A stretch of 64,000 bases of DNA from assembly GCF_037201965.1 (NCBI RefSeq), contig NZ_CP147518.1, positions 5,759,001 to 5,823,000 of the forward strand. The letters are read 5' to 3'. The stretch is from Spirosoma sp. SC4-14. Its GTDB lineage: Bacteria > Bacteroidota > Bacteroidia > Cytophagales > Spirosomataceae. Position 1 is the first letter of the stretch, and every line of letters begins with the position of its first letter. This document shows, one piece after another, positions 1 through 64,000 of this stretch. The notes under the pieces are model-generated. The model did not search any database. It was given only the letters and a program-made list of their open reading frames with translations, and was not told the origin of the DNA. The translations under genes and the position numbers were made by a program.

Positions 1-37
1 TTTTGGCAAGGTTTTCAATCAATAGTTTCATACACAT
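1..37 (-). CDS. Partial 5' end of a gene leaving the left edge, possibly an ABC transporter ATPase
   Basis: Only the first dozen codons are in the window, read leftwards from ATG at 37 (or the second ATG at 31). They give M-C-M-K-L-L-I-E-N-L-A-K. A start of the type MKLLIENLxK is common in ABC transporter ATP-binding proteins, just before the first Walker-type strand, but this is pattern resemblance only. A well-formed promoter with LytTR-type repeats lies directly upstream (92-160). That supports a real gene controlled by the neighbouring two-component system, as bacteriocin export or immunity ABC transporters often are. The product identity stays uncertain. Confidence 0.45.
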   Translation of the reverse strand, partial: MCMKLLIENLAK

Positions 38-91
38 CAGGAGAAACAAGGTGACACAAGTGTGGCAGACTTTCTGTAGCTACCAGGCTGT

Positions 92-160
92 CAAAAGTAT
101 ACCTACCTACCCTTTGGTATCAACTTATTTCGACCAATGGCCTGTATTCTTTCGACCAAT
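92..160 (-). promoter_or_regulatory. Promoter with tandem LytTR-type operator (site A)
   Basis: On the minus strand there is a -7 element TACTTTTG (92-99) and a -33 TTG (121-123) with a 21-bp spacer. Four bp further upstream sit two direct copies of ATTGGTCGAAA (128-138 and 150-160), 22 bp apart. The arrangement matches the promoter at 7050-7138 base for base in spacing. It drives the gene that leaves the left edge. That the binding protein is the LytTR regulator at 8299-9072 is inferred. Confidence 0.7.
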
Positions 161-174
161 GCTCAAACAAAAAC

Positions 175-201
175 GATCAACTACCGGCCTGATAGTTGAT
201 C
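175..201 (-). terminator. Terminator after the DUF3267 gene
   Basis: Inverted repeat GATCAACTA (175-183) / TAGTTGATC (193-201) with a 9-nt loop. On the minus strand it is followed by CGTTTTTGTTTG. It lies 26 nt past the stop of the gene ending at 227, as expected for an intrinsic terminator. Confidence 0.6.
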
Positions 202-226
202 TGAGAGGTTATTCTTATAGAGATAG

Positions 227-781
227 TTACGAATAAGGTTCTTCGGGCCTAATTACCATCAGGCCAACTTTAGTAGGGTGGTCTTGCACAAGCACATCGG
301 AAGGCAGATGCCGCATAAGCCATAGTATCATTACATCGCCAACAGCCGCAAGGGTAAAAAAAACGCCAAAAGACAGTAACCAGACATGACCTGTCAGTAG
401 CGAAACAGCATAGGGAACCAGGCCTAAAATAACTAATGGCATTACCACCACTACCCGGTATTTTCCAGATGTCATGGGAACCGTGGCATGACAGTAAGGG
501 CTTCCTGACTTTACATCGAAACCAAATTTAATATGCTGCCAGCCTATCCGTCCATACCAGTGTGCCGTAAGCCCATGAATGAGTTCATGGACGACAATAC
601 CGATGAACATAGCCACTATAAAAAGAAGAATAGGAACCACTCCCGAAGGGAGTAATTGCTTGGGAGAAAAACCCCAGATCTGATAAAACGGCCAAAACAG
701 CAAGGGTGCACCTATAACAAAGGCTACCACACCAAATGCCTGGGCTTTTATAGCCGAAATGGTGAGGTCTTTTGTAGGCAT
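227..781 (-). CDS. DUF3267 family membrane zincin metalloprotease
   Basis: A protein of about 184 aa with four hydrophobic segments. It has a zinc-protease motif HELIHG in a membrane context (V-V-H-E-L-I-H-G-L), then the DUF3267 hallmarks: S-G-x-P-Y-C-H-A after the first half, and a late G-D ... V-Q-D-H-P-x-K-V-G block supplying further polar ligands. Family members are predicted intramembrane or membrane-anchored proteases of unknown substrate. ATG at 781 is chosen; an in-frame GTG at 805 would add 8 residues. It is the last gene of the peptide island, so a role in leader processing or self-protection is possible but unproven. Confidence 0.75.
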   Translation of the reverse strand: MPTKDLTISAIKAQAFGVVAFVIGAPLLFWPFYQIWGFSPKQLLPSGVVPILLFIVAMFIGIVVHELIHGLTAHWYGRIGWQHIKFGFDVKSGSPYCHATVPMTSGKYRVVVVMPLVILGLVPYAVSLLTGHVWLLSFGVFFTLAAVGDVMILWLMRHLPSDVLVQDHPTKVGLMVIRPEEPYS

Positions 782-842
782 AGTGTAGGTTCTTGAGGTT
801 GTCACTTAAATCCGATTACCTTGATGATGAATATGGTTGAAG

Positions 843-933
843 TGTCCTCCCCCCGAATCGCGTAACCATTGAACAGTAGAAAAATTGCGTTATTTTCACT
901 TAATCAATGGTTGCGCGATTCGGGGGGAGGACA
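843..933. repeat. 30-bp near-perfect inverted repeat
   Basis: The arms at 843-872 and 904-933 are 30 bp each with a single mismatch, separated by 31 bp. Each arm contains a run of six C or G next to GAATCGCG. It lies upstream of the DUF3267 gene and overlaps the end of a degenerate reading frame (900-1106). The size, symmetry and short spacer suggest a small palindromic or MITE-like element, or a solo transposon end pair, rather than a terminator, because no T-run follows. Confidence 0.6.
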
Positions 934-1106
934 AGTGGTTTGCCTTCATAAAGGCCTTGAATAGCGGCCTGTTTGAAGACCTTGAAATCGAATAGGCCAG
1001 TCATACTTGTGAAAATAAGGATTTCTCGTTTCCCTTCTATTGACCCGCAGGCTTGACACAGTTCAGCGAGCAGTCTTACCGTGGAAGCATCTAAATAATC
1101 ATATAG
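900..1106 (-). pseudogene. Startless reading frame, possible gene remnant
   Basis: A 68-codon open stretch on the minus strand begins right after a TAG and has no start codon near its beginning. It encodes protein-like sequence (includes L-D-A-S-T-V-R-L-L-A-E-L and, later, K-V-F-K-Q-A-A-I-Q-G-L-Y-E-G-K). It ends inside the inverted repeat at 904-933. An internal ATG would leave only about 40 residues. I do not recognise the family. The composition is less AT-rich than its surroundings, consistent with a decayed fragment. Confidence 0.3.
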
Positions 1107-1288
1107 CTATTGTATTATTTTTTACTGATAATTGCAATAGCAAAGCAAATAGCCGAAATTATATATAAATACTTTAATACTCGATCTTCCGCATTGTATC
1201 CTAAATACAAGAATGCGAGTATTGGAAACAAAAAAATAAGCCTGAGCATTCTTCCATCTTTCATATTCTCCCAAAAATATAGAAAAAC
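1107..1288. other. AT-rich stretch with no supported gene
   Basis: A plus-strand frame runs through here with a hydrophobic start, but it ends inside the hairpin at 1289-1322 and has no promoter or family resemblance, so it is not called. An imperfect inverted repeat (AATACTCG ... CGAGTATT around 1180-1227, with an inner GCATT/AATGC) is the only structure seen. Confidence 0.4.
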
Positions 1289-1322
1289 CTATCTACCTGA
1301 CCTTGGTAGGTCAGGTAGATAG
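1289..1322 (-). terminator. Terminator of the two-peptide bacteriocin unit
   Basis: A perfect 14-bp stem (1289-1302 / 1309-1322) with a 6-nt loop. On the minus strand it is followed by GGTTTTTCTATATTTTT. It lies 12 nt beyond the stop codon of the 50-aa peptide gene, a classic intrinsic terminator for the unit 1670-1335. Confidence 0.8.
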
Positions 1323-1334
1323 CAGATTTACAAA

Positions 1335-1487
1335 TTACCACGCGTGACGCCGTTCGCGTTCTGCTGCATCTTTACCATACTGATATGCCCTTGCACATAA
1401 TGCAACTACAACACCTACTACCTCCCAAAATCCACCATTGATTTGTGCTAATTCAGCATCTTCAATTTCTTGCAGTTCCATATTCAT
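1335..1487 (-). CDS. Double-glycine leader bacteriocin-like peptide (50 aa)
   Basis: A small gene starting ATG at 1487 (alternative ATG at 1481). The leader M-N-M-E-L-Q-E-I-E-D-A-E-L-A-Q-I-N-G-G fits the double-glycine consensus (L-x5-E-L-x2-I-x-G-G) cut by C39 peptidases of bacteriocin exporters. The predicted mature peptide has 31 residues. It starts F-W-E-V-V-G-V-V-V-A-L, has a single Cys, and ends in a charged R/E-rich tail. The layout (aromatic plus hydrophobic helix, then charged tail) resembles class II bacteriocins annotated in Bacteroidota. It starts 9 nt after the stop of the 57-aa peptide gene, so the two are cotranscribed. No C39 transporter is visible in the window. Confidence 0.8.
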   Translation of the reverse strand: MNMELQEIEDAELAQINGGFWEVVGVVVALCARAYQYGKDAAERERRHAW

Positions 1488-1496
1488 CTTATTATT

Positions 1497-1670
1497 TTAT
1501 CGATTATTATAATAACCCGCACCCAAGCATACTGTAATTGCCGCACAAGATGCTGTGAATGCCCAGCAACCAACCATTACTGCTAGTGGTAGGAATCCTC
1601 CTTCTACTAATGCGAGGTCTTGAATATCTAATTCTAATACTTCTGCTTGATTTAAATTCAAAACTTCCAT
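1497..1670 (-). CDS. Double-glycine leader bacteriocin-like peptide (57 aa)
   Basis: Starts at ATG 1670. The leader of 25 residues ends L-D-I-Q-D-L-A-L-V-E-G-G, again the double-glycine type. The predicted 32-residue core begins F-L-P-L-A-V-M-V-G-C-W and has three Cys in a hydrophobic context, ending Y-Y-N-N-R. The three Cys could form a disulfide or thioethers. It is the first gene of a two-peptide operon with the 50-aa peptide at 1335. The pairing suggests a two-component bacteriocin or paired RiPP substrates; which is not decidable from sequence alone. Confidence 0.8.
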   Translation of the reverse strand: MEVLNLNQAEVLELDIQDLALVEGGFLPLAVMVGCWAFTASCAAITVCLGAGYYNNR

Positions 1671-2032
1671 TTATTTCAACAATTTAAGTCAACGTTTAAA
1701 ATCAATACTATAACAGATTTTATTATGGATGTTATGAGCTAGGCCCTTGATCCATTTTCTACTACCACTCCCTCCGCTTAAACCCGGGATGCATCGGTTG
1801 TGATAGGGTACTCTTAATATATTCTACAACTTGTATTTACTAATCGAGCTAATATAGCAATTTTCTAACTAATGTCTTTGATGGGTCGCTGCCCATATCT
1901 AATAAGATCCTGTTTAGTTATCTTCCGAAAATTTGCCGTAGCCCGATCAATATATACGGTTGTAGCTTTCCATTAATTCTTGATTCATTGGCTTGCCAAA
2001 AGCAAGCAGCATTACCTGATTATGATTACCAA
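1671..2032. other. Intergenic region upstream of the bacteriocin pair
   Basis: About 360 AT-rich bases that must contain the promoter of the 1670-1335 unit. I could not find a convincing TTG-N20-TAnnTTTG pair. Short minus-strand reading fragments with protein-like composition (for example near 1880-1960) are bounded by stops and lack starts. They may be decayed genes, but nothing can be named. Confidence 0.4.
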
Positions 2033-2302
2033 TCAATGTAAAACAGAAGGATTCTGAACTATATCGATTGGCTGGTTAGGTAATGGATAATCGATGTCTA
2101 TTGGCTGCGGTTTTACTGGCAATCGGTCATGGCCCCCAATAGAAAGGGAATCATCTCGTAGGCTTAACACTGGAATAGACGTAGTTGTGTTGGCAGACGT
2201 ATTAACTGTGCCATACGGTTTCACCGTATCGGTTTCTTTACAGGCCATAGCCAGGAGCAATACTCCTCCTATGGCTATTAATGTTTTCTTCCTCATCACC
2301 AT
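2033..2302 (-). CDS. Small putative lipoprotein
   Basis: A protein of about 89 aa with a type II signal peptide: M-R-K-K basic start, hydrophobic core, lipobox L-A-M-A-C, then a mature part K-E-T-D-T-V-K. The mature region is Thr/Ser-rich at first, then proline-rich (P-V-K-P-Q-P-I-D-I-D-Y-P-L-P). No domain is recognised. ATG at 2302 is preferred; ATG at 2296 and an upstream TTG at 2311 are alternatives. It has its own promoter (2322-2352) between two terminated units. A lipoprotein inside a bacteriocin locus could act in immunity (LanI-like), but that is inference from position. Confidence 0.7.
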   Translation of the reverse strand: MVMRKKTLIAIGGVLLLAMACKETDTVKPYGTVNTSANTTTSIPVLSLRDDSLSIGGHDRLPVKPQPIDIDYPLPNQPIDIVQNPSVLH

Positions 2303-2321
2303 ATTGCTCAAATAACTGATA

Positions 2322-2368
2322 CAAATTTTGAAAATTTTCCGGATCGTTTCAACAACATTTGGTTATAG
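2322..2368 (-). promoter_or_regulatory. Promoter of the lipoprotein gene with upstream CTATAACC box
   Basis: On the minus strand there is a -33 TTG (2350-2352), a 20-bp spacer, and a -7 AAAATTTG (2322-2329, 7 of 8 to TAnnTTTG). Eight bp upstream of the TTG lies CTATAACC (2361-2368). The same box-to-TTG spacing occurs at the promoter of the gene ending at 3015. Confidence 0.5.
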
Positions 2369-2409
2369 TTTATTCTAATTAATTATAAGTTTATTTCGGT
2401 TTTATTTTA

Positions 2410-2452
2410 AGTCACTAGCTCCAGTAATAGTTTAAGAAAGGAGCTAGTGACT
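2410..2452 (-). terminator. Terminator after the Ser/Thr-rich peptide gene
   Basis: A perfect 13-bp stem AGTCACTAGCTCC (2410-2422) / GGAGCTAGTGACT (2440-2452) with a 17-nt loop. It is followed on the minus strand by TTAAAATAAAACC, about 100 nt past the stop at 2553. Confidence 0.55.
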
Positions 2453-2552
2453 AATCCCAGTATTAATAAATTGTAGTAGTATTTTTTCATTCAGTAAAGT
2501 ATATCAGTAGAAACGTCAGGCTGCTTAGGGTGGTCACAGGAAACAGGTGAAC

Positions 2553-2732
2553 TTACTTAGTTACGATAAAAACCGGCGTTGTTTGATAGGGCGGTCTATC
2601 CAATTTAATAAGTGTAGTCGGCAATGTGCTGGTGGAGTCTGACATAGTGCCCGTAGCTCCTCCATTAATCTGCTGTAGTTCTTTTTCCTGTAACACCTGT
2701 TGTGTCTGTTTTTTATCCTGATTCTTTTCCAT
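2553..2732 (-). CDS. Ser/Thr-rich double-glycine leader peptide, candidate LanB substrate (59 aa)
   Basis: ATG at 2732. The leader is rich in K/Q/E and ends V-L-Q-E-K-E-L-Q-Q-I-N-G-G, nearly the same cleavage motif as in the 50-aa peptide at 1335. The predicted 34-residue core starts A-T-G-T-M-S-D-S-T-S-T-L-P-T-T and contains about twelve Ser/Thr but no Cys. With a dehydratase nearby, a core full of dehydratable residues but unable to form lanthionine is notable. It could be a linear dehydrated peptide or an unmodified secreted peptide. It has its own promoter (2765-2795) and terminator (2410-2452). Confidence 0.8.
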   Translation of the reverse strand: MEKNQDKKQTQQVLQEKELQQINGGATGTMSDSTSTLPTTLIKLDRPPYQTTPVFIVTK

Positions 2733-2764
2733 AATAGATTAGTTCTTTTTATTAATTACCGAAA

Positions 2765-2795
2765 CAAAGTTCAGGCTTTATGGAGCACAAATCAA
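2765..2795 (-). promoter_or_regulatory. Promoter of the Ser/Thr-rich peptide gene
   Basis: Minus-strand -33 TTG (2793-2795), 20-bp spacer, -7 GAACTTTG (2765-2772, 7 of 8 to TAnnTTTG), about 33 nt upstream of the start codon. A CTATAACC box lies further upstream at 2824-2831, 28 bp from the TTG. Confidence 0.55.
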
Positions 2796-2835
2796 TAACT
2801 TATTGTTGTAATTTATTTCTTTCGGTTATAGCGTA

Positions 2836-3015
2836 CTAAGCGGCTTCCTCATAATATTTCTCTTCTTCATCATTGGGCAAATCCATAGATCCGAACAGGT
2901 CGGTAGCCGACACAATCCAATTGTCATCGAATGTCGATGTATCATCGAATAAAAGGGTATCCTGGTCGTTAATCCAAACTTCGAACGAGTTCGCAGAATA
3001 AATGTGATTCTTCAT
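2836..3015 (-). CDS. Small acidic protein of unknown function (59 aa)
   Basis: ATG at 3015. The product is strongly acidic (many D and E), with a Thr/Ser-bearing centre (L-L-F-D-D-T-S-T-F-D-D-N-W) and an acidic tail ending Y-Y-E-E-A-A. There is no Cys, no Gly-Gly site and no signal peptide. Two F-D-D stretches loosely recall the F-x-L-D leader box of class I lanthipeptides, but the match is weak. It lies directly downstream of the lanB terminator with its own promoter. It could be an atypical precursor, a recognition or accessory protein, or unrelated. Confidence 0.65.
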   Translation of the reverse strand: MKNHIYSANSFEVWINDQDTLLFDDTSTFDDNWIVSATDLFGSMDLPNDEEEKYYEEAA

Positions 3016-3070
3016 GGTTCATTCATTTTTAACTATACAATATTTTTCTGTTTACCATTAATTTCTGAAC

Positions 3071-3117
3071 CAAAATTGTGTCTTATTTCTGAGCACCTCA
3101 ATAACCATCGGTTATAC
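3071..3117 (-). promoter_or_regulatory. Promoter of the acidic small protein with GTATAACC box
   Basis: Minus-strand -33 TTG (3099-3101), 20-bp spacer, -7 CAATTTTG (3071-3078). GTATAACC sits 8 bp upstream of the TTG (3110-3117). A 26-bp block at 3132-3157 matches 22 of 26 bases with 2363-2388 upstream of the lipoprotein promoter. Confidence 0.5.
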
Positions 3118-3166
3118 GACAATCTAGATAATTATAGTTTAATCTAATGCGTTATAACTAAAAAAT

Positions 3167-3183
3167 AGCGTCTGATAGACGCT
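3167..3183 (-). terminator. Intrinsic terminator of lanB
   Basis: Perfect hairpin AGCGTCT / AGACGCT with a 3-nt loop, overlapping the lanB stop codon and followed on the minus strand by ATTTTTTAG. A textbook intrinsic terminator, so lanB transcription ends before the small genes to the left. Confidence 0.85.
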
Positions 3184-6100
3184 CAATAAAGCGGCATTCT
3201 ATTCCGTAAAGAATCATAATATTTAGCCATACAATGATAAATAACCAGTTCATAAACCCGCTGTTTAGATGGGAACAACCGATTAACGATCATATGGATC
3301 AAACTCTGTACTATTGAATATAATCGCTTAGTATTACGTATCGATTCAGTAAGATGGTGTACTAATGGCGTCTGCCGACTTTCCCATTCCGTGAGGTCAG
3401 ATGCGAACGGGAAATTTTCTGCCAATGCCTGTTCCAGAAGTATTCGATACGTTCGATACTTCTCGTTCAATTGATGGCGAAGCGCTGAGTTCCCTCCAAA
3501 TTCCTGAAAAAATTGCTCTTTCAATTCTTCCAGAATATACTGGCAGTCAGCGGTCGAAAAACCTGCGCCAGCCAGAAGATGATCAATTTTTCGCATACAC
3601 ACCGCAACGCGCAGGTTTTCGTCGAATGCCTCACCCGTATGAGTAATAAAAGCAAGTGTCGATAAACTGTCGTAGTAAAACAGCGTTTCGCATAACGATA
3701 TATGGTCTATGCCATAACGTTCAAGCTCCCGCTGGTATGTATCGATTTGCATCCGATGCACAACTCCCGATTCTACAGCCTTATGAAGGGCTTTTTCCAT
3801 AGCCCGGACTACCTGGTGATAGAACTCTAAATAGGCATTACCCCGGAAGCGTAAGCGCAGATGAGGGTCAGTATCTTTATAACGTACAAAAAAGAACTCC
3901 TCGATAACCTGGTTTTTTAGCAACTGCGTTACGGTTGGATAAATGGTGTCGATCAGGAGTTGATCCGACGTTTTTTCGCCCGTATATACTTTCAGGTAAA
4001 ACCATTCGCTACCCACCGAGAACTTACGCTGTAGGCGGGGCGCTACCGACTGGCTCAATCCCGCTAAAGGCTGCACACGTTTATTTCGGAATGGAATGAG
4101 TAGTTCGTGCGTATAACAGTCCCGTTTATCGTGCAAAGGGCATTGTTCAGGGATCGATAAGCATTCGACCAGCCGAATATACCCCGGCCTATCGGTCATA
4201 GTCTTTCGTTCATTTGGCAGATTAGGTTCAGGATGGGCCGTTGACTGTCGGCGAATTTCCTGCATCAGCAGCGCCAGTGAGGCAGGGGTATGCATCGAAA
4301 TAAACAGTTCGTTATCGCCCTGTACCAGCATAAACTGATTAGGCAAGCCAGCCGCCGTTAGTTCGGTCACCAGCCGTAAGGGATTATCGGGTGTGAGTTC
4401 GCGACAGGGAATTTGCCAGGTAGCCCGGCTCAAAATAATGGAGCGATAACGCACTCGTGGCAAATAGGTTTGGGTACGTAGCAAACCCCAGTTCCAGCCA
4501 ACCGACAAATGGGCATCCTGCGCCTGTAGGTCGCATAGAAACCGATAGATCGGTAACCCCTGTGTAAAATTATGTGCATTGGTCAATCGGGGAATTACTC
4601 GCCGATCGAGTCGTTTTGATCGTAAAATCAGTGTATCGTTTCGTACCGATACCATCAGGTCAGTCAAAGGTATCTGATGGTCAGGCGCTACCGATGCCTG
4701 TCCCATATACGGTATTTCGTACTGATGAAGGGTTGGCCGATGCAGAATATTACCAACCCGGTTTTCGGGCAGGTGTACAATTTCGGCCATAATTACATCG
4801 GGGTGATGGGCTTCTTCGGCGTGCACGCTCCGTTGCATGTGTTCAGCCAGTTCGGTATGGCCATTGCCAAACCGGGCCATCAGGTTTATGGCCGATGGAC
4901 CTCTGCATGCCAGCAAATTAAATTGAAAGTTGCCTTTATCCAGCTCTTTGGATGAGTTCGCCACTAAAGTGCCAAATGCATAAAAGCTATCCGGTAGGGG
5001 TGTTTGGTTGACCTGATGGCGACCAATGTAGGCCAGATCGTCGTCGGTCAGGATAATTTCATCGTTTACGTCTGCCGTGCGGGTCTTTTGTAGGGCGCGG
5101 GTATATTTTTCCATGACCAGGGTTTGCCACCAGTCCCAACGTGTATCAATAGGAACCTGATCTGCCGAAAGGGTTAGATCATCGACTAATGGCGCATAGC
5201 CAACTCCGAATGCTGATCCCGATCCGTAGCCCACGCCAAATTCAGCGTCGATAGCGAGTGACAGGGGAATCTCTTCATCCTCGTAGCGATTGTAAAACCG
5301 ACGTTTGAACTCGTCCAGGTCCGGGCAAATGGCTGGCCGATTCAATACCAGTAGCTTTTCCAGATCGCGTTGTAGTTGATGCAGTACCCTTCGGCCAAGC
5401 CTGGGCGTTGGTTGATCGAAAAAAGTATCGATCTGTATCAGATCCGAGACGGGTAAATGGATGTTACGTTCATTGAACCATGCCCGAACGCCTGTGTGCG
5501 CCTGTAATCTGTCGGCTTGTTGGACAAATGCCTGTAACTGACGTAAGGATTCTACGATAAGCGTGGTACCAGTAAATGTGGCTATACGTTCGATCAATCG
5601 ATCCAGATAATCAGGGCCGGTTACGGTGGGCCCGATCTCGAACGATAATAGCTGACCTTCAATTAGTTGTTCAATAAACTCAACGGCTTCTGTTTCATCA
5701 ATTTGAAAGCGTGTTAAAACGTAGGCCAACTCCTGGATGGTAGCCCCTGCACGGGCTGCTTCCAGAATGGCCAACAGATGCCGGTCGGAATCTGTCATGC
5801 TAATAAAATACTGCCGTTGCTCGATTCCCTGCTTTGGAGTTTCGACCTGTTGCTCCACATACCGTAGTGATGAACCAACCGGATAGAGCGACGAATTCGG
5901 GAATAAAAGCAATTGGTCTCGCAGGACGGGGTGGAGTGTGATCCAGCGGCAAAGTGCCAGCATACAGTCTGTATCAATGCGTAGATGGGTTCGTATTGTG
6001 TTCGCGTTTCCGGCTCTCCACTGGGTATGCTCATCGAAATGCCCTACCGTACAACCGGCAAAAAGCCCATAGGGCGTCGGTCGGCTGCACATCCTAATCA

Positions 6101-6347
6101 GGTATTTATGCAGGGTAGTGTGAAGTTTTTCCTGCTCGGGGAGGGTTTCACCAGCTAACCAGCGTTGCATTCGTTCATAAAGAAGGGGCGATGCCGTCAG
6201 AATAGCCTCTTGGGCTATAGGGTGCTGATAATGTTGACGGAGCAATTCATCGATCGGTCTTGTAAAAAGCTGATTGTAAAACTGGATCAGCTTATTGATT
6301 GAAAACGTAGGTTGGCGTATGATAAAATAATCGTCAGGCTGAATCAT
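3183..6347 (-). CDS. lanB: Class I lanthipeptide dehydratase (LanB), full length
   Basis: A 1054-aa protein with the two-part architecture of tRNA-Glu-dependent dehydratases. The N-terminal glutamylation domain (about 1-700) includes R-P-T-P-Y-G-L-F-A-G at 89-98, the G-P-S-A-I-N-L block near 483 and the R-V-R-Y-R-S-I region near 631. The C-terminal elimination (SpaB_C) domain (about 775-1050) opens E-W-F-Y-L-K-V-Y and contains F-F-F-V-R-Y-K-D-T-D-P-H-L-R-L-R-F. Such enzymes glutamylate Ser/Thr of a precursor and eliminate to dehydroamino acids. The length is normal for an unsplit LanB. It is transcribed alone, from the promoter at 6368-6398 to the terminator at 3167-3183. No LanC cyclase, LanT or LanP is visible in the window. 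Confidence 0.92.
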   Translation of the reverse strand: MIQPDDYFIIRQPTFSINKLIQFYNQLFTRPIDELLRQHYQHPIAQEAILTASPLLYERMQRWLAGETLPEQEKLHTTLHKYLIRMCSRPTPYGLFAGCTVGHFDEHTQWRAGNANTIRTHLRIDTDCMLALCRWITLHPVLRDQLLLFPNSSLYPVGSSLRYVEQQVETPKQGIEQRQYFISMTDSDRHLLAILEAARAGATIQELAYVLTRFQIDETEAVEFIEQLIEGQLLSFEIGPTVTGPDYLDRLIERIATFTGTTLIVESLRQLQAFVQQADRLQAHTGVRAWFNERNIHLPVSDLIQIDTFFDQPTPRLGRRVLHQLQRDLEKLLVLNRPAICPDLDEFKRRFYNRYEDEEIPLSLAIDAEFGVGYGSGSAFGVGYAPLVDDLTLSADQVPIDTRWDWWQTLVMEKYTRALQKTRTADVNDEIILTDDDLAYIGRHQVNQTPLPDSFYAFGTLVANSSKELDKGNFQFNLLACRGPSAINLMARFGNGHTELAEHMQRSVHAEEAHHPDVIMAEIVHLPENRVGNILHRPTLHQYEIPYMGQASVAPDHQIPLTDLMVSVRNDTLILRSKRLDRRVIPRLTNAHNFTQGLPIYRFLCDLQAQDAHLSVGWNWGLLRTQTYLPRVRYRSIILSRATWQIPCRELTPDNPLRLVTELTAAGLPNQFMLVQGDNELFISMHTPASLALLMQEIRRQSTAHPEPNLPNERKTMTDRPGYIRLVECLSIPEQCPLHDKRDCYTHELLIPFRNKRVQPLAGLSQSVAPRLQRKFSVGSEWFYLKVYTGEKTSDQLLIDTIYPTVTQLLKNQVIEEFFFVRYKDTDPHLRLRFRGNAYLEFYHQVVRAMEKALHKAVESGVVHRMQIDTYQRELERYGIDHISLCETLFYYDSLSTLAFITHTGEAFDENLRVAVCMRKIDHLLAGAGFSTADCQYILEELKEQFFQEFGGNSALRHQLNEKYRTYRILLEQALAENFPFASDLTEWESRQTPLVHHLTESIRNTKRLYSIVQSLIHMIVNRLFPSKQRVYELVIYHCMAKYYDSLRNRMPLY

Positions 6348-6367
6348 CGAAATAGATGGATAAAAGC

Positions 6368-6398
6368 CAAAGTTATTTTGTCACTGATTTAAAAACAA
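6368..6398 (-). promoter_or_regulatory. Promoter of lanB
   Basis: A perfect Bacteroidota-type promoter on the minus strand: -33 TTG (6396-6398), 20-bp spacer, -7 TAACTTTG (6368-6375), ending about 20 nt before the lanB ATG. No ATTGGTCGAAA repeat is present here, so lanB seems to be outside direct LytTR control. Confidence 0.75.
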
Positions 6399-6444
6399 TA
6401 GAGTTATTTTTATTAATCTGTTTTTGGTGTAGTATTTACTAAAA

Positions 6445-6485
6445 CGATTAAAAGAGACTCCTTTTGGAGAAGTCTCTTTTAATCG
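6445..6485 (-). terminator. Terminator between the pseudo-receiver gene and lanB
   Basis: A perfect 15-bp stem (6445-6459 / 6471-6485) with an 11-nt loop overlaps the stop codon of the upstream gene. On the minus strand it is followed by TTTTAGTAAAT. It separates the LytTR-controlled unit from lanB. Confidence 0.75.
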
Positions 6486-6838
6486 TGTCGGCTGAAATAG
6501 CGTTCCATGCACCGAGTAAAACGCTCGAATGAATACGGCTCAGTCAGAAAATCGAGCGGATGTAGGTTCAGATGGCTGAACAGATGGTGTGGATAAGGCG
6601 AAGTAACCACTACAGCCGGATGTTGCCGCAAGGCATCCAGAAACGGCTCTGGTATAGAGGTGTCCAGCTCAGGTAGTCTTACAAAGACCAGCGCACACTC
6701 GTTGGACCGGATCACAGGCAACATTTCCTCCGTAAATGCACCCGACTGCCCAACAATTAGCCAGCCAATGCGCTGAAGGTAATAGGCGAGTTGACGTTTA
6801 CTCGCCATTGATGGGTTTAGGAGAAGGTAGATTGGCAA
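6479..6838 (-). CDS. Degenerate stand-alone receiver-like protein
   Basis: 119 aa with the alternating strand/helix pattern of a CheY receiver, ending in F-L-T-E-P-Y-S-F-E-R-F, the counterpart of the L-L-K-P-F-S-F-E-R-F end of LytTR-type receivers. Key residues are lost: the acidic pair after strand 1 is N-P (L-L-L-N-P-S), the phospho-acceptor Asp is Arg54 (V-F-V-R-L-P) and the conserved Lys is Glu100. There is no output domain. It therefore probably cannot be phosphorylated and may act by protein contact. The start is TTG at 6838, just after an in-frame TAA; ATG (Met11) is the only later alternative. It is cotranscribed with the 46-codon frame upstream under the LytTR-type promoter at 7050-7138. 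Confidence 0.7.
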   Translation of the reverse strand: MPIYLLLNPSMASKRQLAYYLQRIGWLIVGQSGAFTEEMLPVIRSNECALVFVRLPELDTSIPEPFLDALRQHPAVVVTSPYPHHLFSHLNLHPLDFLTEPYSFERFTRCMERYFSRHD

Positions 6839-6841
6839 TGC

Positions 6842-6982
6842 TTAAACTAATGTGTGGATTATTGAACTTGTTTTTCCGCTTTGTATATTATTAGAAAGTG
6901 TCGTAAGACAAATAATACGTTGTCTTTTAAAAACTAAGCGAGTAGGTGTGACAGTAGCAGTGGGTGAAGTTGACGTTTGCAT
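6842..6982 (-). CDS. Possible Ser/Thr-rich small peptide (46 aa)
   Basis: ATG at 6982, about 60 nt after the predicted transcription start of the strong LytTR-type promoter. The product begins M-Q-T-S-T-S-P-T-A-T-V-T-P-T and has about seventeen Ser/Thr in 46 residues, one Cys and a basic stretch K-R-Q-R. There is no Gly-Gly motif and no signal peptide. The stop codon is in the same frame as, and immediately before, the pseudo-receiver gene. The frame could therefore also be a degraded N-terminal extension of that gene, or a non-coding leader. Its position directly behind a regulated promoter in a dehydratase locus makes a precursor peptide plausible, but the family is unknown. Confidence 0.4.
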   Translation of the reverse strand: MQTSTSPTATVTPTRLVFKRQRIICLTTLSNNIQSGKTSSIIHTLV

Positions 6983-7049
6983 GACTGTAAATAGCTAAGA
7001 AGTATTTATTTTGATAATTAATGTATTATACATTGGCCCGTTGACGATT

Positions 7050-7138
7050 CAAAAGTAGTAGATGCATACAGGTTGCTTCAACTACTTTCGACACGTAAGG
7101 TGTCTTTTTCGACCAATAGCTTGATTGTTTCGACCAAT
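7050..7138 (-). promoter_or_regulatory. Promoter with three LytTR-type repeats (site B)
   Basis: Minus-strand -7 TACTTTTG (7050-7057), 21-bp spacer and -33 TTG (7079-7081). Upstream by 4 bp begin three direct repeats with exact 21-bp steps at 7086, 7107 and 7128. On the gene strand they read ACGTGTCGAAA, ATTGGTCGAAA and ATTGGTCGAAA. The phasing of two helical turns and the contact with the -33 element are what a LytTR activator would need. It drives the unit 6982-6479. Confidence 0.75.
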
Positions 7139-7144
7139 GCTTTG

Positions 7145-8269
7145 CTAAGGCAAATCCTCAACCTGAATTGTAAGAGTAACTTCATAGGTATGTTTAGTCG
7201 CTCTTGTAATCAATTCATACTTGTCTTTATACAATGTATCGAGCCGTCTGCGGACATTGCCAAGACCGATACCCCCTGACTTCTTGTTCGGCTCACTACT
7301 CAGTCGTTTTTCAGGAATACTATTTTCTACCTGAAATGTGAGCAGCCCCTCCGTTAAATTAGCGCTTACCTGTACATAGGCTGGTTCTGTGGCTCCCCTG
7401 ATTCCGTGCTTGAAGGCATTTTCCACAAATGTAATGAGCAGCAAAGGGGTAATCTGATAAATTGATGGATTACCACTCTGATCATAATCAATGACTACGT
7501 ATCGATCTGAAAGCCGATTGCGTTCGAGGTCAAGATAATTCTGGATGTAGGCCAATTCTTTATCAAGAGCTATTTTGGGCAAGTCCGTTTCATAAAGATT
7601 GTAGCGCATTAACTCCGATAAGCGAAGAATTAAATCAGCCGCTTTTTCATCGGTATCAAAAATGCGGGCATACACGCTATTAAGCGTATTGAATAGAAAA
7701 TGCGGGTTAACTTGAGATCTTAACAAGTCTAATTCGAGATTTAATTTGTCTTTTTCAAGTAATAATGTCTTTGTTTGAAGAAGAATAATATCCTTTATAG
7801 CCTTTGCTGTTAATCCCATAATGGCGAACGGGAAACTGTAAAAAAAACTCCAAAAAGAGGCCCATCCATTAGATATAAATCCTAATAAGCCAGCTTCATA
7901 GAGCCTTTGCCAGTCTCGGTCTAATCTTGTTCCATGGTTGAGATTGCTTAAAAATAGAAATAAAATATAGTTGTATTCATATATAAATATCTGCCAAGCC
8001 AAAAGCCATAGTAAAGTTGCAATCCACCTTAATTGATAAAGAGTTTTAGGGAAAATGTAATATGAGAAAACATAGTATATTACTATTGTTTGTATGAATA
8101 AATTAGCCGTGAGTAGATTTAAAATGCCTTCTCTGTCCGAATAGAAATTCTTGAAATAAATATATCGTATAAATAATAAAAATAATAGCCATGATCCAAT
8201 ACGTTTTACCCAATTACCAAGTTTTGATTTGGCCTTAAACCAGGCAATATTATTTTCCTGAGCTAACAT
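7145..8269 (-). CDS. LytS-type membrane sensor histidine kinase
   Basis: 374 aa. The N-terminal half (about 25-155) is a membrane sensor with four or five hydrophobic helices and no recognisable ligand domain. The linker helix at 155-180 leads into the His_kinase domain (PF06580), with L-R-S-Q-V-N-P-H-F-L-F-N-T-L-N around the phospho-acceptor His190. The ATPase part has the N-box F-V-E-N-A-F-K-H-G and G-G-I-G-L-G-N-V-R-R-R-L. It lies 29 nt downstream of the LytTR regulator gene in the same direction, its obvious partner. Membrane sensors of this type respond to peptides or envelope state; the signal here is unknown. Confidence 0.9.
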   Translation of the reverse strand: MLAQENNIAWFKAKSKLGNWVKRIGSWLLFLLFIRYIYFKNFYSDREGILNLLTANLFIQTIVIYYVFSYYIFPKTLYQLRWIATLLWLLAWQIFIYEYNYILFLFLSNLNHGTRLDRDWQRLYEAGLLGFISNGWASFWSFFYSFPFAIMGLTAKAIKDIILLQTKTLLLEKDKLNLELDLLRSQVNPHFLFNTLNSVYARIFDTDEKAADLILRLSELMRYNLYETDLPKIALDKELAYIQNYLDLERNRLSDRYVVIDYDQSGNPSIYQITPLLLITFVENAFKHGIRGATEPAYVQVSANLTEGLLTFQVENSIPEKRLSSEPNKKSGGIGLGNVRRRLDTLYKDKYELITRATKHTYEVTLTIQVEDLP

Positions 8270-8298
8270 GATCTATACGGTGAGGTAGCAGATAATAT

Positions 8299-9072
8299 CT
8301 ATATCATATTTTTCTTCAATTCTTCCATTACACGTTCCCGATACGTAACACCAATGGCTACTTTTTTACCGTCGAGGGTGGTAATTAGGTTTCCATCAAT
8401 TTCTTTGATGGCCTGTCGGCGAATCAGGTATGAACGGTTAATCCGCAAAAATTGCGAGGGGGGCAACATCTCTTCCAGCTTGCTCATGGTCATGTGGGTA
8501 ATGAGTACGCGGGAGGTTAGGTGTAGTTTGAGGTAATCTTTCATGCCCTCGGCAAACACAATGTCTTCCGGGGCTACCCGAATCAGCTTTTTGTCTTCTT
8601 TAATCAGGAAGTAGGGAATCTTTTCGCGCGGATCGACAGCCGGTTCGGTTTGGGAGCGAATCTGAGGTTTTGTTGGAACGGGGGCTTCAGGATCAATGGC
8701 AAAGCCCAGCCGTTTGGTGACCCGGTTAATGGCATCCAGAAACTTGTCGAAGCCAACGGGTTTGAGTAGATAATGCGTAACAGAATCGAAGTTATAGGTT
8801 TCGGCCGCAAACTGGGGAGATGCTGTTACCATAATCACGAGCGGATGGGGCAACGGCAACGATTTCAGGAATTCGACACCTGTCATATAAGGCATTTCGA
8901 CATCCAGAAATAAAATGTCGGGCCTGAGAGCCTGCACTTTTTCAAGCCCTTCAAATGGGTCGTAACTCTTCCCAAGAAAAGTCAGGTAGGGCACCCGACT
9001 AATGTATTTCGACATAATAACGTGAGCCGGAGACTCATCGTCGATTAAATAGCAAGTCAGTGATTCGCTCAT
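8299..9072 (-). CDS. LytTR family response regulator
   Basis: 257 aa. The receiver domain (about 5-120) is intact: acidic pair D11-D12, phospho-acceptor Asp57 in L-F-L-D-V-E-M-P, Thr83 and Lys104 in L-L-K-P. The LytTR DNA-binding domain occupies about 150-255 (F-L-I-K-E-D-K-K-L start, F-L-R-I-N-R-S-Y-L-I near the middle). Such regulators bind pairs of direct repeats about two helical turns apart. Exactly such repeats are found at 128-160, 7086-7138 and 9113-9144, the last in this gene's own upstream region. It is first in an operon with the kinase. That it controls the peptide island is inferred from these sites. Confidence 0.93.
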   Translation of the reverse strand: MSESLTCYLIDDESPAHVIMSKYISRVPYLTFLGKSYDPFEGLEKVQALRPDILFLDVEMPYMTGVEFLKSLPLPHPLVIMVTASPQFAAETYNFDSVTHYLLKPVGFDKFLDAINRVTKRLGFAIDPEAPVPTKPQIRSQTEPAVDPREKIPYFLIKEDKKLIRVAPEDIVFAEGMKDYLKLHLTSRVLITHMTMSKLEEMLPPSQFLRINRSYLIRRQAIKEIDGNLITTLDGKKVAIGVTYRERVMEELKKNMI

Positions 9073-9112
9073 AATAGTGGCAATATATTCGATTTAGCCT
9101 TTCTAGTCACTC

Positions 9113-9179
9113 ATTTGTCGAACAGAGAAGACTATTGGTCGAAATATATTTTACATTTTTCTCTGGTTTCATTGCTTTG
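9113..9179 (+). promoter_or_regulatory. LytTR-type repeats and plus-strand promoter (site C)
   Basis: Two direct repeats ATTTGTCGAAC (9113-9123) and ATTGGTCGAAA (9134-9144), 21 bp apart. Four bp later comes a weak -33 (TTT, 9149-9151), then a 20-bp spacer and -7 TTGCTTTG (9172-9179). The orientation relative to the downstream XRE gene (9216) is the same as at sites A and B. The repeats also lie about 40-70 bp upstream of the divergent response-regulator gene, so they could serve autoregulation too. Confidence 0.65.
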
Positions 9180-9215
9180 TAGCCATCAATCACACAAACC
9201 ATTCCAGTAAATAAG

Positions 9216-9452
9216 ATGAACCCTATTGCCACTAAAATTCGGAAACTACGGGAGATTCATGGCTACCCACAAGAGTACGTTGCTTTTCAATTAGGGGTTA
9301 GTCAGGCTGCTTACAGCAAAAAAGAAACGGGTCGGACCGAGCTAACATTAACTGTTCTTCAACAAGTATCGTCATTGTATAATATCAGCCTAAACGATCT
9401 TCTGAGCCTGACCTTACAGGATCTGATGATTACTGCCATAAGCCGACAATAA
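9216..9452 (+). CDS. XRE-family helix-turn-helix regulator
   Basis: 78 aa. A single HTH_3 (Cro/CI-like) domain occupies residues 5-62 (I-R-K-L-R-E-I-H-G-Y-P-Q-E-Y-V-A start; Q-A-A-Y-S-K-K-E-T-G-R recognition helix), with a short hydrophobic tail. There is no sensor or peptidase domain. ATG at 9216 follows the promoter of site C at about 30 nt from the predicted transcript start. It is divergent from the LytTR two-component operon and probably belongs to its regulon, so it may be a secondary regulator of the island. Its targets are unknown. Confidence 0.85.
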   Translation: MNPIATKIRKLREIHGYPQEYVAFQLGVSQAAYSKKETGRTELTLTVLQQVSSLYNISLNDLLSLTLQDLMITAISRQ

Positions 9453-9471
9453 ACGAATACTCCCTAAACAA

Positions 9472-9526
9472 AGTCTGGTCACCCAGGAAAAGCAGCAGAA
9501 GCCATGCCTTCCTGAGTGACCAGACT
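9472..9526. terminator. Bidirectional terminator hairpin
   Basis: Stem AGTCTGGTCAC (9472-9482) / GTGACCAGACT (9516-9526), extended inside by CAGGAA / TTCCTG. It lies between two convergent genes (stops at 9452 and 9558). Confidence 0.6.
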
Positions 9527-9557
9527 AGTAGTTGAATACAATAGAAAACGGCTCGTA

Positions 9558-10259
9558 TTACTTATTCTCCTGTATCGTTTTGACGAGCATATTTTCTTCC
9601 ATATAGCCGATACCGCGCCAACGAGTTTTACCATCTTTCATGAGCAACAGTGTTGGAATTTCGTCGACGCCCAGTTGCTGCGCCAATTGCCGGTTCTGGT
9701 CATAGTCGATAGTCACAACGGTCACCTGATCGGCCATGGTTGTTTTCAGTTTTTTGACGGTAGGCAACATCTTAATACAGGGCGCACACCAGGGCGCAAA
9801 AAAATCGACCAGCACCAATTTACCGGAAGAGGTCATTCGCTTAAAGTCGTCCATTGTCAGGGCCCCCTTTGGTGCTTCTGCCGCACTATCGATGGGTTTA
9901 TTGGCAGATGTCCATTTGGCAAAACCGCCCTGCATATCATACACCTCCTTAAAACCGGCATTGGCCAGAATGCCAGCGGCTTTAGCACTGCGGCTCCCGG
10001 CCAGGCAATAAACCAAAACGGGTTTCGACGGATCGAGTTTGGCAAGCTGCTGCGTAAACGAGGCATCCCGAACATCAATATTCTGTGCATTGTGTAGATG
10101 CCCATTCGCATATTCGCCCGGTGTCCGCACATCGAGCAGTTGTATAGCTGGCATGGCTTTCAATAACGAATCACTCCGGTCGGTAGTGAGCAGAACCGGC
10201 GACTGAGCCATAGCCAAAATATGCCAACAAATTAAAAAAGCACTCAGAACCTGTCTCAT
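9558..10259 (-). CDS. Secreted rhodanese-thioredoxin fusion protein
   Basis: 233 aa from ATG 10259 (an upstream non-ATG start is less likely). A signal peptide spans residues 1-19 (cut after A-M-A). A rhodanese domain (about 25-120) carries catalytic Cys85 in V-Y-C-L-A-G-S-R-S. A thioredoxin domain (about 130-230) has the redox motif W-C-A-P-C (Cys158, Cys161) and cis-Pro in E-I-P-T-L. It probably acts in the periplasm in thiol/sulfane-sulfur redox chemistry. The fusion of both domains is common in Bacteroidota. The gene stands alone, convergent with the XRE gene. Confidence 0.9.
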   Translation of the reverse strand: MRQVLSAFLICWHILAMAQSPVLLTTDRSDSLLKAMPAIQLLDVRTPGEYANGHLHNAQNIDVRDASFTQQLAKLDPSKPVLVYCLAGSRSAKAAGILANAGFKEVYDMQGGFAKWTSANKPIDSAAEAPKGALTMDDFKRMTSSGKLVLVDFFAPWCAPCIKMLPTVKKLKTTMADQVTVVTIDYDQNRQLAQQLGVDEIPTLLLMKDGKTRWRGIGYMEENMLVKTIQENK

Positions 10260-10360
10260 AGCTATCCCTGAATTTCTAACCAAAACTACAGATTATTACT
10301 ACGCAATCGACTGCTTACGGCGAGTTTTTGCGGAATGGCTAAACTGAAAACATCAATAAT

Positions 10361-10407
10361 GAGTTTGACGTATGAAGCAGAAAGCTCCTGCTTCATACGT
10401 CAAACTC
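10361..10407. repeat. 20-bp perfect inverted repeat in a divergent promoter region
   Basis: Arms GAGTTTGACGTATGAAGCAG (10361-10380) and its exact complement (10388-10407) with a 7-nt loop. It lies between the divergent genes starting at 10259 and 10438, about 30 nt before the glycosylase start. A terminator is not expected here. It could be an operator, an RNA hairpin in the 5' leader, or a REP-like unit. Confidence 0.6.
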
Positions 10408-10437
10408 TATTGATTAGCGACTTAATTAAGAATTACA

Positions 10438-11073
10438 TTGACGAAGCTATCTGCCAGTTTCTATCAATCGCACGACACCCTTACGCTGGCCCAATTGCTA
10501 CTGGGCTGTGAGCTTGTTCATACAACCGCAGAAGGAACAACGGCCGGAATCATTGTTGAAACTGAAGGCTACCTCACCGATGACCCCGCCTGCCATGCCT
10601 ACCGTCGGCAAACGGTTCGCAATGCGGCCATGTTTGGACCAGCCGGAACGTTATATGTATATCAGATTTATAACCATTACAACTGTATCAATGTAGTGAC
10701 CGGCCCCGAGGGTGTGGGCGAAGCCATACTCATTCGGGCGCTCGAACCAACCGAAGGGCTCGACCTGATGGCCCTCCGCCGGAACGAAGCGTTCCGGACC
10801 GGTTTTGCCCGGTATCGCCATAACACCATTGATGCCGAAACGGCCCACGGACAGCAGAATCTGTGCAATGGCCCGGGCAAACTTACCATTGCAATGGGGA
10901 TCGACCGGAAACAACACAACGGCGCGTCGCTCACCACCAGCGAATTAGTTATCAGAGGCCCGGTTTTGCATGATTTCGATATGGTTACAACCACCCGTAT
11001 CGGTATCTCGCACGGAGCCGACTTACCCTACCGATATTACATTCAGGGAAACAGGTATGTAAGCAGGAAATAA
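10438..11073 (+). CDS. mpg: DNA-3-methyladenine glycosylase (AAG/Mpg family)
   Basis: 211 aa, the usual length of bacterial AAG-fold glycosylases (about 200). It removes alkylated and deaminated purines by hydrolysing the N-glycosidic bond in base excision repair. Family motifs: I-I-V-E-T-E-G-Y with the catalytic Glu, D-D-P-A-C-H-A-Y, R-N-A-A-M-F-G-P-A-G-T-L-Y-V-Y, and C-N-G-P-G-K-L near 150. The start is TTG at 10438, with no ATG before the conserved region. It runs convergently into the signal peptidase gene with only 6 bp between stops. Confidence 0.92.
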   Translation: MTKLSASFYQSHDTLTLAQLLLGCELVHTTAEGTTAGIIVETEGYLTDDPACHAYRRQTVRNAAMFGPAGTLYVYQIYNHYNCINVVTGPEGVGEAILIRALEPTEGLDLMALRRNEAFRTGFARYRHNTIDAETAHGQQNLCNGPGKLTIAMGIDRKQHNGASLTTSELVIRGPVLHDFDMVTTTRIGISHGADLPYRYYIQGNRYVSRK

Positions 11074-11079
11074 GCCTGC

Positions 11080-12249
11080 TTATTCAATGATCTTGAATAT
11101 ACGGTTCCAGCGAATCTTTTGCCAGAACGACGCGGGATTCGCATCGATCGACATCCAGACCAGCACCGCTTTTCCAACAATGTGATCTTCGGGCACAAAA
11201 CCCCAGAAACGCGAGTCTTCTGAATTGTGCCGGTTATCACCCATCATAAAATAATAGTCTTGCTTAAACGTATAGGAGCTAATAGGCTGTCCGGCCATTT
11301 TAACCGTCTCAGGAGTAAGTTCTACGTTTTCGTTCCCTTCGTAACGGTCAATGATCATTCCATACAGCGCAATGGTTTGCTTGTTGATCGGAATGGTCAT
11401 TCCCTTTTTAGGTACCACCAATGGACCGTAATTATCCCGATTCCACGGATAAGCGGAGCCGCCATAAATGCCGGGCATCAGCTCGCCTGGTTGATCTTTC
11501 ATCCGTTCGATGCCTTTTACCCAGTCGAACGTCTTGAATTTGGCAATTATATCGGCTGTTGTATTAACGCTATACCCAACCAGTGCCGACGTTTTGGTGG
11601 AGTCGTTATATTGTTCGAGCGGTTGCCAGTTGATGAATGGCCCTTCCGGCGACTTAAAATCATTGACTATATCTAACTTCCGGAAAAACCGCTCATCGAG
11701 CACTTCGGTGGTTCGGACAAAATAATTGGTTTCGGCTCCGGGCGGTACAGGCATCGGTTTACCGTTCACCAATACCTGCTGCTGACGCACTTCGATTTTA
11801 TCGCCGGGAATGCCAATGCAGCGTTTTATGAAATTCGTCCGCAAATCGACCGGATAATCGGGTTCTCCTGCCTTAGGTGGCGGGTAGTTAAAAACCACCA
11901 CATCGCCATTTTTGACGTGCGTAAAACCGGGCAACCGAAACGCCGGTAGCTGAATGGCAGTACTATAGGATGGAATATTGGTGCCCCAGATTTTCTGATG
12001 CGTCAGCGGAACCTGCAACGGTGTTCGGGGTGTACGAGTACCGTAGTGTAGCTTACTCACAAACAGGAAATCGCCTACCATGAGGCTGTTCTCCATGGAA
12101 GGCGTTGGAATCATAAACGGCTCCATAAACAGCCACCGAATCAGCGTAGCAGCCACTACCGCAAAGAGTATCGAATCGAACCATTCCCGAACGAATGATT
12201 TTTTAGGTTTTGCAGGTTTACTGGCAGGTTTTGTCTGGATTTCGGGCAT
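11080..12249 (-). CDS. lepB: Signal peptidase I
   Basis: 389 aa, family S26. It cleaves signal peptides from exported proteins at the outer face of the inner membrane. One N-terminal membrane helix (about 24-45) is followed by the Ser box P-T-P-S-M-E-N-S-L with nucleophile Ser51. The Lys general base is Lys142 in [11 protein letters not shown]. The C-terminal box [17 protein letters not shown] is present. The insertion between the Lys box and the last box makes it longer than proteobacterial LepB, as usual in Bacteroidota. ATG at 12249. Confidence 0.95.
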
Positions 12250-12455
12250 AACGAATCAGTATGGATTCATCGGAACGATTCATTCACCGTCCCATTTCCA
12301 TAAGTCTGCCGAAAGTAAGCGCCGGCCGTGAAGAACGGAATATATTTTACACTGATGGTCATTCGGCATTGGTTACTGGTAATGAGTCTCTTTCCAACAA
12401 AAATAACATAAGCAGCTAATTACCAACCATAAACCGATAGCCGTAAACTGGCAAA

Positions 12456-14012
12456 CTATTCCTCCAGTACCCGAACCAGATCCTCAATTGACCGAATACC
12501 GAGCCGATGAGCTTGCTCCCGGCGCATCATCAGGCAATAGCTGTTATTGAAGCCCAGCGGCCGAAGCCAGTTAAGCTGATAGTTCGTCTGAAACTGCTGT
12601 TTCACAAACCGATAGACCGAATCCGGCTGCATGGATAGCGTTTGAAGCATTTGAGCCGACGGCTGCAAAATGACGAGTAGCCCTGTTCCCGTATATTCGG
12701 GGTAAAAGTCGATAGCGCCGGTTCGCAACGCATCGAAGCAAATTTGCGTGCCGCCCAGACCGGTGCGTGTCGCCACGCGCAGGTGGGTATGCCCTTCGAT
12801 CAGTTGCCGATACACTTCGGCCAGGATGTATTGCTCCGTGAACACCTTCGACCCCATTACAATGGTTCCATTTCGTTCGCCCGCTGCCGGAACTTTGTAT
12901 AGTCCAGCCTGTTGCAGAAATTGCCGGGCAACGACTTCCGGTGCTTTTTTTTCATAATCGACCCGATAATTCAGCGCTGTCATGACCGAATCGGTCAGTT
13001 TTCCGGCCAGCAGGTCAAACACCGAAGCCAGCGCTGGATAACGATTCAGCGTTGGCTGACGAACAACCGGTGCGGCCGCATAGGGTGGAAACGCATGACG
13101 ATTATCGTTGAGCACCAGCAAATCGTAGGCTTTAATCCGGCCATCGGTCGAATAGCCACTGATGATATCTACCTGGTTGCGATGAATGGCTTCATACATC
13201 AGATTCTGATCGATCAGGCGGGGGCGCAGATGAAGACCGTAGGTTTTCGTTAAACCCGGATAGCCGTCGGCCCGTCCGTAGAATTCATGCGCAAATCCGG
13301 CAACCAGTTTATCTTCCCGACCCGGAATCAGATAAAAAGCCGACAGAAACGGAGCCAGGGTCAGAAACGCCAGGGCTCCAATCCGTAACCGCTTACCCGA
13401 CAGCCGCTGTAGACGAGCCAGCAGCCCATCGAAGCCTATGGCCAGCAATGCCGCCGGAATTGCTCCGGCCAGCATCATATTGACATTACTGAGCGCAATA
13501 CCACTGAAAATAAACTCGCCTAGTCCACCCGCTGCCACGTAAGCCGCCAGCGTAGCCACACCTACATTGATAACTGTAGCGGTGCGAATTCCCGCAAAAA
13601 TAACGGGAAGCGCCAGGGGCAGTTCTACTTTCGTCAGGATTTGCCCATCGGTCATCCCAATCCCCATTGCGGCTTCTTTCACCGACGGACTAACTTCCAC
13701 GATGCCGACATAGGTGTTACGGATAATCGGCAGCAAGGCATATAGAAATAACGCAACCAGTGCCGGTCCTGCCCCAATGCCGAGTAACGGAATCAGAAAG
13801 CCCAGTAATGCTACACTAGGTATGGTTTGCAAAACACCGGCTACGCCCAGTACGCTACCCGCCAGCCGAGGGTGCCGTGCAATTCCGATTCCCAGCGGAA
13901 CGCCGATGATCAGTGCCACCAGCAACGACACAAACGTAAGTCCGATGTGGGTCAGAATTTGTTCCAGTAGTTTATCGGCATGGTCGCGAACAAACGTAAA
14001 AAAATCGGTCAT
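12456..14012 (-). CDS. Osmoprotectant ABC transporter: fused permease and substrate-binding protein
   Basis: 518 aa. Residues 1-210 are a BPD_transp_1 permease with five or six membrane helices and the EAA loop (K-E-A-A-M-G-I-G-M-T-D). After a seventh helix (about 213-235), residues 240-515 form an OpuAC-type glycine betaine/choline binding domain. Part of this domain contains G-S-K-V-F-T-E-Q-Y-I-L-A-E-V. The binding part appears circularly ordered, the strong OpuAC N-terminal motif being found near residue 380. The protein works with the ATPase directly upstream (42 nt gap) to import compatible solutes. Confidence 0.88.
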   Translation of the reverse strand: MTDFFTFVRDHADKLLEQILTHIGLTFVSLLVALIIGVPLGIGIARHPRLAGSVLGVAGVLQTIPSVALLGFLIPLLGIGAGPALVALFLYALLPIIRNTYVGIVEVSPSVKEAAMGIGMTDGQILTKVELPLALPVIFAGIRTATVINVGVATLAAYVAAGGLGEFIFSGIALSNVNMMLAGAIPAALLAIGFDGLLARLQRLSGKRLRIGALAFLTLAPFLSAFYLIPGREDKLVAGFAHEFYGRADGYPGLTKTYGLHLRPRLIDQNLMYEAIHRNQVDIISGYSTDGRIKAYDLLVLNDNRHAFPPYAAAPVVRQPTLNRYPALASVFDLLAGKLTDSVMTALNYRVDYEKKAPEVVARQFLQQAGLYKVPAAGERNGTIVMGSKVFTEQYILAEVYRQLIEGHTHLRVATRTGLGGTQICFDALRTGAIDFYPEYTGTGLLVILQPSAQMLQTLSMQPDSVYRFVKQQFQTNYQLNWLRPLGFNNSYCLMMRREQAHRLGIRSIEDLVRVLEE

Positions 14013-14053
14013 TAGTCAGGGAGTAGCGCGGTTAGGTCAGGTTTTCGTCTGCG

Positions 14054-14767
14054 TTAAATCTCCATAAAATCTTTCACAAAGGCATTGATGGGATGGTGCG
14101 TCAGCTCAGACGGGGAGCCGGTTTGAACAATACGACCATTGTTCATAAGCACAATGCGGTCGGCGAGTTCAACGGCTTCGTTCACATCATGCGTTACCAG
14201 CACAACGGTTGTTTCTTTCAGTTCATTTAATCCAAACAACTCGCGCCTGACGTGCTTGCGCGTAAATGGGTCCAGGGCTCCAAAAGGTTCGTCCATCAAC
14301 ACAACCGGCGGCTGTGCGGCCAGCGCCCGCGCTACGCCTACCCGCTGTCGTTGTCCACCGCTCAGTTCAGACGGATAACGGCTTAACAGCGTTTTGGGTA
14401 ATTGAAGTTTATCGATTAGTTCGTAGGTACGTTGTTCGATCTGGCTGGTTTGCCAGCCCAGCAGTTTCGGAACGGATGCAATGGCTTCCGCTACGGTATA
14501 ATGGGGAAACAACCCGCCATCCTGAATAACATAGCCAATGCGTCGGCGAAGCTCCGGGGCCGATTGCTGCTGTATGTCGATACCATCAACGCGAATTGAA
14601 CCCGATGTAGGTTCAATCAGCCGGTTGATCATTTTCAGGGTCGTGGTTTTACCGCTTCCGCTAGTACCCAGCAGCACCAGCGTTTCGCCCCGGCCAACAG
14701 TGAGCGATACGCCATCAACGGCCGTGTGCGAGGCAAATGTTTTGGTCAGATTTCGAACATCAATCAT
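14054..14767 (-). CDS. Osmoprotectant ABC transporter ATP-binding protein
   Basis: 237 aa, one ABC ATPase domain. Walker A is G-T-S-G-S-G-K-T-T, the signature is L-S-G-G-Q-R-Q-R-V-G-V-A-R-A-L, Walker B is V-V-L-M-D-E-P-F-G-A-L-D and the switch is T-H-D. It resembles the ProV/OpuBA group, but the CBS-domain tail found in OpuAA is absent. It energises the permease-binding protein fusion encoded next (12456-14012). Its start is 2 nt after the stop of the DUF427 gene, indicating an operon of three genes. Confidence 0.9.
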   Translation of the reverse strand: MIDVRNLTKTFASHTAVDGVSLTVGRGETLVLLGTSGSGKTTTLKMINRLIEPTSGSIRVDGIDIQQQSAPELRRRIGYVIQDGGLFPHYTVAEAIASVPKLLGWQTSQIEQRTYELIDKLQLPKTLLSRYPSELSGGQRQRVGVARALAAQPPVVLMDEPFGALDPFTRKHVRRELFGLNELKETTVVLVTHDVNEAVELADRIVLMNNGRIVQTGSPSELTHHPINAFVKDFMEI

Positions 14768-14769
14768 CC

Positions 14770-15051
14770 CTATTGTACGACCTCTACTCCTTTCCAGAAC
14801 GCAACCCGCTCTTTAATCTGGCTGGCGGCTGGTTTAGGATCGGGATAATACCAGACTGCATCCGGGTTTGTTTTACCATCAACCGACAGGGAATAATAAG
14901 AGGCCAGGCCTTTCCAGGGGCAGGTCGTATGCGTCGAACTGTCAGTTAGCAGTTCGGTTTTCACGGATTCTTTCGGGAAATAATGATTGCCTTCAACAAC
15001 AACGGTATCGTCACTTTCGGCAATAATCTGTCCATTCCAAATGGCTTTCAT
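14770..15051 (-). CDS. DUF427 domain protein
   Basis: 93 aa, the full length of the small DUF427 fold. Typical features are the start M-K-A-I-W-N-G-Q-I-I-A-E-S-D, the central Y-F-P-K-E-S-V, the T-x-C-P-W-K-G-L-A-S-Y-Y box and A-V-W-Y-Y-P-D-P-K-P-A-A. The biochemical role is not established. It is the first gene of the osmoprotectant transporter operon, an association that may be incidental. Confidence 0.88.
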   Translation of the reverse strand: MKAIWNGQIIAESDDTVVVEGNHYFPKESVKTELLTDSSTHTTCPWKGLASYYSLSVDGKTNPDAVWYYPDPKPAASQIKERVAFWKGVEVVQ

Positions 15052-15116
15052 AGTCGTTAATGAACGTGAGTGATCATGAGCAGGAAGATCGGGTATATCA
15101 GCGGTTTTTACAAATT

Positions 15117-15536
15117 CTATTCGCCGACGCGGTCAAGTCCGTTCCGAATCCCGTTGCGAATCATGGTACTATAGCCATCCTCCGGTAAGTTAATGGCAAA
15201 CGATTCGGCCAGCCGATAGTGATTCCTTGCCGTATCGAAATCGCCCAGGTCTTCGTAGCCTTTTCCAATATTCAGATAGAGCGACGGATACACCTCCTGC
15301 ATTTGCTCATCCTGAACCGTTAAGGCCAATTCGAGCGATGTTTCGTCCCATTTCAATTTATCGGCTATTGCTGGCTGCTGACGCGCAACATAATGAGCGG
15401 CAATAAACCGTTCGAAGTTGGTTGTGGCTTCGTTCCAGGCCTGTTGAAAATACAGACGAGCCTTTTCGGGTTCGCCTTCTGCGGCCATTCCCTGCGCACA
15501 AAGTTTTACGACGTTGTTCTCTGGGTCAAATTGCAT
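15117..15536 (-). CDS. Tetratricopeptide-like protein
   Basis: 139 aa, all helical. At least two TPR-like helix pairs are visible (K-L-C-A-Q-G-M-A-A-E-G-E-P-E-K-A-R-L-Y-F near the start and Y-L-N-I-G-K-G-Y-E-D-L-G-D-F-D-T-A-R-N-H-Y near 85-110). There is no signal peptide, so it is cytoplasmic. Such proteins are scaffolds; the partner is unknown. It lies upstream of the DUF427 operon with a 65-nt gap. Confidence 0.7.
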   Translation of the reverse strand: MQFDPENNVVKLCAQGMAAEGEPEKARLYFQQAWNEATTNFERFIAAHYVARQQPAIADKLKWDETSLELALTVQDEQMQEVYPSLYLNIGKGYEDLGDFDTARNHYRLAESFAINLPEDGYSTMIRNGIRNGLDRVGE

Positions 15537-15738
15537 AAAAATCCCCTGTTATTTTCTGCCTAATCCTACTTTAAGTTTATGGATAAAGTACCTCCTTTCG
15601 CTTCGAGCGCCAGCGCTATTTCACAAGATATAGCGCCGTTTAATCTAGTGAAATTCACCATATTAATACGGGATTTTCCCCATTGGCTACTTTACTAAAA
15701 CCTCCCACCTTTGTTCTGTAACCTAAATCTATTCAACC

Positions 15739-16176
15739 ATGGCAAAGAAAAAGAAAAATCGCGCCCGAAAACCCCTGTTGCATGCCTTTAGTGCGTTGGC
15801 AACTAATGCTACAAATTCGGTTGCCTTTCATGAGGCCGTTCTTGCTAATAGTGCTGTTGTCGAGGTAATTTATACCCTCACAACCACCCCAGGACTTGTC
15901 GTAAGCCGAATTGCGTTTGGTTTTAATCCTGTCAATTTGAAAAACGATCAGGACCCGGCCAATTCTACCATTTTTAAAACCCGCAACCGTCCGTTTGACT
16001 CTATCCTATGCATTGGCGACAAGCTGATGGTTGAGGTATTTGCCACAGGAGCGGCAGGCAATGGCTGGTCGCTAGATGTGACAGTCGACGGGCAACCCTT
16101 ACCCGACAGTCCTATTGCACTCAATGTAGACCCTAATGGCGTTGCCAATCACGCTGCACTCCACAATCTCCCCTAA
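15739..16176 (+). CDS. Uncharacterised protein, first gene of a three-gene cassette
   Basis: 145 aa, not recognised. A very basic start (M-A-K-K-K-K-N-R-A-R-K-P) is followed by a predicted beta-rich body with many small and hydrophobic residues (T-L-T-T-T-P-G-L-V-V-S-R-I-A-F-G). There is no signal peptide or lipobox. One Cys (S-I-L-C-I-G-D-K-L). It ends 8 nt before the next gene, so the three are likely cotranscribed. It could be a structural or adhesin-like subunit, but nothing in the sequence proves it. Confidence 0.7.
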   Translation: MAKKKKNRARKPLLHAFSALATNATNSVAFHEAVLANSAVVEVIYTLTTTPGLVVSRIAFGFNPVNLKNDQDPANSTIFKTRNRPFDSILCIGDKLMVEVFATGAAGNGWSLDVTVDGQPLPDSPIALNVDPNGVANHAALHNLP

Positions 16177-16184
16177 TCCGCATC

Positions 16185-17540
16185 ATGAAAATTAATCTAC
16201 TACTCCTGCTTTTTTTGTTTGCCAGTAGTGAACAAGCAGTTGCTCAGGTGCTGGCCGACGATGCCGAAGGTAAAAGCTCTATTGTTCAATATAGCAATTC
16301 GATCAATTTCGACCTGGCGAAAACGGCCTTATCGGTTGGCTTTAATAACTATCGGCATTTCAAGATTGCCGACCAACAAACTCTTTGGGGAATTTCGGCC
16401 AACGCCAAAAATTCTGATGGCATTGCTACACTCTTCAATGAAGGTAAATTTCAGCCCGAATCCAGACTACAGTTTTTTGTAGGTAACCGAAAACGAATTA
16501 AACAAAATGGACTCGGTACTCTGGAAGAGGAACGGGATAAACTTGTTACTAATTCTGCACGAACGAAATACATCCAACTACTCAACTTTCGTCCGGCAGT
16601 AGATACTCTTATCAAAAAGCAGGCTAACCTTACCAATGCTCAGAAAAAAGCGTTGGCGGATACCGTTAGAGCGGTTTTAAAAAAGAACCGAGATGAGCCT
16701 ATTCCGGCTCTGGAAACCCTGCAAAAGAGTTATCCAGTAAAAGATTCCCTAAAAGCTGTTGCTATTGCGGCTGTCGTTAAACTGATTACTGAGCGGCAAT
16801 CAGAGGCTGCCAAACTAGATCAAACTATCAATCAATTAGATAACAGGCTACTAGAGATTACTGCGCAAATCCTTAAACTCGACACTATTCGCAAATTTCG
16901 CCTTCTCTACGTATCGGGCGGACTAAATGCGGCCTCCTTTCAGACGTATGATTCAAGCATAATGAGTTCGCTGGATAAGCGGTTTGTGAAAACACCCTAT
17001 CGCGGAGGTTTTATTGATCTGGGTATTAACTATGACTACAAAGCGAACTGGCTTTTAGGAGCCTCAATTGGTTACGAACGCGCTAATACTCTGGCCGATA
17101 ATCTAAAAAGTAAGGATTATACCGTTCGAACCGTCGATACTCTCGGGAAACAACAACTCATTTCTGAAACAAAATACACAGGCTATACCGGGGACTTCCG
17201 ACTTTATGACCGGGTTAATATCCGAACCGACCTATTGTATTTTCATACCCTCGACAAAATGTATAACGACACATCTGGTTACCAGCTAGCCTGGAATATT
17301 CTTTATACCCGCAGTTTTATCTCATTTGATCAAAAAGCGGCCAAAAGTCGTATCGACATTGGGTCTGCCCTAAACTTTTATAATGTTAAAAAAGGCAACT
17401 TTCTGGGTGGGCTCTATCTGGAAATCACAGACCTGACCAACAGTCAGAAAGCCGATACAAATGCTTTCCAACGTCTCTCGTTTGGTATCGTTGCGAAATA
17501 CGCATTCCAGTCCATCATTAATCGATTTAGCAACTCCTGA
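16185..17540 (+). CDS. Uncharacterised outer-membrane barrel-like protein with coiled-coil insert
   Basis: 451 aa. A signal peptide (1-20, cut after A-V-A) is followed by short amphipathic strands (about 30-100). A helical, coiled-coil-prone middle (about 110-235) is rich in K, E, Q and L (Q-T-I-N-Q-L-D-N-R-L-L-E-I-T-A-Q-I-L). Then come beta strands with aromatic girdles to a terminal A-F-Q-S-I-I-N-R-F-S-N-S. This suggests an outer-membrane barrel with a periplasmic helical insertion. No family is recognised. It is the middle gene of the cassette 15739-18255. Confidence 0.7.
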   Translation: MKINLLLLLFLFASSEQAVAQVLADDAEGKSSIVQYSNSINFDLAKTALSVGFNNYRHFKIADQQTLWGISANAKNSDGIATLFNEGKFQPESRLQFFVGNRKRIKQNGLGTLEEERDKLVTNSARTKYIQLLNFRPAVDTLIKKQANLTNAQKKALADTVRAVLKKNRDEPIPALETLQKSYPVKDSLKAVAIAAVVKLITERQSEAAKLDQTINQLDNRLLEITAQILKLDTIRKFRLLYVSGGLNAASFQTYDSSIMSSLDKRFVKTPYRGGFIDLGINYDYKANWLLGASIGYERANTLADNLKSKDYTVRTVDTLGKQQLISETKYTGYTGDFRLYDRVNIRTDLLYFHTLDKMYNDTSGYQLAWNILYTRSFISFDQKAAKSRIDIGSALNFYNVKKGNFLGGLYLEITDLTNSQKADTNAFQRLSFGIVAKYAFQSIINRFSNS

Positions 17541-17550
17541 CCACATACTC

Positions 17551-18255
17551 ATGAAAATAGCCATCTTTTTTTTCGCCCTGCTTTGCCCATTACTGGTGGC
17601 AGCACAACTATCTCCCACCGACACGGCACGTATTGGCGCTCTTACCAGAACGACACTAAGTCTTGGGCAGAGTCTTACTGCGCTCAACCGAAGCGTGGTG
17701 GCCTTAAGCACCCGTACCGATACATTGAATCAGAAAATTGATAAAGCTCAACCGTCAGCCACATGCAGGTTTTGCCAGTCGGAGTTGAGTGCTGGCGAAC
17801 GCTGGCTAGTATCCATGCCCCTGTTGTTATTCGTCGTCGCGTCGTTCTACGTGCTCTCGCGTTTGCGGCAGGAAGGATACAAGCTTAGTGATGCCCTAAA
17901 GGAAAATTATACCGTTGATGTGAAGAATACGCCCGAAGCCGCTACTGCTAAGCTAGAAACTCAAAAAAATCTAATGGCTGAGGGTGCCAATGCTGCTGAG
18001 GCCGAAGCCGTTACTCAAACCACCACGGAGGTACGCCCACAGAGCACAAGTCGTCTTATTGCATTTTTTGCCGGCATGGCAGCCATTATTGTTTCGGTAT
18101 CGGCAATCACGTTCTTCTTCTACGTTTATCTACGCACGGGTGAACAACCCGAATTCGAGAGCCTATGGAATGTAGTGTTGGGACTTGGTGTAGGTGTAGT
18201 TCCTTACGCATTCAATCGAATTTCAGATGCGCTAGACCCCAAGCCCACCAAATAA
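17551..18255 (+). CDS. Uncharacterised membrane protein, third gene of the cassette
   Basis: 234 aa from ATG 17551, 10 nt after the previous stop. A cleavable signal or first helix is at 1-18. A polar stretch follows with a C-x-x-C pair (A-T-C-R-F-C-Q-S-E-L, residues about 71-76). Membrane helices lie near 88-108, 168-195 and probably 205-222, and an Ala/Glu-rich segment lies between the first two. A C-x-x-C pair outside the membrane could bind metal or form a disulfide. No family is recognised. A perfect 23-bp hairpin follows as terminator. Confidence 0.7.
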   Translation: MKIAIFFFALLCPLLVAAQLSPTDTARIGALTRTTLSLGQSLTALNRSVVALSTRTDTLNQKIDKAQPSATCRFCQSELSAGERWLVSMPLLLFVVASFYVLSRLRQEGYKLSDALKENYTVDVKNTPEAATAKLETQKNLMAEGANAAEAEAVTQTTTEVRPQSTSRLIAFFAGMAAIIVSVSAITFFFYVYLRTGEQPEFESLWNVVLGLGVGVVPYAFNRISDALDPKPTK

Positions 18256-18325
18256 CAGTCATAAAACAACCGCGTCGAAAACATGGAAATGAGTTTTGAC
18301 GCTCGACGCGGTTGTTTTATGACTG
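18256..18325. terminator. Bidirectional terminator, 23-bp perfect stem
   Basis: Arms 18256-18278 and 18303-18325, fully complementary, with a 24-nt loop. The arm begins CAGTCATAAAACAACCGCG. It sits between convergent genes; one arm starts 1 nt after the stop at 18255 and the other overlaps the stop at 18317. Confidence 0.75.
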
Positions 18326-18754
18326 TTCTGCATTGAACATTCTCTCTTTTATTAACACAAAATCTTTTTCCCCGATTTCAAAAAAACCTACGCGAAACGG
18401 ATAGCCCCACGCTTTTTTGTTCTGAATGAAATTGAGGTCATTGATCAGTGGCAGAATCGATGTTTCCTGGCAGTCGTAAAACTGCACATTGCGCCGAAAC
18501 GGAGCAAAATCGTGGGTCAGGGTAACCTGATAAATCCCTTCGTCAGTGATCTGCCCGATAGCGGTAAACGACTGGCATTTTTCGTCCTGTTCCAGTACCT
18601 GCTTAGGCGAATAGAAAATCACCCAATCATTGGGTTTTGTTCGTAATAAGGGTGTTTTTTTGCCGTGATTGGCCTGCATAAATCCACCCGAAACACCCCG
18701 CATGACGTGGTCTTTCGACGCAACAACGATCCAATAGTGTAGTGTTTCGTTCAT
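18317..18754 (-). CDS. EVE domain protein
   Basis: 145 aa, a single EVE domain (PF01878 type, PUA-like fold). Visible: Y-W-I-V-V-A-S-K-D-H-V at the start, the F-M-Q-A-N-H-G-K middle, D-W-V-I-F-Y-S-P-K, then F-T-A-I-G-Q-I-T-D-E-G. EVE/YTH-like pockets bind modified bases in nucleic acids, and some EVE proteins accompany modification-dependent restriction systems. No nuclease or methylase partner is adjacent here. ATG at 18754. Confidence 0.88.
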   Translation of the reverse strand: MNETLHYWIVVASKDHVMRGVSGGFMQANHGKKTPLLRTKPNDWVIFYSPKQVLEQDEKCQSFTAIGQITDEGIYQVTLTHDFAPFRRNVQFYDCQETSILPLINDLNFIQNKKAWGYPFRVGFFEIGEKDFVLIKERMFNAEQS

Positions 18755-18981
18755 AAATCAGTGCTTTTCTCCACACAACTTACGTCCTGGTAACTAATTA
18801 CCAATCAGACTTGTTGATCAACTTCCAGCAAGATAGCTATTCTCTGTCAGGCTAGTTGCTTAATCGATTATTGAGTAACTTACTTACCTCTAACCGCCTG
18901 ACAGCCTGCTTAGCTTATAGCATGAGTAATCGGGTGAACATCGGCACTTTATATACCCAGATTTACCTAAACTCTAAACGA

Positions 18982-19665
18982 ATGGTTTCTTTCTGGAATC
19001 TTTCTTTACGAAGGTCCAAGCTTCTCCAGCAATGGCTACCTCTGCTTTTCGTTTCCCTACTTTGTAGCACAACACCGACCTTTGCCCAATCGACGGTAAA
19101 AGCGGTATCATTATTTGACGGCAAAACACTGAACGGCTGGAAAACTGTCGATCCGGCGCAGGCAAGTTGGTGGTCGGTAAAAGACAGCGTGATTCACAGT
19201 GGCGACGGCGTCAACAAGATTCCGGAAAATACTTATCTGCATACACTGAAAGAATACGGCGATTTTGAATTTCGCTGCCTGTTTCGCCTGTACGGTGATT
19301 CCAAGACGGGCATGATCAACAGCGGGATACAATACCGGTCGATTATTGAGGGAAAGAAAATCATTGGTTACCAGGCCGATATTGGCAATGGCTATTGGGG
19401 TGACCTATACGACGAGCACCGCCGGGAGAAACTCGTCGGTGGTGATCTGCGAACGCTCAAACACCTTCTGAAAGAAGACGGCTGGAATAGCTATATCATC
19501 CGCTGCAAAGGCAACCATCACGAGCTGTATATCAATGGCGTAAAAACCGTCGACTATATCGAAAAAGACCCTAAAATCCCGAATAAGGGCGTGATTGCCG
19601 TCCAGATCCACAGCGGTGGTGTAGCCCAGGTTGAATTTAGAGACCTGACGATAAATGAATTGTAA
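18982..19665 (+). CDS. Secreted DUF1080 (3-keto-disaccharide hydrolase-like) protein
   Basis: 227 aa from ATG 18982. A signal peptide of about 38 residues ends T-F-A-Q. A DUF1080 concanavalin-like domain follows: L-F-D-G-K-T-L-N-G-W at the start, then W-S-V-K-D, F-E-F-R-C-L-F-R, and the late H-E-L-Y-I-N-G-V-K-T-V-D-Y box, ending V-E-F-R-D-L. Relatives cleave 3-keto-glycosides or bind sugars. The protein is extracytoplasmic. It precedes two other secreted proteins but is separated from them by a repeat-rich gap. Confidence 0.88.
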   Translation: MVSFWNLSLRRSKLLQQWLPLLFVSLLCSTTPTFAQSTVKAVSLFDGKTLNGWKTVDPAQASWWSVKDSVIHSGDGVNKIPENTYLHTLKEYGDFEFRCLFRLYGDSKTGMINSGIQYRSIIEGKKIIGYQADIGNGYWGDLYDEHRREKLVGGDLRTLKHLLKEDGWNSYIIRCKGNHHELYINGVKTVDYIEKDPKIPNKGVIAVQIHSGGVAQVEFRDLTINEL

Positions 19666-19969
19666 AGCCCCACCAGCGGAGAAAGATGTAACCTATAATT
19701 TATAACCCTAAAAGGGTGATAGTATTGTAGAAAAAAGGGAACCAAAAATGGAGCCCCGAAGGGTGGAAGTATATCGCCCCTTCGGGGCTCGGGTAGAGAG
19801 GATTCACTCGAAATCTATAACACTGACATCCCTTCGGGATTAGCACCTATCAATACTGATTTCAAGTACGCTCTGACGGATCGGTCGGAGGTAACTTCAA
19901 AACACACAATTTCCGTACCATGTAAACTCGATTATTCCTGATACCTAAACCAACTGATGACCTATTCCT
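19666..19969. repeat. Intergenic region with REP-like palindrome
   Basis: Contains the hairpin GAGCCCCGAAGGG (19751-19763) / CCCCTTCGGGGCTC (19777-19790), the same element as at 22979 and 23031-23071. A shorter related CCCTTCGGG unit lies near 19832. No gene is seen; the promoter of the next gene should lie at the right end. Confidence 0.65.
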
Positions 19970-22843
19970 ATGCCTAATTTTCGTTATCTGATTGCTTTAG
20001 TGGCTGTACTATCTGTGGCTACTAAACCAGTTGTTTCAGCACAATCTTCCAAAATCAAACCTGCGGCACCAGACACGGCAAAAGTCGACCGGGAGTATGC
20101 CCTGGAAGCTACCATGCTGGGCTTTTTTGCGAAGGATGGTGCCCGTAATCCTACCCTGAAAGCCAGCAAGGGCGAACGGGTTCGCATCACCATCACCAAT
20201 GGCGAGTTGATGACGCACGATATTGCCCTCGAAAAGTTGGGCATCAAGAGCAAAACCCTTCAGGAAAAAGGTACCAAAGCCAGCATCATTTTCAAAGCCG
20301 ATAAAAGCGACACATACTACTGCACCGTTCCGGGCCACCGGGCGGCTGGCATGGTCGGTAGCTTGGAGGTGGTTGAAGGCCCCATTTCCGATGCTACCGT
20401 AGCCGGACAGGTGCCGATGAAAAACGGCCAGCCGCTCAACCTGAACTTTGAAACCGGCACCCTGAAAGACTGGAAAGCTACGGGTGACGCGTTTACGAAT
20501 CCGATTTACGCGCAGGATGACCCGTCGCCGGTTCACGAAAAAGACATGCACATCGGTTTCGACGGCAAGTATTTTCTGAGCAGTGGCGGCACGGCCAACG
20601 CCAAACAAACGGGTACGCTAACCTCTGTAGCGTTTACGGTTACGCAACCTTTTGCGGCCTTTAAAGTATCGGGTGGTGCGTTGCAGGATACCCGTGTTGA
20701 GATCGTACAGGCCAATACCGATAAGGTTATTTTCCACAGCACTGGCCAGGGACGTGCTACCCTCCAGCCGGTGGTGGTTGAGTTGCAACCCTATCTGAAT
20801 CAGGACATTTACATCCGCATTGTCGACAACGAAACGGGCATATCACAGATTCCGTACATACCGAATGATAAATGGGCGCACATCAATTTCGATGATTTCC
20901 AGTTCTACGCCACGCGCCCAACATTCCCGAACGAGCTTAAACAGAAGGACATCATCATTCTGCCCCCACTCGATCCGGTCCTGAATGCCGGACTTTCGGG
21001 CATCAAAGCGGCTCAGGCCATGACCCTACCCAACGGCTTCAAAATGACGCTGGCAGCTTCGGAACCTGACATCGTGAAGCCGATTTGTTTTACCGTCGAC
21101 TGGCGTGGTCGGCTTTGGGTGGTCGAATCGCACACATACCCCGTTCCGGCTCCCGAAGGTCAGGGTCGCGACAAGATTTTGATTTTTGAAGATACCAACG
21201 GCGACGGCACGCTCGACAGCAAGAAGGTTTTCATGGAAGGGCTTAATCTGGTGAGTGGTATGGAAGTCGGTATGGGTGGCGTCTGGGTTGGTGCCGCCCC
21301 CTATCTGCTGTTTATTCCGACTGATTTTAAAACCGACAAACCGCTGGGACCACCTCAAAAAATGCTCGACGGCTGGGGACATGAAGATACGCATGAAACA
21401 CTCAACAGCCTTCGCTTCGGACCCGATGGCTGGCTGTATGGCACCCACGGCGTATTCACGCACTCCAACGTTGGCAAACCAGGCGCGCCGGATTCCGAAC
21501 GAACCAAACTCAACGCCGGGGTCTGGCGGTTTCATCCAGCCACCCATCAGTTCGAACTGTTTGCCGAAGGGACCAGCAACCCCTGGGGGCTCGATTTCAA
21601 CGATTACGGTCATGCGTTCATCACGGCCTGTGTGATTCCGCATATGTACCACATGATTCAGGGCGGGCGCTACCAGCGGCAGGCCGGAAAACACTTTAAC
21701 CCCTACACTTACGACGACATCAAAACCCACGCCGATCACGTTCACTGGGTAGGTGAACGCGGCCCTCATGCAGGCAATTTCCGGTCAGCGTCGGCGGGTG
21801 GTGGTCATGCCCATTCGGGTGCTATGATCTACCTCGGCAATAGCTGGCCGCAGGAGTATCGGAACGATATTTTCATGAACAACATCAACGGAGCCCGGTT
21901 TAACCACGATCACCCTGAGCGGGCAGGAACGGGTTATTCGGTGACGCACAAGCCGGATTTTATTGTCATGAACGATTCGTGGTCGCAGTGGCTGAATTTT
22001 AAATACGATGCCAGTGGTTCGGTTTGGGTGATTGACTGGTACGATAAAAATCAGTGCCACAGTCCCAATCCCGACGTGCACGACAAAACGATGGGTCGAA
22101 TTTTCAAGCTTTCCCACGAAAACGACAAATGGGTGCAGGTCGATTTGCGAAAAGTTTCGGATATGGAACTGGTGAAAGCGCAACTCAACCCGAACGACTG
22201 GTATGTGCGGCAGGCTCGGACCATTTTGCAGGAGCGTGGACCCAACAAGAAAGTCCATAAAGCCCTAAAGGAAATTCTGGCAAAAAACCCCGATCCGACC
22301 CGTAAGCTTCGCGCACTCTGGGCCTTGCACGTGACCAAAGGGCTTACCGACAAAGAATTGACTGACCTACTATCGAATGAAAACGAATACGTCAGAAGCT
22401 GGGCCATTCAGTTGCTGGCTGAGGATAAAACGGTATCGCCCGAAGCACTGAAGCAATTTGCAGCAATGGCGCAAAACGACAATTCGGCCATGGTTCGGAT
22501 GTATCTGGCTTCGGCAATGGGACGACTGGAACCGGCGCAGCGTTGGGATGTACTGGATGCACTGGTACAAAAAGCTCAGGACAAAGACGACCACAACCAG
22601 CCGCTTATGCTGTGGTATGCCGCCGAACCATTGGCCGCTATCGACATGAAACGGGCACTGGATCTGGCACAGAAGTCGAAAATGCCGAAGCATCTGAACT
22701 ACATGATTCAGCGGATTGGAGCTATCAATACCGACGATTCGAAAAAGCTGTTGAAAGAGTTCAATGACCGCGTTGGGAAACTCGATCACTCGCACGAAAA
22801 CCACGAAATCCAGGCATTGATTGCTAAGGCATTGGGTGAATAG
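19970..22843 (+). CDS. Secreted cupredoxin / PVC-type dehydrogenase-like / HEAT-repeat protein
   Basis: 957 aa. A signal peptide is followed by a cupredoxin domain (about 40-136) with apparent type 1 copper ligands His83, Cys118, His123 and Met128 (T-H-D-I ... Y-Y-C-T-V-P-G-H-R-A-A-G-M). A beta-sandwich-like domain follows (about 150-320). Then comes a beta-propeller of the membrane-bound dehydrogenase type (about 345-730; L-P-N-G-F-K-M-T-L-A-A-S-E-P, D-T-N-G-D-G-T-L-D). Helical HEAT-like repeats run to the end. The C-x-x-C-H heme site common in related proteins is absent. It probably handles oxidation or binding of sugars in the periplasm; the substrate is unknown. Confidence 0.8.
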   Translation: MPNFRYLIALVAVLSVATKPVVSAQSSKIKPAAPDTAKVDREYALEATMLGFFAKDGARNPTLKASKGERVRITITNGELMTHDIALEKLGIKSKTLQEKGTKASIIFKADKSDTYYCTVPGHRAAGMVGSLEVVEGPISDATVAGQVPMKNGQPLNLNFETGTLKDWKATGDAFTNPIYAQDDPSPVHEKDMHIGFDGKYFLSSGGTANAKQTGTLTSVAFTVTQPFAAFKVSGGALQDTRVEIVQANTDKVIFHSTGQGRATLQPVVVELQPYLNQDIYIRIVDNETGISQIPYIPNDKWAHINFDDFQFYATRPTFPNELKQKDIIILPPLDPVLNAGLSGIKAAQAMTLPNGFKMTLAASEPDIVKPICFTVDWRGRLWVVESHTYPVPAPEGQGRDKILIFEDTNGDGTLDSKKVFMEGLNLVSGMEVGMGGVWVGAAPYLLFIPTDFKTDKPLGPPQKMLDGWGHEDTHETLNSLRFGPDGWLYGTHGVFTHSNVGKPGAPDSERTKLNAGVWRFHPATHQFELFAEGTSNPWGLDFNDYGHAFITACVIPHMYHMIQGGRYQRQAGKHFNPYTYDDIKTHADHVHWVGERGPHAGNFRSASAGGGHAHSGAMIYLGNSWPQEYRNDIFMNNINGARFNHDHPERAGTGYSVTHKPDFIVMNDSWSQWLNFKYDASGSVWVIDWYDKNQCHSPNPDVHDKTMGRIFKLSHENDKWVQVDLRKVSDMELVKAQLNPNDWYVRQARTILQERGPNKKVHKALKEILAKNPDPTRKLRALWALHVTKGLTDKELTDLLSNENEYVRSWAIQLLAEDKTVSPEALKQFAAMAQNDNSAMVRMYLASAMGRLEPAQRWDVLDALVQKAQDKDDHNQPLMLWYAAEPLAAIDMKRALDLAQKSKMPKHLNYMIQRIGAINTDDSKKLLKEFNDRVGKLDHSHENHEIQALIAKALGE

Positions 22844-23198
22844 TTTAAATACAGGGCCACCTATGCGGCTCCATAACCATTATTCAGTTCTTACCCCCAA
22901 CCCCCTGAAGGGGGCTAAGGTTGAGAATAGTCAAGACTAGCCCTCTTCAGGGGGTTGGGCTGTTAAGTTCTGAAATTTAGCCCCGAAGGGGTGTGATAAT
23001 TATAGAGGAAAATGAGCTGTAGCGAGCTTTGAGCCCCGAAGGGGTGAAAGAATGTCACCCCTTCGGGGCTCAAAACAGGTTCTTACAGTCTTTTTTACTA
23101 TAATCCTGACACGCCTTCGGCGTTGAAAAAGAGCACTTAACAGCCCTGCCCTTCAGAGGGTTGGGGGTAAGACGCAATACCTAGTTAAAATTGGACTT
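22844..23198. repeat. Intergenic cluster of palindromic REP-like repeats
   Basis: Three kinds of unit are packed in 355 bp. A CCCAACCCCCTGAAGGGGG unit (22896 on) pairs with TAGCCCTCTTCAGGGGGTTG (22938-22959). A single AGCCCCGAAGGGGTG is at 22980-22994. A perfect 16-bp hairpin GAGCCCCGAAGGGGTG / CACCCCTTCGGGGCTC is at 23031-23046 / 23056-23071. A further partial copy of the first unit lies near 23140-23170. No gene is seen. Confidence 0.75.
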
Positions 23199-24446
23199 AT
23201 GACAACGAAAATCATACTAACCGGAACCCTACTTTTCTTCGGGCTAACCACTGCCTATAGCCAGGACAAAACCCTGATGAAGGTCCGGGAGCAACAGGCA
23301 GCAGCAACAGCCACCGAACGAGCTACGAAACAGGTGGTTCCTGAAGGTAATTTCAAAAAGACAACCCTTACCCGCGACTTCATTTCGGAAGGAGCCGCCG
23401 TAGCCGATCTGAACAAAGATGGCAAAATGGACATCGTGGCCGGTTATTACTGGTTCGAAGCACCCAACTGGACCCGTCACGAAATGGCACCGTCGCGTAC
23501 CTACGACCCGCGCAAAGAATACAGCGATTCATTTCTCAATATGGGGATGGACGTCAATCAGGATGGCTGGGACGATGTGGTTATTATCGACTTCCCCGGC
23601 AAACCCGGTTTCTGGTTCGAAAATCCGAAGAATAACGCATCAGGTGAATGGAAAAAGCACATGCTGGCCAATTCGATGGGCATTGCCAACGAGTCGCCGG
23701 GGTTTATTGACATCGATGGCGACGGGCGGCTCGATATTCTGTGTGGCGATAAAGACAAAAAGCAGATTGTCTGGCTGAAAGCGCCATCCAAACCCGGCGA
23801 AACCGAATGGATACGTTACCCGCTTAGCAAAGAGAACGTGCCGGGTACGGAAATTTTCTCGCACGGCATTGGCTTCGGCGACATCAATAAAGACGGCTTC
23901 AACGATGTGGTGATCCGCGAAGGCTGGTTTGAAGGAAAAGCGGATAAAAAATCCGGTGATTGGGTCTTTCATCCGGCCAATCTGGGCGAACCCTGCTCGC
24001 ATATGCAGGTGCTGGATGTAAATGGCGACGGCAAGGCCGACGTAGTTAGTGCATCAGCTCACGCGCTGGGCGTTTGGTGGCATGAACAGATCACCGACGA
24101 GCAGGGTCAGGTTAACTTCAAAACACACCTGATGAGCAACACGACCGCCCAAACCCACTCCTCCATCATGGCCGACTTGAATGGCGATGGGCGAAAAGAT
24201 TACATCACCGGCAAGCGGTTTCTGGCTCACCACGGTCGCGACCCCGGCGACAGCGATCCGGCTATTCTGATGTGGTTTGAATTTACACCTGGCAAGGAGC
24301 CGTATTACAAAGAACACATCATCGATACCGATTCAGGTTCGGGCCTGAACGTTACGGTTCACGACATGAACGGCGACAAAAAACCCGATATCATTGTCGC
24401 CAATAAAAACGGCGTATTCCTGCTTGAGAATAAGATAAAAAAGTAA
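23199..24446 (+). CDS. Secreted FG-GAP/VCBS repeat protein
   Basis: 415 aa with a signal peptide of about 21 residues. The rest is a seven-bladed-type propeller built from FG-GAP/VCBS repeats with calcium-binding loops of the form D-x-N-x-D-G (V-A-D-L-N-K-D-G-K-M-D, I-D-G-D-G-R-L-D, D-I-N-K-D-G-F-N-D, V-N-G-D-G-K-A-D, L-N-G-D-G-R-K-D, M-N-G-D-K-K-P-D). It is probably an extracellular binding protein with no catalytic motif. It may work with the dehydrogenase-like protein upstream, though a repeat cluster separates them. Confidence 0.88.
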   Translation: MTTKIILTGTLLFFGLTTAYSQDKTLMKVREQQAAATATERATKQVVPEGNFKKTTLTRDFISEGAAVADLNKDGKMDIVAGYYWFEAPNWTRHEMAPSRTYDPRKEYSDSFLNMGMDVNQDGWDDVVIIDFPGKPGFWFENPKNNASGEWKKHMLANSMGIANESPGFIDIDGDGRLDILCGDKDKKQIVWLKAPSKPGETEWIRYPLSKENVPGTEIFSHGIGFGDINKDGFNDVVIREGWFEGKADKKSGDWVFHPANLGEPCSHMQVLDVNGDGKADVVSASAHALGVWWHEQITDEQGQVNFKTHLMSNTTAQTHSSIMADLNGDGRKDYITGKRFLAHHGRDPGDSDPAILMWFEFTPGKEPYYKEHIIDTDSGSGLNVTVHDMNGDKKPDIIVANKNGVFLLENKIKK

Positions 24447-24449
24447 AAA

Positions 24450-24507
24450 TTTCGACAGGATTAACAGGATTGAAAAAATCATAAAAATCCCGTTAATCCT
24501 GTCGAAA
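24450..24507. repeat. Palindromic REP-like element (GACAGGATTAACAGGATT family)
   Basis: 22-bp arms (24450-24471 / 24486-24507) with one mismatch and a 14-nt loop, located between convergent genes. The same core TTTCGACAGGATTAACAGG returns in the hairpin at 63643-63739, so it is a dispersed element that may also terminate transcription. Confidence 0.7.
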
Positions 24508-24523
24508 AGCAATTTCCATCGAC

Positions 24524-25366
24524 TCAATGTTTAAGTCGTCGAAGCACAAACTCTTCCAGTGTATTGATTGCCGGATTGTTGGCCATGTGTTTAATCAACG
24601 ACACATGCGTATCGGCTAATTTTGGCAACAAAGCCGCATCAATGGCCTGCAAATCAGCAGGAATCATGGTTTGGGGCATCACCGAGATACCCATACCCGC
24701 CCGGACAGCCGCTACCGCTCCGGCATAACTCGGGCTCGAAAACACCAGGCGCCACGCGCGACTCGCCTGTTCCAGAGACTTGATAGCCGAAGCCCGATAG
24801 ACACAAGGCTGGGGGGCCAACACCAGTGGCACCGGCTTTCCAGAATCGATCAGGTTTGGATCGCCAACCCATTTGAGCGGTTCCGACCACACATCCAGCC
24901 CATTGGGAAAATCCTCTGGCCGATTCATTTTCACCAGCACCAGATCAAACTCATTCTGTTTGAACCGCTCGAACAAGTTGAGCGTTAAGTCACACTCTAT
25001 TTTCAGCAGGATACGGGGATGAATCCGGGAGAAATCAGCCAGCACATCCGACAAATACACAGTAGCAAAATTCTCCGGTAAACCAAAGCGTACTTCCCCT
25101 TCCAGTTCGGGTTCTTTAAAACGATCCAGCGCTTCGCGGTGCAAGGCAAAAATCTGGCGGGCATACCCCAGAAAAATCTCGCCTTCGGGGGTAAGTGTAA
25201 ACGCCTTGCCCCGAACCAGCAACAACTTCCCCAGTAAGCCTTCGAGCTTAGTCATCTGCTGACTAATTGCCGATTGAGTCCGGCCTACCCGGTCGGCTGC
25301 TTTAGTAAAACTCCCCGTTTCTGCTACCGCAATGAAACACTGTAGGGCAATGGTATCAATATTCAT
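24524..25366 (-). CDS. LysR family transcriptional regulator, probable regulator of dabBA
   Basis: 280 aa. The N-terminal winged HTH (residues 1-62) is typical: A-L-Q-C-F-I-A-V-A-E-T-G-S-F-T-K-A-A with S-A-I-S-Q-Q-M-T-K-L-E. The C-terminal substrate-binding domain (about 90-275) is typical of the family. It is divergent from dabB with a 104-bp shared promoter region, which holds an AT-rich inverted TTCTAATA/TATTAGAA-type repeat. By position it should control carbon uptake, as CbbR-like proteins do elsewhere. The coinducer is unknown. Confidence 0.88.
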   Translation of the reverse strand: MNIDTIALQCFIAVAETGSFTKAADRVGRTQSAISQQMTKLEGLLGKLLLVRGKAFTLTPEGEIFLGYARQIFALHREALDRFKEPELEGEVRFGLPENFATVYLSDVLADFSRIHPRILLKIECDLTLNLFERFKQNEFDLVLVKMNRPEDFPNGLDVWSEPLKWVGDPNLIDSGKPVPLVLAPQPCVYRASAIKSLEQASRAWRLVFSSPSYAGAVAAVRAGMGISVMPQTMIPADLQAIDAALLPKLADTHVSLIKHMANNPAINTLEEFVLRRLKH

Positions 25367-25470
25367 AAGATTTTCTAATATAAAACATTAGAATTTCGAG
25401 TTTTTCTAATATTAGAATAACTAATACTTTTGAGCGCTAAAATAAACATAACTTATAAATAAATATTCGG
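25367..25470. promoter_or_regulatory. Divergent LysR / dabB control region
   Basis: The 104-bp AT-rich gap between a LysR gene and dabB contains TTTTCTAATATAAAACATTAG followed by repeated TTTTTCTAATATTAGAATAA (about 25370-25422). The interrupted dyad TCTAATATTAGA is consistent with a LysR binding site (T-N11-A type). Assignment of the exact promoter was not possible. Confidence 0.45.
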
Positions 25471-26814
25471 ATGCTACTTTTTATCCTCACCAGTCTCTTT
25501 CATTTGGATAGGCTGGCTGTGATCATGATTGCTGTGGTCGTCTTTATTGGTCTATGCGTGGGTAGTTTTGCCTACCGTTATTTGAAAGGCGATGGTCAAT
25601 ATCGGGCGTTTTTTGTCCGGCTCAGTTTACTGATCACTTCAGTAGTATTGATGGTCAGTGCAGATCATATAGGCTTCTTACTGGTAAGCTGGTGCATAAG
25701 CAACGGGCTTCTGGTTCGATTGATGGTCCATAAATCAGGCTGGAAAGCGGCCAGAGCATCAGGCTGGCTGGCGGCCAAAAACTTTATTGTAGGGTCGGTC
25801 TGTATTGCCACGGCCCTGGGTCTGTTTTATCTGTCAACGGGCGAAACAAGCATTCAGGCGTTGCTTCGCCAGCCCATGATTTCGACACCGATGTGGGCAG
25901 CATTGGGCTTTTTGATGGTAGGCGCTATGAGCCAATCGGCAATTTGGCCATTCCATCGCTGGCTGCTGAGTTCCCTGAATTCGCCAACGCCGGTTTCGGC
26001 TATCATGCACGCGGGTCTGATCAATGGCGGAGGCTTCTTACTGGTTCGGTTTGCCCCCCTTTACCTGCAAAGCCCTTATCTGCTGACTGGTTTGGTGGTG
26101 GTGGGATTCCTGACTGCGTGGCTGGGTACATTGTGGAAGCTCATGCAACCCGATGTGAAGCGGATGCTGGCCTGTTCGACAATGGGCCAAATGGGGTTTA
26201 TGTTCGTACAATGTGGATTGGGCTTATTTCCGGCAGCAGTAGCTCATCTGGTCTGGCATGGAATGTTCAAAGCATATTTATTCCTGTCCAGTGGAAGTGC
26301 CGCTCAGGAAAAGCGCGTCGATCAGGGCTACCCACCGAGCCTCCCAGCTTTTTTCGGTGCGTTACTATGTGGACTAGTAGGGAGTTACAGCTTTGCGCTG
26401 GCGACGGGAAAGACCTGGTTTGCGAATGATACTACCTCCGTATTGACCGGTGTGGCTTTTCTAGCAGGTAGCCAGTTCGCCTTGCCCTTACTTCATGCCA
26501 AACCACTCCGGGCGCTGCCACTGGCCCTTCTTGGTACTGGCTTAGCCGGATTGGCTTATGGAGGCAGCGTGCAACTCATTACCGGCCTAATGGCTCCGAT
26601 GGCGTTAATGCAGCCTCAAGCGCTGAATGGCTTTCACATAGCCGGTTTGCTGGCGCTGGTACTGGCCTGGCTGTACAGGTTATTTGCCAGAAATCCTGAA
26701 AAAACCAAGCAAGCTCCTGCCTGGGTCTTAAAAGGCTATGTGCTGGCCCTCAATGCAAGTCAGCCACATCCTACCACCATCACGAATCATCGTAAGCACT
26801 ATCAGTATCAATAA
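25471..26814 (+). CDS. dabB: DabB, proton-conducting membrane subunit of a DIC transporter
   Basis: 447 aa, about twelve membrane helices, related to NuoL/MrpA proton-conducting subunits. Helix motifs include S-A-I-W-P-F-H-R-W-L, S-P-T-P-V-S-A-I-M-H-A-G-L-I-N-G-G-G-F-L and the K-x-M-L-A-C-S-T-M-G-Q-M-G region. There are no other complex I genes nearby. Directly followed (9 bp) by dabA, it fits the two-gene DAB system, in which proton flow through DabB powers conversion of CO2 to bicarbonate by DabA. ATG at 25471. Confidence 0.9.
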   Translation: MLLFILTSLFHLDRLAVIMIAVVVFIGLCVGSFAYRYLKGDGQYRAFFVRLSLLITSVVLMVSADHIGFLLVSWCISNGLLVRLMVHKSGWKAARASGWLAAKNFIVGSVCIATALGLFYLSTGETSIQALLRQPMISTPMWAALGFLMVGAMSQSAIWPFHRWLLSSLNSPTPVSAIMHAGLINGGGFLLVRFAPLYLQSPYLLTGLVVVGFLTAWLGTLWKLMQPDVKRMLACSTMGQMGFMFVQCGLGLFPAAVAHLVWHGMFKAYLFLSSGSAAQEKRVDQGYPPSLPAFFGALLCGLVGSYSFALATGKTWFANDTTSVLTGVAFLAGSQFALPLLHAKPLRALPLALLGTGLAGLAYGGSVQLITGLMAPMALMQPQALNGFHIAGLLALVLAWLYRLFARNPEKTKQAPAWVLKGYVLALNASQPHPTTITNHRKHYQYQ

Positions 26815-26823
26815 CCACTTAGC

Positions 26824-29064
26824 ATGGAAACCCCTATTTTATCCCAGCCCATCGATTTACAAATCGATTCTGTTGACATACAACCTGACGATACAGTCCA
26901 ATTAACCGAACAAATAACAAATAGCTTTAAAAAAATAGCCCCTTCGTGGCCGCTGAAGAATCTGATTGCGGTAAACCCTCTTCAGGGTTTCGAGGAGCTA
27001 CCTATCGAAACGGCCTTATCGCTGGGATACGCCTATTTCCAACAGCCTACATTGCCTAAGCCAATGGAAACGGTTAACCAGCAAACGCTCAAATGGCTAC
27101 AAGTGTATTTTGACGATGGACAGGCAACTTTACCCATGCCCCTACGCCATTTAGGGCTGTACTCGGCCTGGCAACAGCTTGCACTTTATGATGTATGCTT
27201 GCACGGCAATGATGAACATAAACGGCAGTGGTTAGCCGCTTTGCCGAAAAACCCCGCTCAGGCTCTACAGGAGTCGCTGGTTGACCTACATATTGCCACC
27301 GACGAGCAGGAACAGTTTCTGACCCTTATGCTCACAACCCTGCCTGGCTGGGCTTCTTATGTCCGATACCGCACCGACTGGGCTGGCCTGGATACCCATC
27401 ACCCCCACCCGGTAACTCAGATGGAGTATCTGGCTCTGCGCGTAATTATTACCCGTTTGCTGTGGCCCGAAGCCAGAACCCTCCTGACCTGGTATCAACA
27501 TGTACGAAAAAATACCAAACCCAGCCCCAACCTGTTGAGAGAGTTGGAACTGGCCGAACGTAGATTCCGGTTGCCACTCCTGAAGCAATTAGCGGCTCAA
27601 TCGCTAACAGAGTCAGCGCTACCAGAAGCTCAGTTCGTTTTCTGTATCGACGTTCGTTCTGAACCTTTTCGTCGGGCTCTGGAAGCAACGGGTAATTATC
27701 AGACGCTGGGGTTTGCGGGCTTCTTTGGGGTACCTATTCAGGTAACCGATACGGTAACAGGTGATTCGTATGCGTCCTGCCCGGTTTTGCTCACTCCCAA
27801 CCATACCATACACGAGTCACCCTGCGGTCATGCTACCGAACAACAGCAGGATCGCAAGCGGTATGCCCGATTAACGAAACTTAGCCAGCTCTATCAATCC
27901 CTGAAATATACCTTTACTACGCCCTTTGCGCTGGTCGAAGGACTCGGAATGGCGAGCGGTATCTGGATGGGATTACGCAGCCTAATGCCTCGACTGGCTT
28001 CCGGGCTTCAGACCCAGTTGGTTCGGTCGATTCGAAAACCAATGGCGGTACATTCCTCTTTAGAAACCATTCCATTCGCCGACCAGTGCCGTTATGCCGA
28101 AGGAGCGTTACGAACGATGGGTCTAACAGAGCAGTTTGCCCCTCTGGTTGTCTTTTGTGGGCACGGTAGTTCGACGCAGAATAATGCCTATGCAACTGCA
28201 CTCGATTGCGGGGCTTGTGGTGGACGACATGGTGGTAGCAATGCCCGCGTACTGGCGGGTATTCTGAATGATCATCAGGTTCGGCACTCTCTCCTCCAAA
28301 AAGGAATCATAATTCCCGACACAACGCAGTTCATAGCGGCCGAGCACAATACAACCACCGATGAAGTTACGCTCTTTGGAGACATTCCGTCTGAGATGCG
28401 TCAATCGCTCGACCAAAATCTGGCAAAAGCCCGACAAATCAATAGCCTTGAACGCCTTAAACACCTACAGCCCAACCAGCCCGTTGATAATGGTGTACTG
28501 CAAACCTGGTTGCGCGCCAAAGACTGGGCTCAGGTTCGTCCCGAATGGGGGCTGGCCCGAAACGCAGCGTTCATAGTGGCTCCACGCGCACTGACGGCTG
28601 AGCTTAATCTGGAAGGGCGCTGTTTTCTGCATTCCTACAACTATGCACAAGACCCACAAGGAACAGCCCTGACAACAATTCTTACGGCTCCAATGGTGGT
28701 GGCCGAATGGATCAATACCCAATACCTGTTTTCTACGCTGGATAATGTAGCATATGGAGGAGGTAGCAAATTAACCCAGAACATCACGGGCAAAATTGGT
28801 ATCATGCAGGGAAATACAAGCGATCTGATGACGGGCCTACCGTTACAATCGGTCTATGCTACCGACAACCTGACCTACCATGAACCTCAGCGGTTGATGG
28901 CGGTGGTTTATGCTCCCCGAACCATGCTGGATTCAATTATTCAGAGCCAGCCTGTGCTACAAAAATTATTTGGAAATGGATGGACACAACTGGCCTGCCT
29001 CGACCCAGAGGATGGTAAAACCTATCTGCTAAGCCGCGAATTCGCATGGCAAAACGTACATTAA
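26824..29064 (+). CDS. dabA: DabA, beta-carbonic-anhydrase-like subunit of a DIC transporter (DUF2309)
   Basis: 746 aa, soluble. Zinc ligands match the family pattern: Cys274 and Asp276 in F-C-I-D-V-R-S-E-P-F-R, His447 in V-F-C-G-H-G-S-S, and Cys462 in L-D-C-G-A-C-G-G-R-H-G. The N-terminal W-P-L-K-N-L-I-A-V-N-P-L-Q-G-F-E signature is present. DabA hydrates CO2 vectorially and depends on DabB for energy. In a heterotroph the pair would supply bicarbonate for anaplerotic carboxylases at ambient CO2. A terminator follows at 29112-29140. Confidence 0.93.
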   Translation: METPILSQPIDLQIDSVDIQPDDTVQLTEQITNSFKKIAPSWPLKNLIAVNPLQGFEELPIETALSLGYAYFQQPTLPKPMETVNQQTLKWLQVYFDDGQATLPMPLRHLGLYSAWQQLALYDVCLHGNDEHKRQWLAALPKNPAQALQESLVDLHIATDEQEQFLTLMLTTLPGWASYVRYRTDWAGLDTHHPHPVTQMEYLALRVIITRLLWPEARTLLTWYQHVRKNTKPSPNLLRELELAERRFRLPLLKQLAAQSLTESALPEAQFVFCIDVRSEPFRRALEATGNYQTLGFAGFFGVPIQVTDTVTGDSYASCPVLLTPNHTIHESPCGHATEQQQDRKRYARLTKLSQLYQSLKYTFTTPFALVEGLGMASGIWMGLRSLMPRLASGLQTQLVRSIRKPMAVHSSLETIPFADQCRYAEGALRTMGLTEQFAPLVVFCGHGSSTQNNAYATALDCGACGGRHGGSNARVLAGILNDHQVRHSLLQKGIIIPDTTQFIAAEHNTTTDEVTLFGDIPSEMRQSLDQNLAKARQINSLERLKHLQPNQPVDNGVLQTWLRAKDWAQVRPEWGLARNAAFIVAPRALTAELNLEGRCFLHSYNYAQDPQGTALTTILTAPMVVAEWINTQYLFSTLDNVAYGGGSKLTQNITGKIGIMQGNTSDLMTGLPLQSVYATDNLTYHEPQRLMAVVYAPRTMLDSIIQSQPVLQKLFGNGWTQLACLDPEDGKTYLLSREFAWQNVH

Positions 29065-29111
29065 CATTCACACTTAAACAGAGACCTGAGTAAGGCTTTT
29101 TGCCTGAGAAC

Positions 29112-29140
29112 ACAGCCCCTACACGCTACGTAGGGGCTGT
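29112..29140 (+). terminator. Terminator of dabBA
   Basis: 11-bp perfect stem ACAGCCCCTAC (29112-29122) / GTAGGGGCTGT (29130-29140), 7-nt loop, then TTAATT on the plus strand. It lies between convergent genes. Confidence 0.7.
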
Positions 29141-29186
29141 TTAATTCGTATGTTCCGTAATAATTCCGCTGCATTAGCGAAAGGTT

Positions 29187-31589
29187 TTACTCATAGGCCA
29201 ACGCTTCGCGGGTGGTAAGCCGATTAGCCCGCCGGGCAGGAAACAGGGTAGCCAGATACGAACCAACCACAATAAGAATGACCCAAATGCCTAAAGCCAG
29301 GGGCAAAATAGCCAGACTTAATGGTGTCCGAAAAGCCATGTTTCCAATAAACTGCCCAAGATAAGTTGATAGCAATAGGGAGAGCACAAAAGCCAGAAAA
29401 ATACTGAATGCGCCAATGGTCAACCCTTCCCACACAATCAGATTGCGGATTCGGCTGGGTGTTGCTCCAAGGGCTCGCATCACACCAATTTCGCGCGTTC
29501 GTTCCATCATGTTCATACTCATGGTCGATAACAGACCCAGCGTTCCGACCAGCGCCATCAGAATAGCCATCGCCATCAGCGAGTTAATCAGAATCCGCAT
29601 ATGACCGGCAATGGCATTGTGCAATAACCAAACCGGTACACTCGACCGAACAGCAATATTTTCGCGCTCAAGGCGGTTTTCAACTTCGTTGATTTTTGTT
29701 TTGACGAAAGCCCGGTCGCGATTGGCAAAGGCGATACGGAGCATGGCCGAGCAACCCGAGGAAGGTATGTATCTGGCTAACGCGTCAATAGAAACGTAGG
29801 CTGTGGCCGCAGAACCCACATCTTCCGTAAAGCCAATAATGCGCCAGGTTGTAGGTTTGTCGCCAACAGAGAGCAGTAGCGTATCGCCTAGTTTCATTCC
29901 TTTTCTTCTGGCCAACTGATTCAGTACAACATCGGTTGCCGACTGCCTATTCAGCCAGTGTCCCTCCACCACTGTAGGGTTCAGTAGTCGTGTTGGAACG
30001 GGGAGCGCGAGCACCGTAAAACTACCATGTCCTTTATCGGGATAAGTATGTGAAACGGCATAAGGCCCCGTTTGGGCAATAGATACCGGAGCAAAACTAC
30101 CGATCTCAACCTGTTTTATGCCAGCCATATTCTTCAATTGAGCAATGGCCTTGTTGACTTGCATGGGATTGTCTAACCGAATTTCGAGGTCATATAACCG
30201 TTGCGTATAAATTCGGCTCAGGTTCGCATCCCAGGCCGACGACACATTCAGCGCCGTCATAAACATGGCCCCACCTGCTGCCAAAAGCCCTAATGTCATG
30301 GCTAGTCGGGTTCGTTGACGAAACACGTTTCGTAACGAAAGCAGAAACGTTTCGCTCAGAAAACGAAGCGAAGCCAACCGCACGAACCACCAAGACGGAG
30401 TTACCCCCGACTGCGACACGCCATAATTGTCCAGTGCCTGGCGAACTGGCAGTCGGCTCCCCCGAATTACCGGAAACGCAACCACCAATACAGGAATCAG
30501 CATTCCTGTAGCAACTTGCAACAACGGAACCCAGTTTGGAATGCTGGCATCAGTGAGTTCAATATTGAGCAGGGTGGCAATGCGCGAATACAAGACCGAC
30601 GCGGCTAACCGGCTTAGCGGAATACTGACTGCCAGAGCAACCATACAAAGAATGACCAGCATAACCAGATAAAGACCGGCAATCTGGCCCGATGTAGCGC
30701 CAATTGTTTTCATAACCCCAATCTGCCGAACCTGTTTCACCATCAGCGTTGCCATCGATGTGGCAACCAGAATAGACCCCAGGAGTAGAATCAGATAGCT
30801 AAACACGATGAAAATGGTCATCACGGCTTCCATCTGGCTCTGGTGTGGATGCCGGTTAGGGGGCGGCACCTGAATTTCATGAACTTTGTAACCTTTCTTT
30901 TCTAACCAGGCCGAAACCATTCGGGCCTGATCAGTAATGTGGGGTGCCGAATCTTCGTTGGAGGCCACTTGTATTTTGAGCTGATCGAACTGGTGATTCT
31001 CGCCTAGCCAACGTAGCGTTGCCAGCGTAATATACCCATATCCTGCCTGCTCCTGCCATGCCGGAGCCAGCGCCGGATCGTGAACAATTCCTGCTATTCG
31101 AACCGGTTTAGGGCTCCCGTTTCGGGTTTTCACTGTAATTGTGGCTCCCTCCTGAGCCTCCATCATACTCAACGCCGTCCGTTCGACCAGCATACTACCT
31201 AACGCGGGTTCGGTGGGGCCCGATAGCCGATGGAATTTGCTGATACGGAGGTTGTGGAAATCATCGATCACAAATAGCAGAATCGGGTACCATTTGTCAT
31301 TGACGTTCATTCGAGCCGTTAGAGTAGCCCGACGGTCGGCTTCTTTCAGAATGGGCAAGCGTTTGACGCTATCGACCAGACTACGGGAAATTGAATCCTC
31401 CAGCTCAATTGTGGCCGAAGCGGGCAATGTACCCCTATAATTGGCAGTCATCTCCCGACGAACGACGACATAACCACCCAGAATGCAACCAATGCCAAAC
31501 ACGCCAAGCGCAATGGCCAGCACCAGCATTGCATTTTTGGCATAATCTGATGTAATGTCGCGCAGGACCTTCAGATATCTAATCTTCAT
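29187..31589 (-). CDS. ABC transporter permease with two FtsX domains (MacB/LolE-like)
   Basis: 800 aa. Helix 1 (about 18-40) is followed by a periplasmic domain (about 45-255). Three helices with an FtsX domain follow (255-375), then another helix, a second extracellular domain (430-660) and a second FtsX set of three helices (670-800). T-R-E-I-G-V-M-R-A-L-G-A-T-P-S-R-I is the classical FtsX motif, and the first copy has R-Q-I-G-V-M-K-T-I-G-A-T. This layout fits exporters or lipoprotein/peptide extrusion pumps. It works with the ATPase encoded just upstream (15-nt gap). The substrate is unknown. Confidence 0.88.
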   Translation of the reverse strand: MKIRYLKVLRDITSDYAKNAMLVLAIALGVFGIGCILGGYVVVRREMTANYRGTLPASATIELEDSISRSLVDSVKRLPILKEADRRATLTARMNVNDKWYPILLFVIDDFHNLRISKFHRLSGPTEPALGSMLVERTALSMMEAQEGATITVKTRNGSPKPVRIAGIVHDPALAPAWQEQAGYGYITLATLRWLGENHQFDQLKIQVASNEDSAPHITDQARMVSAWLEKKGYKVHEIQVPPPNRHPHQSQMEAVMTIFIVFSYLILLLGSILVATSMATLMVKQVRQIGVMKTIGATSGQIAGLYLVMLVILCMVALAVSIPLSRLAASVLYSRIATLLNIELTDASIPNWVPLLQVATGMLIPVLVVAFPVIRGSRLPVRQALDNYGVSQSGVTPSWWFVRLASLRFLSETFLLSLRNVFRQRTRLAMTLGLLAAGGAMFMTALNVSSAWDANLSRIYTQRLYDLEIRLDNPMQVNKAIAQLKNMAGIKQVEIGSFAPVSIAQTGPYAVSHTYPDKGHGSFTVLALPVPTRLLNPTVVEGHWLNRQSATDVVLNQLARRKGMKLGDTLLLSVGDKPTTWRIIGFTEDVGSAATAYVSIDALARYIPSSGCSAMLRIAFANRDRAFVKTKINEVENRLERENIAVRSSVPVWLLHNAIAGHMRILINSLMAMAILMALVGTLGLLSTMSMNMMERTREIGVMRALGATPSRIRNLIVWEGLTIGAFSIFLAFVLSLLLSTYLGQFIGNMAFRTPLSLAILPLALGIWVILIVVGSYLATLFPARRANRLTTREALAYE

Positions 31590-31604
31590 GGTTTCGGAGA
31601 TGAA

Positions 31605-32345
31605 TTAAGCGGATACCGCCGTTGAATCTGTAATGACACCGTCGGCAATAGCAATAGTATGTTCAAACCGGGTCGAGAACTCTTTCTCATGCGTGACCAC
31701 AATAACCGTTTTACCGGCCCGCGCCAGTTTGGCAAAGAGCTGAAAAATAGCCGAAGCCGTTTGCGAATCCAGATTACCGGTAGGTTCGTCGGCTACCAGA
31801 ATCGGCGGGTCATTGGCCAGCGCCCTGGCTATAGCTACCCGTTGTTGCTGCCCGCCCGAAAGTGCCGACGGAAACTTGTTGGCCTGCTCACGAATGTCGA
31901 CCTGTTCTAATAATTGCAAGGCCCGGCTTTTTCGCTCAGCCTTCGGGTAGGTGTTGCAGAAATCCATAGGTAGCATCACATTTTCCAGAATAGTCAGCGT
32001 TGGCAGCAACTGAAAGAACTGGAACACGACACCAATAGTCTGGCCGCGCCAGGATGCCAGCGCACTTTCCGACAGTTTATCGATCCGAACGCCATTCACC
32101 AGTACGCTTCCTGCGGTAGGTTTGTCGATGCCAGTAATGATGTTGAGTAGTGTTGATTTGCCGCTACCCGATTTGCCGGTTATGGCCACCAACTGGCCCG
32201 ACGAAATTGTGAGCGAGACCCGTTTTAACGCCTGAAATGTACCGGATGCCAGTGTAAAAGTCTTTGTTACCTCGGCTAGTTCGATTATCGTTTTGTGTTG
32301 CACTTTGCTTGTTGTTTTTTGGGCAATTCTCGCAAACAAAAGCAC
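31605..32345 (-). CDS. ABC transporter ATP-binding protein (MacB/LolD type)
   Basis: About 246 aa from a GTG at 32345; a second GTG at 32300 would remove 15 residues and is equally possible. A complete ABC ATPase: Walker [10 protein letters not shown], signature [15 protein letters not shown], Walker [13 protein letters not shown], His switch V-T-H-E. The G-N-L-D after Walker B is typical of MacB/LolD/FtsE. It forms an export unit with the FtsX permease downstream and is probably controlled by the AraC protein encoded upstream. Confidence 0.9.
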
Positions 32346-32458
32346 AGCAGTCGTCTAGCTACATCCAGATGGACGTAAAAAACGATTGAATTGTTGAGTG
32401 ATTGAGTGATTGAATTACGCTCCGCCGTTGCGATTGAAGAACTAGCTAATTCAACAAT

Positions 32459-33586
32459 TCAATCATTCCTTTTCAGATACTCACTTGGCGTTTGACCGGT
32501 GAAGCGTTTGAAGATCAGGTTGAAGGTCGATTTAGATTTGAAGCCAGCTTCCAGCGCCAGTCCCAGCAGATTCAGGTGCTTCATGGCGGGGTTGTTCATA
32601 TACGCTTTTACCTGCTCGACCCGGTATCGGTTGACGAAATTGTAGAAGTTATCGCCAATACCTTCATTAATCAATTGCGAGAGTACGCTTCGGCTAATGT
32701 GCAGTCGTTTTGCCAGATCGCTCAGGGTTAGTTCAGGATCGAGATAAGGTTTTTCATCGGCCATGTATTGCAGCAGGCGGTCGATGAGTTGTTGTTCCGG
32801 CTTTTTGGCGGGTGTTTCGGATGCTGGCTCTGGCAACACCTGCTGATTGCCGGTGATGGGCCTATTAAAAATTTCTTTCTGGAGAATGCCTTTGTAGCCC
32901 AGCGCAAAAATCGACAGCGAGAAAATGACCGCAATAGTCCGACCCGACCAGAACATAGTGCCATGATGAATCACATTAAGCAACATGAGCAGGAAAGTAA
33001 GGGTAATGGCCAGAAAAACCCCCATAAAAAACCGCACCCAGCCAATACTCACGTTTTCGGTATTCGACACTTCCTGCTCAATCAGTTTCTGGTAAGTCAG
33101 CCATCGTTTATGAATAAAAAACAGATAGGCAGAAAACTGAACAACCATACAAAACCAGAACACTCCCGAACTCCAGGACCGATGGCCATTCAGGTAATCA
33201 ATCAGCGGATTGGCTATCGAAAAATGGGTCAGAAATAAGGAGAAAAAGGCAGAAACAATACACGGAAACAGATGCGCCACTGTTTGAAAAGACAGCCTAA
33301 CCCGACGGCCGGTTAGTTCCTGGACATAAAACCAGAGCAACGGAGCGATCAGGAAAAAACTGGGATCGCCCAGCGCATACGATTTGATGGCGAAGTGCGT
33401 AATGACCCTGCCCGCAAACATCGTGTGCAGGACACTGAACGACATGGCCAGCAACAGCACCGACAGAAACCAATTAGCCCGGCTTCCACGAACGCTCTTG
33501 TTGTTTAGCAACAGAGTCACAAAAATCCCTTGTGCAATGCCTGCATATATGACAATTAAGGAAAGCTGTTCGAAGAGTGCTGCCAA
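32459..33586 (-). CDS. AraC family regulator with membrane N-terminal domain
   Basis: 375 aa. The N-terminal part (about 8-235) has seven probable membrane helices. The C-terminal AraC/XylS DNA-binding domain (about 275-372) has L-S-D-L-A-K-R-L-H-I-S-R-S-V-L-S-Q and the end F-K-R-F-T-G-Q-T-P-S-E-Y. Such membrane-bound AraC proteins sense extracellular cues directly. Only a TTG start at 33586 precedes the first helix; no nearby ATG exists. It sits upstream of the ABC exporter in the same direction, so local control of it is likely. Confidence 0.85.
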   Translation of the reverse strand: MAALFEQLSLIVIYAGIAQGIFVTLLLNNKSVRGSRANWFLSVLLLAMSFSVLHTMFAGRVITHFAIKSYALGDPSFFLIAPLLWFYVQELTGRRVRLSFQTVAHLFPCIVSAFFSLFLTHFSIANPLIDYLNGHRSWSSGVFWFCMVVQFSAYLFFIHKRWLTYQKLIEQEVSNTENVSIGWVRFFMGVFLAITLTFLLMLLNVIHHGTMFWSGRTIAVIFSLSIFALGYKGILQKEIFNRPITGNQQVLPEPASETPAKKPEQQLIDRLLQYMADEKPYLDPELTLSDLAKRLHISRSVLSQLINEGIGDNFYNFVNRYRVEQVKAYMNNPAMKHLNLLGLALEAGFKSKSTFNLIFKRFTGQTPSEYLKRND

Positions 33587-33770
33587 GCGAATGGTTATAT
33601 AAGCTGTTATAATTTGATGCTACAAGTTTACGACTTCTGCCCACAACCTGTTTCTGCCTGCGTAAGCCGTTGCCATCAAATCGCTAACGCAAACAACTGC
33701 TTAAGGTCTTCTTGCTATAAAAAATAAGGGCCGCCCCTTTCGAGACGCCCCTTAAGCCCCTGGTTCTTGC

Positions 33771-34655
33771 TTAAAAAGCAGCAGCAAATTCGCGGGCAAA
33801 ATCCTCCAGCTTTACCTTGCCTAAGACTGGCTTATGCTGGTTATAATCGTTCAGCAAATCTCCACTATGCAGGCTGGCTCCTAACTCTACAAAGCTGGCA
33901 ATTACGTGTGCAGGCAGTCCTCGCATTTCCATCCCCTCCTTCATTTGCTCACTGGTCAGAACAAGCCATTGTAAATCTGGCTTACCAATGGCGGCCCCCA
34001 ATCCCTGAGCAATCTCGCTAGCCGTACGCTCATCGCTGGCTACATACCGTATGGTTATGCCGGTAGCGGGTTTTAGCAACTCTTCCGCAGCCACAGCCGC
34101 TATATCCACAGGAGCAACAAGCACTATCAGATCATCACCGCCATAGTTGGTTCCGATGAAACCAGCGCTTTTAATCATGTCAGTAAATCCGAACAGATTA
34201 TAGTAGAAATAGCCCGCCCGCAGGTGCGTAATGGCTATGTTGCCGGGCAGCGTATTAAGAATGGTTTCGGCATGATGAGCACCGAGAATAAAGCCCGTGT
34301 CTTTATCCAGATGCGCCCCGTAGCTACTCAACAGAACCACCCGCTCCACTCCCGTCTGTGCAATTGCCCGTACGTAGTTGCCGGTAATTCGGCGGTAATA
34401 CGCTACCTGATCCGTTTCGGCAAAGTTGGGCGGTACCATCGCAAAAATAGCGTTGGCATCGGCATCGGCTAAGGCAGTGGTCAGAAAATTAACATCGTCT
34501 ACCGACCCAATGGCGGCCGTAGCGCCCAGAGCTTCAATGGCAGCCCGTTTTTCAGAATTACTGCTGATGACCGTTACCGAATGCCCTTTCGAGAGCAACT
34601 CCCAGGTCAATGGTTTACCAATATGGCCTAACGAACCCGTTACTACAATTTTCAT
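33771..34655 (-). CDS. NmrA-like NAD(P)-binding oxidoreductase
   Basis: 294 aa from ATG 34655. The Rossmann start M-K-I-V-V-T-G-S-L-G-H-I-G-K-P-L has the G-x-x-G-x-x-G motif of atypical SDRs. The rest matches the NmrA/NAD(P)H-azoreductase-like group, with the Y-x-x-x-K catalytic motif not evident. It may be a redox sensor or a quinone reductase. It lies next to an AraC gene transcribed in the same direction, 93 nt upstream, which may control it. Confidence 0.82.
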   Translation of the reverse strand: MKIVVTGSLGHIGKPLTWELLSKGHSVTVISSNSEKRAAIEALGATAAIGSVDDVNFLTTALADADANAIFAMVPPNFAETDQVAYYRRITGNYVRAIAQTGVERVVLLSSYGAHLDKDTGFILGAHHAETILNTLPGNIAITHLRAGYFYYNLFGFTDMIKSAGFIGTNYGGDDLIVLVAPVDIAAVAAEELLKPATGITIRYVASDERTASEIAQGLGAAIGKPDLQWLVLTSEQMKEGMEMRGLPAHVIASFVELGASLHSGDLLNDYNQHKPVLGKVKLEDFAREFAAAF

Positions 34656-34748
34656 TGTTATTTCGCTTTTGTTGTTACGCAAAAGTCGATACGCCAGACT
34701 TGGTTTCTGTAGTCAAATCTATGCTTGTTGTAGTCGTTTCGGTATGGA

Positions 34749-35666
34749 TCAATTGAACGATTGCCGAAATTCGAGTGGTGACAGATTGGTTTTGTTTCTG
34801 AATAATTTGCTGAACGACTGCGAATGCTCAAACCCCAATGTATAGGCAATTTCGCCGACCGACAAATCGGTTGTCGACAGTTTCTCCTTGGCTTTTTCGA
34901 TCAACTTATCATGAATGTGCTGCTGCGTACTTTGGCCGGTCAGTACTTTTAGCAGAGTGCTCAGATAATTGGGCGATACGTTTAATGTTTCAGCAATAAA
35001 CTGAACTGTGGGCAAGCCTTTCGTCACTAACTGATCGCTGTTGAAATAGTTGGCCAGCAGGCTCTCCAGTCGATCCAGAATCCGATGGTTCGCAATTTTT
35101 CGGGTGATAAACTGGCGATGATAAAACCGGTCCGAATACGTCAGCAGCAATTCCAGTTGGGCAATGATAACCCCCTGGCTAAATTGATCGATGGGCGAAT
35201 GATATTCCTGCTGAATATTCTGCATGATGTTGACAATGGTTATCTCTTCTTTTTCGGAAAGAAACAGTGCTTCATTGACTGAATAGTCGAAATACTCGTA
35301 TTGTTTGATGGTTTTGGCCAGCGATGTATTCCACAAAAAGTCGGGATGCACCAGCAACATCCAGCCAGACTGCTGCACGGGCGAGTCCTGGTCGACCTCA
35401 ATGCGAAGCACCTGACCCGGTGCCATAAAAAACATAACCCCTTCGTTGAAATCATATTCCTGTTGCCCATATTTCATTCGAACATTAGGATTCCGTTTCA
35501 GTGCGATGGAATAAAAATCCTTTACCAGCCCCGTTTCTTTTTCAAGAAAATGCGGCATGCTGGCCACGTCGATAACACTAATCTGTGGATGGTCGGGTTT
35601 GGGCAACCCTCTGGACTGGTGAAATTCAGCGATGGTCTTAAATCGGCGGGGTCCTGTGTCTGACAT
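34749..35666 (-). CDS. AraC family transcriptional regulator
   Basis: 305 aa, cytoplasmic. An N-terminal cupin-like sensor (about 20-170) is followed by a C-terminal AraC domain (about 200-303), with V-Q-F-I-A-E-T-L-N-V-S-P-N-Y-L-S-T-L and the late F-S-K-L-F-R-N-K-T-N-L-S-P-L-E-F-R. It belongs to the type often found beside short-chain oxidoreductase genes, here the NmrA-like gene and a DoxX gene on either side. Effector unknown. Confidence 0.88.
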   Translation of the reverse strand: MSDTGPRRFKTIAEFHQSRGLPKPDHPQISVIDVASMPHFLEKETGLVKDFYSIALKRNPNVRMKYGQQEYDFNEGVMFFMAPGQVLRIEVDQDSPVQQSGWMLLVHPDFLWNTSLAKTIKQYEYFDYSVNEALFLSEKEEITIVNIMQNIQQEYHSPIDQFSQGVIIAQLELLLTYSDRFYHRQFITRKIANHRILDRLESLLANYFNSDQLVTKGLPTVQFIAETLNVSPNYLSTLLKVLTGQSTQQHIHDKLIEKAKEKLSTTDLSVGEIAYTLGFEHSQSFSKLFRNKTNLSPLEFRQSFN

Positions 35667-35758
35667 GGTGCAACCTGTGAATTTGCTTTAAAATACAATA
35701 TTCTTCATTTCAGAACTCAGGCCTGTAGCCAAATCTATGCTTGTTGTAGCCATTTCGT

Positions 35759-36169
35759 TCATTCCGATGCAATCGGTGCTTTTGTAAATCGACCCCAGGC
35801 TATAAAAGCGGCCATACTAGCAAAAACAATATTGGCTCCAATGAGCGATGCTTCGCCCCGCATGATGTGAAAAATGCTGGCGCATAGCATAAGAACAAGT
35901 ATAGCCATCGCCGTTAGGGGCGTCAGGCCCGGCCGAATGCGAAGCAGCGAGGGCAACAGAAGCCCCATAGCTCCCAGAAAATCCACGATTCCGGTAAATT
36001 TAACCAGCCCCAGCGGCACCTGACCCGTCCAGGGCCACATGGCCGATAAACTGCCGATCGACTGAAACAACTTCATCCAGGCCGCCCAGACAAAACTGGC
36101 CGCTAAAATGAATTGCACAACCCATAGCGTTATATGTATCGTTCGTGAAGATTTCTGTTGATATTCCAT
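35759..36169 (-). CDS. DoxX family membrane protein
   Basis: 136 aa with four membrane helices filling most of the protein, as in the DoxX/DoxD-like group. Features: an early A-A-W-M-K-L-F, then P-L-G-L-V-K-F-T-G-I-V-D-F-L-G-A-M-G-L-L-L-P (the helix 2 signature). The role may be in redox or stress response at the membrane. It is divergent from an HxlR regulator with a 122-bp gap, a frequent pairing that suggests direct control. Confidence 0.85.
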   Translation of the reverse strand: MEYQQKSSRTIHITLWVVQFILAASFVWAAWMKLFQSIGSLSAMWPWTGQVPLGLVKFTGIVDFLGAMGLLLPSLLRIRPGLTPLTAMAILVLMLCASIFHIMRGEASLIGANIVFASMAAFIAWGRFTKAPIASE

Positions 36170-36291
36170 TCTGCCGTAATTTTTATGAATGGAACAAAAG
36201 TAGTTTGCGTTACTATAGGCAGGAAAGCACTATCCTGGCGGGATAGTACTAGCCAACAGGATAGTAACGCAGACCAGAAACAGGAAAAGAA

Positions 36292-36630
36292 ATGCTGAAC
36301 GGAGACAGATGCCCCAAAACAATGCTGTCGATTAAGGATGCGTTAGATGCGGTGGAAGGCAAATGGAAGTTGCTGATCCTATTCGCTCTCTCGTCGGGGC
36401 CCAAACGATTTACGCAGCTAGCCAAGGAAGTCAATGGAATCACCGATAAAACACTATCGAAGGAATTGAAAAGCCTGGAAGGAAATCAATTGGTGAAACG
36501 AGTCGTCTATGATACGTTCCCGCCAACCGTAGAATATTCCATCACGTCACACGGCATGTCGCTGGAGAAAGTAATCGAAGAACTACACTACTGGGGGTTA
36601 GCCCATCGGAAACTGATTATCGGGAAATGA
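36292..36630 (+). CDS. HxlR family winged-helix regulator
   Basis: 112 aa, one HxlR domain: C-P at the start (G-D-R-C-P-K-T), G-K-W-K-L-L-I-L-F-A-L, R-F-T-Q-L-A-K-E-V-N-G-I-T-D-K-T-L-S-K-E-L-K and the wing V-K-R-V-V-Y-D-T-F-P-P-T-V-E-Y. The Cys near residue 6 is the one that senses oxidants or electrophiles in family members. It is divergent from the DoxX gene and likely regulates it. Confidence 0.9.
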   Translation: MLNGDRCPKTMLSIKDALDAVEGKWKLLILFALSSGPKRFTQLAKEVNGITDKTLSKELKSLEGNQLVKRVVYDTFPPTVEYSITSHGMSLEKVIEELHYWGLAHRKLIIGK

Positions 36631-36698
36631 TTTTTCTTCCCTCAAGACTTCCTTAGTGAGAGGCCCAGCCGTATTGCTGATTTTAGGGGGTAAACGTC

Positions 36699-37472
36699 TC
36701 ACATTCCCATCATCGTTCTTAGATTCGGTTCGGTCAGTACACCTTTTTCTGTCACAAACCAGGCATTTCCTTCTTCCAGGGATGGAGGTTGAATAGCCAT
36801 AGCGACAACACTCGCGGCAACGTCTTCTTTCGTTTGGGGCAGGCTCATTCGGGCTTTAAAATCGCTCTCCGACATACCGCTATACGCAGCATAGGCCGGA
36901 ATAACAACATCGCCCACGCCGGTATCCTGCATCAGTCGAAATGGAGCAAGAGTCAGAAAACGCAACCCTAGTTTTAGCCGATTCGACGCTTCCTGAGCGT
37001 AGTTGGCAAGAAATAGCTGCGTTCGTTTTGAGCCTGCGTACCCTCCCGAAATGGGCGAACCAAACAATGCGGCTCCGCTGGCAATGAACACTACCAGCGT
37101 ATTGGGTTTAACGGGTGCATTAAGTGCATAATGGGCAATGAGAAAGGCAGCTTTTACATCTGTATTCCAATTTGTGCTGAATGTATCCCAGTCTAACTGT
37201 TGCAGAGGTTTATAGGGTGGCATTGCACCAGCGGCCAGCACAACAATATCTGGTTCATCCTGAAAAATGGCCGTAATGGTTGTTTCATCGGTAGCATCGG
37301 CCGACAGTGTTTGTATATCCGGCAACAAAGCGGCTACTTCTGCCAGCGACGTTTCATTTCGGCCAACGACTAACAGGGTAGCCCCTGCCTCGACCAATGC
37401 ATTAGCGATAGCTAGTCCCGTACCACGACTGCCACCGACTACTACTGCTTTTTTTCCATTTAGCTTTTTCAT
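36699..37472 (-). CDS. Short-chain dehydrogenase/reductase
   Basis: 257 aa from ATG 37472. Classical SDR fold: A-V-V-V-G-G-S-R-G-T-G-L-A-I-A cofactor loop, V-V-L-A-A-G-A in place of NNAG, Ser in I-A-S-G-A-A-L and Y-A-G-S-K-R as the Tyr-Lys pair. NADP is likely, from the Arg in V-V-G-R-N. Substrate unknown. It lies with an SRPBCC gene upstream in the same direction (72 nt). Confidence 0.88.
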   Translation of the reverse strand: MKKLNGKKAVVVGGSRGTGLAIANALVEAGATLLVVGRNETSLAEVAALLPDIQTLSADATDETTITAIFQDEPDIVVLAAGAMPPYKPLQQLDWDTFSTNWNTDVKAAFLIAHYALNAPVKPNTLVVFIASGAALFGSPISGGYAGSKRTQLFLANYAQEASNRLKLGLRFLTLAPFRLMQDTGVGDVVIPAYAAYSGMSESDFKARMSLPQTKEDVAASVVAMAIQPPSLEEGNAWFVTEKGVLTEPNLRTMMGM

Positions 37473-37544
37473 GGCACATTTTGATTGAGTGAATGAAGTG
37501 AATGAGAGATTGAGCTTGCGCCAGCAAATCACTCATTCAGTTAG

Positions 37545-38009
37545 TTAGTTAGCAGGTTGTCCTTCGCCTTTGGTAATCAGGTTGAACAGGCTGTTGCGGA
37601 TATAACCACCCCAGGCATTTGAGCACGCTCCATAGCATTCTATCTCAGGTTTTAATCCCTCATGTGTAAAACGAAGCTGGGTTTGTCCGCCTTTGTCGGT
37701 AATATCGAAAACAACCTGGGTACCTGTCCACTCGCTTTTGTCGCTGATAAAATTCAGACGGCTATCCGTAATGAGCCACACAACTTTTTGGGCAGGAACT
37801 ATCTCAACTACTTGCTGTCGGGAATAATGCACATCACCGAAACGTACCTCGAACACATCGTTCAGATGCTGAGAGTTTCCTTCCAGGTTCTCAGTCCACC
37901 AACCGCGTACGTTATTGATGGCATCGAATACAATGTCTGGGCTTTGGTCGGTCAGCAGAATGGTCGTAAAATCGGATGGAGTCATTAGCGTTGTCGTTTT
38001 TGTGTTCAT
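37545..38009 (-). CDS. SRPBCC / AHSA1 domain protein
   Basis: 154 aa from ATG 38009. A START-like SRPBCC fold: early S-P-D-I-V-F-D-A-I-N-N-V-R-G-W-W-T-E, then F-E-V-R-F-G-D-V-H, and late L-R-F-T-H-E-G-L-K-P with the C-terminal helix W-G-G-Y-I-R-N-S-L. It probably binds a hydrophobic ligand; the specific role is unknown. The divergent GlxA-like regulator 120 bp away may control it. Confidence 0.85.
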   Translation of the reverse strand: MNTKTTTLMTPSDFTTILLTDQSPDIVFDAINNVRGWWTENLEGNSQHLNDVFEVRFGDVHYSRQQVVEIVPAQKVVWLITDSRLNFISDKSEWTGTQVVFDITDKGGQTQLRFTHEGLKPEIECYGACSNAWGGYIRNSLFNLITKGEGQPAN

Positions 38010-38129
38010 CAACTATGTTTACGAAGGCAAAATTATTGTCTAAACCGGGATTTGAGAGGGTGTAAAATAGACTTTCTAACGGGTTGATCTGGACAAAATC
38101 AACCTTTATTTTTACAATAAAAAAAGGGC

Positions 38130-39110
38130 ATGAAACACATTACGATACTTGTCCCTGATGGCCAGAATAACCTGAGCAGCATTGTTGGGGCTTACGAATT
38201 GTTTACGGGAGCAAATGCCTACTGGAAGGCCTCTGGCCGGAATGATCTGTTTATGATCGAATTGGCGGGCATTTCGCCCACAATAGACTTCGAAGGCCAA
38301 TTGTTTACCGTGAAGCCACACACCCACATTGCAGCCATCGCCAAAACTAACCTCATTGTTATTCCGTCCCTGAATCATAATATGCATCAGGCAATGGAGA
38401 GCAACAGCCTGCTTATTGAGTGGATTGCCAGACATTATAAGCGCGGTGCCGAAATAGCCACTATCTGTACGGGTGCCTTTATGCTGGCATCGGCCGGTTT
38501 GCTGGACGGCCGGGCGTGCTCGACGCACTGGGCGGCAGTGGACACATTCCGGCAACTGTTTCCAACCGTGAATCTTCAGCCCGATCGGCTTATTACGGAC
38601 GAAAAAGGCATTTACACGAATGGGGGCGCGTACTCTTTCCTGAACCTGTTGATTTATCTGATCGAGAAATATTACGACCGGCAAACCGCCATTTACTGCT
38701 CTAAACTTTTCCAGATAGAGATTGACCGGCAAAGCCAGTCAGCCTTTGCCATCTTTACAGGCCAGAAACAGCATAGCGATGAAGTAATTAAAAAGGCTCA
38801 GGATTACATAGAAAGCAACCTTCAGGAGAAAATCTCCATCGACTACCTGTCAAATCTGTTCGCCGTAGGCCGACGGAACTTTGACCGACGCTTTATTAAA
38901 GCTACGGGCAATACACCCATTGAATATACCCAACGGGTTAAAATTGAATCGGCCAAAAAAGCGCTTGAATCCACCCGAAAAACCATCAATGAGGTAATGT
39001 ATGAGGTTGGCTATTCCGATGTTAAAGCGTTCCGTGAAGTGTTCCGAAAAATCACGGGTCTATCGCCCATAGAATACAAAACGAAATATAATAAAGAAGC
39101 GATGGTGTAA
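38130..39110 (+). CDS. GlxA-type AraC regulator with DJ-1/PfpI domain
   Basis: 326 aa. The N-terminal DJ-1/PfpI domain (about 1-190) has the nucleophile-elbow-like A-T-I-C-T-G-A-F-M-L-A, with the T-H-W loop downstream (A-C-S-T-H-W-A-A-V). The AraC domain occupies about 215-320, with I-D-Y-L-S-N-L-F-A-V-G-R-R-N-F-D-R-R-F and F-R-K-I-T-G-L-S-P-I-E-Y. Members regulate catabolic or stress genes. It is divergent from the SRPBCC gene. Confidence 0.92.
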   Translation: MKHITILVPDGQNNLSSIVGAYELFTGANAYWKASGRNDLFMIELAGISPTIDFEGQLFTVKPHTHIAAIAKTNLIVIPSLNHNMHQAMESNSLLIEWIARHYKRGAEIATICTGAFMLASAGLLDGRACSTHWAAVDTFRQLFPTVNLQPDRLITDEKGIYTNGGAYSFLNLLIYLIEKYYDRQTAIYCSKLFQIEIDRQSQSAFAIFTGQKQHSDEVIKKAQDYIESNLQEKISIDYLSNLFAVGRRNFDRRFIKATGNTPIEYTQRVKIESAKKALESTRKTINEVMYEVGYSDVKAFREVFRKITGLSPIEYKTKYNKEAMV

Positions 39111-39152
39111 AAATGGGCAACACCATTTCAACAAAATAGTGGTCGCGCTATG

Positions 39153-39584
39153 CTACATACCCGGCTTTTTGGCCGAACTAATCAGCGTAACGTCAACAAG
39201 CTCCAACGACTTAACCATATTGTTTACGGTCTCCTTGTATTTCTTGAAATGAGGTGTGGTTATATGCCGCTTATAGGCGGCTGTATCGGCATAAATTTCA
39301 AGGATTGTGATACTCGCCGGATCGTTTTTGTCGGCAACCGCATAATACGTCAATACACCGGGTTCAACGCGAACAGCCATAGTCATTTGCTCTTTTAAAG
39401 CAGCGTTGTACACTGCCAGTTGCGAAGGGTCTACTTTAATCTTTGCCAGTCTGACCATCTGCTTTTTTTCTTGTGCCATCGCTTTTTTACCAAAAGAAAC
39501 CGTCAGTAAAAGCAGTATTACAACTACAGTCAACAATTTGAGCAGATTGCGCTCACCTCTACACGCTGTTTTAGGCAATTCCAT
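39153..39584 (-). CDS. Secreted antibiotic-biosynthesis monooxygenase (ABM) domain protein
   Basis: 143 aa from ATG 39584. A hydrophobic segment (about 17-33) ending K-A-M-A-Q acts as signal peptide. An ABM ferredoxin-like domain (about 42-130) follows: V-R-L-A-K-I-K-V-D-P, then E-P-G-V-L-T-Y-Y-A-V and I-T-I-L-E-I-Y-A-D and the H-x-x-T-P-H-F-K-K-Y box. It is probably a periplasmic quinol or heme-type monooxygenase homologue; substrate unknown. Confidence 0.85.
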   Translation of the reverse strand: MELPKTACRGERNLLKLLTVVVILLLLTVSFGKKAMAQEKKQMVRLAKIKVDPSQLAVYNAALKEQMTMAVRVEPGVLTYYAVADKNDPASITILEIYADTAAYKRHITTPHFKKYKETVNNMVKSLELVDVTLISSAKKPGM

Positions 39585-39614
39585 ATACAAAACCGTTTGT
39601 CGATATTAATAACG

Positions 39615-41189
39615 TTAGCGCAGCAGCAGCCGTTCTTCTTCATGATCGAGGTAATAAAGATGCTTGCGAACAATGTCTTCGTCGAGGGTCATGGTGGTTC
39701 GGTTTTTTTCGATCAGCCACTGCCGTTGCCGATCCAGAATATGCCGGTACAGGTCCTTTACATGCTCACTTACATCGGGAGTTCCATTGGCAGATAATCG
39801 GTACGAATTTGTCTTGATCAGCTTTTTATAAGCAGGCTGGGCAAGTTCTTCTTCTGTCAGATGTTCCTGCATGTATTGCAGTGCCAGTTCGGCAAACTGT
39901 TTCTCAATGAAGGCATCTACCTTCTCCTCGGGCTTTGTGTAATCCAGCTCGGCGAACCCGAAATTCCGGATAAAGAAGGGTAACGTAAGGCCTTGTACAA
40001 CCAGCGTCAGAAAAATTACAACAAACGTAATGAACAGGATAAGGTCTCGCTGCGGGAAAGCGGTTCCGTTGCCCAGTTGAATGGGAATGGATAAGGCGGC
40101 AGCCAGCGAAACTACTCCCCGCATACCTGTCCAGCCCAGTAGCAAGGGCGTTTTCCAGCCCGGATTGCTCGTATCGGCCACGGTGATGAAGTTTCGCATA
40201 ACCAGCGTGGTAACGACAGCACCATAACAGGATAAAATTCGGACAATAACCAGAGCAACCGTAATCAGCACACCATAGCCAATGGCTTCCCGAATACTGG
40301 TGTCGCCTAAACCCGAAACAATCTGTGGCAGATCGAGCCCAATCAGAATAAACACAAGGCCGTTCAGTATGAATGAGATAGTACTCCAGAAATTATAACC
40401 CCGAATTCGGGCCTGGCCGCTTAAAAAACCGAATCGGTGGTAAGACATCAGCAACCCACCACTTACGGTTGCCAGCACGCCCGAACTATGTGCTTCTTCG
40501 GCCGCAATGTACATGGCATACGGTCCAAGAATAGACAGTACCTGATGAATATCGACATTGTCGGGGAGCACTTTATGAATCTTCATAAACAGCCAGCCAA
40601 CCAGCAGGCCAATACCCACACCGCCAACTACCATCCACAAAAAACTCAACAGGGCATCCTGCACAACAAACTTACCGGTTGAAACAGCAATTACGGCAAA
40701 CTGAAAGATAATCAGCGAAGACGCATCGTTGAGCAGGCTTTCCCCCTCCAGAATCGACGACAACCGCCTGGGCACCTTAACAAACTTCATGATGGCCCCT
40801 GCGCTCACTGCGTCTGGTGGCGACACAATACCGCCCAGCAAAAAGCCCAGCGCCAGTGTAAAGCCAGGAATAAAATGATAGGCAATCAGCGAAACACTCA
40901 ACGCCGTTACGAAAACAACCAGAATGGCAAATGAAAGGATAATCCGTCGCCACTTCCAAAGCTCTTTCCAGGATGTCGACCAGGCGGCTTCATACAGCAG
41001 CGGAGGTAAAAAGATAATGAAGATCAGCTCTGGGTCCATGTCGAGTACCGGGATACCTGGAATCAAACTAATGACCAACCCTGCCATAACCAGCAATACC
41101 GGATACGCTACTTTAATTCGTTGTGCCAGAATGATCAGCAGCACCATGACTAGTGTTGTTCCCAGATAAAACGTAACCTGTTCAATCAT
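39615..41189 (-). CDS. Na+/H+ antiporter, CPA1 (NhaP-like)
   Basis: 524 aa from ATG 41189. Twelve or so membrane helices (1-400) are followed by a cytoplasmic tail of about 120 residues. CPA1 motifs: L-P-P-L-L-Y-E-A-A-W, G-G-I-V-S-P-P-D-A-V-S-A, G-E-S-L-L-N-D-A-S-S and G-W-T-G-M-R-G-V-V-S-L-A-A-A. N-D in the L-N-D-A box marks an electroneutral exchanger. Role: sodium and pH homeostasis. The charged C-terminal tail resembles that of plant and bacterial NhaP regulators. Confidence 0.9.
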   Translation of the reverse strand: MIEQVTFYLGTTLVMVLLIILAQRIKVAYPVLLVMAGLVISLIPGIPVLDMDPELIFIIFLPPLLYEAAWSTSWKELWKWRRIILSFAILVVFVTALSVSLIAYHFIPGFTLALGFLLGGIVSPPDAVSAGAIMKFVKVPRRLSSILEGESLLNDASSLIIFQFAVIAVSTGKFVVQDALLSFLWMVVGGVGIGLLVGWLFMKIHKVLPDNVDIHQVLSILGPYAMYIAAEEAHSSGVLATVSGGLLMSYHRFGFLSGQARIRGYNFWSTISFILNGLVFILIGLDLPQIVSGLGDTSIREAIGYGVLITVALVIVRILSCYGAVVTTLVMRNFITVADTSNPGWKTPLLLGWTGMRGVVSLAAALSIPIQLGNGTAFPQRDLILFITFVVIFLTLVVQGLTLPFFIRNFGFAELDYTKPEEKVDAFIEKQFAELALQYMQEHLTEEELAQPAYKKLIKTNSYRLSANGTPDVSEHVKDLYRHILDRQRQWLIEKNRTTMTLDEDIVRKHLYYLDHEEERLLLR

Positions 41190-41269
41190 TGTCAAAGAAG
41201 TAGAATATGACTATCCCCAAAGCAGGTACCAAGGCTGCTTCCGCTTTCCAATATATTGATTTTTGGCTT

Positions 41270-41362
41270 ACAAAGGCATAGGGCAAGGGGCGAAGGGTAT
41301 AAGGTCAGAAGTCAGAGAAACACATCAACTATCCAAATCCTTTACCCCTTGCCCTATGCCCA
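41270..41362. repeat. Imperfect inverted repeat between tandem genes
   Basis: GGCATAGGGCAAGGGG-like sequence (about 41275-41297) and CCCCTTGCCCTATGC (about 41345-41361) face each other across a 50-nt spacer. It sits just past the end of the GH43 gene (stop at 41369) in the gap before the antiporter gene. Confidence 0.5.
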
Positions 41363-41368
41363 ACACCC

Positions 41369-42370
41369 CTAACCCTTGTACGGTTTACCAAGCACCAGCT
41401 TATCGCCCGACAAATCGACTTCGAACAGATGCGGCACACGAACAGTACGGCCATTTACACTCTTATGGCTATGCAGCGACATCAGCAGCTTACCATCGAG
41501 CGTATGAAACAACATACCATGCCCGTAATTAGGTGGCGTAATGGGGTCTTTTTCCTGAGTCCAGGGGCCATCCAGCGTCCCACTTTTTGAGTAGGCAACA
41601 CCCTGGGTGTATACATCATAGATCCAGCTCGTCCAGATCATTCCGAGTCGGCCGGTTTGGGTTTGAAACAGGTAGGGGCCATCTGTGACCTTGTTTGGGC
41701 GGTCGTTGCCCTTATCGTCTTTCTCGCGGCTCCAGGGCGAATCGCTGGCCCGGAACAACACTTGTCCTTTGCCGATGGTGCCGCTCAGATCGGGTTTCAG
41801 TTCAATTTTTTCGATGGTTCCGTTCAGGTTCTGCAACCATTCGTAGCAATACACCATGTAGGGTTTACCGTTTTTATCGACCCAAAACGTGCCGTCCAGC
41901 GTAGGCATATTGGCGGGCAGATAGGTAGCATCCGGCATCGGTATATACGGGCCATCGGGTTTATCGCTGACCAGCACGTGGCACGCCCGCCGTTCGATCT
42001 CCCGACCGTTGACGGTATCGATTTTGACGGCGCGGTTGGTGAAGGTGGCAAAGTAGTAGTATTTGTTTTTGAAGGGGTGAATTTCGGCTGCCCAGATCAT
42101 TGGGTTCGGCCCCATCCACGAGTTCGGATCGGTTTTGGTCACCTTGTAGGGGCCATCCCAAAGTTTCAGGTCTTTACTTTTCCAGAGCAGCCCCCCGGTT
42201 CCAGTCATGTAATAGAGATTTGTTTGCCGATCAGCCAGAATGAACGGGTCGCTCAACCGAATGGAATCCATCGGAACATTGGTCTGGGCTGAGGGGACTC
42301 GATTGCTTTGTGCTTTTAAGGTAAAGGCAAACAACAGGCAGGCTATAAATGGCAAGCAATTGGGTTTCAT
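41369..42370 (-). CDS. Secreted glycoside hydrolase family 43 protein
   Basis: 333 aa from ATG 42370 with a signal peptide of about 20 residues. A single five-bladed propeller: R-L-S-D-P-F-I-L-A-D gives the first catalytic Asp (base), W-A-A-E-I-H-P-F the pKa modulator region and later V-T-D-G-P-Y-L-F the acid site environment. GH43 enzymes cleave arabinose or xylose side chains from plant polysaccharides. It sits close to GH127 (L-arabinofuranosidase), in keeping with arabinan use. Confidence 0.88.
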   Translation of the reverse strand: MKPNCLPFIACLLFAFTLKAQSNRVPSAQTNVPMDSIRLSDPFILADRQTNLYYMTGTGGLLWKSKDLKLWDGPYKVTKTDPNSWMGPNPMIWAAEIHPFKNKYYYFATFTNRAVKIDTVNGREIERRACHVLVSDKPDGPYIPMPDATYLPANMPTLDGTFWVDKNGKPYMVYCYEWLQNLNGTIEKIELKPDLSGTIGKGQVLFRASDSPWSREKDDKGNDRPNKVTDGPYLFQTQTGRLGMIWTSWIYDVYTQGVAYSKSGTLDGPWTQEKDPITPPNYGHGMLFHTLDGKLLMSLHSHKSVNGRTVRVPHLFEVDLSGDKLVLGKPYKG

Positions 42371-42603
42371 GGAAAGGATCAAGATTGAGGTGGTGATGGC
42401 TTTTTGTTTAAAGAAGGCTGAGAATTGGTTGTAAACGAAAAGTCTTGTGATAGGTCAATTCCGATTGACAGTGAAATACCTGAAATATATAAGTAAGCAT
42501 AACCCTAGAAGTTTCAATTTCTGGTCAAACCCTTTATTCATCTTCTCCTTTGTGAAATTTTCCTATAAGCGGCACTATGTTTATCCGGACATACATTTAA
42601 ACA

Positions 42604-43023
42604 TTACGCAGCCAGACCATCTCGTATTGCCGCTTCGAGTACTCCAACGTTTATATCGTTTAGCGTTTTGAACTTAATGCAATACCCGCTCACGCTCGCC
42701 TTGCCTATTTCTTTACCATAGGTTTGGGGTAAGTAATTCTTATCTGCGATACCCATGATATAAACAGAGATTCCGGTCGTGTTGGCGCTCATACCAATTT
42801 GATAAAACTCTTTGGTTTTACCATTGGCATAGGTTATGGTATAAGATCCATAGCCTATGCTGGGATTGGCAACCGTTTTATTGTCACTGTTTTTACCGTC
42901 CAGGAACCACAATTTACAAGCTGGCATAACGTCCAGAATAATGCGATGCAACGCTTTCATCTCGCTATGTTTTGGTTCAGGCTGACTAGTTATATAGTCG
43001 TTAATTTGCTCTTGTCCGTTCAT
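42604..43023 (-). CDS. DUF1801 domain protein (YdhG-like)
   Basis: 139 aa, one DUF1801 domain: an early I-N-D-Y-I-T-S-Q-P, the L-H-R-I-I-L-D-V-M-P segment, the central G-Y-G-S-Y-T-I-T-Y and late Y-C-I-K-F-K-T-L-N-D-I-N. The fold is of the YdhG/iron-chaperone-like type with no enzymatic role proven. It lies between two glycosidase genes but has no obvious relation to them. Confidence 0.85.
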   Translation of the reverse strand: MNGQEQINDYITSQPEPKHSEMKALHRIILDVMPACKLWFLDGKNSDNKTVANPSIGYGSYTITYANGKTKEFYQIGMSANTTGISVYIMGIADKNYLPQTYGKEIGKASVSGYCIKFKTLNDINVGVLEAAIRDGLAA

Positions 43024-43038
43024 ATAAAAATAGATGAC

Positions 43039-45084
43039 TCACTTCCCTGTCTCCGGCACCCATACCTTATATGGGTAAACACCGCGATTGCCGAACGCAT
43101 AGAACGGGATAGCCGTAAACGCTACTGACTTCGCATTCTTATCGGTGGCCTGACCAGTAATTACGTTGACACCGTTCAGTAGTTTGGGCTGAAACGTTAA
43201 TTTCAGGGGGGTGTTGGCAGGCAAGAGGAGATCGTTCAGGTTGGGATTGTCGATGCCTTCCAGACCGTAGACGATAGGGCCCGATGCCAGCGCCACCTTT
43301 CCTTTGATGGTCTCAATTGAATCGTTGGGCGATACAATTCGGGGTTGCATGGGCAGGGCAAGTTCGATGCGGTCGCCTTTTTTCCAGGTTCGGCGGATAG
43401 CTGCATATCCGTTCTGTAGCTCCACGGCTATGGCTTTCCCGTTTACTTTCAGCGTTATGGGCTCCCCAACGGCAGACGTGTATAAATTGAACGGATTTTC
43501 CTGATTGTGCGCCCAGCCCGGTATCCGCATCTTCACCGTAAATGCCTTGTTCGATGCCGGATCAACTTCAATGATCGTTTCGCCTTTCCAGGGATAATTC
43601 GTCACTTGTTTCAGTTTAACATCAGTGCCGGCAACGATCAGGTTGGCCTGACTACCGATGAACAGGTTCACATAGGCGGCATCCTGGTCGTAGGCGTAGA
43701 TGAACCCCGGCATAGCCGACACCATTTTCAGCAGCATCGGCGGGCAGCAGGGGCAGCTATGCCAGGCCCAACGGTGATGATCGGTTGCTACCAGAGGATT
43801 CTCATAGAAGTAATGATCACCCTGAAGCGACACGCTGGAGAGCAGATTGTTGTAGAGCACCCGTTCCAGCTCATCGATGTATTTGCCATCGGCTTCCAGC
43901 TCGTTCATGCGCTGGCTAAAAAACGCCGAGCCGATAGCTGCACAGGACTCCAGATAAGCCGATTCGGGCATAAAATAGTTTTTCCCGAATCGTTCACCAT
44001 CAGCAATGGCCCCTTCGCCACCCGTAATGAACATCCGCTTGCCAATCATGTTGTCCCAGTAGTTATTGGCCGTTTCCACATAGCGCGGGTCGTTGTTTTC
44101 AAGCGCCGTTGCGGCTACGCCTGTTGCCAGCAATGTAGCCCGAACAGCATGACCTTCGATGGTCTTCTGCCGAAAAACCGACATGTGGTCCTGATTATAC
44201 GATTCATCGCTTTTACGGGTATGCTGGCCGTTTTTGTCACCGTAGTTACCCCGATTTTCGATCCAGAACGTCGCGAGTTGGTAATACTGCTTTTCATTGA
44301 CCGGCACGCTCATCTTCGCTTTCAGCGCCGGATCGTCTTTAAATAGCCAATACAATTTCAGGATGGCTTCTTCGGGGCCGCCGTGTCCGGGGATAACGTT
44401 CTTTTTGGGAAACGGCCCCATTTCCTGATACATGAAGTTGCTGAATTTAGTGGCTACGTCGAGCAGCTTAGTTTTGCCCGTGGCATTGTAGTAATGCACA
44501 GCCGCTTCGATCAGCATACCGGCATTGTATACATCATGCTGCCACTTATCGTCTCCGCCGTTGGTCCCCCATCGTTGCTCGGGTTTTACCAGTGTTGTGT
44601 AGGTGTTCAGATAGCCATCTGGATCAACAGCCTGCGCTGCGGCAATGCGATCGATATAGACATCTATTTTCTGCTCCAGTTTTGGATCGGGGTATTCGGC
44701 CAGCAGGTCGGCAGCGCCACGGATCGTTTCATACACCAGTCCATCATACCAGGGCGGTCCGTCGTGCTGGCCCGTGTTTTTCTTTCCCTGCGCTATCAGG
44801 TCGAAATTCAGGAAAGCGTTGCGCGTCCGGCCGAGTTTGGCTTTTTCTTCGATTAGATCTTTGCGGTCGGGCTCATAGTTCCCTTCCAGTTTATCGAATA
44901 CGTCGTATACCGTTCTGGAATCCCAAACCTTCAGCTTCGGGCTCCAGAACAGGTCGTTTACATTCACCTGCTCCAGTTTCAGCGGATGAATGATATGAGT
45001 ATGTGGCTGAGCCACAGCGAATGGAGCCGACAGACTAACAAAAAGAGCGATGCGGGCGAATTGAGAGCGAATAACGATCATCAT
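43039..45084 (-). CDS. Secreted GH127 beta-L-arabinofuranosidase (DUF1680)
   Basis: 681 aa from ATG 45084 or 45081. A signal peptide of about 26 residues ends A-V-A-Q. An alpha/alpha barrel (about 40-430) holds the zinc/nucleophile region, with Cys pair C-P-C-C-P-P in W-H-S-C-P-C-C-P-P-M-L. Catalytic-region Glu/Cys residues are conserved in GH127. A beta-sandwich follows (about 450-680). GH127 releases L-arabinofuranose from arabino-oligosaccharides or glycoproteins. Its partners include GH43 next door. Confidence 0.9.
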   Translation of the reverse strand: MMIVIRSQFARIALFVSLSAPFAVAQPHTHIIHPLKLEQVNVNDLFWSPKLKVWDSRTVYDVFDKLEGNYEPDRKDLIEEKAKLGRTRNAFLNFDLIAQGKKNTGQHDGPPWYDGLVYETIRGAADLLAEYPDPKLEQKIDVYIDRIAAAQAVDPDGYLNTYTTLVKPEQRWGTNGGDDKWQHDVYNAGMLIEAAVHYYNATGKTKLLDVATKFSNFMYQEMGPFPKKNVIPGHGGPEEAILKLYWLFKDDPALKAKMSVPVNEKQYYQLATFWIENRGNYGDKNGQHTRKSDESYNQDHMSVFRQKTIEGHAVRATLLATGVAATALENNDPRYVETANNYWDNMIGKRMFITGGEGAIADGERFGKNYFMPESAYLESCAAIGSAFFSQRMNELEADGKYIDELERVLYNNLLSSVSLQGDHYFYENPLVATDHHRWAWHSCPCCPPMLLKMVSAMPGFIYAYDQDAAYVNLFIGSQANLIVAGTDVKLKQVTNYPWKGETIIEVDPASNKAFTVKMRIPGWAHNQENPFNLYTSAVGEPITLKVNGKAIAVELQNGYAAIRRTWKKGDRIELALPMQPRIVSPNDSIETIKGKVALASGPIVYGLEGIDNPNLNDLLLPANTPLKLTFQPKLLNGVNVITGQATDKNAKSVAFTAIPFYAFGNRGVYPYKVWVPETGK

Positions 45085-45116
45085 ACCTAATGAAAGTCTG
45101 CTCGTATAAATTTTTA

Positions 45117-45199
45117 ACCTAAGCAATAGAACGCGGTTTATTATGATCCTCACAATACACACTGATGGATCATAATAAACCGCGTTCTATTGCTTAGGT
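45117..45199 (-). terminator. 33-bp perfect inverted repeat after gnd
   Basis: Arms 45117-45149 and 45167-45199 are exactly complementary over 33 bp, with a 17-nt loop. The outer end is ACCTAAGCAATAGAACGCGG. On the minus strand it is followed by TTAAAAATTTATAC. It lies 6 nt past the gnd stop at 45206 and before the GH127 gene. It is much longer than a usual terminator. Confidence 0.65.
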
Positions 45200-45205
45200 A
45201 GCAGT

Positions 45206-46660
45206 TTAGCTATTATACGCCGTCGATACGGTATCGCCACCTTCGCCCGTCCAGTTCGTATGGAAAAACTGGCCGCGTGGTTTGTCGATCCGCTCGTAGG
45301 TATGCGCACCAAAGTAGTCGCGCTGGGCTTGCAGCAGGTTGGCGGGTAGCCATTCGCTGCGGAAACCATCCAGATAGCAAAGCGCCGATGTGAGCGCAGG
45401 AGCCGGAATTCCGTTGCTCAATGCAGCCGCACATACACGTCGCCAGCCAGCCTGCGCGGCTTCGATTTTCTCCTTGAAGAAATCGTCGAGCAACAGGTGC
45501 GGTAGCTCAGGATTTTTATCGAAGGCTTTTTTGATGTCGCCCAGGAACGCCGACCGGATAATACAACCACCCCGCCACATCAGCGCAATATCGCCGTAGT
45601 TCAGTTGCCAGTTATATTCTTTAGCAGCCGCCATAAACAGGTTGTACCCCTGCGCATACGAAATGATTTTGGCGCCGTATAATGCCATTTTCAAATCGTC
45701 GAGCAGTTGGGCCTTATCGCCCGAAAATTCGGGCTTGGGTCCGCTGAGTACTTTCGAGGCTTCCACCCGTAAGTCTTTCTGTGCTGACAAAAAGCGGGCA
45801 AATACCGATTCGCCAATCAGCGTCAGCGGAATACCCTGATCCAGAGCAGCCGTTCCAGTCCATTTGCCAGTGCCTTTTTGCCCGGCCGTATCCAGAATTT
45901 TATCGACCATTGGCGTACCGTCCTCATCTTTATAGGCCATAATATCGGCCGTAATTTCGATCAGATAGGAGTCCAGCTCTTCAGTATTCCACTTTTTAAA
46001 TACCTCATGCATTTCATCGGCACTCATGCCCAGCAGATCTTTCATAACCTGATAAGCCTCGCCAATAATCTGCATATCGCCATACTCGATGCCGTTGTGT
46101 ACCATTTTCACAAAGTGTCCGGCACCGTCGCTACCGACCCAGTCACAACAGGGCGTACCGTCGTCTACTTTGGCCGCAATCGACTGGAAAATATCTTTTA
46201 CATATGGCCAGGCCGCCACACTTCCTCCCGGCATCATCGACGGACCGTGTAACGCACCAATTTCTCCCCCCGAAACACCAGTTCCTATGTATAAGAAACC
46301 TTTGCTTTCAACATATTTGGTCCGGCGAATGGTATCGGGAAAATACGAATTACCACCATCGATAATAATATCACCCGGTTCGAGATGTGGGATAATCTGC
46401 TCAATAAAATCATCGACGGGCTGTCCGGCTTTTACCAGCATCATCACCTTACGGGGTCGTTTCAGCGAAGCTACCAGTTCTTCGATGGAGTGGGCACCGA
46501 TAAAGTTTTTTCCGGCTCCCCGTCCGTTCATAAAGTGATCGACTTTCTCAACCGTACGATTAAAAACGGCTACCGTAAACCCTTTGCTTTCCATGTTAAG
46601 CACCAGGTTTTCACCCATTACGGCAAGACCAATCAGGCCTATATCTGCAGATTCTGTCAT
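45206..46660 (-). CDS. gnd: 6-phosphogluconate dehydrogenase, decarboxylating
   Basis: 484 aa, the standard length for the long Gnd form. It converts 6-phosphogluconate to ribulose 5-phosphate with NADP in the oxidative pentose phosphate pathway. The Rossmann start I-G-L-I-G-L-A-V-M-G-E-N-L is followed by N-R-T in the cofactor loop. I-I-D-G-G-N-S-Y-F, V-S-G-G-E-I-G-A-L-H-G-P-S-M-M-P-G-G and V-K-M-V-H-N-G-I-E-Y-G-D-M-Q form the active site, with K and E present. ATG at 46660. Confidence 0.96.
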   Translation of the reverse strand: MTESADIGLIGLAVMGENLVLNMESKGFTVAVFNRTVEKVDHFMNGRGAGKNFIGAHSIEELVASLKRPRKVMMLVKAGQPVDDFIEQIIPHLEPGDIIIDGGNSYFPDTIRRTKYVESKGFLYIGTGVSGGEIGALHGPSMMPGGSVAAWPYVKDIFQSIAAKVDDGTPCCDWVGSDGAGHFVKMVHNGIEYGDMQIIGEAYQVMKDLLGMSADEMHEVFKKWNTEELDSYLIEITADIMAYKDEDGTPMVDKILDTAGQKGTGKWTGTAALDQGIPLTLIGESVFARFLSAQKDLRVEASKVLSGPKPEFSGDKAQLLDDLKMALYGAKIISYAQGYNLFMAAAKEYNWQLNYGDIALMWRGGCIIRSAFLGDIKKAFDKNPELPHLLLDDFFKEKIEAAQAGWRRVCAAALSNGIPAPALTSALCYLDGFRSEWLPANLLQAQRDYFGAHTYERIDKPRGQFFHTNWTGEGGDTVSTAYNS

Positions 46661-46945
46661 TATGATGTGATTTGTTAGACTATAAATCCTACGTTTTGCT
46701 TTAGTAAGAACTGCTTATGGACGCTCCTACTCATTGGTTACCAGACCTTCATTTGTTGTCATCCGTCGTTTTCATTAACGATAGCGAAAAACGGTAGTCC
46801 TCTGGCAACGAACTAACACCAAAGCCCCTGGCGTGTAGTAGCCCGCAAATATAGGTACTTCCTGTTCTACAATCCGTTCTATAGTTTGTAAAGAATAGTG
46901 AATAGCCCCACCGGTATTGTTCTTCCGGTTAGTTGATTGTTTCCT

Positions 46946-47674
46946 TTAGCCAACAGGATTCATCCGGCTAAAAGCAGCGTTCAAATCGTCGGGCGTCGCC
47001 TTAGCCATTCCCTCACTAAAACCGTACGTTAGTTCGGTTTTTCCTTCTTTTAATTGAGCAAACACCGCGTCGACAAATCCACTTACGGGTGGCGCATGGT
47101 CGTGTAGACCTTTACCGCCCAGATCGGTATTCAGAGCAGGTGGAATCACTTCAATTACTTCGATGTTTCGGGGTATCAGCAAATGCCGCAACGAAAGGGT
47201 GAATGAGCGAAAAAACGCTTTAGTAGCCGAATAAACTGGCACTTTCGTTAATGGCACAAAGGCCAGACCCGACGTTACGTTCAGAATTGTCGTTAGCGAC
47301 GGCAGGTTAATAAACAGTGCCGTCAGGTGCAACGGTGCCTCAATATTGACGGTAATTTCAGTCTTCGCCCGCTCAAAAAAATCGCCGTCGGTAATCGACA
47401 ACCATTGCTGCATTCCGGCATTGTTGATCAACACATTCAGGTCGGGGTGCTCATCGGCAATCCATTGGTAAAGCGCCTGGCGCTCATCGGCCACCGACAA
47501 GTCACACGGGCGGGTAATAACGTTGGGTAATCGGTCGGCTACTTCCCGAAGCATGTCTTCGCGCCGACCGCAGATGATTACGGTATTGTTTTCCTGGATG
47601 AACCGCTCGGTCAGTCCCAGACCGATACCGGAGGCACCGCCAGTAATCAGGATTTTGTTGTTCGATACATTCAT
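46946..47674 (-). CDS. Short-chain dehydrogenase/reductase (DltE-like)
   Basis: 242 aa. Classical SDR: I-T-G-G-A-S-G-I-G-L-G-L, C-G-R-R (NADP-type), V-L-I-N-N-A-G-M-Q, Ser in N-V-T-S-G-L-A-F and the Y-S-A-T-K-A-F motif. It is close to DltE and related oxidoreductases of unknown substrate. A 14-bp hairpin (47721-47751) lies upstream. Confidence 0.88.
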   Translation of the reverse strand: MNVSNNKILITGGASGIGLGLTERFIQENNTVIICGRREDMLREVADRLPNVITRPCDLSVADERQALYQWIADEHPDLNVLINNAGMQQWLSITDGDFFERAKTEITVNIEAPLHLTALFINLPSLTTILNVTSGLAFVPLTKVPVYSATKAFFRSFTLSLRHLLIPRNIEVIEVIPPALNTDLGGKGLHDHAPPVSGFVDAVFAQLKEGKTELTYGFSEGMAKATPDDLNAAFSRMNPVG

Positions 47675-47720
47675 GTGGTTTGTATTGATTGTTATGGAAA
47701 ATTAGTCATTGGTGTAAACA

Positions 47721-47751
47721 AACCTAAAAGGTTTCAAAAACCTTTTAGGTT
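47721..47751. repeat. 14-bp perfect hairpin between divergent genes
   Basis: AACCTAAAAGGTTT (47721-47734) and its complement (47738-47751) with a 3-nt loop. It lies between the SDR gene (starts 47674, leftwards) and the GH106 gene (starts 47850, rightwards), so it is not a natural terminator of either. It is a possible operator. Confidence 0.5.
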
Positions 47752-47849
47752 TAGCCCGAAACAAGCAGGAGACAGCAGGTTAGTAATTATTCTGAGTGCC
47801 TTTATATTGCTGATGTTCTATCTAATCCTCCTATTTCCATAACCTTATC

Positions 47850-50800
47850 ATGCTGAAAAAATATGTATTGATTGCGCTCCTAACGCCAGCGGCTCTGGCA
47901 GTGGTGGCCCAGAATCAGCTCCGCCAGGGCTTTGAAGCTCCTCCCAACAGCGCCAAACCCCGTGTGTGGTGGCACTGGATGAACGGCAACATAACCAAAG
48001 AAGGTATTCAGAAAGATCTGGAATGGATGCATCGCGTTGGTATTGGCGGTTTCCAGAATTTCGACGCCAGTTTGTTTACCCCCCAGGTCGTCGCCAAAAA
48101 ACTGGTTTTTATGACCCCCGACTGGAAAGATGCCTTTCGCTTTACAACTCAACAGGCCGATAAGCTCGGTCTCGAAATGGCCATTGCGGGTTCTCCGGGC
48201 TGGAGCGTAACGGGAGGTCCATGGGTAGAACCGTCCGATGCCATGAAAAAATACGTCTGGACCGAAACCCGCGTAACAGGAGGCCAACTGTTCTCCGGCA
48301 AGTTACCCCAGCCACCTTCTACAACCGGCAAGTTTCAGGATGTGGGGCTAACCAGTGCAGGCATCATGGGCGGCCCGGCACCGAAACTACCCAACTATTA
48401 TCAGGATGCACTGGTGATTGCCTATCCACTGCCTCCGCAGGACAAAACACTGGCCGAACTAAAGCCAACCGTAACATCGAGTGGGGGTTCGTTCAATCTT
48501 GGCCAGTTAACCGACGGCAATCTAAACACAACCACTTATTTGCCGCCTGCCAACGTAGGCGAAGACACATGGATTCAATATGCCTTCGATAGTCCACAGA
48601 CTTTTCGGGCGTTCTCCATCGTAGGTGCCAACCATAGTGGTCTTGAAGAGTTTAATGGCGGTCCCGAAAACCGGAGTCTGAAAGTCAGCGACGATGGTGT
48701 TATTTTTCGGGAGGTTGTGGCTATTCCGGGCAGTACGGTTCCGCAGAATACGATGAGCATTCCTCCCACCACAGCGCGATACTTCCGCTTTGCGTTCAAA
48801 ACCTTATCTCCCGAAGCAAATATGTTTGCTGCCCTGATGGGCGGCAAAGCCGAACCAGGCAAACCCGTAGGCGTCAATGTAGCCGAACTGGTCCTGTATC
48901 CAACCAGTCGCATCAACCTGTTCGAAGACAAAGCCGGTTTTAGCCCCTGGAAAGAAGAAGCATCCATGCCAACCACAACCGTACCCGATGCTATAGCCAG
49001 CGAAAAAATAATTGACCTGACCAGTAAAATGAGTGCAGATGGTAGCCTGAACTGGACCGTTCCGGCTGGTAACTGGGCAATCATTCGGTTAGGCTATTCG
49101 CTAACCGGACGTCAGAACCATCCGGCCTCGCCCGAAGCCACGGGTCTGGAAGTCGACAAACTCGATGGTACTGCCGTAAAACAATACATAAACACGTACC
49201 TCGACATGTATAAAGACGCCACCGGCGGACTGATGGGTACTAAAGGGCTACAATACATGGTGCTCGATAGTTACGAAGCCGGACACATGACCTGGACCAA
49301 AGCCCTGCCCGACGAATTTGCCAAACGCCGGGGCTATGATCTGAAACCCTGGATTCCGGTACTGACGGGCCGGGTTGTTGGTAGTGTAGAAGCCAGCGAA
49401 AAATTCCTGTGGGATTTCCGGAAAACCATCGGCGAACTGATCGTTGAAAACCACTACGAAGTGATTGGCGATGCGCTAAAACAGCGTGGCATGAAACGCT
49501 ATACCGAATCGCACGAGAACAAGCGGATTTACCTGGCCGACGGCATGGATGTGAAACGTAAAGCCGATATTCCGATGTCGGCCATGTGGACGCCCGGCAG
49601 CCTGGCGGGTGGAGCCAACGAAGAGGTTCGCAGCGAAGCCGACATTCGGGAAGCTGCTTCGGTAGCGCATATCTACGGTCAGAATCTGGTAGCAGCCGAG
49701 TCAATGACCTCAGTCGGCAATGCGTTTAGTTTTCATCCCGAAAAACTGAAACGTACGGCCGATCTGGAAATGGCGTCGGGCCTGAATCGGTTTGTGATTC
49801 ATACATCGGTTCATCAGCCGCTCGACGACAAAAAACCGGGATTTTCGCTGGGGCCTTTTGGTCAGTATTTCACCCGACAGGAAACCTGGGCCGAACAGGC
49901 CAAACCCTGGATGGACTATCTGGGGCGGAGTTGCTACCTGCTACAACAGGGTAAGCCCGTGATTGATGTGCTCTATTATTATGGAGAAAATAACAACATC
50001 ACTTCGTTGTTTACTAAAAAGCTATCGACTGTTCCGGCTGGCTACGCCTTCGATTATGTCAATGCCACCGCCCTGCTCAACGACCTGCGATTCCAGAACG
50101 GTCGGATTGTAGCGCCCAGCGGGCAAACCTACCGCTTGCTGTTACTCGACAGCAGCGCCCGCTATATGACCCTTCCGGTACTGAAAAAGCTAGGCGAACT
50201 GGTCAATGCCGGTCTGGTAGTCGCGGGAGCAAAACCAGAGCGTTCGCCCAGTATGCGCGATAATGAAGCAGAGTTCACAAAATTGGCTAATGAAATCTGG
50301 CAAAAGCCAACGGTATCGAACCGCCTGGTAGCTGATGTGTTGAACGGTATGGGCATTGATCAGGATGTTGCCATATCTGGAGCCAGAGCGCCCATTCTAT
50401 ACCTACATCGCCAAACTGCGGATGCGGATATTTACTGGCTCGATAACCGGAGCAATACTGCTAATAATGCCGAAATCAGTTTCCGCATAACGGGAAAAGT
50501 GCCCATGCTATGGCACCCACAAACGGGCAAAACCGAGCCGGTTTCCTATCAGATCAAAGCAGGGCGGACAACGATTCCTCTTACCTTCTCATCGTGGGAA
50601 GCCTACTTTATCGTGTTTGGTGATAAAACTACTACAACGGCCTATACCAAACCAACCGTTACCGAAATGGTTGTTGCCCGGCTTGAAACACCCTGGAAAG
50701 TCAGTTTTCAGGAAGGGCGGGGAGCGCCACCAACTGCCACGCTCAACCAGCTAGCCTCCTGGACCGACAACCCCGACGCAGGCATTCGCTATTTCTCAGG

Positions 50801-51167
50801 TACGGCGACTTACAACAATTCGCTTTCGATTCCTAAACTAGACAAAGCGGTTTCGTATGTGCTCGACCTGGGCGACGTAAAAAACATTGCAGAAGTCGTG
50901 GTCAATGGCAAACGCATGGGCACCGTCTGGAAACATCCTTTTCGACTGGATATCACACCAGCACTAAAGCCCGGCAACAATTCGGTGCAGATTGAGGTCA
51001 CAAACCTGTGGGTAAACCGATTGATTGGCGATGCACAACCCGGCATAACCAACAAAATTACGTTTACCACTATGCCGTTCTATCAGGCTAACTCGCCATT
51101 GCTGCCCTCCGGTCTGTTAGGTCCAGTGCAAGTTGTGTCACAAAAGTCTATAGCACAGGGTAAATAA
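47850..51167 (+). CDS. Secreted GH106-type alpha-L-rhamnosidase
   Basis: 1105 aa with a signal peptide ending A-V-V-A-Q. The N-terminal region has the family start P-R-V-W-W-H-W-M-N-G-N-I-T-K-E-G-I and I-G-G-F-Q-N-F-D. A barrel domain (about 40-750) includes a jelly-roll insertion (about 200-370). Beta-sandwich domains follow, the last resembling a carbohydrate-binding galactose-type fold (A-E-V-V-V-N-G-K-R-M-G-T-V-W). GH106 enzymes remove rhamnose from pectin (rhamnogalacturonan). No SusCD pair accompanies it. Confidence 0.88.
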   Translation: MLKKYVLIALLTPAALAVVAQNQLRQGFEAPPNSAKPRVWWHWMNGNITKEGIQKDLEWMHRVGIGGFQNFDASLFTPQVVAKKLVFMTPDWKDAFRFTTQQADKLGLEMAIAGSPGWSVTGGPWVEPSDAMKKYVWTETRVTGGQLFSGKLPQPPSTTGKFQDVGLTSAGIMGGPAPKLPNYYQDALVIAYPLPPQDKTLAELKPTVTSSGGSFNLGQLTDGNLNTTTYLPPANVGEDTWIQYAFDSPQTFRAFSIVGANHSGLEEFNGGPENRSLKVSDDGVIFREVVAIPGSTVPQNTMSIPPTTARYFRFAFKTLSPEANMFAALMGGKAEPGKPVGVNVAELVLYPTSRINLFEDKAGFSPWKEEASMPTTTVPDAIASEKIIDLTSKMSADGSLNWTVPAGNWAIIRLGYSLTGRQNHPASPEATGLEVDKLDGTAVKQYINTYLDMYKDATGGLMGTKGLQYMVLDSYEAGHMTWTKALPDEFAKRRGYDLKPWIPVLTGRVVGSVEASEKFLWDFRKTIGELIVENHYEVIGDALKQRGMKRYTESHENKRIYLADGMDVKRKADIPMSAMWTPGSLAGGANEEVRSEADIREAASVAHIYGQNLVAAESMTSVGNAFSFHPEKLKRTADLEMASGLNRFVIHTSVHQPLDDKKPGFSLGPFGQYFTRQETWAEQAKPWMDYLGRSCYLLQQGKPVIDVLYYYGENNNITSLFTKKLSTVPAGYAFDYVNATALLNDLRFQNGRIVAPSGQTYRLLLLDSSARYMTLPVLKKLGELVNAGLVVAGAKPERSPSMRDNEAEFTKLANEIWQKPTVSNRLVADVLNGMGIDQDVAISGARAPILYLHRQTADADIYWLDNRSNTANNAEISFRITGKVPMLWHPQTGKTEPVSYQIKAGRTTIPLTFSSWEAYFIVFGDKTTTTAYTKPTVTEMVVARLETPWKVSFQEGRGAPPTATLNQLASWTDNPDAGIRYFSGTATYNNSLSIPKLDKAVSYVLDLGDVKNIAEVVVNGKRMGTVWKHPFRLDITPALKPGNNSVQIEVTNLWVNRLIGDAQPGITNKITFTTMPFYQANSPLLPSGLLGPVQVVSQKSIAQGK

Positions 51168-51187
51168 ACGTTGTCGACATTGGTAAC

Positions 51188-51222
51188 AAAAACCGCCGGA
51201 CCCAACTAGCCCGGCGGTTTTT
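51188..51222. terminator. Bidirectional terminator
   Basis: 12-bp perfect stem AAAAACCGCCGG (51188-51199) / CCGGCGGTTTTT (51211-51222), with T-runs on both strands. It lies between the convergent GH106 and sulfatase genes. Confidence 0.8.
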
Positions 51223-51264
51223 GTTGGCGACCTAGTATGATTGACTTGTCGTATCCATCAGAGT

Positions 51265-52806
51265 TCAAACCCCTGCCCTGGTCAGCATCTCAACAGCTTC
51301 TGTGTCTTTATAATCGCTGGCCAGCTTTTTCAGATGAGTTTTCAACTGCCGGATGATGGTCGCATTTTTGGAATTACTGTATGTATTATGCATCTCATTG
51401 GGATCGGTTTTTAGATCGAAAAACTCCCAAGATTCGCCTTTCCCGTAGAAATAAATCAGCTTGTATCGATCTGTTCTGATACCAAAGTGCGGCAATACCC
51501 GATGGTCGGCGGGATATTCGTAATAGTGGTAAAACACTGCCTTGCGTCCTTTACCCGCTTTGGGTAATGGTAGAAACGATTTACCCTGCATGTCGGACGG
51601 AATGGGCGCACCCGCCATTTGTAGAATAGTTGGAGCAAAATCAGTATTAATAAACAGATCGCTGGTTATTGTACCCGGCTTGATTTTGGGTGGATAACGC
51701 ACCAGCAGTGGCATATGCATCGATTCTTCATACATAAATCGTTTGTCGAACCAGCCATGTTCGCCCAGATAAAACCCCTGGTCCGACGAATACATAACAA
51801 CAGTGTTTTCCAACATACCGTATTTGTCCAGATAGTCTAGTACCCGCCCCACGTTGCGATCCACCGACAATACACAACCAAGGTAATCATGCATATATCG
51901 CTGATATTTCCAGTTATCAAGCGCTTTTCCGGTCAGATGTTGCTGTTTAAATGCTTCATTACGTGGATCATAATAGGCTTTCCAGGCTTTAAGTTGCGCC
52001 GGGTTCATACGTTTAATAATGGGCATAGTATCAATATCGACTTTCAGATCGAGCCCAAGACGCATGGTTGGTGTGGCAAGCTGCATATCCTGATGCTGCG
52101 CTGCCAATCGGCCTTCATATGTATCATAAAAAGTCGATGGCATCGGAAACGTTTTTCCATCAAATGCATGCAGGTCCGTGGTATCGGGTAGCCATTCGCG
52201 ATGGGGTGCTTTGTGACCAATAACCAGACAAAACGGTTTAGAGGCATCGCGTCCGCTTTCGATCCAATTCAGCGCGTCGTCGGTGATCAGGTTTGTGACA
52301 TAACCATCCCTGCGAACAGTTTTACCATCCATCTGAATAAAATTGGGGCTATAGTACAACCCCTGACCAGGCAGTATCTCCCAAAAATCGAAGTAATGCG
52401 GATTTGCTTTCAGGTGCCATTTTCCGATCCAGGCAGTTTGATAACCTGCCTCCTGAAGATATTTTGGAAACATCGGCTGACTGGCATCAAAGGTCGTATA
52501 ATTATCACGGTGGCCATTGATATGACTGTATTTCCCCGTCAGTAGCGTAGCTCGGCTCGGTGCACAAATTGAATTGGTACAGAACATATTGGTAAACACC
52601 ACTCCTTCGCGTCCAATACGATCAATGTTGGGTGTTTTAACATACGGACTTCCATAGGCACTAATTGCCTGTAACGCATGGTCATCGGAGAAAATAACGA
52701 TGATATTGGGGCGTGAAGTCGCCTTAAAATCAACGGGAGCCAGCCGAAAGGCTACCAATAGAATTGGCAGCGCCAGGAAAAAACCTACTTTCGTTAAACG
52801 ATTCAT
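51265..52806 (-). CDS. Secreted sulfatase (arylsulfatase type)
   Basis: 513 aa with a signal peptide of about 25 residues. The formylglycine motif C-A-P-S-R carries Cys81 (N-S-I-C-A-P-S-R-A-T-L-L-T-G), so activation by a formylglycine-generating enzyme is needed. Metal-site D-D (F-S-D-D-H) and the later K-W-H-L, S-D-Q-G-F-Y-L-G-E-H-G motifs are present. Substrates are likely sulfated polysaccharides or glycans. It is convergent with the GH106 gene. Confidence 0.92.
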   Translation of the reverse strand: MNRLTKVGFFLALPILLVAFRLAPVDFKATSRPNIIVIFSDDHALQAISAYGSPYVKTPNIDRIGREGVVFTNMFCTNSICAPSRATLLTGKYSHINGHRDNYTTFDASQPMFPKYLQEAGYQTAWIGKWHLKANPHYFDFWEILPGQGLYYSPNFIQMDGKTVRRDGYVTNLITDDALNWIESGRDASKPFCLVIGHKAPHREWLPDTTDLHAFDGKTFPMPSTFYDTYEGRLAAQHQDMQLATPTMRLGLDLKVDIDTMPIIKRMNPAQLKAWKAYYDPRNEAFKQQHLTGKALDNWKYQRYMHDYLGCVLSVDRNVGRVLDYLDKYGMLENTVVMYSSDQGFYLGEHGWFDKRFMYEESMHMPLLVRYPPKIKPGTITSDLFINTDFAPTILQMAGAPIPSDMQGKSFLPLPKAGKGRKAVFYHYYEYPADHRVLPHFGIRTDRYKLIYFYGKGESWEFFDLKTDPNEMHNTYSNSKNATIIRQLKTHLKKLASDYKDTEAVEMLTRAGV

Positions 52807-52937
52807 TATTGTTCAAGTCAGTATTCTTCGCCTTAGGTGCCTACTAACACACACGCTAAAGGGAGTATTTTTATAGAGAATGCCTGAAACAAATGAATCT
52901 ACTGCCGCCCGGCTGCCAATAGGCAGGGCATAAATAA

Positions 52938-52970
52938 AAAACCGTCAAATCGGGCTGATTTGACGGTTTT
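52938..52970 (-). terminator. Terminator of the tRNA unit
   Basis: 14-bp perfect stem AAAACCGTCAAATC (52938-52951) / GATTTGACGGTTTT (52957-52970). It is followed on the minus strand by a T-run (TTTTTTATTTATG), a few nt past tRNA-Pro. Confidence 0.8.
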
Positions 52971-52976
52971 GTGTAG

Positions 52977-53050
52977 TCGGGGTGGCAGGATTCGAACCTA
53001 CGACCTCCTGCTCCCAAAGCAGGCGCGATACCGGGCTACGCTACACCCCG
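52977..53050 (-). tRNA. tRNA-Pro (TGG)
   Basis: A 74-nt cloverleaf on the minus strand. The acceptor stem is CGGGGTG / CACCCCG with discriminator A. The D-arm is GTAGCGTAGCCCGG, the anticodon loop CTTTGGGAG has anticodon TGG, and the T-arm GGTTCGAATCC is intact. CCA is not encoded. Confidence 0.95.
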
Positions 53051-53095
53051 AAAGTCGAGCTTTTTAAACTGATCATCAACTTAAAAGCGCTCCTG

Positions 53096-53182
53096 CGGAG
53101 AGAGAGGGATTCGAACCCTCGGTACCGTTACCAGTACGACAGTTTAGCAAACTGTTCCTTTCGGCCTCTCAGGCATCTCTCC
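53096..53182 (-). tRNA. tRNA-Ser (GCT)
   Basis: An 87-nt class II tRNA on the minus strand. The acceptor stem is GGAGAGA / TCTCTCC, the D-arm starts GCCTGAGAGG, and the anticodon stem-loop ACAGTTTGCTAAACTGT has anticodon GCT. It has a long variable arm, and GGTTCGAATCC in the T-arm. It lies 45 nt upstream of tRNA-Pro, probably cotranscribed. Confidence 0.95.
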
Positions 53183-53350
53183 GTAGCCGTTCATCCGTTC
53201 GCTGGATGATTGGGACACAAAGGTAGAGGGATTTTTCGTTTACAGCAAGAGGTAACCCAGAAAATCTTTTAAGAATTATTATTTTCGCCCCTCCCAAATG
53301 CTGCCCTCCGATGTGCAACTCCGTCATCGTCAGGTTAATTATTGCGTTTC

Positions 53351-54313
53351 ATGAATTGGCTGTACTCGTTATCAAAAACTGATTTTTTTTTCATTGGCTT
53401 ATTTATCGTGCTGTATGGGCTCTATATTTTTCGCACATTCAGCCTGGCTCAGCAACTCAACACGTCGGCCTGGGGAGTTATTCCTAAATTTTTTTTGCGC
53501 AGTAGTTATCTCATTTTGCTGTTGATTGCGTTGCTCGGCCCTTCCTTTGGCGAAGTCGATCAAAACACCACCACAACTGGCCGCGATATTTATCTGATCA
53601 TCGATGTGTCGCGTTCGATGGATGCCACCGATGCGGTACCAACCCGGCTCGAACGGGTTAAATATGGCATTCAGCAACTTTGCGATACCCTGGCAACCGA
53701 TCGTTTTGGCCTTATTGTAGCCGCCAGCGAATCATTTGTTCTCTCGCCATTAACGGCCGACCATGACGCGCTCAAGCGTTTCGTGCGGGATATTCGCACC
53801 CGAAAATCAGATATGGGTGGCACCGACCTCTGCTCAGCTATTGAACTCGCCCGACAAAAATTTCTGACCGATTCTTCAACCTTGCTTACTGCCAAAAGCA
53901 TTGTGCTATTTAGCGATGGCGAAAATTTTGGAACCTGTAGCCGTCCCGAATTAGCCGGACTTCGCACGGCTGGCATACCAATGATTACGGTAGGCGTTGG
54001 TACCGATCAGGGATCATCGATTCGGGAAGGTCACGATTTTATCCGCGACGATGCCGGGCAAATTGTGCGCAGCCAGTTAAACAGATCCTTTCTTCAGGAA
54101 TTAGCGCTAAACAGTCGCGGGCAATACATCGAATCAACAAACGATGGACAATACGTTCGGCAAATTACCAGCACCCTATTAACCCAACATGGACTTCGCA
54201 TTGACCAGAATCGGGTATCGGTTTCGTCAAACAAGTACGTTTATTTTCTGTTAGCGGCCCTGATTCTCCTCGCATTTGACGTGATTATAACGGTAAGAAC
54301 TTTTAGGTTATAA
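53351..54313 (+). CDS. VWA domain membrane protein (BatA/BatB-like)
   Basis: 320 aa from ATG 53351 (a TTG at 53342 would add 3 residues). Two N-terminal helices (about 12-28 and 50-65) precede a von Willebrand A domain (about 80-275). The MIDAS motif is D-V-S-R-S-M-D, T is in G-G-T-D-L-C-S and D is in F-S-D-G-E-N. A C-terminal helix follows (about 295-315). This is the layout of Bat proteins of the aerotolerance operon. The MoxR ATPase and BatD usual in the operon are not visible here. Confidence 0.9.
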   Translation: MNWLYSLSKTDFFFIGLFIVLYGLYIFRTFSLAQQLNTSAWGVIPKFFLRSSYLILLLIALLGPSFGEVDQNTTTTGRDIYLIIDVSRSMDATDAVPTRLERVKYGIQQLCDTLATDRFGLIVAASESFVLSPLTADHDALKRFVRDIRTRKSDMGGTDLCSAIELARQKFLTDSSTLLTAKSIVLFSDGENFGTCSRPELAGLRTAGIPMITVGVGTDQGSSIREGHDFIRDDAGQIVRSQLNRSFLQELALNSRGQYIESTNDGQYVRQITSTLLTQHGLRIDQNRVSVSSNKYVYFLLAALILLAFDVIITVRTFRL

Positions 54314-54364
54314 GAGCATCTCAAAGTTTCGCCTTATTTTTGGCGACCGATACGCTATTGACGT

Positions 54365-55060
54365 ATGATCTACTTATTCATTGCGGTCTGGCTCTGGTGG
54401 GATACACCTCACTCACTAAATCAGATTTCCCGAAACAATGAGGCTCGTAAAGAAGCTGAAACAGCCTATAAGGCTGGCGACTATACACGTGCCATGCATT
54501 TATATGCAAACTTGAGTCGTATTACAACCACTATTGATCCGGGCGTTCGCCTGAATCTGGGCCATACTTATTTCCACCTGAAACGATACAACAAAGCTCG
54601 TGCTCAATACGAAGCTTTATTGAGTTCAGATCGTCCTGATTTACGAACCGCTGCGGCTACACAATTGGGGGTTATTGCCTGTTTACAGCAGGATACAGCA
54701 AAAGCATTGATGCTGTTTGAACAGGCTTTGCTCGAAAATCCGGATAACGAACCGGCGCGCTTCGATTTTGAATTAATAAAAAAACAGTTTTCTCAGAAAC
54801 TGCCTGATCCCAAAGCCCATCGGCAACTTTCTGAAAAACAACAGCAGACAACGACCCTGACTCAACCTTCGGGCGGACGAGAGGTCGAGCGATCTGACCG
54901 TCAGGACGAACTACTGCATCGTTTTCAACGACTGGATCTGACAGAAGAACAGGCTCTACAGTTACTCAATGCAATGCAGGACGATGATCTGCCCTATGCA
55001 TTAACACAGTCGGCCCGGCATGCTGCTACCAAAAAGGCAGCTAATAACAGCCGCTGGTAA
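54365..55060 (+). CDS. Tetratricopeptide membrane protein (BatC-like)
   Basis: 231 aa. The N-terminal segment (about 1-15) is a hydrophobic anchor. TPR helices run over 25-140 (A-E-T-A-Y-K-A-G-D-Y-T-R-A-M-H-L-Y; N-L-G-H-T-Y-F-H-L-K-R-Y-N-K-A-R-A-Q-Y), followed by a charged, Gln-rich tail with a coiled-coil tendency. Together with the VWA protein 51 nt upstream it matches the BatB-BatC part of the aerotolerance cluster. Confidence 0.85.
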   Translation: MIYLFIAVWLWWDTPHSLNQISRNNEARKEAETAYKAGDYTRAMHLYANLSRITTTIDPGVRLNLGHTYFHLKRYNKARAQYEALLSSDRPDLRTAAATQLGVIACLQQDTAKALMLFEQALLENPDNEPARFDFELIKKQFSQKLPDPKAHRQLSEKQQQTTTLTQPSGGREVERSDRQDELLHRFQRLDLTEEQALQLLNAMQDDDLPYALTQSARHAATKKAANNSRW

Positions 55061-55141
55061 GTCGACAACTTATTGAGCCCCTTTTTCTGTTATGGTACTA
55101 GCGCTAAGCCGCCTGGCTCGCTCCATTAACAACTAGTGACT

Positions 55142-56317
55142 ATGAACGAAGTCGTAATAATTTCTGCTGTGCGAACGCCTATCGGGTCGTTTGGTGGTGT
55201 GTTTTCAACCCTGTCGGCTACCGATCTGGGGGCTGCGGCTATTCGGGGAGCCCTAACCCGCGCCGGAGTGTCGGCCGATCTGGTTCAGGAAGTATATATG
55301 GGTAATGTAGTGTCGGCCAATGTTGGGCAGGCTCCCGCCCGGCAAGCGGCCCTTAAAGCGGGCATACCCGCAACAGCTCCCTGCACCACCATCAATAAAG
55401 TGTGTGCTTCGGGGGCTAAAGCCATTATGCTGGCGGCCCAGAGCATTCAGTTAGGGCTAGCCGATATTGTGGTGGCGGGTGGTATGGAAAGCATGACAAA
55501 TGCCCCCTATTATGTTCCAAAAGCTCGTTTTGGCTATAAATACGGCAATGGTGAATTAGTTGACGGGCTGGCCCGCGATGGATTGGTTGATGCTTATGAC
55601 CAGTGCGCCATGGGCGTTTTTGCCGATCAGACGGCCCGCCAGTATGCCATCAGCCGGGAAGCACAGGACGCCTACACCGTGCAGTCGTATAAGCGGTCGG
55701 AGGCCAATACGCAGAACGGTCGTTTTGGTTCTGAAATTATTGCGGTAGAAGTGCCCGGCCGCAAAGGCGCAATCACCATAAGCGAAGATGAAGAATACAA
55801 AAACGTCATCTATGATAAAATCCCAACGCTGAAGCCAGCCTTTGGAGCGGATGGCACCGTAACGGCCGCCAGTTCGTCGCCAATCAGCGATGGCGCTTCG
55901 GCACTGGTTATTATGAGCCGCCACCGGGCCGACCAGTTGGGCGTAAAACCGTTGGCCCGGATTGTGGCCTATGCCGATGCGGAACAAGAACCGCAATGGT
56001 TTACAACAGCGCCAACCAAAGCGGTTCCGCTTGCACTCGAACGGGCAGGGTTAACCGCCAACGATATTGATTTTTTTGAAGTGAATGAAGCCTTTGCAGT
56101 TGTTCCACTTGCATTCAGTACGGTCTTAGCGATACCCCAGGAAAAATTAAATGTATTCGGCGGAGCGGTTTCTATCGGCCATCCGCTGGGCGCATCAGGT
56201 GCCCGAATCGTAACGACGCTAACGAATGTTTTACAGCAAAACAACGGTCGTTATGGCGCTGCCGGTATCTGCAACGGTGGTGGCGGAGCTTCAGCCATTG
56301 TAATTGAGAAACTATAA
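55142..56317 (+). CDS. Acetyl-CoA C-acetyltransferase (thiolase)
   Basis: 391 aa from ATG 55142, usual length. Two acetyl-CoA condense to acetoacetyl-CoA or the reverse. Nucleophile in I-N-K-V-C-A-S-G-A-K-A, H in E-V-N-E-A-F-A-V and the catalytic Cys in G-I-C-N-G-G-G-G-A-S-A. I-S-I-G-H-P-L-G-A-S-G is also present. ATG is preceded by GTG ACT, a less likely start. The gene stands alone before purC. Confidence 0.94.
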   Translation: MNEVVIISAVRTPIGSFGGVFSTLSATDLGAAAIRGALTRAGVSADLVQEVYMGNVVSANVGQAPARQAALKAGIPATAPCTTINKVCASGAKAIMLAAQSIQLGLADIVVAGGMESMTNAPYYVPKARFGYKYGNGELVDGLARDGLVDAYDQCAMGVFADQTARQYAISREAQDAYTVQSYKRSEANTQNGRFGSEIIAVEVPGRKGAITISEDEEYKNVIYDKIPTLKPAFGADGTVTAASSSPISDGASALVIMSRHRADQLGVKPLARIVAYADAEQEPQWFTTAPTKAVPLALERAGLTANDIDFFEVNEAFAVVPLAFSTVLAIPQEKLNVFGGAVSIGHPLGASGARIVTTLTNVLQQNNGRYGAAGICNGGGGASAIVIEKL

Positions 56318-56395
56318 AAGTCCCCCAGCCCCTGAAAAGGAAGTGCTGCTTTAAAAAGTATGCGGTATCACCTTCTCGTCGGGGCGTCATAAAAA

Positions 56396-57337
56396 ATGAA
56401 CGCCATACAAGAAACCAACTTCCAGTTTCCCGGCCAAACGGGCTTCTACAGAGGAAAAGTACGGGATGTTTATTCATTCCCGGACAAAATGGTAATGATC
56501 GCATCCGACCGCATTTCGGCATTTGATGTGGTACTACCTCGCCCAATTCCCTATAAAGGCCAGGTTCTCAACCAAACAGCCGCTTATTTTCTGAAGGCCA
56601 CGGCCGATATTGTGCCAAACTGGCTGCTCGATGTTCCAGATCCGAATGTAAGTGTTGGCTTAAAGTGTGAACCGTATGCCGTTGAGATGGTAGTACGCGG
56701 TTATCTGGCTGGCCATGCCTGGCGTGAGTACCGCGATGGGCACCGGATGCTATGCGGAGTTGCCTTACCCGAGGGTCTGCGCGAAAATGATCGCCTGCCC
56801 GAACCAATCATTACGCCATCGACCAAAGCCCACGAAGGACACGACGAAGACATAAGTCGTGAAGAAATTCTACAACAGGGCATTGTGTCAGAAGCCGACT
56901 ATGTTCAGCTCGAACGCTACGCCCTGGCCCTGTTTAAACGCGGAACCGAAATGGCAGCCGAGCGCGGCCTGATTCTGGTCGATACCAAATATGAGTTCGG
57001 TAACCTCGATGGCAAGGTTTATCTGATCGACGAAGTACATACCCCCGACTCGTCGCGCTATTTTTATATGGATACCTATGAGGCTAATCTGGCCGCCAAT
57101 CTGCCCCAAAAGCAGCTATCCAAGGAGTTTGTCCGCGAGTGGCTCATTGCAAATGGTTTTCAGGGAAAAAGCGGGCAAACCGTTCCAGCCATGACCGATG
57201 AGTGGGTAAATCAGATTTCGGCCCGGTATATCGAGTTGTATGAAACCGTTACGGGCCAGGCGTTTCAACCTGCCAATCCCAGCATCGATCCAGCGGAACG
57301 AATAGAAACCAACGTTCGTAAATCAATTTCTATTTGA
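56396..57337 (+). CDS. purC: Phosphoribosylaminoimidazolesuccinocarboxamide synthase
   Basis: 313 aa, in the range of the long PurC form. SAICAR synthetase joins CAIR and aspartate with ATP in purine synthesis. Motifs: G-K-V-R-D-V-Y near the start (residues 19-25), [24 protein letters not shown] and L-V-D-T-K-Y-E-F-G with the catalytic/metal-region residues. ATG 56396. Confidence 0.95.
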
Positions 57338-57622
57338 CTTATCAACTTACTCCGTTAAGTTGCTTCGTAAATACAAAATTTTCGCTCATAGCCATTGTAC
57401 GATAAGATGGCTATGAGCGAACGTGTGGGAACTATCGGCACCTTGGCTTTCGTAAATCAGGTAGTCTGTCTAAACGCGCTCCCATTACGTCTAATACAGA
57501 GATCGATCAGCCATTCTATCCACAAATCGTTTCGCCAACGATTTTCAAAAAAATTAAGATTTATTCATATATTATTTAACGAACCGTTTTTAAATTCCAG
57601 AAACCTGAAACCAAATAACCAG

Positions 57623-58039
57623 ATGAATTACACAATCGAAAGAAACGAGCAGTATGCTCTGATCCGGCTGGCAGAAAGCGAATTTGGTGGTGACGTAGCA
57701 ACTGAGTTCGAAAACCTGAGCCGTTCCTTGTTCCGTTCGGGTTATAGTAATATAATTGTTGACATGGCCTCAACCCAATCGGTCGATCCGGTGGGCGTTA
57801 GTACCATTCGTAAGATAAACCGTCAGTGTACTAACGAAGTTGGTTTATTCGTGTTAGTGACAAAGAATGATGACTTGATTGATTTTCTGGATACGGCGAA
57901 TATCAGCGACCTGACAATTCTGCCAACAGTAGAAGAAGCTGTCGACGCCGTGTTTATGAATGAGTTGGAGAACGATTTTCGCAGTGAGGAAGATGATGAG
58001 TACGACGCAGGGGGAAGCATCGGCCGGGATGCCGACTAA
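57623..58039 (+). CDS. STAS domain protein (anti-anti-sigma-like)
   Basis: 138 aa from ATG 57623. A STAS fold occupies residues 1-105 (Y-T-I-E-R-N-E-Q-Y-A-L-I-R-L start; V-D-M-A-S-T-Q-S-V-D-P-V-G-V-S-T-I with the Ser/Thr before the helix where SpoIIAA is phosphorylated). An acidic tail follows (E-N-D-F-R-S-E-E-D-D-E-Y-D). No RsbW-type kinase is nearby. The gene overlaps the ribonuclease Z start by 11 nt, and this STAS-rnz pair suggests translational coupling. Confidence 0.85.
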   Translation: MNYTIERNEQYALIRLAESEFGGDVATEFENLSRSLFRSGYSNIIVDMASTQSVDPVGVSTIRKINRQCTNEVGLFVLVTKNDDLIDFLDTANISDLTILPTVEEAVDAVFMNELENDFRSEEDDEYDAGGSIGRDAD

Positions 58040-59021
58040 AGAATCAGTTTCTGATTATGAACACCATAAACCAGGCAATCCGACATTTGCTCTTACAATA
58101 CTAGGGGCCGGGTCGGCAACTCCTACATTACGCTATCATCCAACATCGCAGTTGCTCACGGTTGGTAACGACTATATGCTCATCGACTGTGGCGAAGGCA
58201 CTCAGCTTCGGCTCATTGAGCAAAAAATTCGACCGGGGCGGCTGCGGTATATTTTTATAACCCATCTGCACGGCGATCATTATTTCGGTCTCCCTCCTCT
58301 TCTGTCGACTCTGAATCTGGCAGGTCGTACTGAAGATCTCTTTCTGTTTGGCCCGCGTGGCCTCGATGAAGTGCTTACTACAATTTTTCGGGTATCAGAC
58401 TCTCGGCTGGGCTATAAACTGCATTTCCAGCCAGTGAATCCGGAAACCTCAACGCTGTTGCTGGACCATCCACAGGTAACTGTCGAATCAATTCCGCTCC
58501 AGCACCGAATCGATTGCTCTGGCTATCTGTTTCGGGAAAAGCCACACCCGCGTCGGCTACTGCGCGACCGACTGCCCAGCGATATACCAGTTCAGTATTT
58601 AAAAATGCTGAAAGAGGGTCATGATATTCTAAGTCCAGAAGGAGCTATTATTCATACCGCCGACGATGTTACGGTGCCGGGTTTGCCATCCCGTTCCTAT
58701 GCTTTCTGTTCCGATACCCGCTATATAGAAGAGTTGGCGGCCCAGTTGCATGGTGTCGATCTGCTGTATCACGAAGCAACATTTCTGGAAGATAATGCGC
58801 TCCGGGCCGCCGAGGTTTTTCATTCGACTGCTAAGCAGGCCGCAACCGTTGCCGCTAAAGCAGAAGCTGGCCGACTGCTGATTGGGCACTTTTCGTCGCG
58901 CTACAAACAATATGATGCATTTGTTAATGAAGCCAGAACCGTTTTTCCAGAAACGTATATTGCGACAGAAGGCACAACAATTCCCATTGAAAACTGGAGC
59001 GATCGCTCATCAACTTCCTGA
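58029..59021 (+). CDS. rnz: Ribonuclease Z
   Basis: 330 aa from the ATG at 58029, which overlaps the STAS gene by 11 nt; in-frame ATGs at 57993 and 57960 are alternatives. Metallo-beta-lactamase fold: I-L-G-A-G-S-A-T-P-T near the start, T-H-L-H-G-D-H-Y-F-G zinc motif, later Y-A-F-C-S-D-T-R-Y, Y-H-E-A-T-F-L and G-H-F-S-S-R-Y. It matures tRNA 3' ends that lack encoded CCA, consistent with the two tRNAs in this window. Confidence 0.93.
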   Translation: MPTKESVSDYEHHKPGNPTFALTILGAGSATPTLRYHPTSQLLTVGNDYMLIDCGEGTQLRLIEQKIRPGRLRYIFITHLHGDHYFGLPPLLSTLNLAGRTEDLFLFGPRGLDEVLTTIFRVSDSRLGYKLHFQPVNPETSTLLLDHPQVTVESIPLQHRIDCSGYLFREKPHPRRLLRDRLPSDIPVQYLKMLKEGHDILSPEGAIIHTADDVTVPGLPSRSYAFCSDTRYIEELAAQLHGVDLLYHEATFLEDNALRAAEVFHSTAKQAATVAAKAEAGRLLIGHFSSRYKQYDAFVNEARTVFPETYIATEGTTIPIENWSDRSSTS

Positions 59022-59102
59022 TCGGTTTAGCCCTTTGCGTAAGTTGAGTAAACAATCCTCTGGAATCTGATTATATTTAGGCCCCTAATAATTCATTCAC
59101 AC

Positions 59103-59921
59103 ATGCTGGCCTTTCACTTAGGCTTTCTGGATGTCGGTTGGCTCGACATACTCGACATTCTGCTGGTTGCACTACTTATTTATCAAATCTATAACGTTGT
59201 TCGAGGCAGTGTTGCCAGTCGGGTATTCATTGGCTATTTGCTGGTCTATCTGGCTTATTTGCTGGTTAAAGCCCTCGGTCTGCACCTACTGACAACGATT
59301 CTGGAATATTTTATCAGTGTTGGTGCACTGGCGCTGATTATTATTTTCCAGCAGGAAATCAGACGATTTCTTTTGCTGATTGGCAAATCAACCAATGTAG
59401 CCAATAGTCGCTGGATCCGACGGTGGCTGCTCCGCCAACCCGAAGTTGGTGAACCTGTTACACCGCTTCGCCCTATAATGGATGCCTGTAAAACACTAAG
59501 CGCGGAGTTTTCGGGAGGGCTGATTGTGATTCGGAAAAACGACGATCTGGAGAAATTTACCCAATCGGGCGAGGTCATCGACGCAGAAGTCTCGAAACCA
59601 CTGCTGCTGGCTATTTTCAGTCAGTACAGTCCACTACACGATGGAGCCGTGATTATTGGCGATGGCCGAATCGAAGCAGCCCGTTGTATTCTGCCCGTTT
59701 CGGAAGATGACGAACTTCCCCCTTCATTAGGGTTTCGGCATAGAGCCGCTTTAGGCATGAGCGAAGCCACCGATGCTGCTATTATAGCGGTTTCGGAAGA
59801 AAGTGGTCGGCTAACACTAGCTCTAAACGGTGAATTATACACAAATCTTACCCTGTCGGATCTGGAAGATCGACTCAACAAGTACCTGCGCGAACCCGGC
59901 CGAAAAGAACACAAACTATAA
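59103..59921 (+). CDS. cdaA: Diadenylate cyclase CdaA
   Basis: 272 aa. Three N-terminal membrane helices (about 13-33, 41-58, 64-84) precede the DAC domain (about 95-260). The D-G-A motif is at 180-182 (L-H-D-G-A-V-I-I) and R-H-R at 212-214 (G-F-R-H-R-A-A-L). It makes the messenger c-di-AMP. In Firmicutes cdaA lies with cdaR and glmM; here it follows rnz. ATG 59103. Confidence 0.95.
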   Translation: MLAFHLGFLDVGWLDILDILLVALLIYQIYNVVRGSVASRVFIGYLLVYLAYLLVKALGLHLLTTILEYFISVGALALIIIFQQEIRRFLLLIGKSTNVANSRWIRRWLLRQPEVGEPVTPLRPIMDACKTLSAEFSGGLIVIRKNDDLEKFTQSGEVIDAEVSKPLLLAIFSQYSPLHDGAVIIGDGRIEAARCILPVSEDDELPPSLGFRHRAALGMSEATDAAIIAVSEESGRLTLALNGELYTNLTLSDLEDRLNKYLREPGRKEHKL

Positions 59922-59973
59922 AGGGAGATCGGAGGGTATGCTCCGGATCCCCCTTTCCTATATAGTTAATTAG

Positions 59974-60381
59974 CTAATATTCCAGCATACGAGGCAGGCT
60001 CTTGGCCTGTTCGACAAAGTCGGTTACCTGCTCCACCGAAGGCGGACGCTGGGTAAACTGTCTTTTACTGTTGATTTCGATCAGCTTTGCATGCAGATTA
60101 ACTGCCGAACGCTGGGCTAGCTCCACAACGGTATCGACTCCGGCTTCTTCCATCAGATCGCTATAAACGCGTCCAATGCCCTTGATTCGGGCTAAATCAG
60201 CCCGATTGGCTAATTCCAGCAGAAAAGAAGGGTCGATACCAACGGCAGCCGCTAGTGATTTGCGATCTTGCGGAGTTTTGCTCGCTTCAAGAAGGGCATC
60301 GCTATCGCCCAGGCCCTGGCCTTTGAGGGCATACACCATGGCATCAGTAGTTCCACGAAGTTCTCCTAACGTAATGCTCAT
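59974..60381 (-). CDS. DUF4332 helix-hairpin-helix protein
   Basis: 135 aa, all helical with two helix-hairpin-helix-like segments (D-L-A-R-I-K-G-I-G-R-V-Y-S-D-L-M-E-E-A-G-V-D-T-V near 80-103 is the clear one). DUF4332 proteins are cytoplasmic and of unknown role; HhH suggests nucleic-acid or protein binding. ATG 60381. Confidence 0.85.
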   Translation of the reverse strand: MSITLGELRGTTDAMVYALKGQGLGDSDALLEASKTPQDRKSLAAAVGIDPSFLLELANRADLARIKGIGRVYSDLMEEAGVDTVVELAQRSAVNLHAKLIEINSKRQFTQRPPSVEQVTDFVEQAKSLPRMLEY

Positions 60382-60439
60382 AACAAATAAGAGGTAGGTT
60401 AATGTTTGGGGGCAGAATGACCTTCAGTCTGCCTATACA

Positions 60440-60619
60440 TTATGAACGAACAAGATACTTTCTACGAGTATCGTTTAACAGGAATTTTTTCTGAACGGTA
60501 AAACTTTCCGGGTGCATTTGCCCAAATTCATTTTCCCACTCAGCATACCGCCCAGGCTCCTGCTCCTGAAAACGGATACGATCAATTTTCTTTTGTATTA
60601 AATACTCTTCAAAAGTCAT
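60440..60619 (-). CDS. Small hypothetical protein (59 aa)
   Basis: ATG 60619. The sequence begins M-T-F-E-E-Y-L-I-Q-K-K-I-D and ends R-R-K-Y-L-V-R-S. It is charged and probably helical, with no signal peptide and no Cys. Codon use and a long open frame without other candidates support it. The family is not recognised. It lies alone between a DUF4332 gene and the HtrA-like protease gene. Confidence 0.65.
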   Translation of the reverse strand: MTFEEYLIQKKIDRIRFQEQEPGRYAEWENEFGQMHPESFTVQKKFLLNDTRRKYLVRS

Positions 60620-60808
60620 ACGACAATTTGACCGTATTTACGGTTTTCCAGCAGTAAAGTTACATGCACAAATATACATAGTCAATTATTTTATAGTATT
60701 AAGGTCATTTCAATGACAAATTGACGCATAAACTACCTGATATACATGAAGAAAAGATGTTGGAACAGATCATGTTCCGCTTTCTTTCTCATGTAAACCA
60801 GAAATCGT

Positions 60809-61855
60809 ATGAACACCCAATTTGTGTCATTTACCGACGCGGTTTCGCAGCCAGGAGAAAATGGGGAACAAGATCAGATTCTGCTGGATGCTTACTCCAA
60901 CACGGTAGTAAATGTAGCTAAAAAAGTAAGTCCGTCGGTAGTGCAGATTAAAGTGAGCGGCCGGAACCAAAACGCCAGTCGAGCCCCTCAACCGGGCCGC
61001 CGTCCGGGCTCATCGCGACCGGGTTCTAACGATGGCGGGAGCGGATCAGGATTTATTATCTCTACCGATGGGTATATCATTACCAATAATCATGTAGTGG
61101 CCGGAGCCAGTAGCCTGGTGGTTGGCCTGCCCGATGGACGCGATTTTGACGCTACACTCATCGGGCGCGATCCAGCAACCGATATTGCCGTTATTAAAAT
61201 TTATGCCGATGGGCTTAAAGCCATTCGCTTTGCCGATTCCAAACAAGTGCAGGTTGGTCAGATTGCCATTGCCGTTGGCAATCCCTATGGCTTTCAGTAT
61301 TCGCTGACGGCGGGTGTGGTTAGTGCATTAGGCCGGACACTTCGTTCCGAATCGGGTCGGCTCATCGACGATGTGCTACAGACCGATGCAGCCTTAAATC
61401 CAGGCAATTCGGGCGGACCACTCGTAAACTCCAACGGCGATGTAATAGGCGTTAACACAGCCGTTATTTTACCCGCTCAGGGCATTTGTTTTGCCGTATC
61501 GTCCAACCTGGCTGCACTAGTTGCCGGTAAACTTATTATAGAAGGGCGGGTTCGCCGGGGCTATCTGGGCATTGCCGGTCAACTCATCAACCTCACCGAA
61601 CGAATAAAACAATACAATCAGCTCAGCACCCGAACCGGTGTACTCGTTGCCAGTGTTGAAGCCGATGGCATTGCGGGAAATGGAGAACTTATGCAGGGCG
61701 ATATCATTGTCGAATTCAACGGACACCCAATAGCCACCGTCGATGACCTGCATCGCCACCTCACCGACGATACCATTGGGCGTCGAATTCAGTTGACCAT
61801 TCTACGAGAAAACCGACAGAAAGGTGTCATTGTTATTCCCGGCGAGATGAACTAA
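60809..61855 (+). CDS. HtrA/DegQ-like trypsin-type serine protease without signal peptide
   Basis: 348 aa. A protease domain (about 35-245) has catalytic triad His95 (T-N-N-H-V-V-A-G), Asp125 (A-T-D-I-A-V-I-K) and Ser201 (N-P-G-N-S-G-G-P-L-V-N), followed by one PDZ domain (about 255-345). The N-terminus (M-N-T-Q-F-V-S-F-T-D-A) is hydrophilic and lacks a signal peptide or membrane anchor, so the protein may be cytoplasmic, unusual for this family. No better upstream start was found. A 20-bp terminator follows. Confidence 0.88.
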   Translation: MNTQFVSFTDAVSQPGENGEQDQILLDAYSNTVVNVAKKVSPSVVQIKVSGRNQNASRAPQPGRRPGSSRPGSNDGGSGSGFIISTDGYIITNNHVVAGASSLVVGLPDGRDFDATLIGRDPATDIAVIKIYADGLKAIRFADSKQVQVGQIAIAVGNPYGFQYSLTAGVVSALGRTLRSESGRLIDDVLQTDAALNPGNSGGPLVNSNGDVIGVNTAVILPAQGICFAVSSNLAALVAGKLIIEGRVRRGYLGIAGQLINLTERIKQYNQLSTRTGVLVASVEADGIAGNGELMQGDIIVEFNGHPIATVDDLHRHLTDDTIGRRIQLTILRENRQKGVIVIPGEMN

Positions 61856-61860
61856 TTAAA

Positions 61861-61908
61861 CCACTATAAAAAGGCCCTGATCATCAAATCAGGGCCTTTT
61901 TATAGTGG
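61861..61908 (+). terminator. Terminator of the protease gene
   Basis: 20-bp perfect stem (61861-61880 / 61889-61908), loop TCATCAAA, with a T-run inside the second arm. It lies 5 nt past the stop at 61855. Confidence 0.8.
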
Positions 61909-62024
61909 TTTCTAACTAGCTCCCGGAATAGTATTTTGGTGCAAATCCTAACAATGATGAATCTTTAGAAGTTAGAGAAGCAAAGTATCTGTCTAATTTA
62001 TCTAATCATTCACTTTACTCGACT

Positions 62025-62612
62025 ATGAAACGTGTTCTTTTGGCACTCTTCGTTCTGGCTGGCTTTTCGGCTTCTGCACAGGAATACAAACCTTTTAAGG
62101 TTAATGTATCGGTAGGTTTCGCGAAACCGCTCAATGCGGGTGTATCGGGGGGTGTGCTGTTCGCTGTTGAACCCAAATATGGCTTAAGCGACAATTTCGA
62201 TCTGGGTCTTCGTCTCGAAGTAGCTTCTGTTGCCCGCGGTATCAAATACAACGGCAACACTACAACCGGCGATGTTGGCGCTTTTGCGTCGTATTTGCTA
62301 ACGGGTAATTATCTGTTCGGCAAAGGTAGTGTTCGTCCTTTTCTGGGCCTGGGGGTTGGGTTCTATAGTGTAGCGTCGGGCGGTACGGTTACGGTAGTCG
62401 ATGGCCAGACACCCCAAAACGTCAATCTGGTTTCCGATACCAAATTTGGCGGGATGATTCGGGGAGGTATCAAAGCCGGCCACTTTGTTGCTGCCGTCGA
62501 ATACAATGCAGCCCCAACTACCGACAACACACTGGCCAACACCACCATCACCAGCGAAAATGCCTATCTGGGCATCAAAGTAGGTGTCGATATTGGCGGT
62601 GGACGTAAGTAG
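62025..62612 (+). CDS. Outer-membrane beta-barrel protein
   Basis: 195 aa with a signal peptide (1-18, ending A-S-A-Q). The mature part has eight or so alternating strands typical of small OmpW/OmpA-like barrels (F-K-V-N-V-S-V-G-F-A-K-P-L; F-D-L-G-L-R-L-E-V; V-R-P-F-L-G-L-G-V-G-F-Y), ending Y-L-G-I-K-V-G-V-D-I-G-G-G-R-K. Function unknown. Confidence 0.85.
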   Translation: MKRVLLALFVLAGFSASAQEYKPFKVNVSVGFAKPLNAGVSGGVLFAVEPKYGLSDNFDLGLRLEVASVARGIKYNGNTTTGDVGAFASYLLTGNYLFGKGSVRPFLGLGVGFYSVASGGTVTVVDGQTPQNVNLVSDTKFGGMIRGGIKAGHFVAAVEYNAAPTTDNTLANTTITSENAYLGIKVGVDIGGGRK

Positions 62613-62635
62613 TCCGAACCGGGACCCGGTTAAGA

Positions 62636-63589
62636 TTACTCCTTTGGCAAAATCAATGGATGAAACCGGAGCCCGTTTATCCGATTGAACTCCAGCGAGG
62701 GAGCCGGAATTTTGAAAAATTGGGCGGTACCGATAAATCGTTGTAACGACGGACTGAATGCACCAACGCGTGAGAGGTCGGCGTCGGGCGAAATAAAAAA
62801 TTGTCGGTATCGCTCAAATTTCACTTCCCGGCCATTCTGATCAAAAACGGGTGGATTCTCATGTCCTCCAATCATGCCACTGCCGCTGTAGCCAACATCC
62901 AGATTCAGCCAGCGCGGAAACGATGGTCCTACCGGCAATACCGATGCCAGATTGACCGATAGCCAATACTGCTGACCATTGTAATCCTTAAGCATCTGCA
63001 CACCCGTTGTACGTCCCAGCAAATTTGGCCGATAGGGTGGAAAAATTGTTTTCCGAAAACCGTATTTCAGGGAAACAACCTGTTGACCGGCGCTGTATTG
63101 CTGGCCAACGAAAAGCGCCGTTCCTGCTACATTGGCTACCATATCGCCTTTGGAAAATCCCCATCCTTCCGAATAGCCGTCGAATACTTCAATGGTTGTC
63201 TGAAATAGCAATGCTAATAGCCCCCCCGTCAGAATGCTGGCCCGCTCATCGACACCACTCCAGCGCATCAGTTCGTAGCCTCCCCGGCTCATGCAATAGG
63301 CCGTGGCCGCATGGCCTACCTTATCCATCTGTAGCCATTCGCGATTGTCGTTGAAGGCATGAAAAGGGACTTTTTTCTTATACCACTGCTTTTTTAGCAT
63401 CAGCAACGTGACCGTATAAAAAGCGGCCGTTCCAATCAGCACCCCAATAAATCGCCCCTGACGAATGCCAGATTGATCGGCAACACTGATAGGAACCGGT
63501 GCTGGTGGCAATGGCTGTGCTCGTAGCGATTGCACCAACAGGATGGTCATAAACCCAATCAGAACGGTTGTCTGCGTTTGGTGTTTCAT
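62636..63589 (-). CDS. DUF2279 family exported protein
   Basis: 317 aa. The signal peptide (about 1-24) ends L-R-A-Q. The DUF2279 region includes Q-M-D-K-V-G-H-A-A-T-A-Y-C-M-S-R and later G-F-S-K-G-D-M-V-A-N-V-A-G-T-A-L-F. Two or three membrane-like helices are seen. The family is envelope-associated with no known activity. ATG 63589, convergent with the barrel gene (23-nt gap). Confidence 0.85.
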   Translation of the reverse strand: MKHQTQTTVLIGFMTILLVQSLRAQPLPPAPVPISVADQSGIRQGRFIGVLIGTAAFYTVTLLMLKKQWYKKKVPFHAFNDNREWLQMDKVGHAATAYCMSRGGYELMRWSGVDERASILTGGLLALLFQTTIEVFDGYSEGWGFSKGDMVANVAGTALFVGQQYSAGQQVVSLKYGFRKTIFPPYRPNLLGRTTGVQMLKDYNGQQYWLSVNLASVLPVGPSFPRWLNLDVGYSGSGMIGGHENPPVFDQNGREVKFERYRQFFISPDADLSRVGAFSPSLQRFIGTAQFFKIPAPSLEFNRINGLRFHPLILPKE

Positions 63590-63642
63590 GCCCCAAAAGT
63601 ACCAAAAACGAGAAGTATACAGATCCCTGGATTTAGAGTATG

Positions 63643-63739
63643 TTCTTTTTCGACAGGATTTTTAGGATTTTTAGGATTAGTCGATCTGGTTATTTTCAAA
63701 ACTAATCCTAAAAATCCTGTTAATCCTGTCGAAAAAGAA
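63643..63739. repeat. Palindromic REP-like element, second copy
   Basis: Arms 63643-63681 and 63701-63739 (39 bp, three mismatches) with a 19-nt loop; the core TTTCGACAGGATT and related GGATT steps repeat. The same family as 24450-24507. It lies between the hemW 3' end and the DUF2279 gene. Confidence 0.7.
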
Positions 63740-63748
63740 TCAGTTAGT

Positions 63749-64000
63749 CTACTCGAAAAATAAGGAAGCCGCGACCCGATCGGCAAAAAGTTTACCCGAT
63801 TCGGTCAATCGCAGCCAGTCGCCCTCCTGTTTCAACCAGCCAGAGGCATACATAGCAGCCAGATCAGCAGCCTGTTTTTTCGAAAAATCTTCTCCCGCCA
63901 GCGTAGTAAGCGCTGAGAGCGAACAGCCCCACTTTGTTCGTAAGCCAGTCAGCAAATAATCGTTGACCTGATCGGCCATACTTAGTTCTTCAACCGTTGC
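63749..64000 (-). CDS. hemW: Oxygen-independent coproporphyrinogen III oxidase-like HemW, C-terminal part
   Basis: The frame is open to the right edge, so the gene starts outside the window. The visible C-terminal 83 residues contain L-L-T-G-L-R-T-K-W-G-C and end W-L-R-L-T-E-S-G-K-L-F-A-D-R-V-A-A. These match the HemW C-terminal domain (a winged-helix-like end), following the radical-SAM body. HemW is a heme chaperone rather than a true oxidase. Identification rests on this end only. Confidence 0.75.
   Translation of the reverse strand, partial: ATVEELSMADQVNDYLLTGLRTKWGCSLSALTTLAGEDFSKKQAADLAAMYASGWLKQEGDWLRLTESGKLFADRVAASLFFE

Follow-up and report, generated by a model that had tools for sequence, protein, structure and literature searches.

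We found LytTR-type direct repeats at three promoters of one island in the window (the whole stretch of 64,000 nucleotides from Spirosoma sp. SC4-14). Very probably a two-component switch docks at these repeats, set at one fixed distance from each promoter, to turn on a modified-peptide island and a transporter. In the best explanation the adjacent LytTR regulator would use them as its operators and activate promoters A, B and C; we infer both the binding and the activation, and give this reading a probability of about 0.87. Site A, on the reverse strand, consists of two exact copies of the half-site ATTGGTCGAAA, the proximal one at 128–138 and the distal one at 150–160. Site B, also on the reverse strand, has a variant proximal half-site, ACGTGTCGAAA (7086–7096, 8/11 matching), and exact ATTGGTCGAAA copies in the middle (7107–7117) and distal (7128–7138) positions. 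Site C, on the forward strand, combines a distal variant with two mismatches, ATTTGTCGAAC (9113–9123), and an exact proximal ATTGGTCGAAA (9134–9144). These are the positions (128/150, 7086/7107/7128 and 9113/9134) at which the sequence-only reading had claimed direct repeats. The periods are 22 bp at A, 21/21 bp at B and 21 bp at C, and the 9-bp core TTGGTCGAA recurs with 12–13 bp between cores, within the LytTR-type range (repeats of 8–13 bp, about 12 bp apart). Site A also has, upstream of the pair, a third and weak half-site, GTTGATCGTTT (about 171–181, reverse strand); a comparable one is present in G015 and G019.

Promoters A (92–123) and B (7050–7081), both on the reverse strand, have exactly the same predicted architecture, TTG-N21-TACTTTTG, with TTG at 121–123 and 7079–7081 and TACTTTTG at 92–99 and 7050–7057, respectively. 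Promoter C (9149–9179, forward strand) has TTT at -33 (9149–9151) and TTTG at -7 (9176–9179). The 4-bp gap that had been noted between the last half-site and the -33 element exists at all three sites, in front of TTG at A and B and of TTT at C. The LytTR response regulator gene (8299–9072, reverse strand; PF04397, E 1.1e-18) lies beside site C, again as first read; its product, the proposed binder, has intact phosphorylation residues. The sites thereby show the marks of LytTR operators: a linked LytTR regulator, the repeat size and spacing, and a place upstream of -33. The neighbouring sensor histidine kinase (7145–8269, reverse strand; PF06580, E 3e-24), which we take to be of the LytS type, has an HATPase_c_5 match below its cut-off; a hydropathy threshold picked out a single segment in it, to which we give no weight. 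Site A precedes an ABC-transporter ATPase gene (PF00005, reverse strand), which starts at about 31 and runs leftward out of the window (1–31 within it); downstream of it is a gene for a 1211-aa ABC-2 permease/M1 peptidase fusion (PF01433). Site C precedes a gene for an XRE-family regulator (HTH_3; 9216–9452, forward strand).

The unit behind site B (6982–6479) contains two genes, both on the reverse strand. The first encodes a RiPP-precursor-like peptide of 46 aa (p44, 6842–6982), and the second a stand-alone protein of 119 aa (6479–6838) in which the phospho-acceptor Asp, the acidic pair and the Lys of a receiver are replaced. No Pfam receiver match at E<=0.1 was obtained for any of 18 such proteins, which all lack Asp at the acceptor position (18/18) and have Glu in place of Lys (18/18). 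Profile comparison with the regulator's receiver gave 98% in hhalign, and the best hit among PDB receivers had an E value of 2.8e-7. By sequence profile the protein is a receiver and its phosphotransfer residues are missing, so we assign it as a pseudo-receiver; the available part of a pseudo-receiver paper (PMC12632262) contains no LytTR case. Further genes on the same strand encode a full-length LanB-type dehydratase (3183–6347; Lant_dehydr_N and C), an acidic peptide of 59 aa (2836–3015) conserved behind LanB in many relatives, a 59-aa peptide with an INGG leader and a Ser/Thr-rich remainder (2553–2732), and two peptides with GG-type leaders, one of 57 aa (1497–1670; TIGR03949 above its cut-off) and one of 50 aa (1335–1487; weak bacteriocin-leader matches below cut-off). 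The strict form of the LxLxKx5L leader is found in 9/16 sequences compared, and the window's own precursor peptide has it only in the relaxed form LxFxRx5L. The island contains no LanC cyclase gene; the genome's single LanC match is ~143 kb from LanB, and none exists anywhere in 6/9 island genomes examined. A strict lanthipeptide label is therefore rejected, LanB being present and LanC missing from the cluster.

Single half-sites are not rare in the window. With up to two mismatches there are 42, against a mean of 23.95 in 100 shuffles, none of which reached 42. An exact pair with a gap of 8–13 bp, by comparison, is confined to A and B within the whole 8.1-Mb genome. Period-21 pairs with up to three mismatches number 37, where B has no mismatch, C has one and the other 35 all have three; sites A and B themselves account for two of the 35, as outer overlaps. 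The reversed-pattern control gave 29, so the matches beyond B, C and these overlaps are regarded as background. In Markov controls, one site scored >=18 in 2 Mb. Exact pairs unique to A and B, and a geometry fixed across relatives, agree with the original judgement that the arrangement is unlikely by chance. We rejected chance or a mobile repeat as the origin because the half-sites are conserved in the B and C groups, the spacer bases between them are not, and the distance to the promoter is fixed.

Comparison within the genus shows that the repeats are evolutionarily conserved. All 12 genomes of the genus that encode a close orthologue of the regulator (at least 74% identity) have sites before the XRE and p44 genes; the repeat pairs are thus present upstream of orthologues, where their absence had been named as grounds for dropping the idea. 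A site before the ABC-ATPase gene was found in 8 genomes; the ABC gene of G008, G009, G012 and G021 lay outside the compared stretches. The site check covered XRE matches other than that of G035 (51%) and the weaker ones of G003, G022 and G033, and 20-kb regulator neighbourhoods other than those of G002, G006, G014, G030, G033 and G035. Pattern matches occur in 23/25 genus genomes with a regulator at E<=1e-60 and in 1/11 without (Fisher p 2.7e-6, an overstated value, because the pattern was drawn after the orthologues had been seen and same-genus genomes are not independent). The one without is G003, with a single weak match. The 36 genomes contain 50 matches, against five for the reversed control. 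By hand tally, 39 lie at A-, B- or C-type targets (including two overlapping ones on a single G034 site), three have no evident promoter, and eight are at other possible targets: five GG peptides, one acidic-peptide homologue, one outer-membrane-type gene and one kinase operon.

The spacing to the promoter is kept in these relatives. In the scan of the genome and its relatives that the sequence-only reading had proposed, repeat pairs precede promoters with the 4-bp gap: TT is at +4 in 40/40 curated sites, one of which (G100, L078:10212-10243) has no clear target. TTTG is at +31/32 in 34/40, and TTTG or TTCG in 38/40; the background for this promoter-offset test is 2/440 windows of 14 bases. 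Twenty sites, good and doubtful alike, had been set aside before the count of 40: the G018 p44 site (with TT at +3, not +4), the G007 ABC site, three sites of G026, two of Fibrella, four of G014, one of G030, four of G028, a second upstream site in L065, and the single matches of G003, G010 (3370430) and G024 (4345617). Among these, TT is at +4 in 14 and TTTG/TTCG at +31/32 in 12. Ahead of LanB in five relatives, the operator and -33 are 14 bp apart. A position just upstream of -33, without overlap and at one fixed distance in 40/40 curated sites, speaks against repressor operators and matches that in the pln promoters, where PlnC activates (PMC2714321). Because PlnD, a LytTR protein acting on the same repeats as PlnC, can repress (PMC2714321), the sites might instead serve repression, which we consider improbable.

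Outside the genus, two Fibrella loci fetched after the motif had been fixed have site B at the predicted offsets; their 17 kb contain neither an XRE nor an ABC gene, and neither site A nor site C. In Emticicia and Hymenobacter, the homologous ABC/M1 gene has in front of it a diverged block with almost this geometry, between the gene and a homologous kinase-regulator pair. This block was revealed only by inspection and by alignment of the ABC promoter: a scan at score 18 of these and other distant loci (L128-L134) gave no site, and no persuasive pair emerged there from an automatic search for direct repeats. Its proximal half-site, ATCAGCATATC, whose register was chosen by the promoter offset, is unlike the consensus; 3/14 blocks are without TTTG/TTCG at +31, and 1/14 has period 20. 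When 390 genomes of the order were searched with a pattern, 10 matched, and all (10/10) show the diverged block between the homologous kinase-regulator pair and the ABC/M1 gene.

Sites accompany the XRE and ABC genes even where those genes are far from the regulator. In G007, G012 and G018 the XRE gene is located elsewhere and still has the site in front; the gene with its site is 30–34 kb away in G002, G004, G005 and G033, and about 3.1 Mb away in G016. The G007 site 2.1 Mb from the regulator is the one in front of the ABC gene. The regulon first put forward therefore holds for the left-edge gene, the 6982–6479 unit and the XRE gene, whose sites are kept in relatives. The regulator's own operon, also suggested as a target of site C, drops out, because this site faces the XRE gene and remains before it when that gene sits elsewhere; autoregulation of the regulator via site C is accordingly rejected. 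The same persistence would suit an XRE protein that itself binds the repeats, with site C for autoregulation and A and B as its other targets. XRE dimers usually bind inverted repeats, however, and the repeats here are direct. Direct repeats two turns apart suit LytTR proteins (PMC2714321, PMC4064291). Sites and a regulator homologue are found without any XRE match (E<=1e-12) in G100, G010, G028 and G030, both Fibrella loci have site B with no XRE in their 17 kb, and the distant block adjoins the kinase-regulator pair, four 17-kb loci (L128, L129, L130 and L133) yielding no XRE match. XRE as the binder is thus judged very unlikely.

The genome encodes 118 candidate relatives of the regulator (74 scored, one at E<=1e-60), so a different LytTR protein might bind the sites, the adjacent one being a neighbour only. 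This seems very unlikely, as the co-occurrence of sites tracks the orthologue of the adjacent regulator and the block of other genera is flanked by the kinase-regulator pair on one side and the neighbouring ABC gene on the other. The G014 regulator is 54% identical, and the XRE site there shows drift (GTTGACCGAAA), with TT at +4 and TTCG at +31 kept. Against our main reading, the 20-kb stretches of G004, G005, G016 and G028 (regulator 51–60% identical) have no site of score >=18 before the LanB or pseudo-receiver unit, and G006 and G035 (42%) have no pattern match.

If the adjacent regulator is the binder, the kinase would drive it, and the phosphorylated regulator (the dependence on phosphorylation being assumed) would occupy two or three direct half-sites with the core TTGGTCGAA, two helical turns apart. 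Because only 4 bp separate the proximal half-site from the -33 element of what we take to be a Bacteroidota promoter of the sigma-A type, the bound protein would contact RNA polymerase and activate. The regulon would comprise the ABC ATPase and the permease/M1-peptidase fusion (A), the RiPP-precursor-like peptide and the pseudo-receiver ahead of LanB (B), and the XRE regulator (C); peptide export or immunity and RiPP production are the presumed roles. A wider reading, which we regard as doubtful, is that a LytTR system hard-wired to the ABC/M1-peptidase fusion is an old module of the order for peptide sensing and clearing, resembling Bce-type resistance. Its operator might have been copied before the LanC-less LanB island (Spirosoma and Fibrella) and the XRE gene (Spirosoma), so that a sensed peptide would switch on self-protection and peptide production together, and the co-induced pseudo-receiver could in turn brake or clamp the receiver of the regulator.

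In the open-licence literature, mostly as titles and openings of abstracts, we found no paper on LytTR operators or target sets, or on circuits of RiPP control, in Bacteroidota. Across at least two genera, the present analysis defines a consensus, a promoter geometry that is exact and a regulon open to checking, with a related form elsewhere in the order. The questions of the kinase ligand and the RiPP product become testable with simple reporters. The LanC-less LanB islands, which LanC-based mining as in the available text of PMC7268733 would miss, are also brought to notice.

As far as the accessible portions of the cited papers describe them, several known systems can be compared. AgrA/AlgR/VirR-type LytTR sites are imperfect direct repeats of 8–13 bp about 12 bp apart (PMC4064291), like A–C in repeat size and spacing and unlike them in phylum, promoter type and targets. 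The BtsR and YpdB systems of gamma-proteobacteria, likewise LytS/LytTR pairs, have few targets, whose promoters carry conserved motifs (PMC5552118). Those systems respond to pyruvate and control transporter genes, whereas the targets here are a peptide island and an ABC/M1 fusion. Bacteroidetes class I lanthipeptide clusters have LxLxKx5L leaders, GG and a C39 protease (PMC7268733). The island shares LanB and a C39 exporter with them, the leader appears in strict form in 9/16 sequences compared, and the island differs in having no LanC. Its C39-peptidase exporter and GG-leader peptides are also those of a Com/Blp/Pln-type pheromone regulon. HPK10 is the defining kinase type of such regulons, and the kinase here is of PF06580 instead. 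The PlnC/PlnD operators of Lactobacillus plantarum, located immediately before the -35 box, consist of 9-bp direct repeats, two in number and separated by 12 bp, with the half-site TACGTTAAT in place of TTGGTCGAA (PMC2714321). Unlike the plantaricin system, ours has a -33/-7 promoter of the Bacteroidota kind, three half-sites in many cases, a kinase of PF06580, LanB-type peptides and, at most, a hypothetical pheromone. Common to both is the plan known from the plantaricin regulon, where one regulator family co-ordinates regulatory, transport and bacteriocin operons (PMC2714321).

The three groups of direct repeats that the sequence-only reading had described, at 128/150 (site A), 7086/7107/7128 (site B) and 9113/9134 (site C), each before a promoter, were all found as stated, both by direct reading and by motif matching in the window. 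A scan of the whole genome had also been suggested, and it places the exact repeat pair at only two positions in 8.1 Mb, sites A and B. In a genome scan with a period of 21, B and C alone exceeded a background that was about that of the reversed-pattern control. These operators are genuine, and we assign them to the LytTR type with high confidence.

In the direction of reading, site A is followed beyond the left edge of the window by an ABC ATPase gene and then, in order, by a 1211-aa ABC-2 permease/M1-peptidase fusion, a 76-aa GG-type peptide, a 132-aa frame, a CarboxypepD_reg-like gene, HlyD, a C39-peptidase ABC exporter and an outer-membrane channel. Downstream of site B are the genes of a 46-aa RiPP-precursor-like peptide (p44, 6842..6982, minus strand) and a 119-aa protein (pseudo-receiver, 6479..6838, minus strand). 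A terminator-like hairpin, read directly at about 6450-6480, separates the latter from LanB (3183..6347, minus strand). LanB, which lies behind the hairpin, may have its own promoter; a separate candidate, TTG-N20-TAACTTTG, was read directly. Site C precedes an XRE gene (9216..9452, plus strand). A sensor histidine kinase (7145..8269, minus strand) and the LytTR regulator (8299..9072, minus strand) sit between sites B and C. Within the peptide cluster, a 92-aa lipoprotein-like ORF (2033-2311) with weak relatives in other islands is possibly an immunity protein.

The regulator shares 94% identity with its S. panaciterrae counterpart. At E<=1e-60 it is present in 25 of the 36 genomes of the genus, and in 12 of these its identity is 74% or more. 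Relatives had been named as the place to look for the repeats, and sites precede both the XRE and the p44 genes in all 12 of these genomes, counting a weak site (score 17) before the XRE gene of G015. The ABC-gene site was seen in eight genomes (G000, G007, G013, G015, G018, G019, G023 and G026); in G034 the ABC gene lies close behind the XRE gene, without a site of its own. The ABC ATPase of G023 (L063, about 9106-9351) is shortened and joins the later portion of the permease/M1 gene in an 83-aa frame, with the operator retained. The site travels with its target gene: in G002, G004, G005 and G033 a distance of 30-34 kb separates the XRE gene and its site from the regulator, in G016 one of about 3.1 Mb, and in G007 the ABC gene and its site lie 2.1 Mb from the regulator. 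Behind the regulator, six loci (L064, L069, L073, L074, L075 and L079) carry a tandem pair of sensor kinases rather than one.

A degenerate pattern gave 50 matches spread over 24 of the 36 genomes (five with the reversed pattern), and these fall in 23/25 genomes with the regulator versus 1/11 without it. Because orthologues guided the design of the pattern and the genomes are themselves relatives, this co-occurrence is support rather than proof. G006 and G035 have no match to the degenerate pattern, and no site of score 18 was found before LanB or the pseudo-receiver unit in G004, G005, G016 and G028. The exact pattern matches in 6 of 200 family genomes: five are from the same genus and carry regulators that are at least 78% identical, and the sixth (G100) belongs to another genus and has a 74.5% regulator adjoining the site. 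Two Fibrella loci, added once the motif was fixed, have site B; in neither did the 17 kb examined contain an XRE gene, an ABC gene or another site. In G014 C9 (L090, L146), G030 (L098) and G028 (L072, L151), related sites lie before different GG-leader peptides, close to regulators that are more distant; these are perhaps sister circuits.

TT follows the proximal half-site (one repeat copy) by 4 bp in 40/40 curated sites, and a TTTG begins at +31 or +32 in 34/40 (TTTG or TTCG, 38/40; background, 2/440 windows). Among the 20 sites left out of the curated set, TT stands at +4 in 14 and TTTG/TTCG at +31/32 in 12. The -7 box seen here, TAnnTTTG, is the flavobacterial sigma-A box as described in PMC9723704. 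Most B sites have three half-sites, with periods of 21 and 21-22. Upstream of LanB, a variant was found in all five of L064, L066, L067, L068 and L069: a lone half-site (ATTGGTCGAAA/ATTAGTCGAAA) lies exactly 14 bp before the TTG of a promoter-like TTG-N20-TAnnTTAG, with TAnnTTAG at +37. This gap is one helical turn beyond the usual 4 bp. In L062 the half-site upstream of LanB is not accompanied by this promoter; the window lacks a half-site there.

In four further loci, two from Emticicia and two from Hymenobacter (L128, L129, L130 and L133), a kinase-regulator pair (regulator 34-36% identical) is oriented divergently from the ABC/M1 gene, and LanB and XRE gave no match within the stretches examined. 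Their ABC promoters share a conserved block, TGGTCGATTA...AGCATATC. A search for this block alone, allowing up to 3 mismatches, across 390 genomes of the order gave 10 matches (L135-L144; reversed control, 0). Each of the 10 lies before the ABC/M1 gene, with the kinase and regulator genes running divergently from it. Over the 14 loci, TT stands at +4 in 14, TTTG/TTCG at +31 in 11, and the half-site period is 21 in 13 and 20 in one; because the register was chosen by these offsets, the independent evidence is conservation and location only. This arrangement may be an older form of the system.

The sites do not require the XRE protein, since four genomes (G100, G010, G028 and G030) carry them together with a homologue of the regulator but show no XRE match at E<=1e-12. 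Proteins of the LytTR family bind direct repeats spaced by about 12 bp (PMC4064291, PMC2714321), and in the pln regulon such repeats lie directly upstream of the promoter (PMC2714321). The 119-aa protein aligns to the regulator's own receiver (hhalign, 98%) and to solved receivers (best E 2.8e-7); none of the 18 members compared matches a Pfam receiver model. All 18 lack the phospho-acceptor Asp and have Glu in place of Lys, and the regulator retains both acceptor Asp and Lys in 17/17. As it would be expressed from site B, the pseudo-receiver could conceivably act back on the regulator. Of the 12 genomes with a regulator at 74% identity or more, 10 have it behind p44, and in G013 and G026 it has no match between p44 and LanB; thus, the circuit can work without it.

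The front part of the p44 peptide is conserved, and its rear is variable and rich in Ser/Thr. The LxLxKx5L leader, described for Bacteroidetes class I peptides (PMC7268733), occurs in 9 of 16 p44 sequences, and the window's own copy fits loosely. No LanC was found in the island, nor in 6 of the 9 island genomes tested. Given the absent LanC, the island misses a defining feature of lanthipeptide clusters, yet in the way it works it resembles class I RiPP systems.
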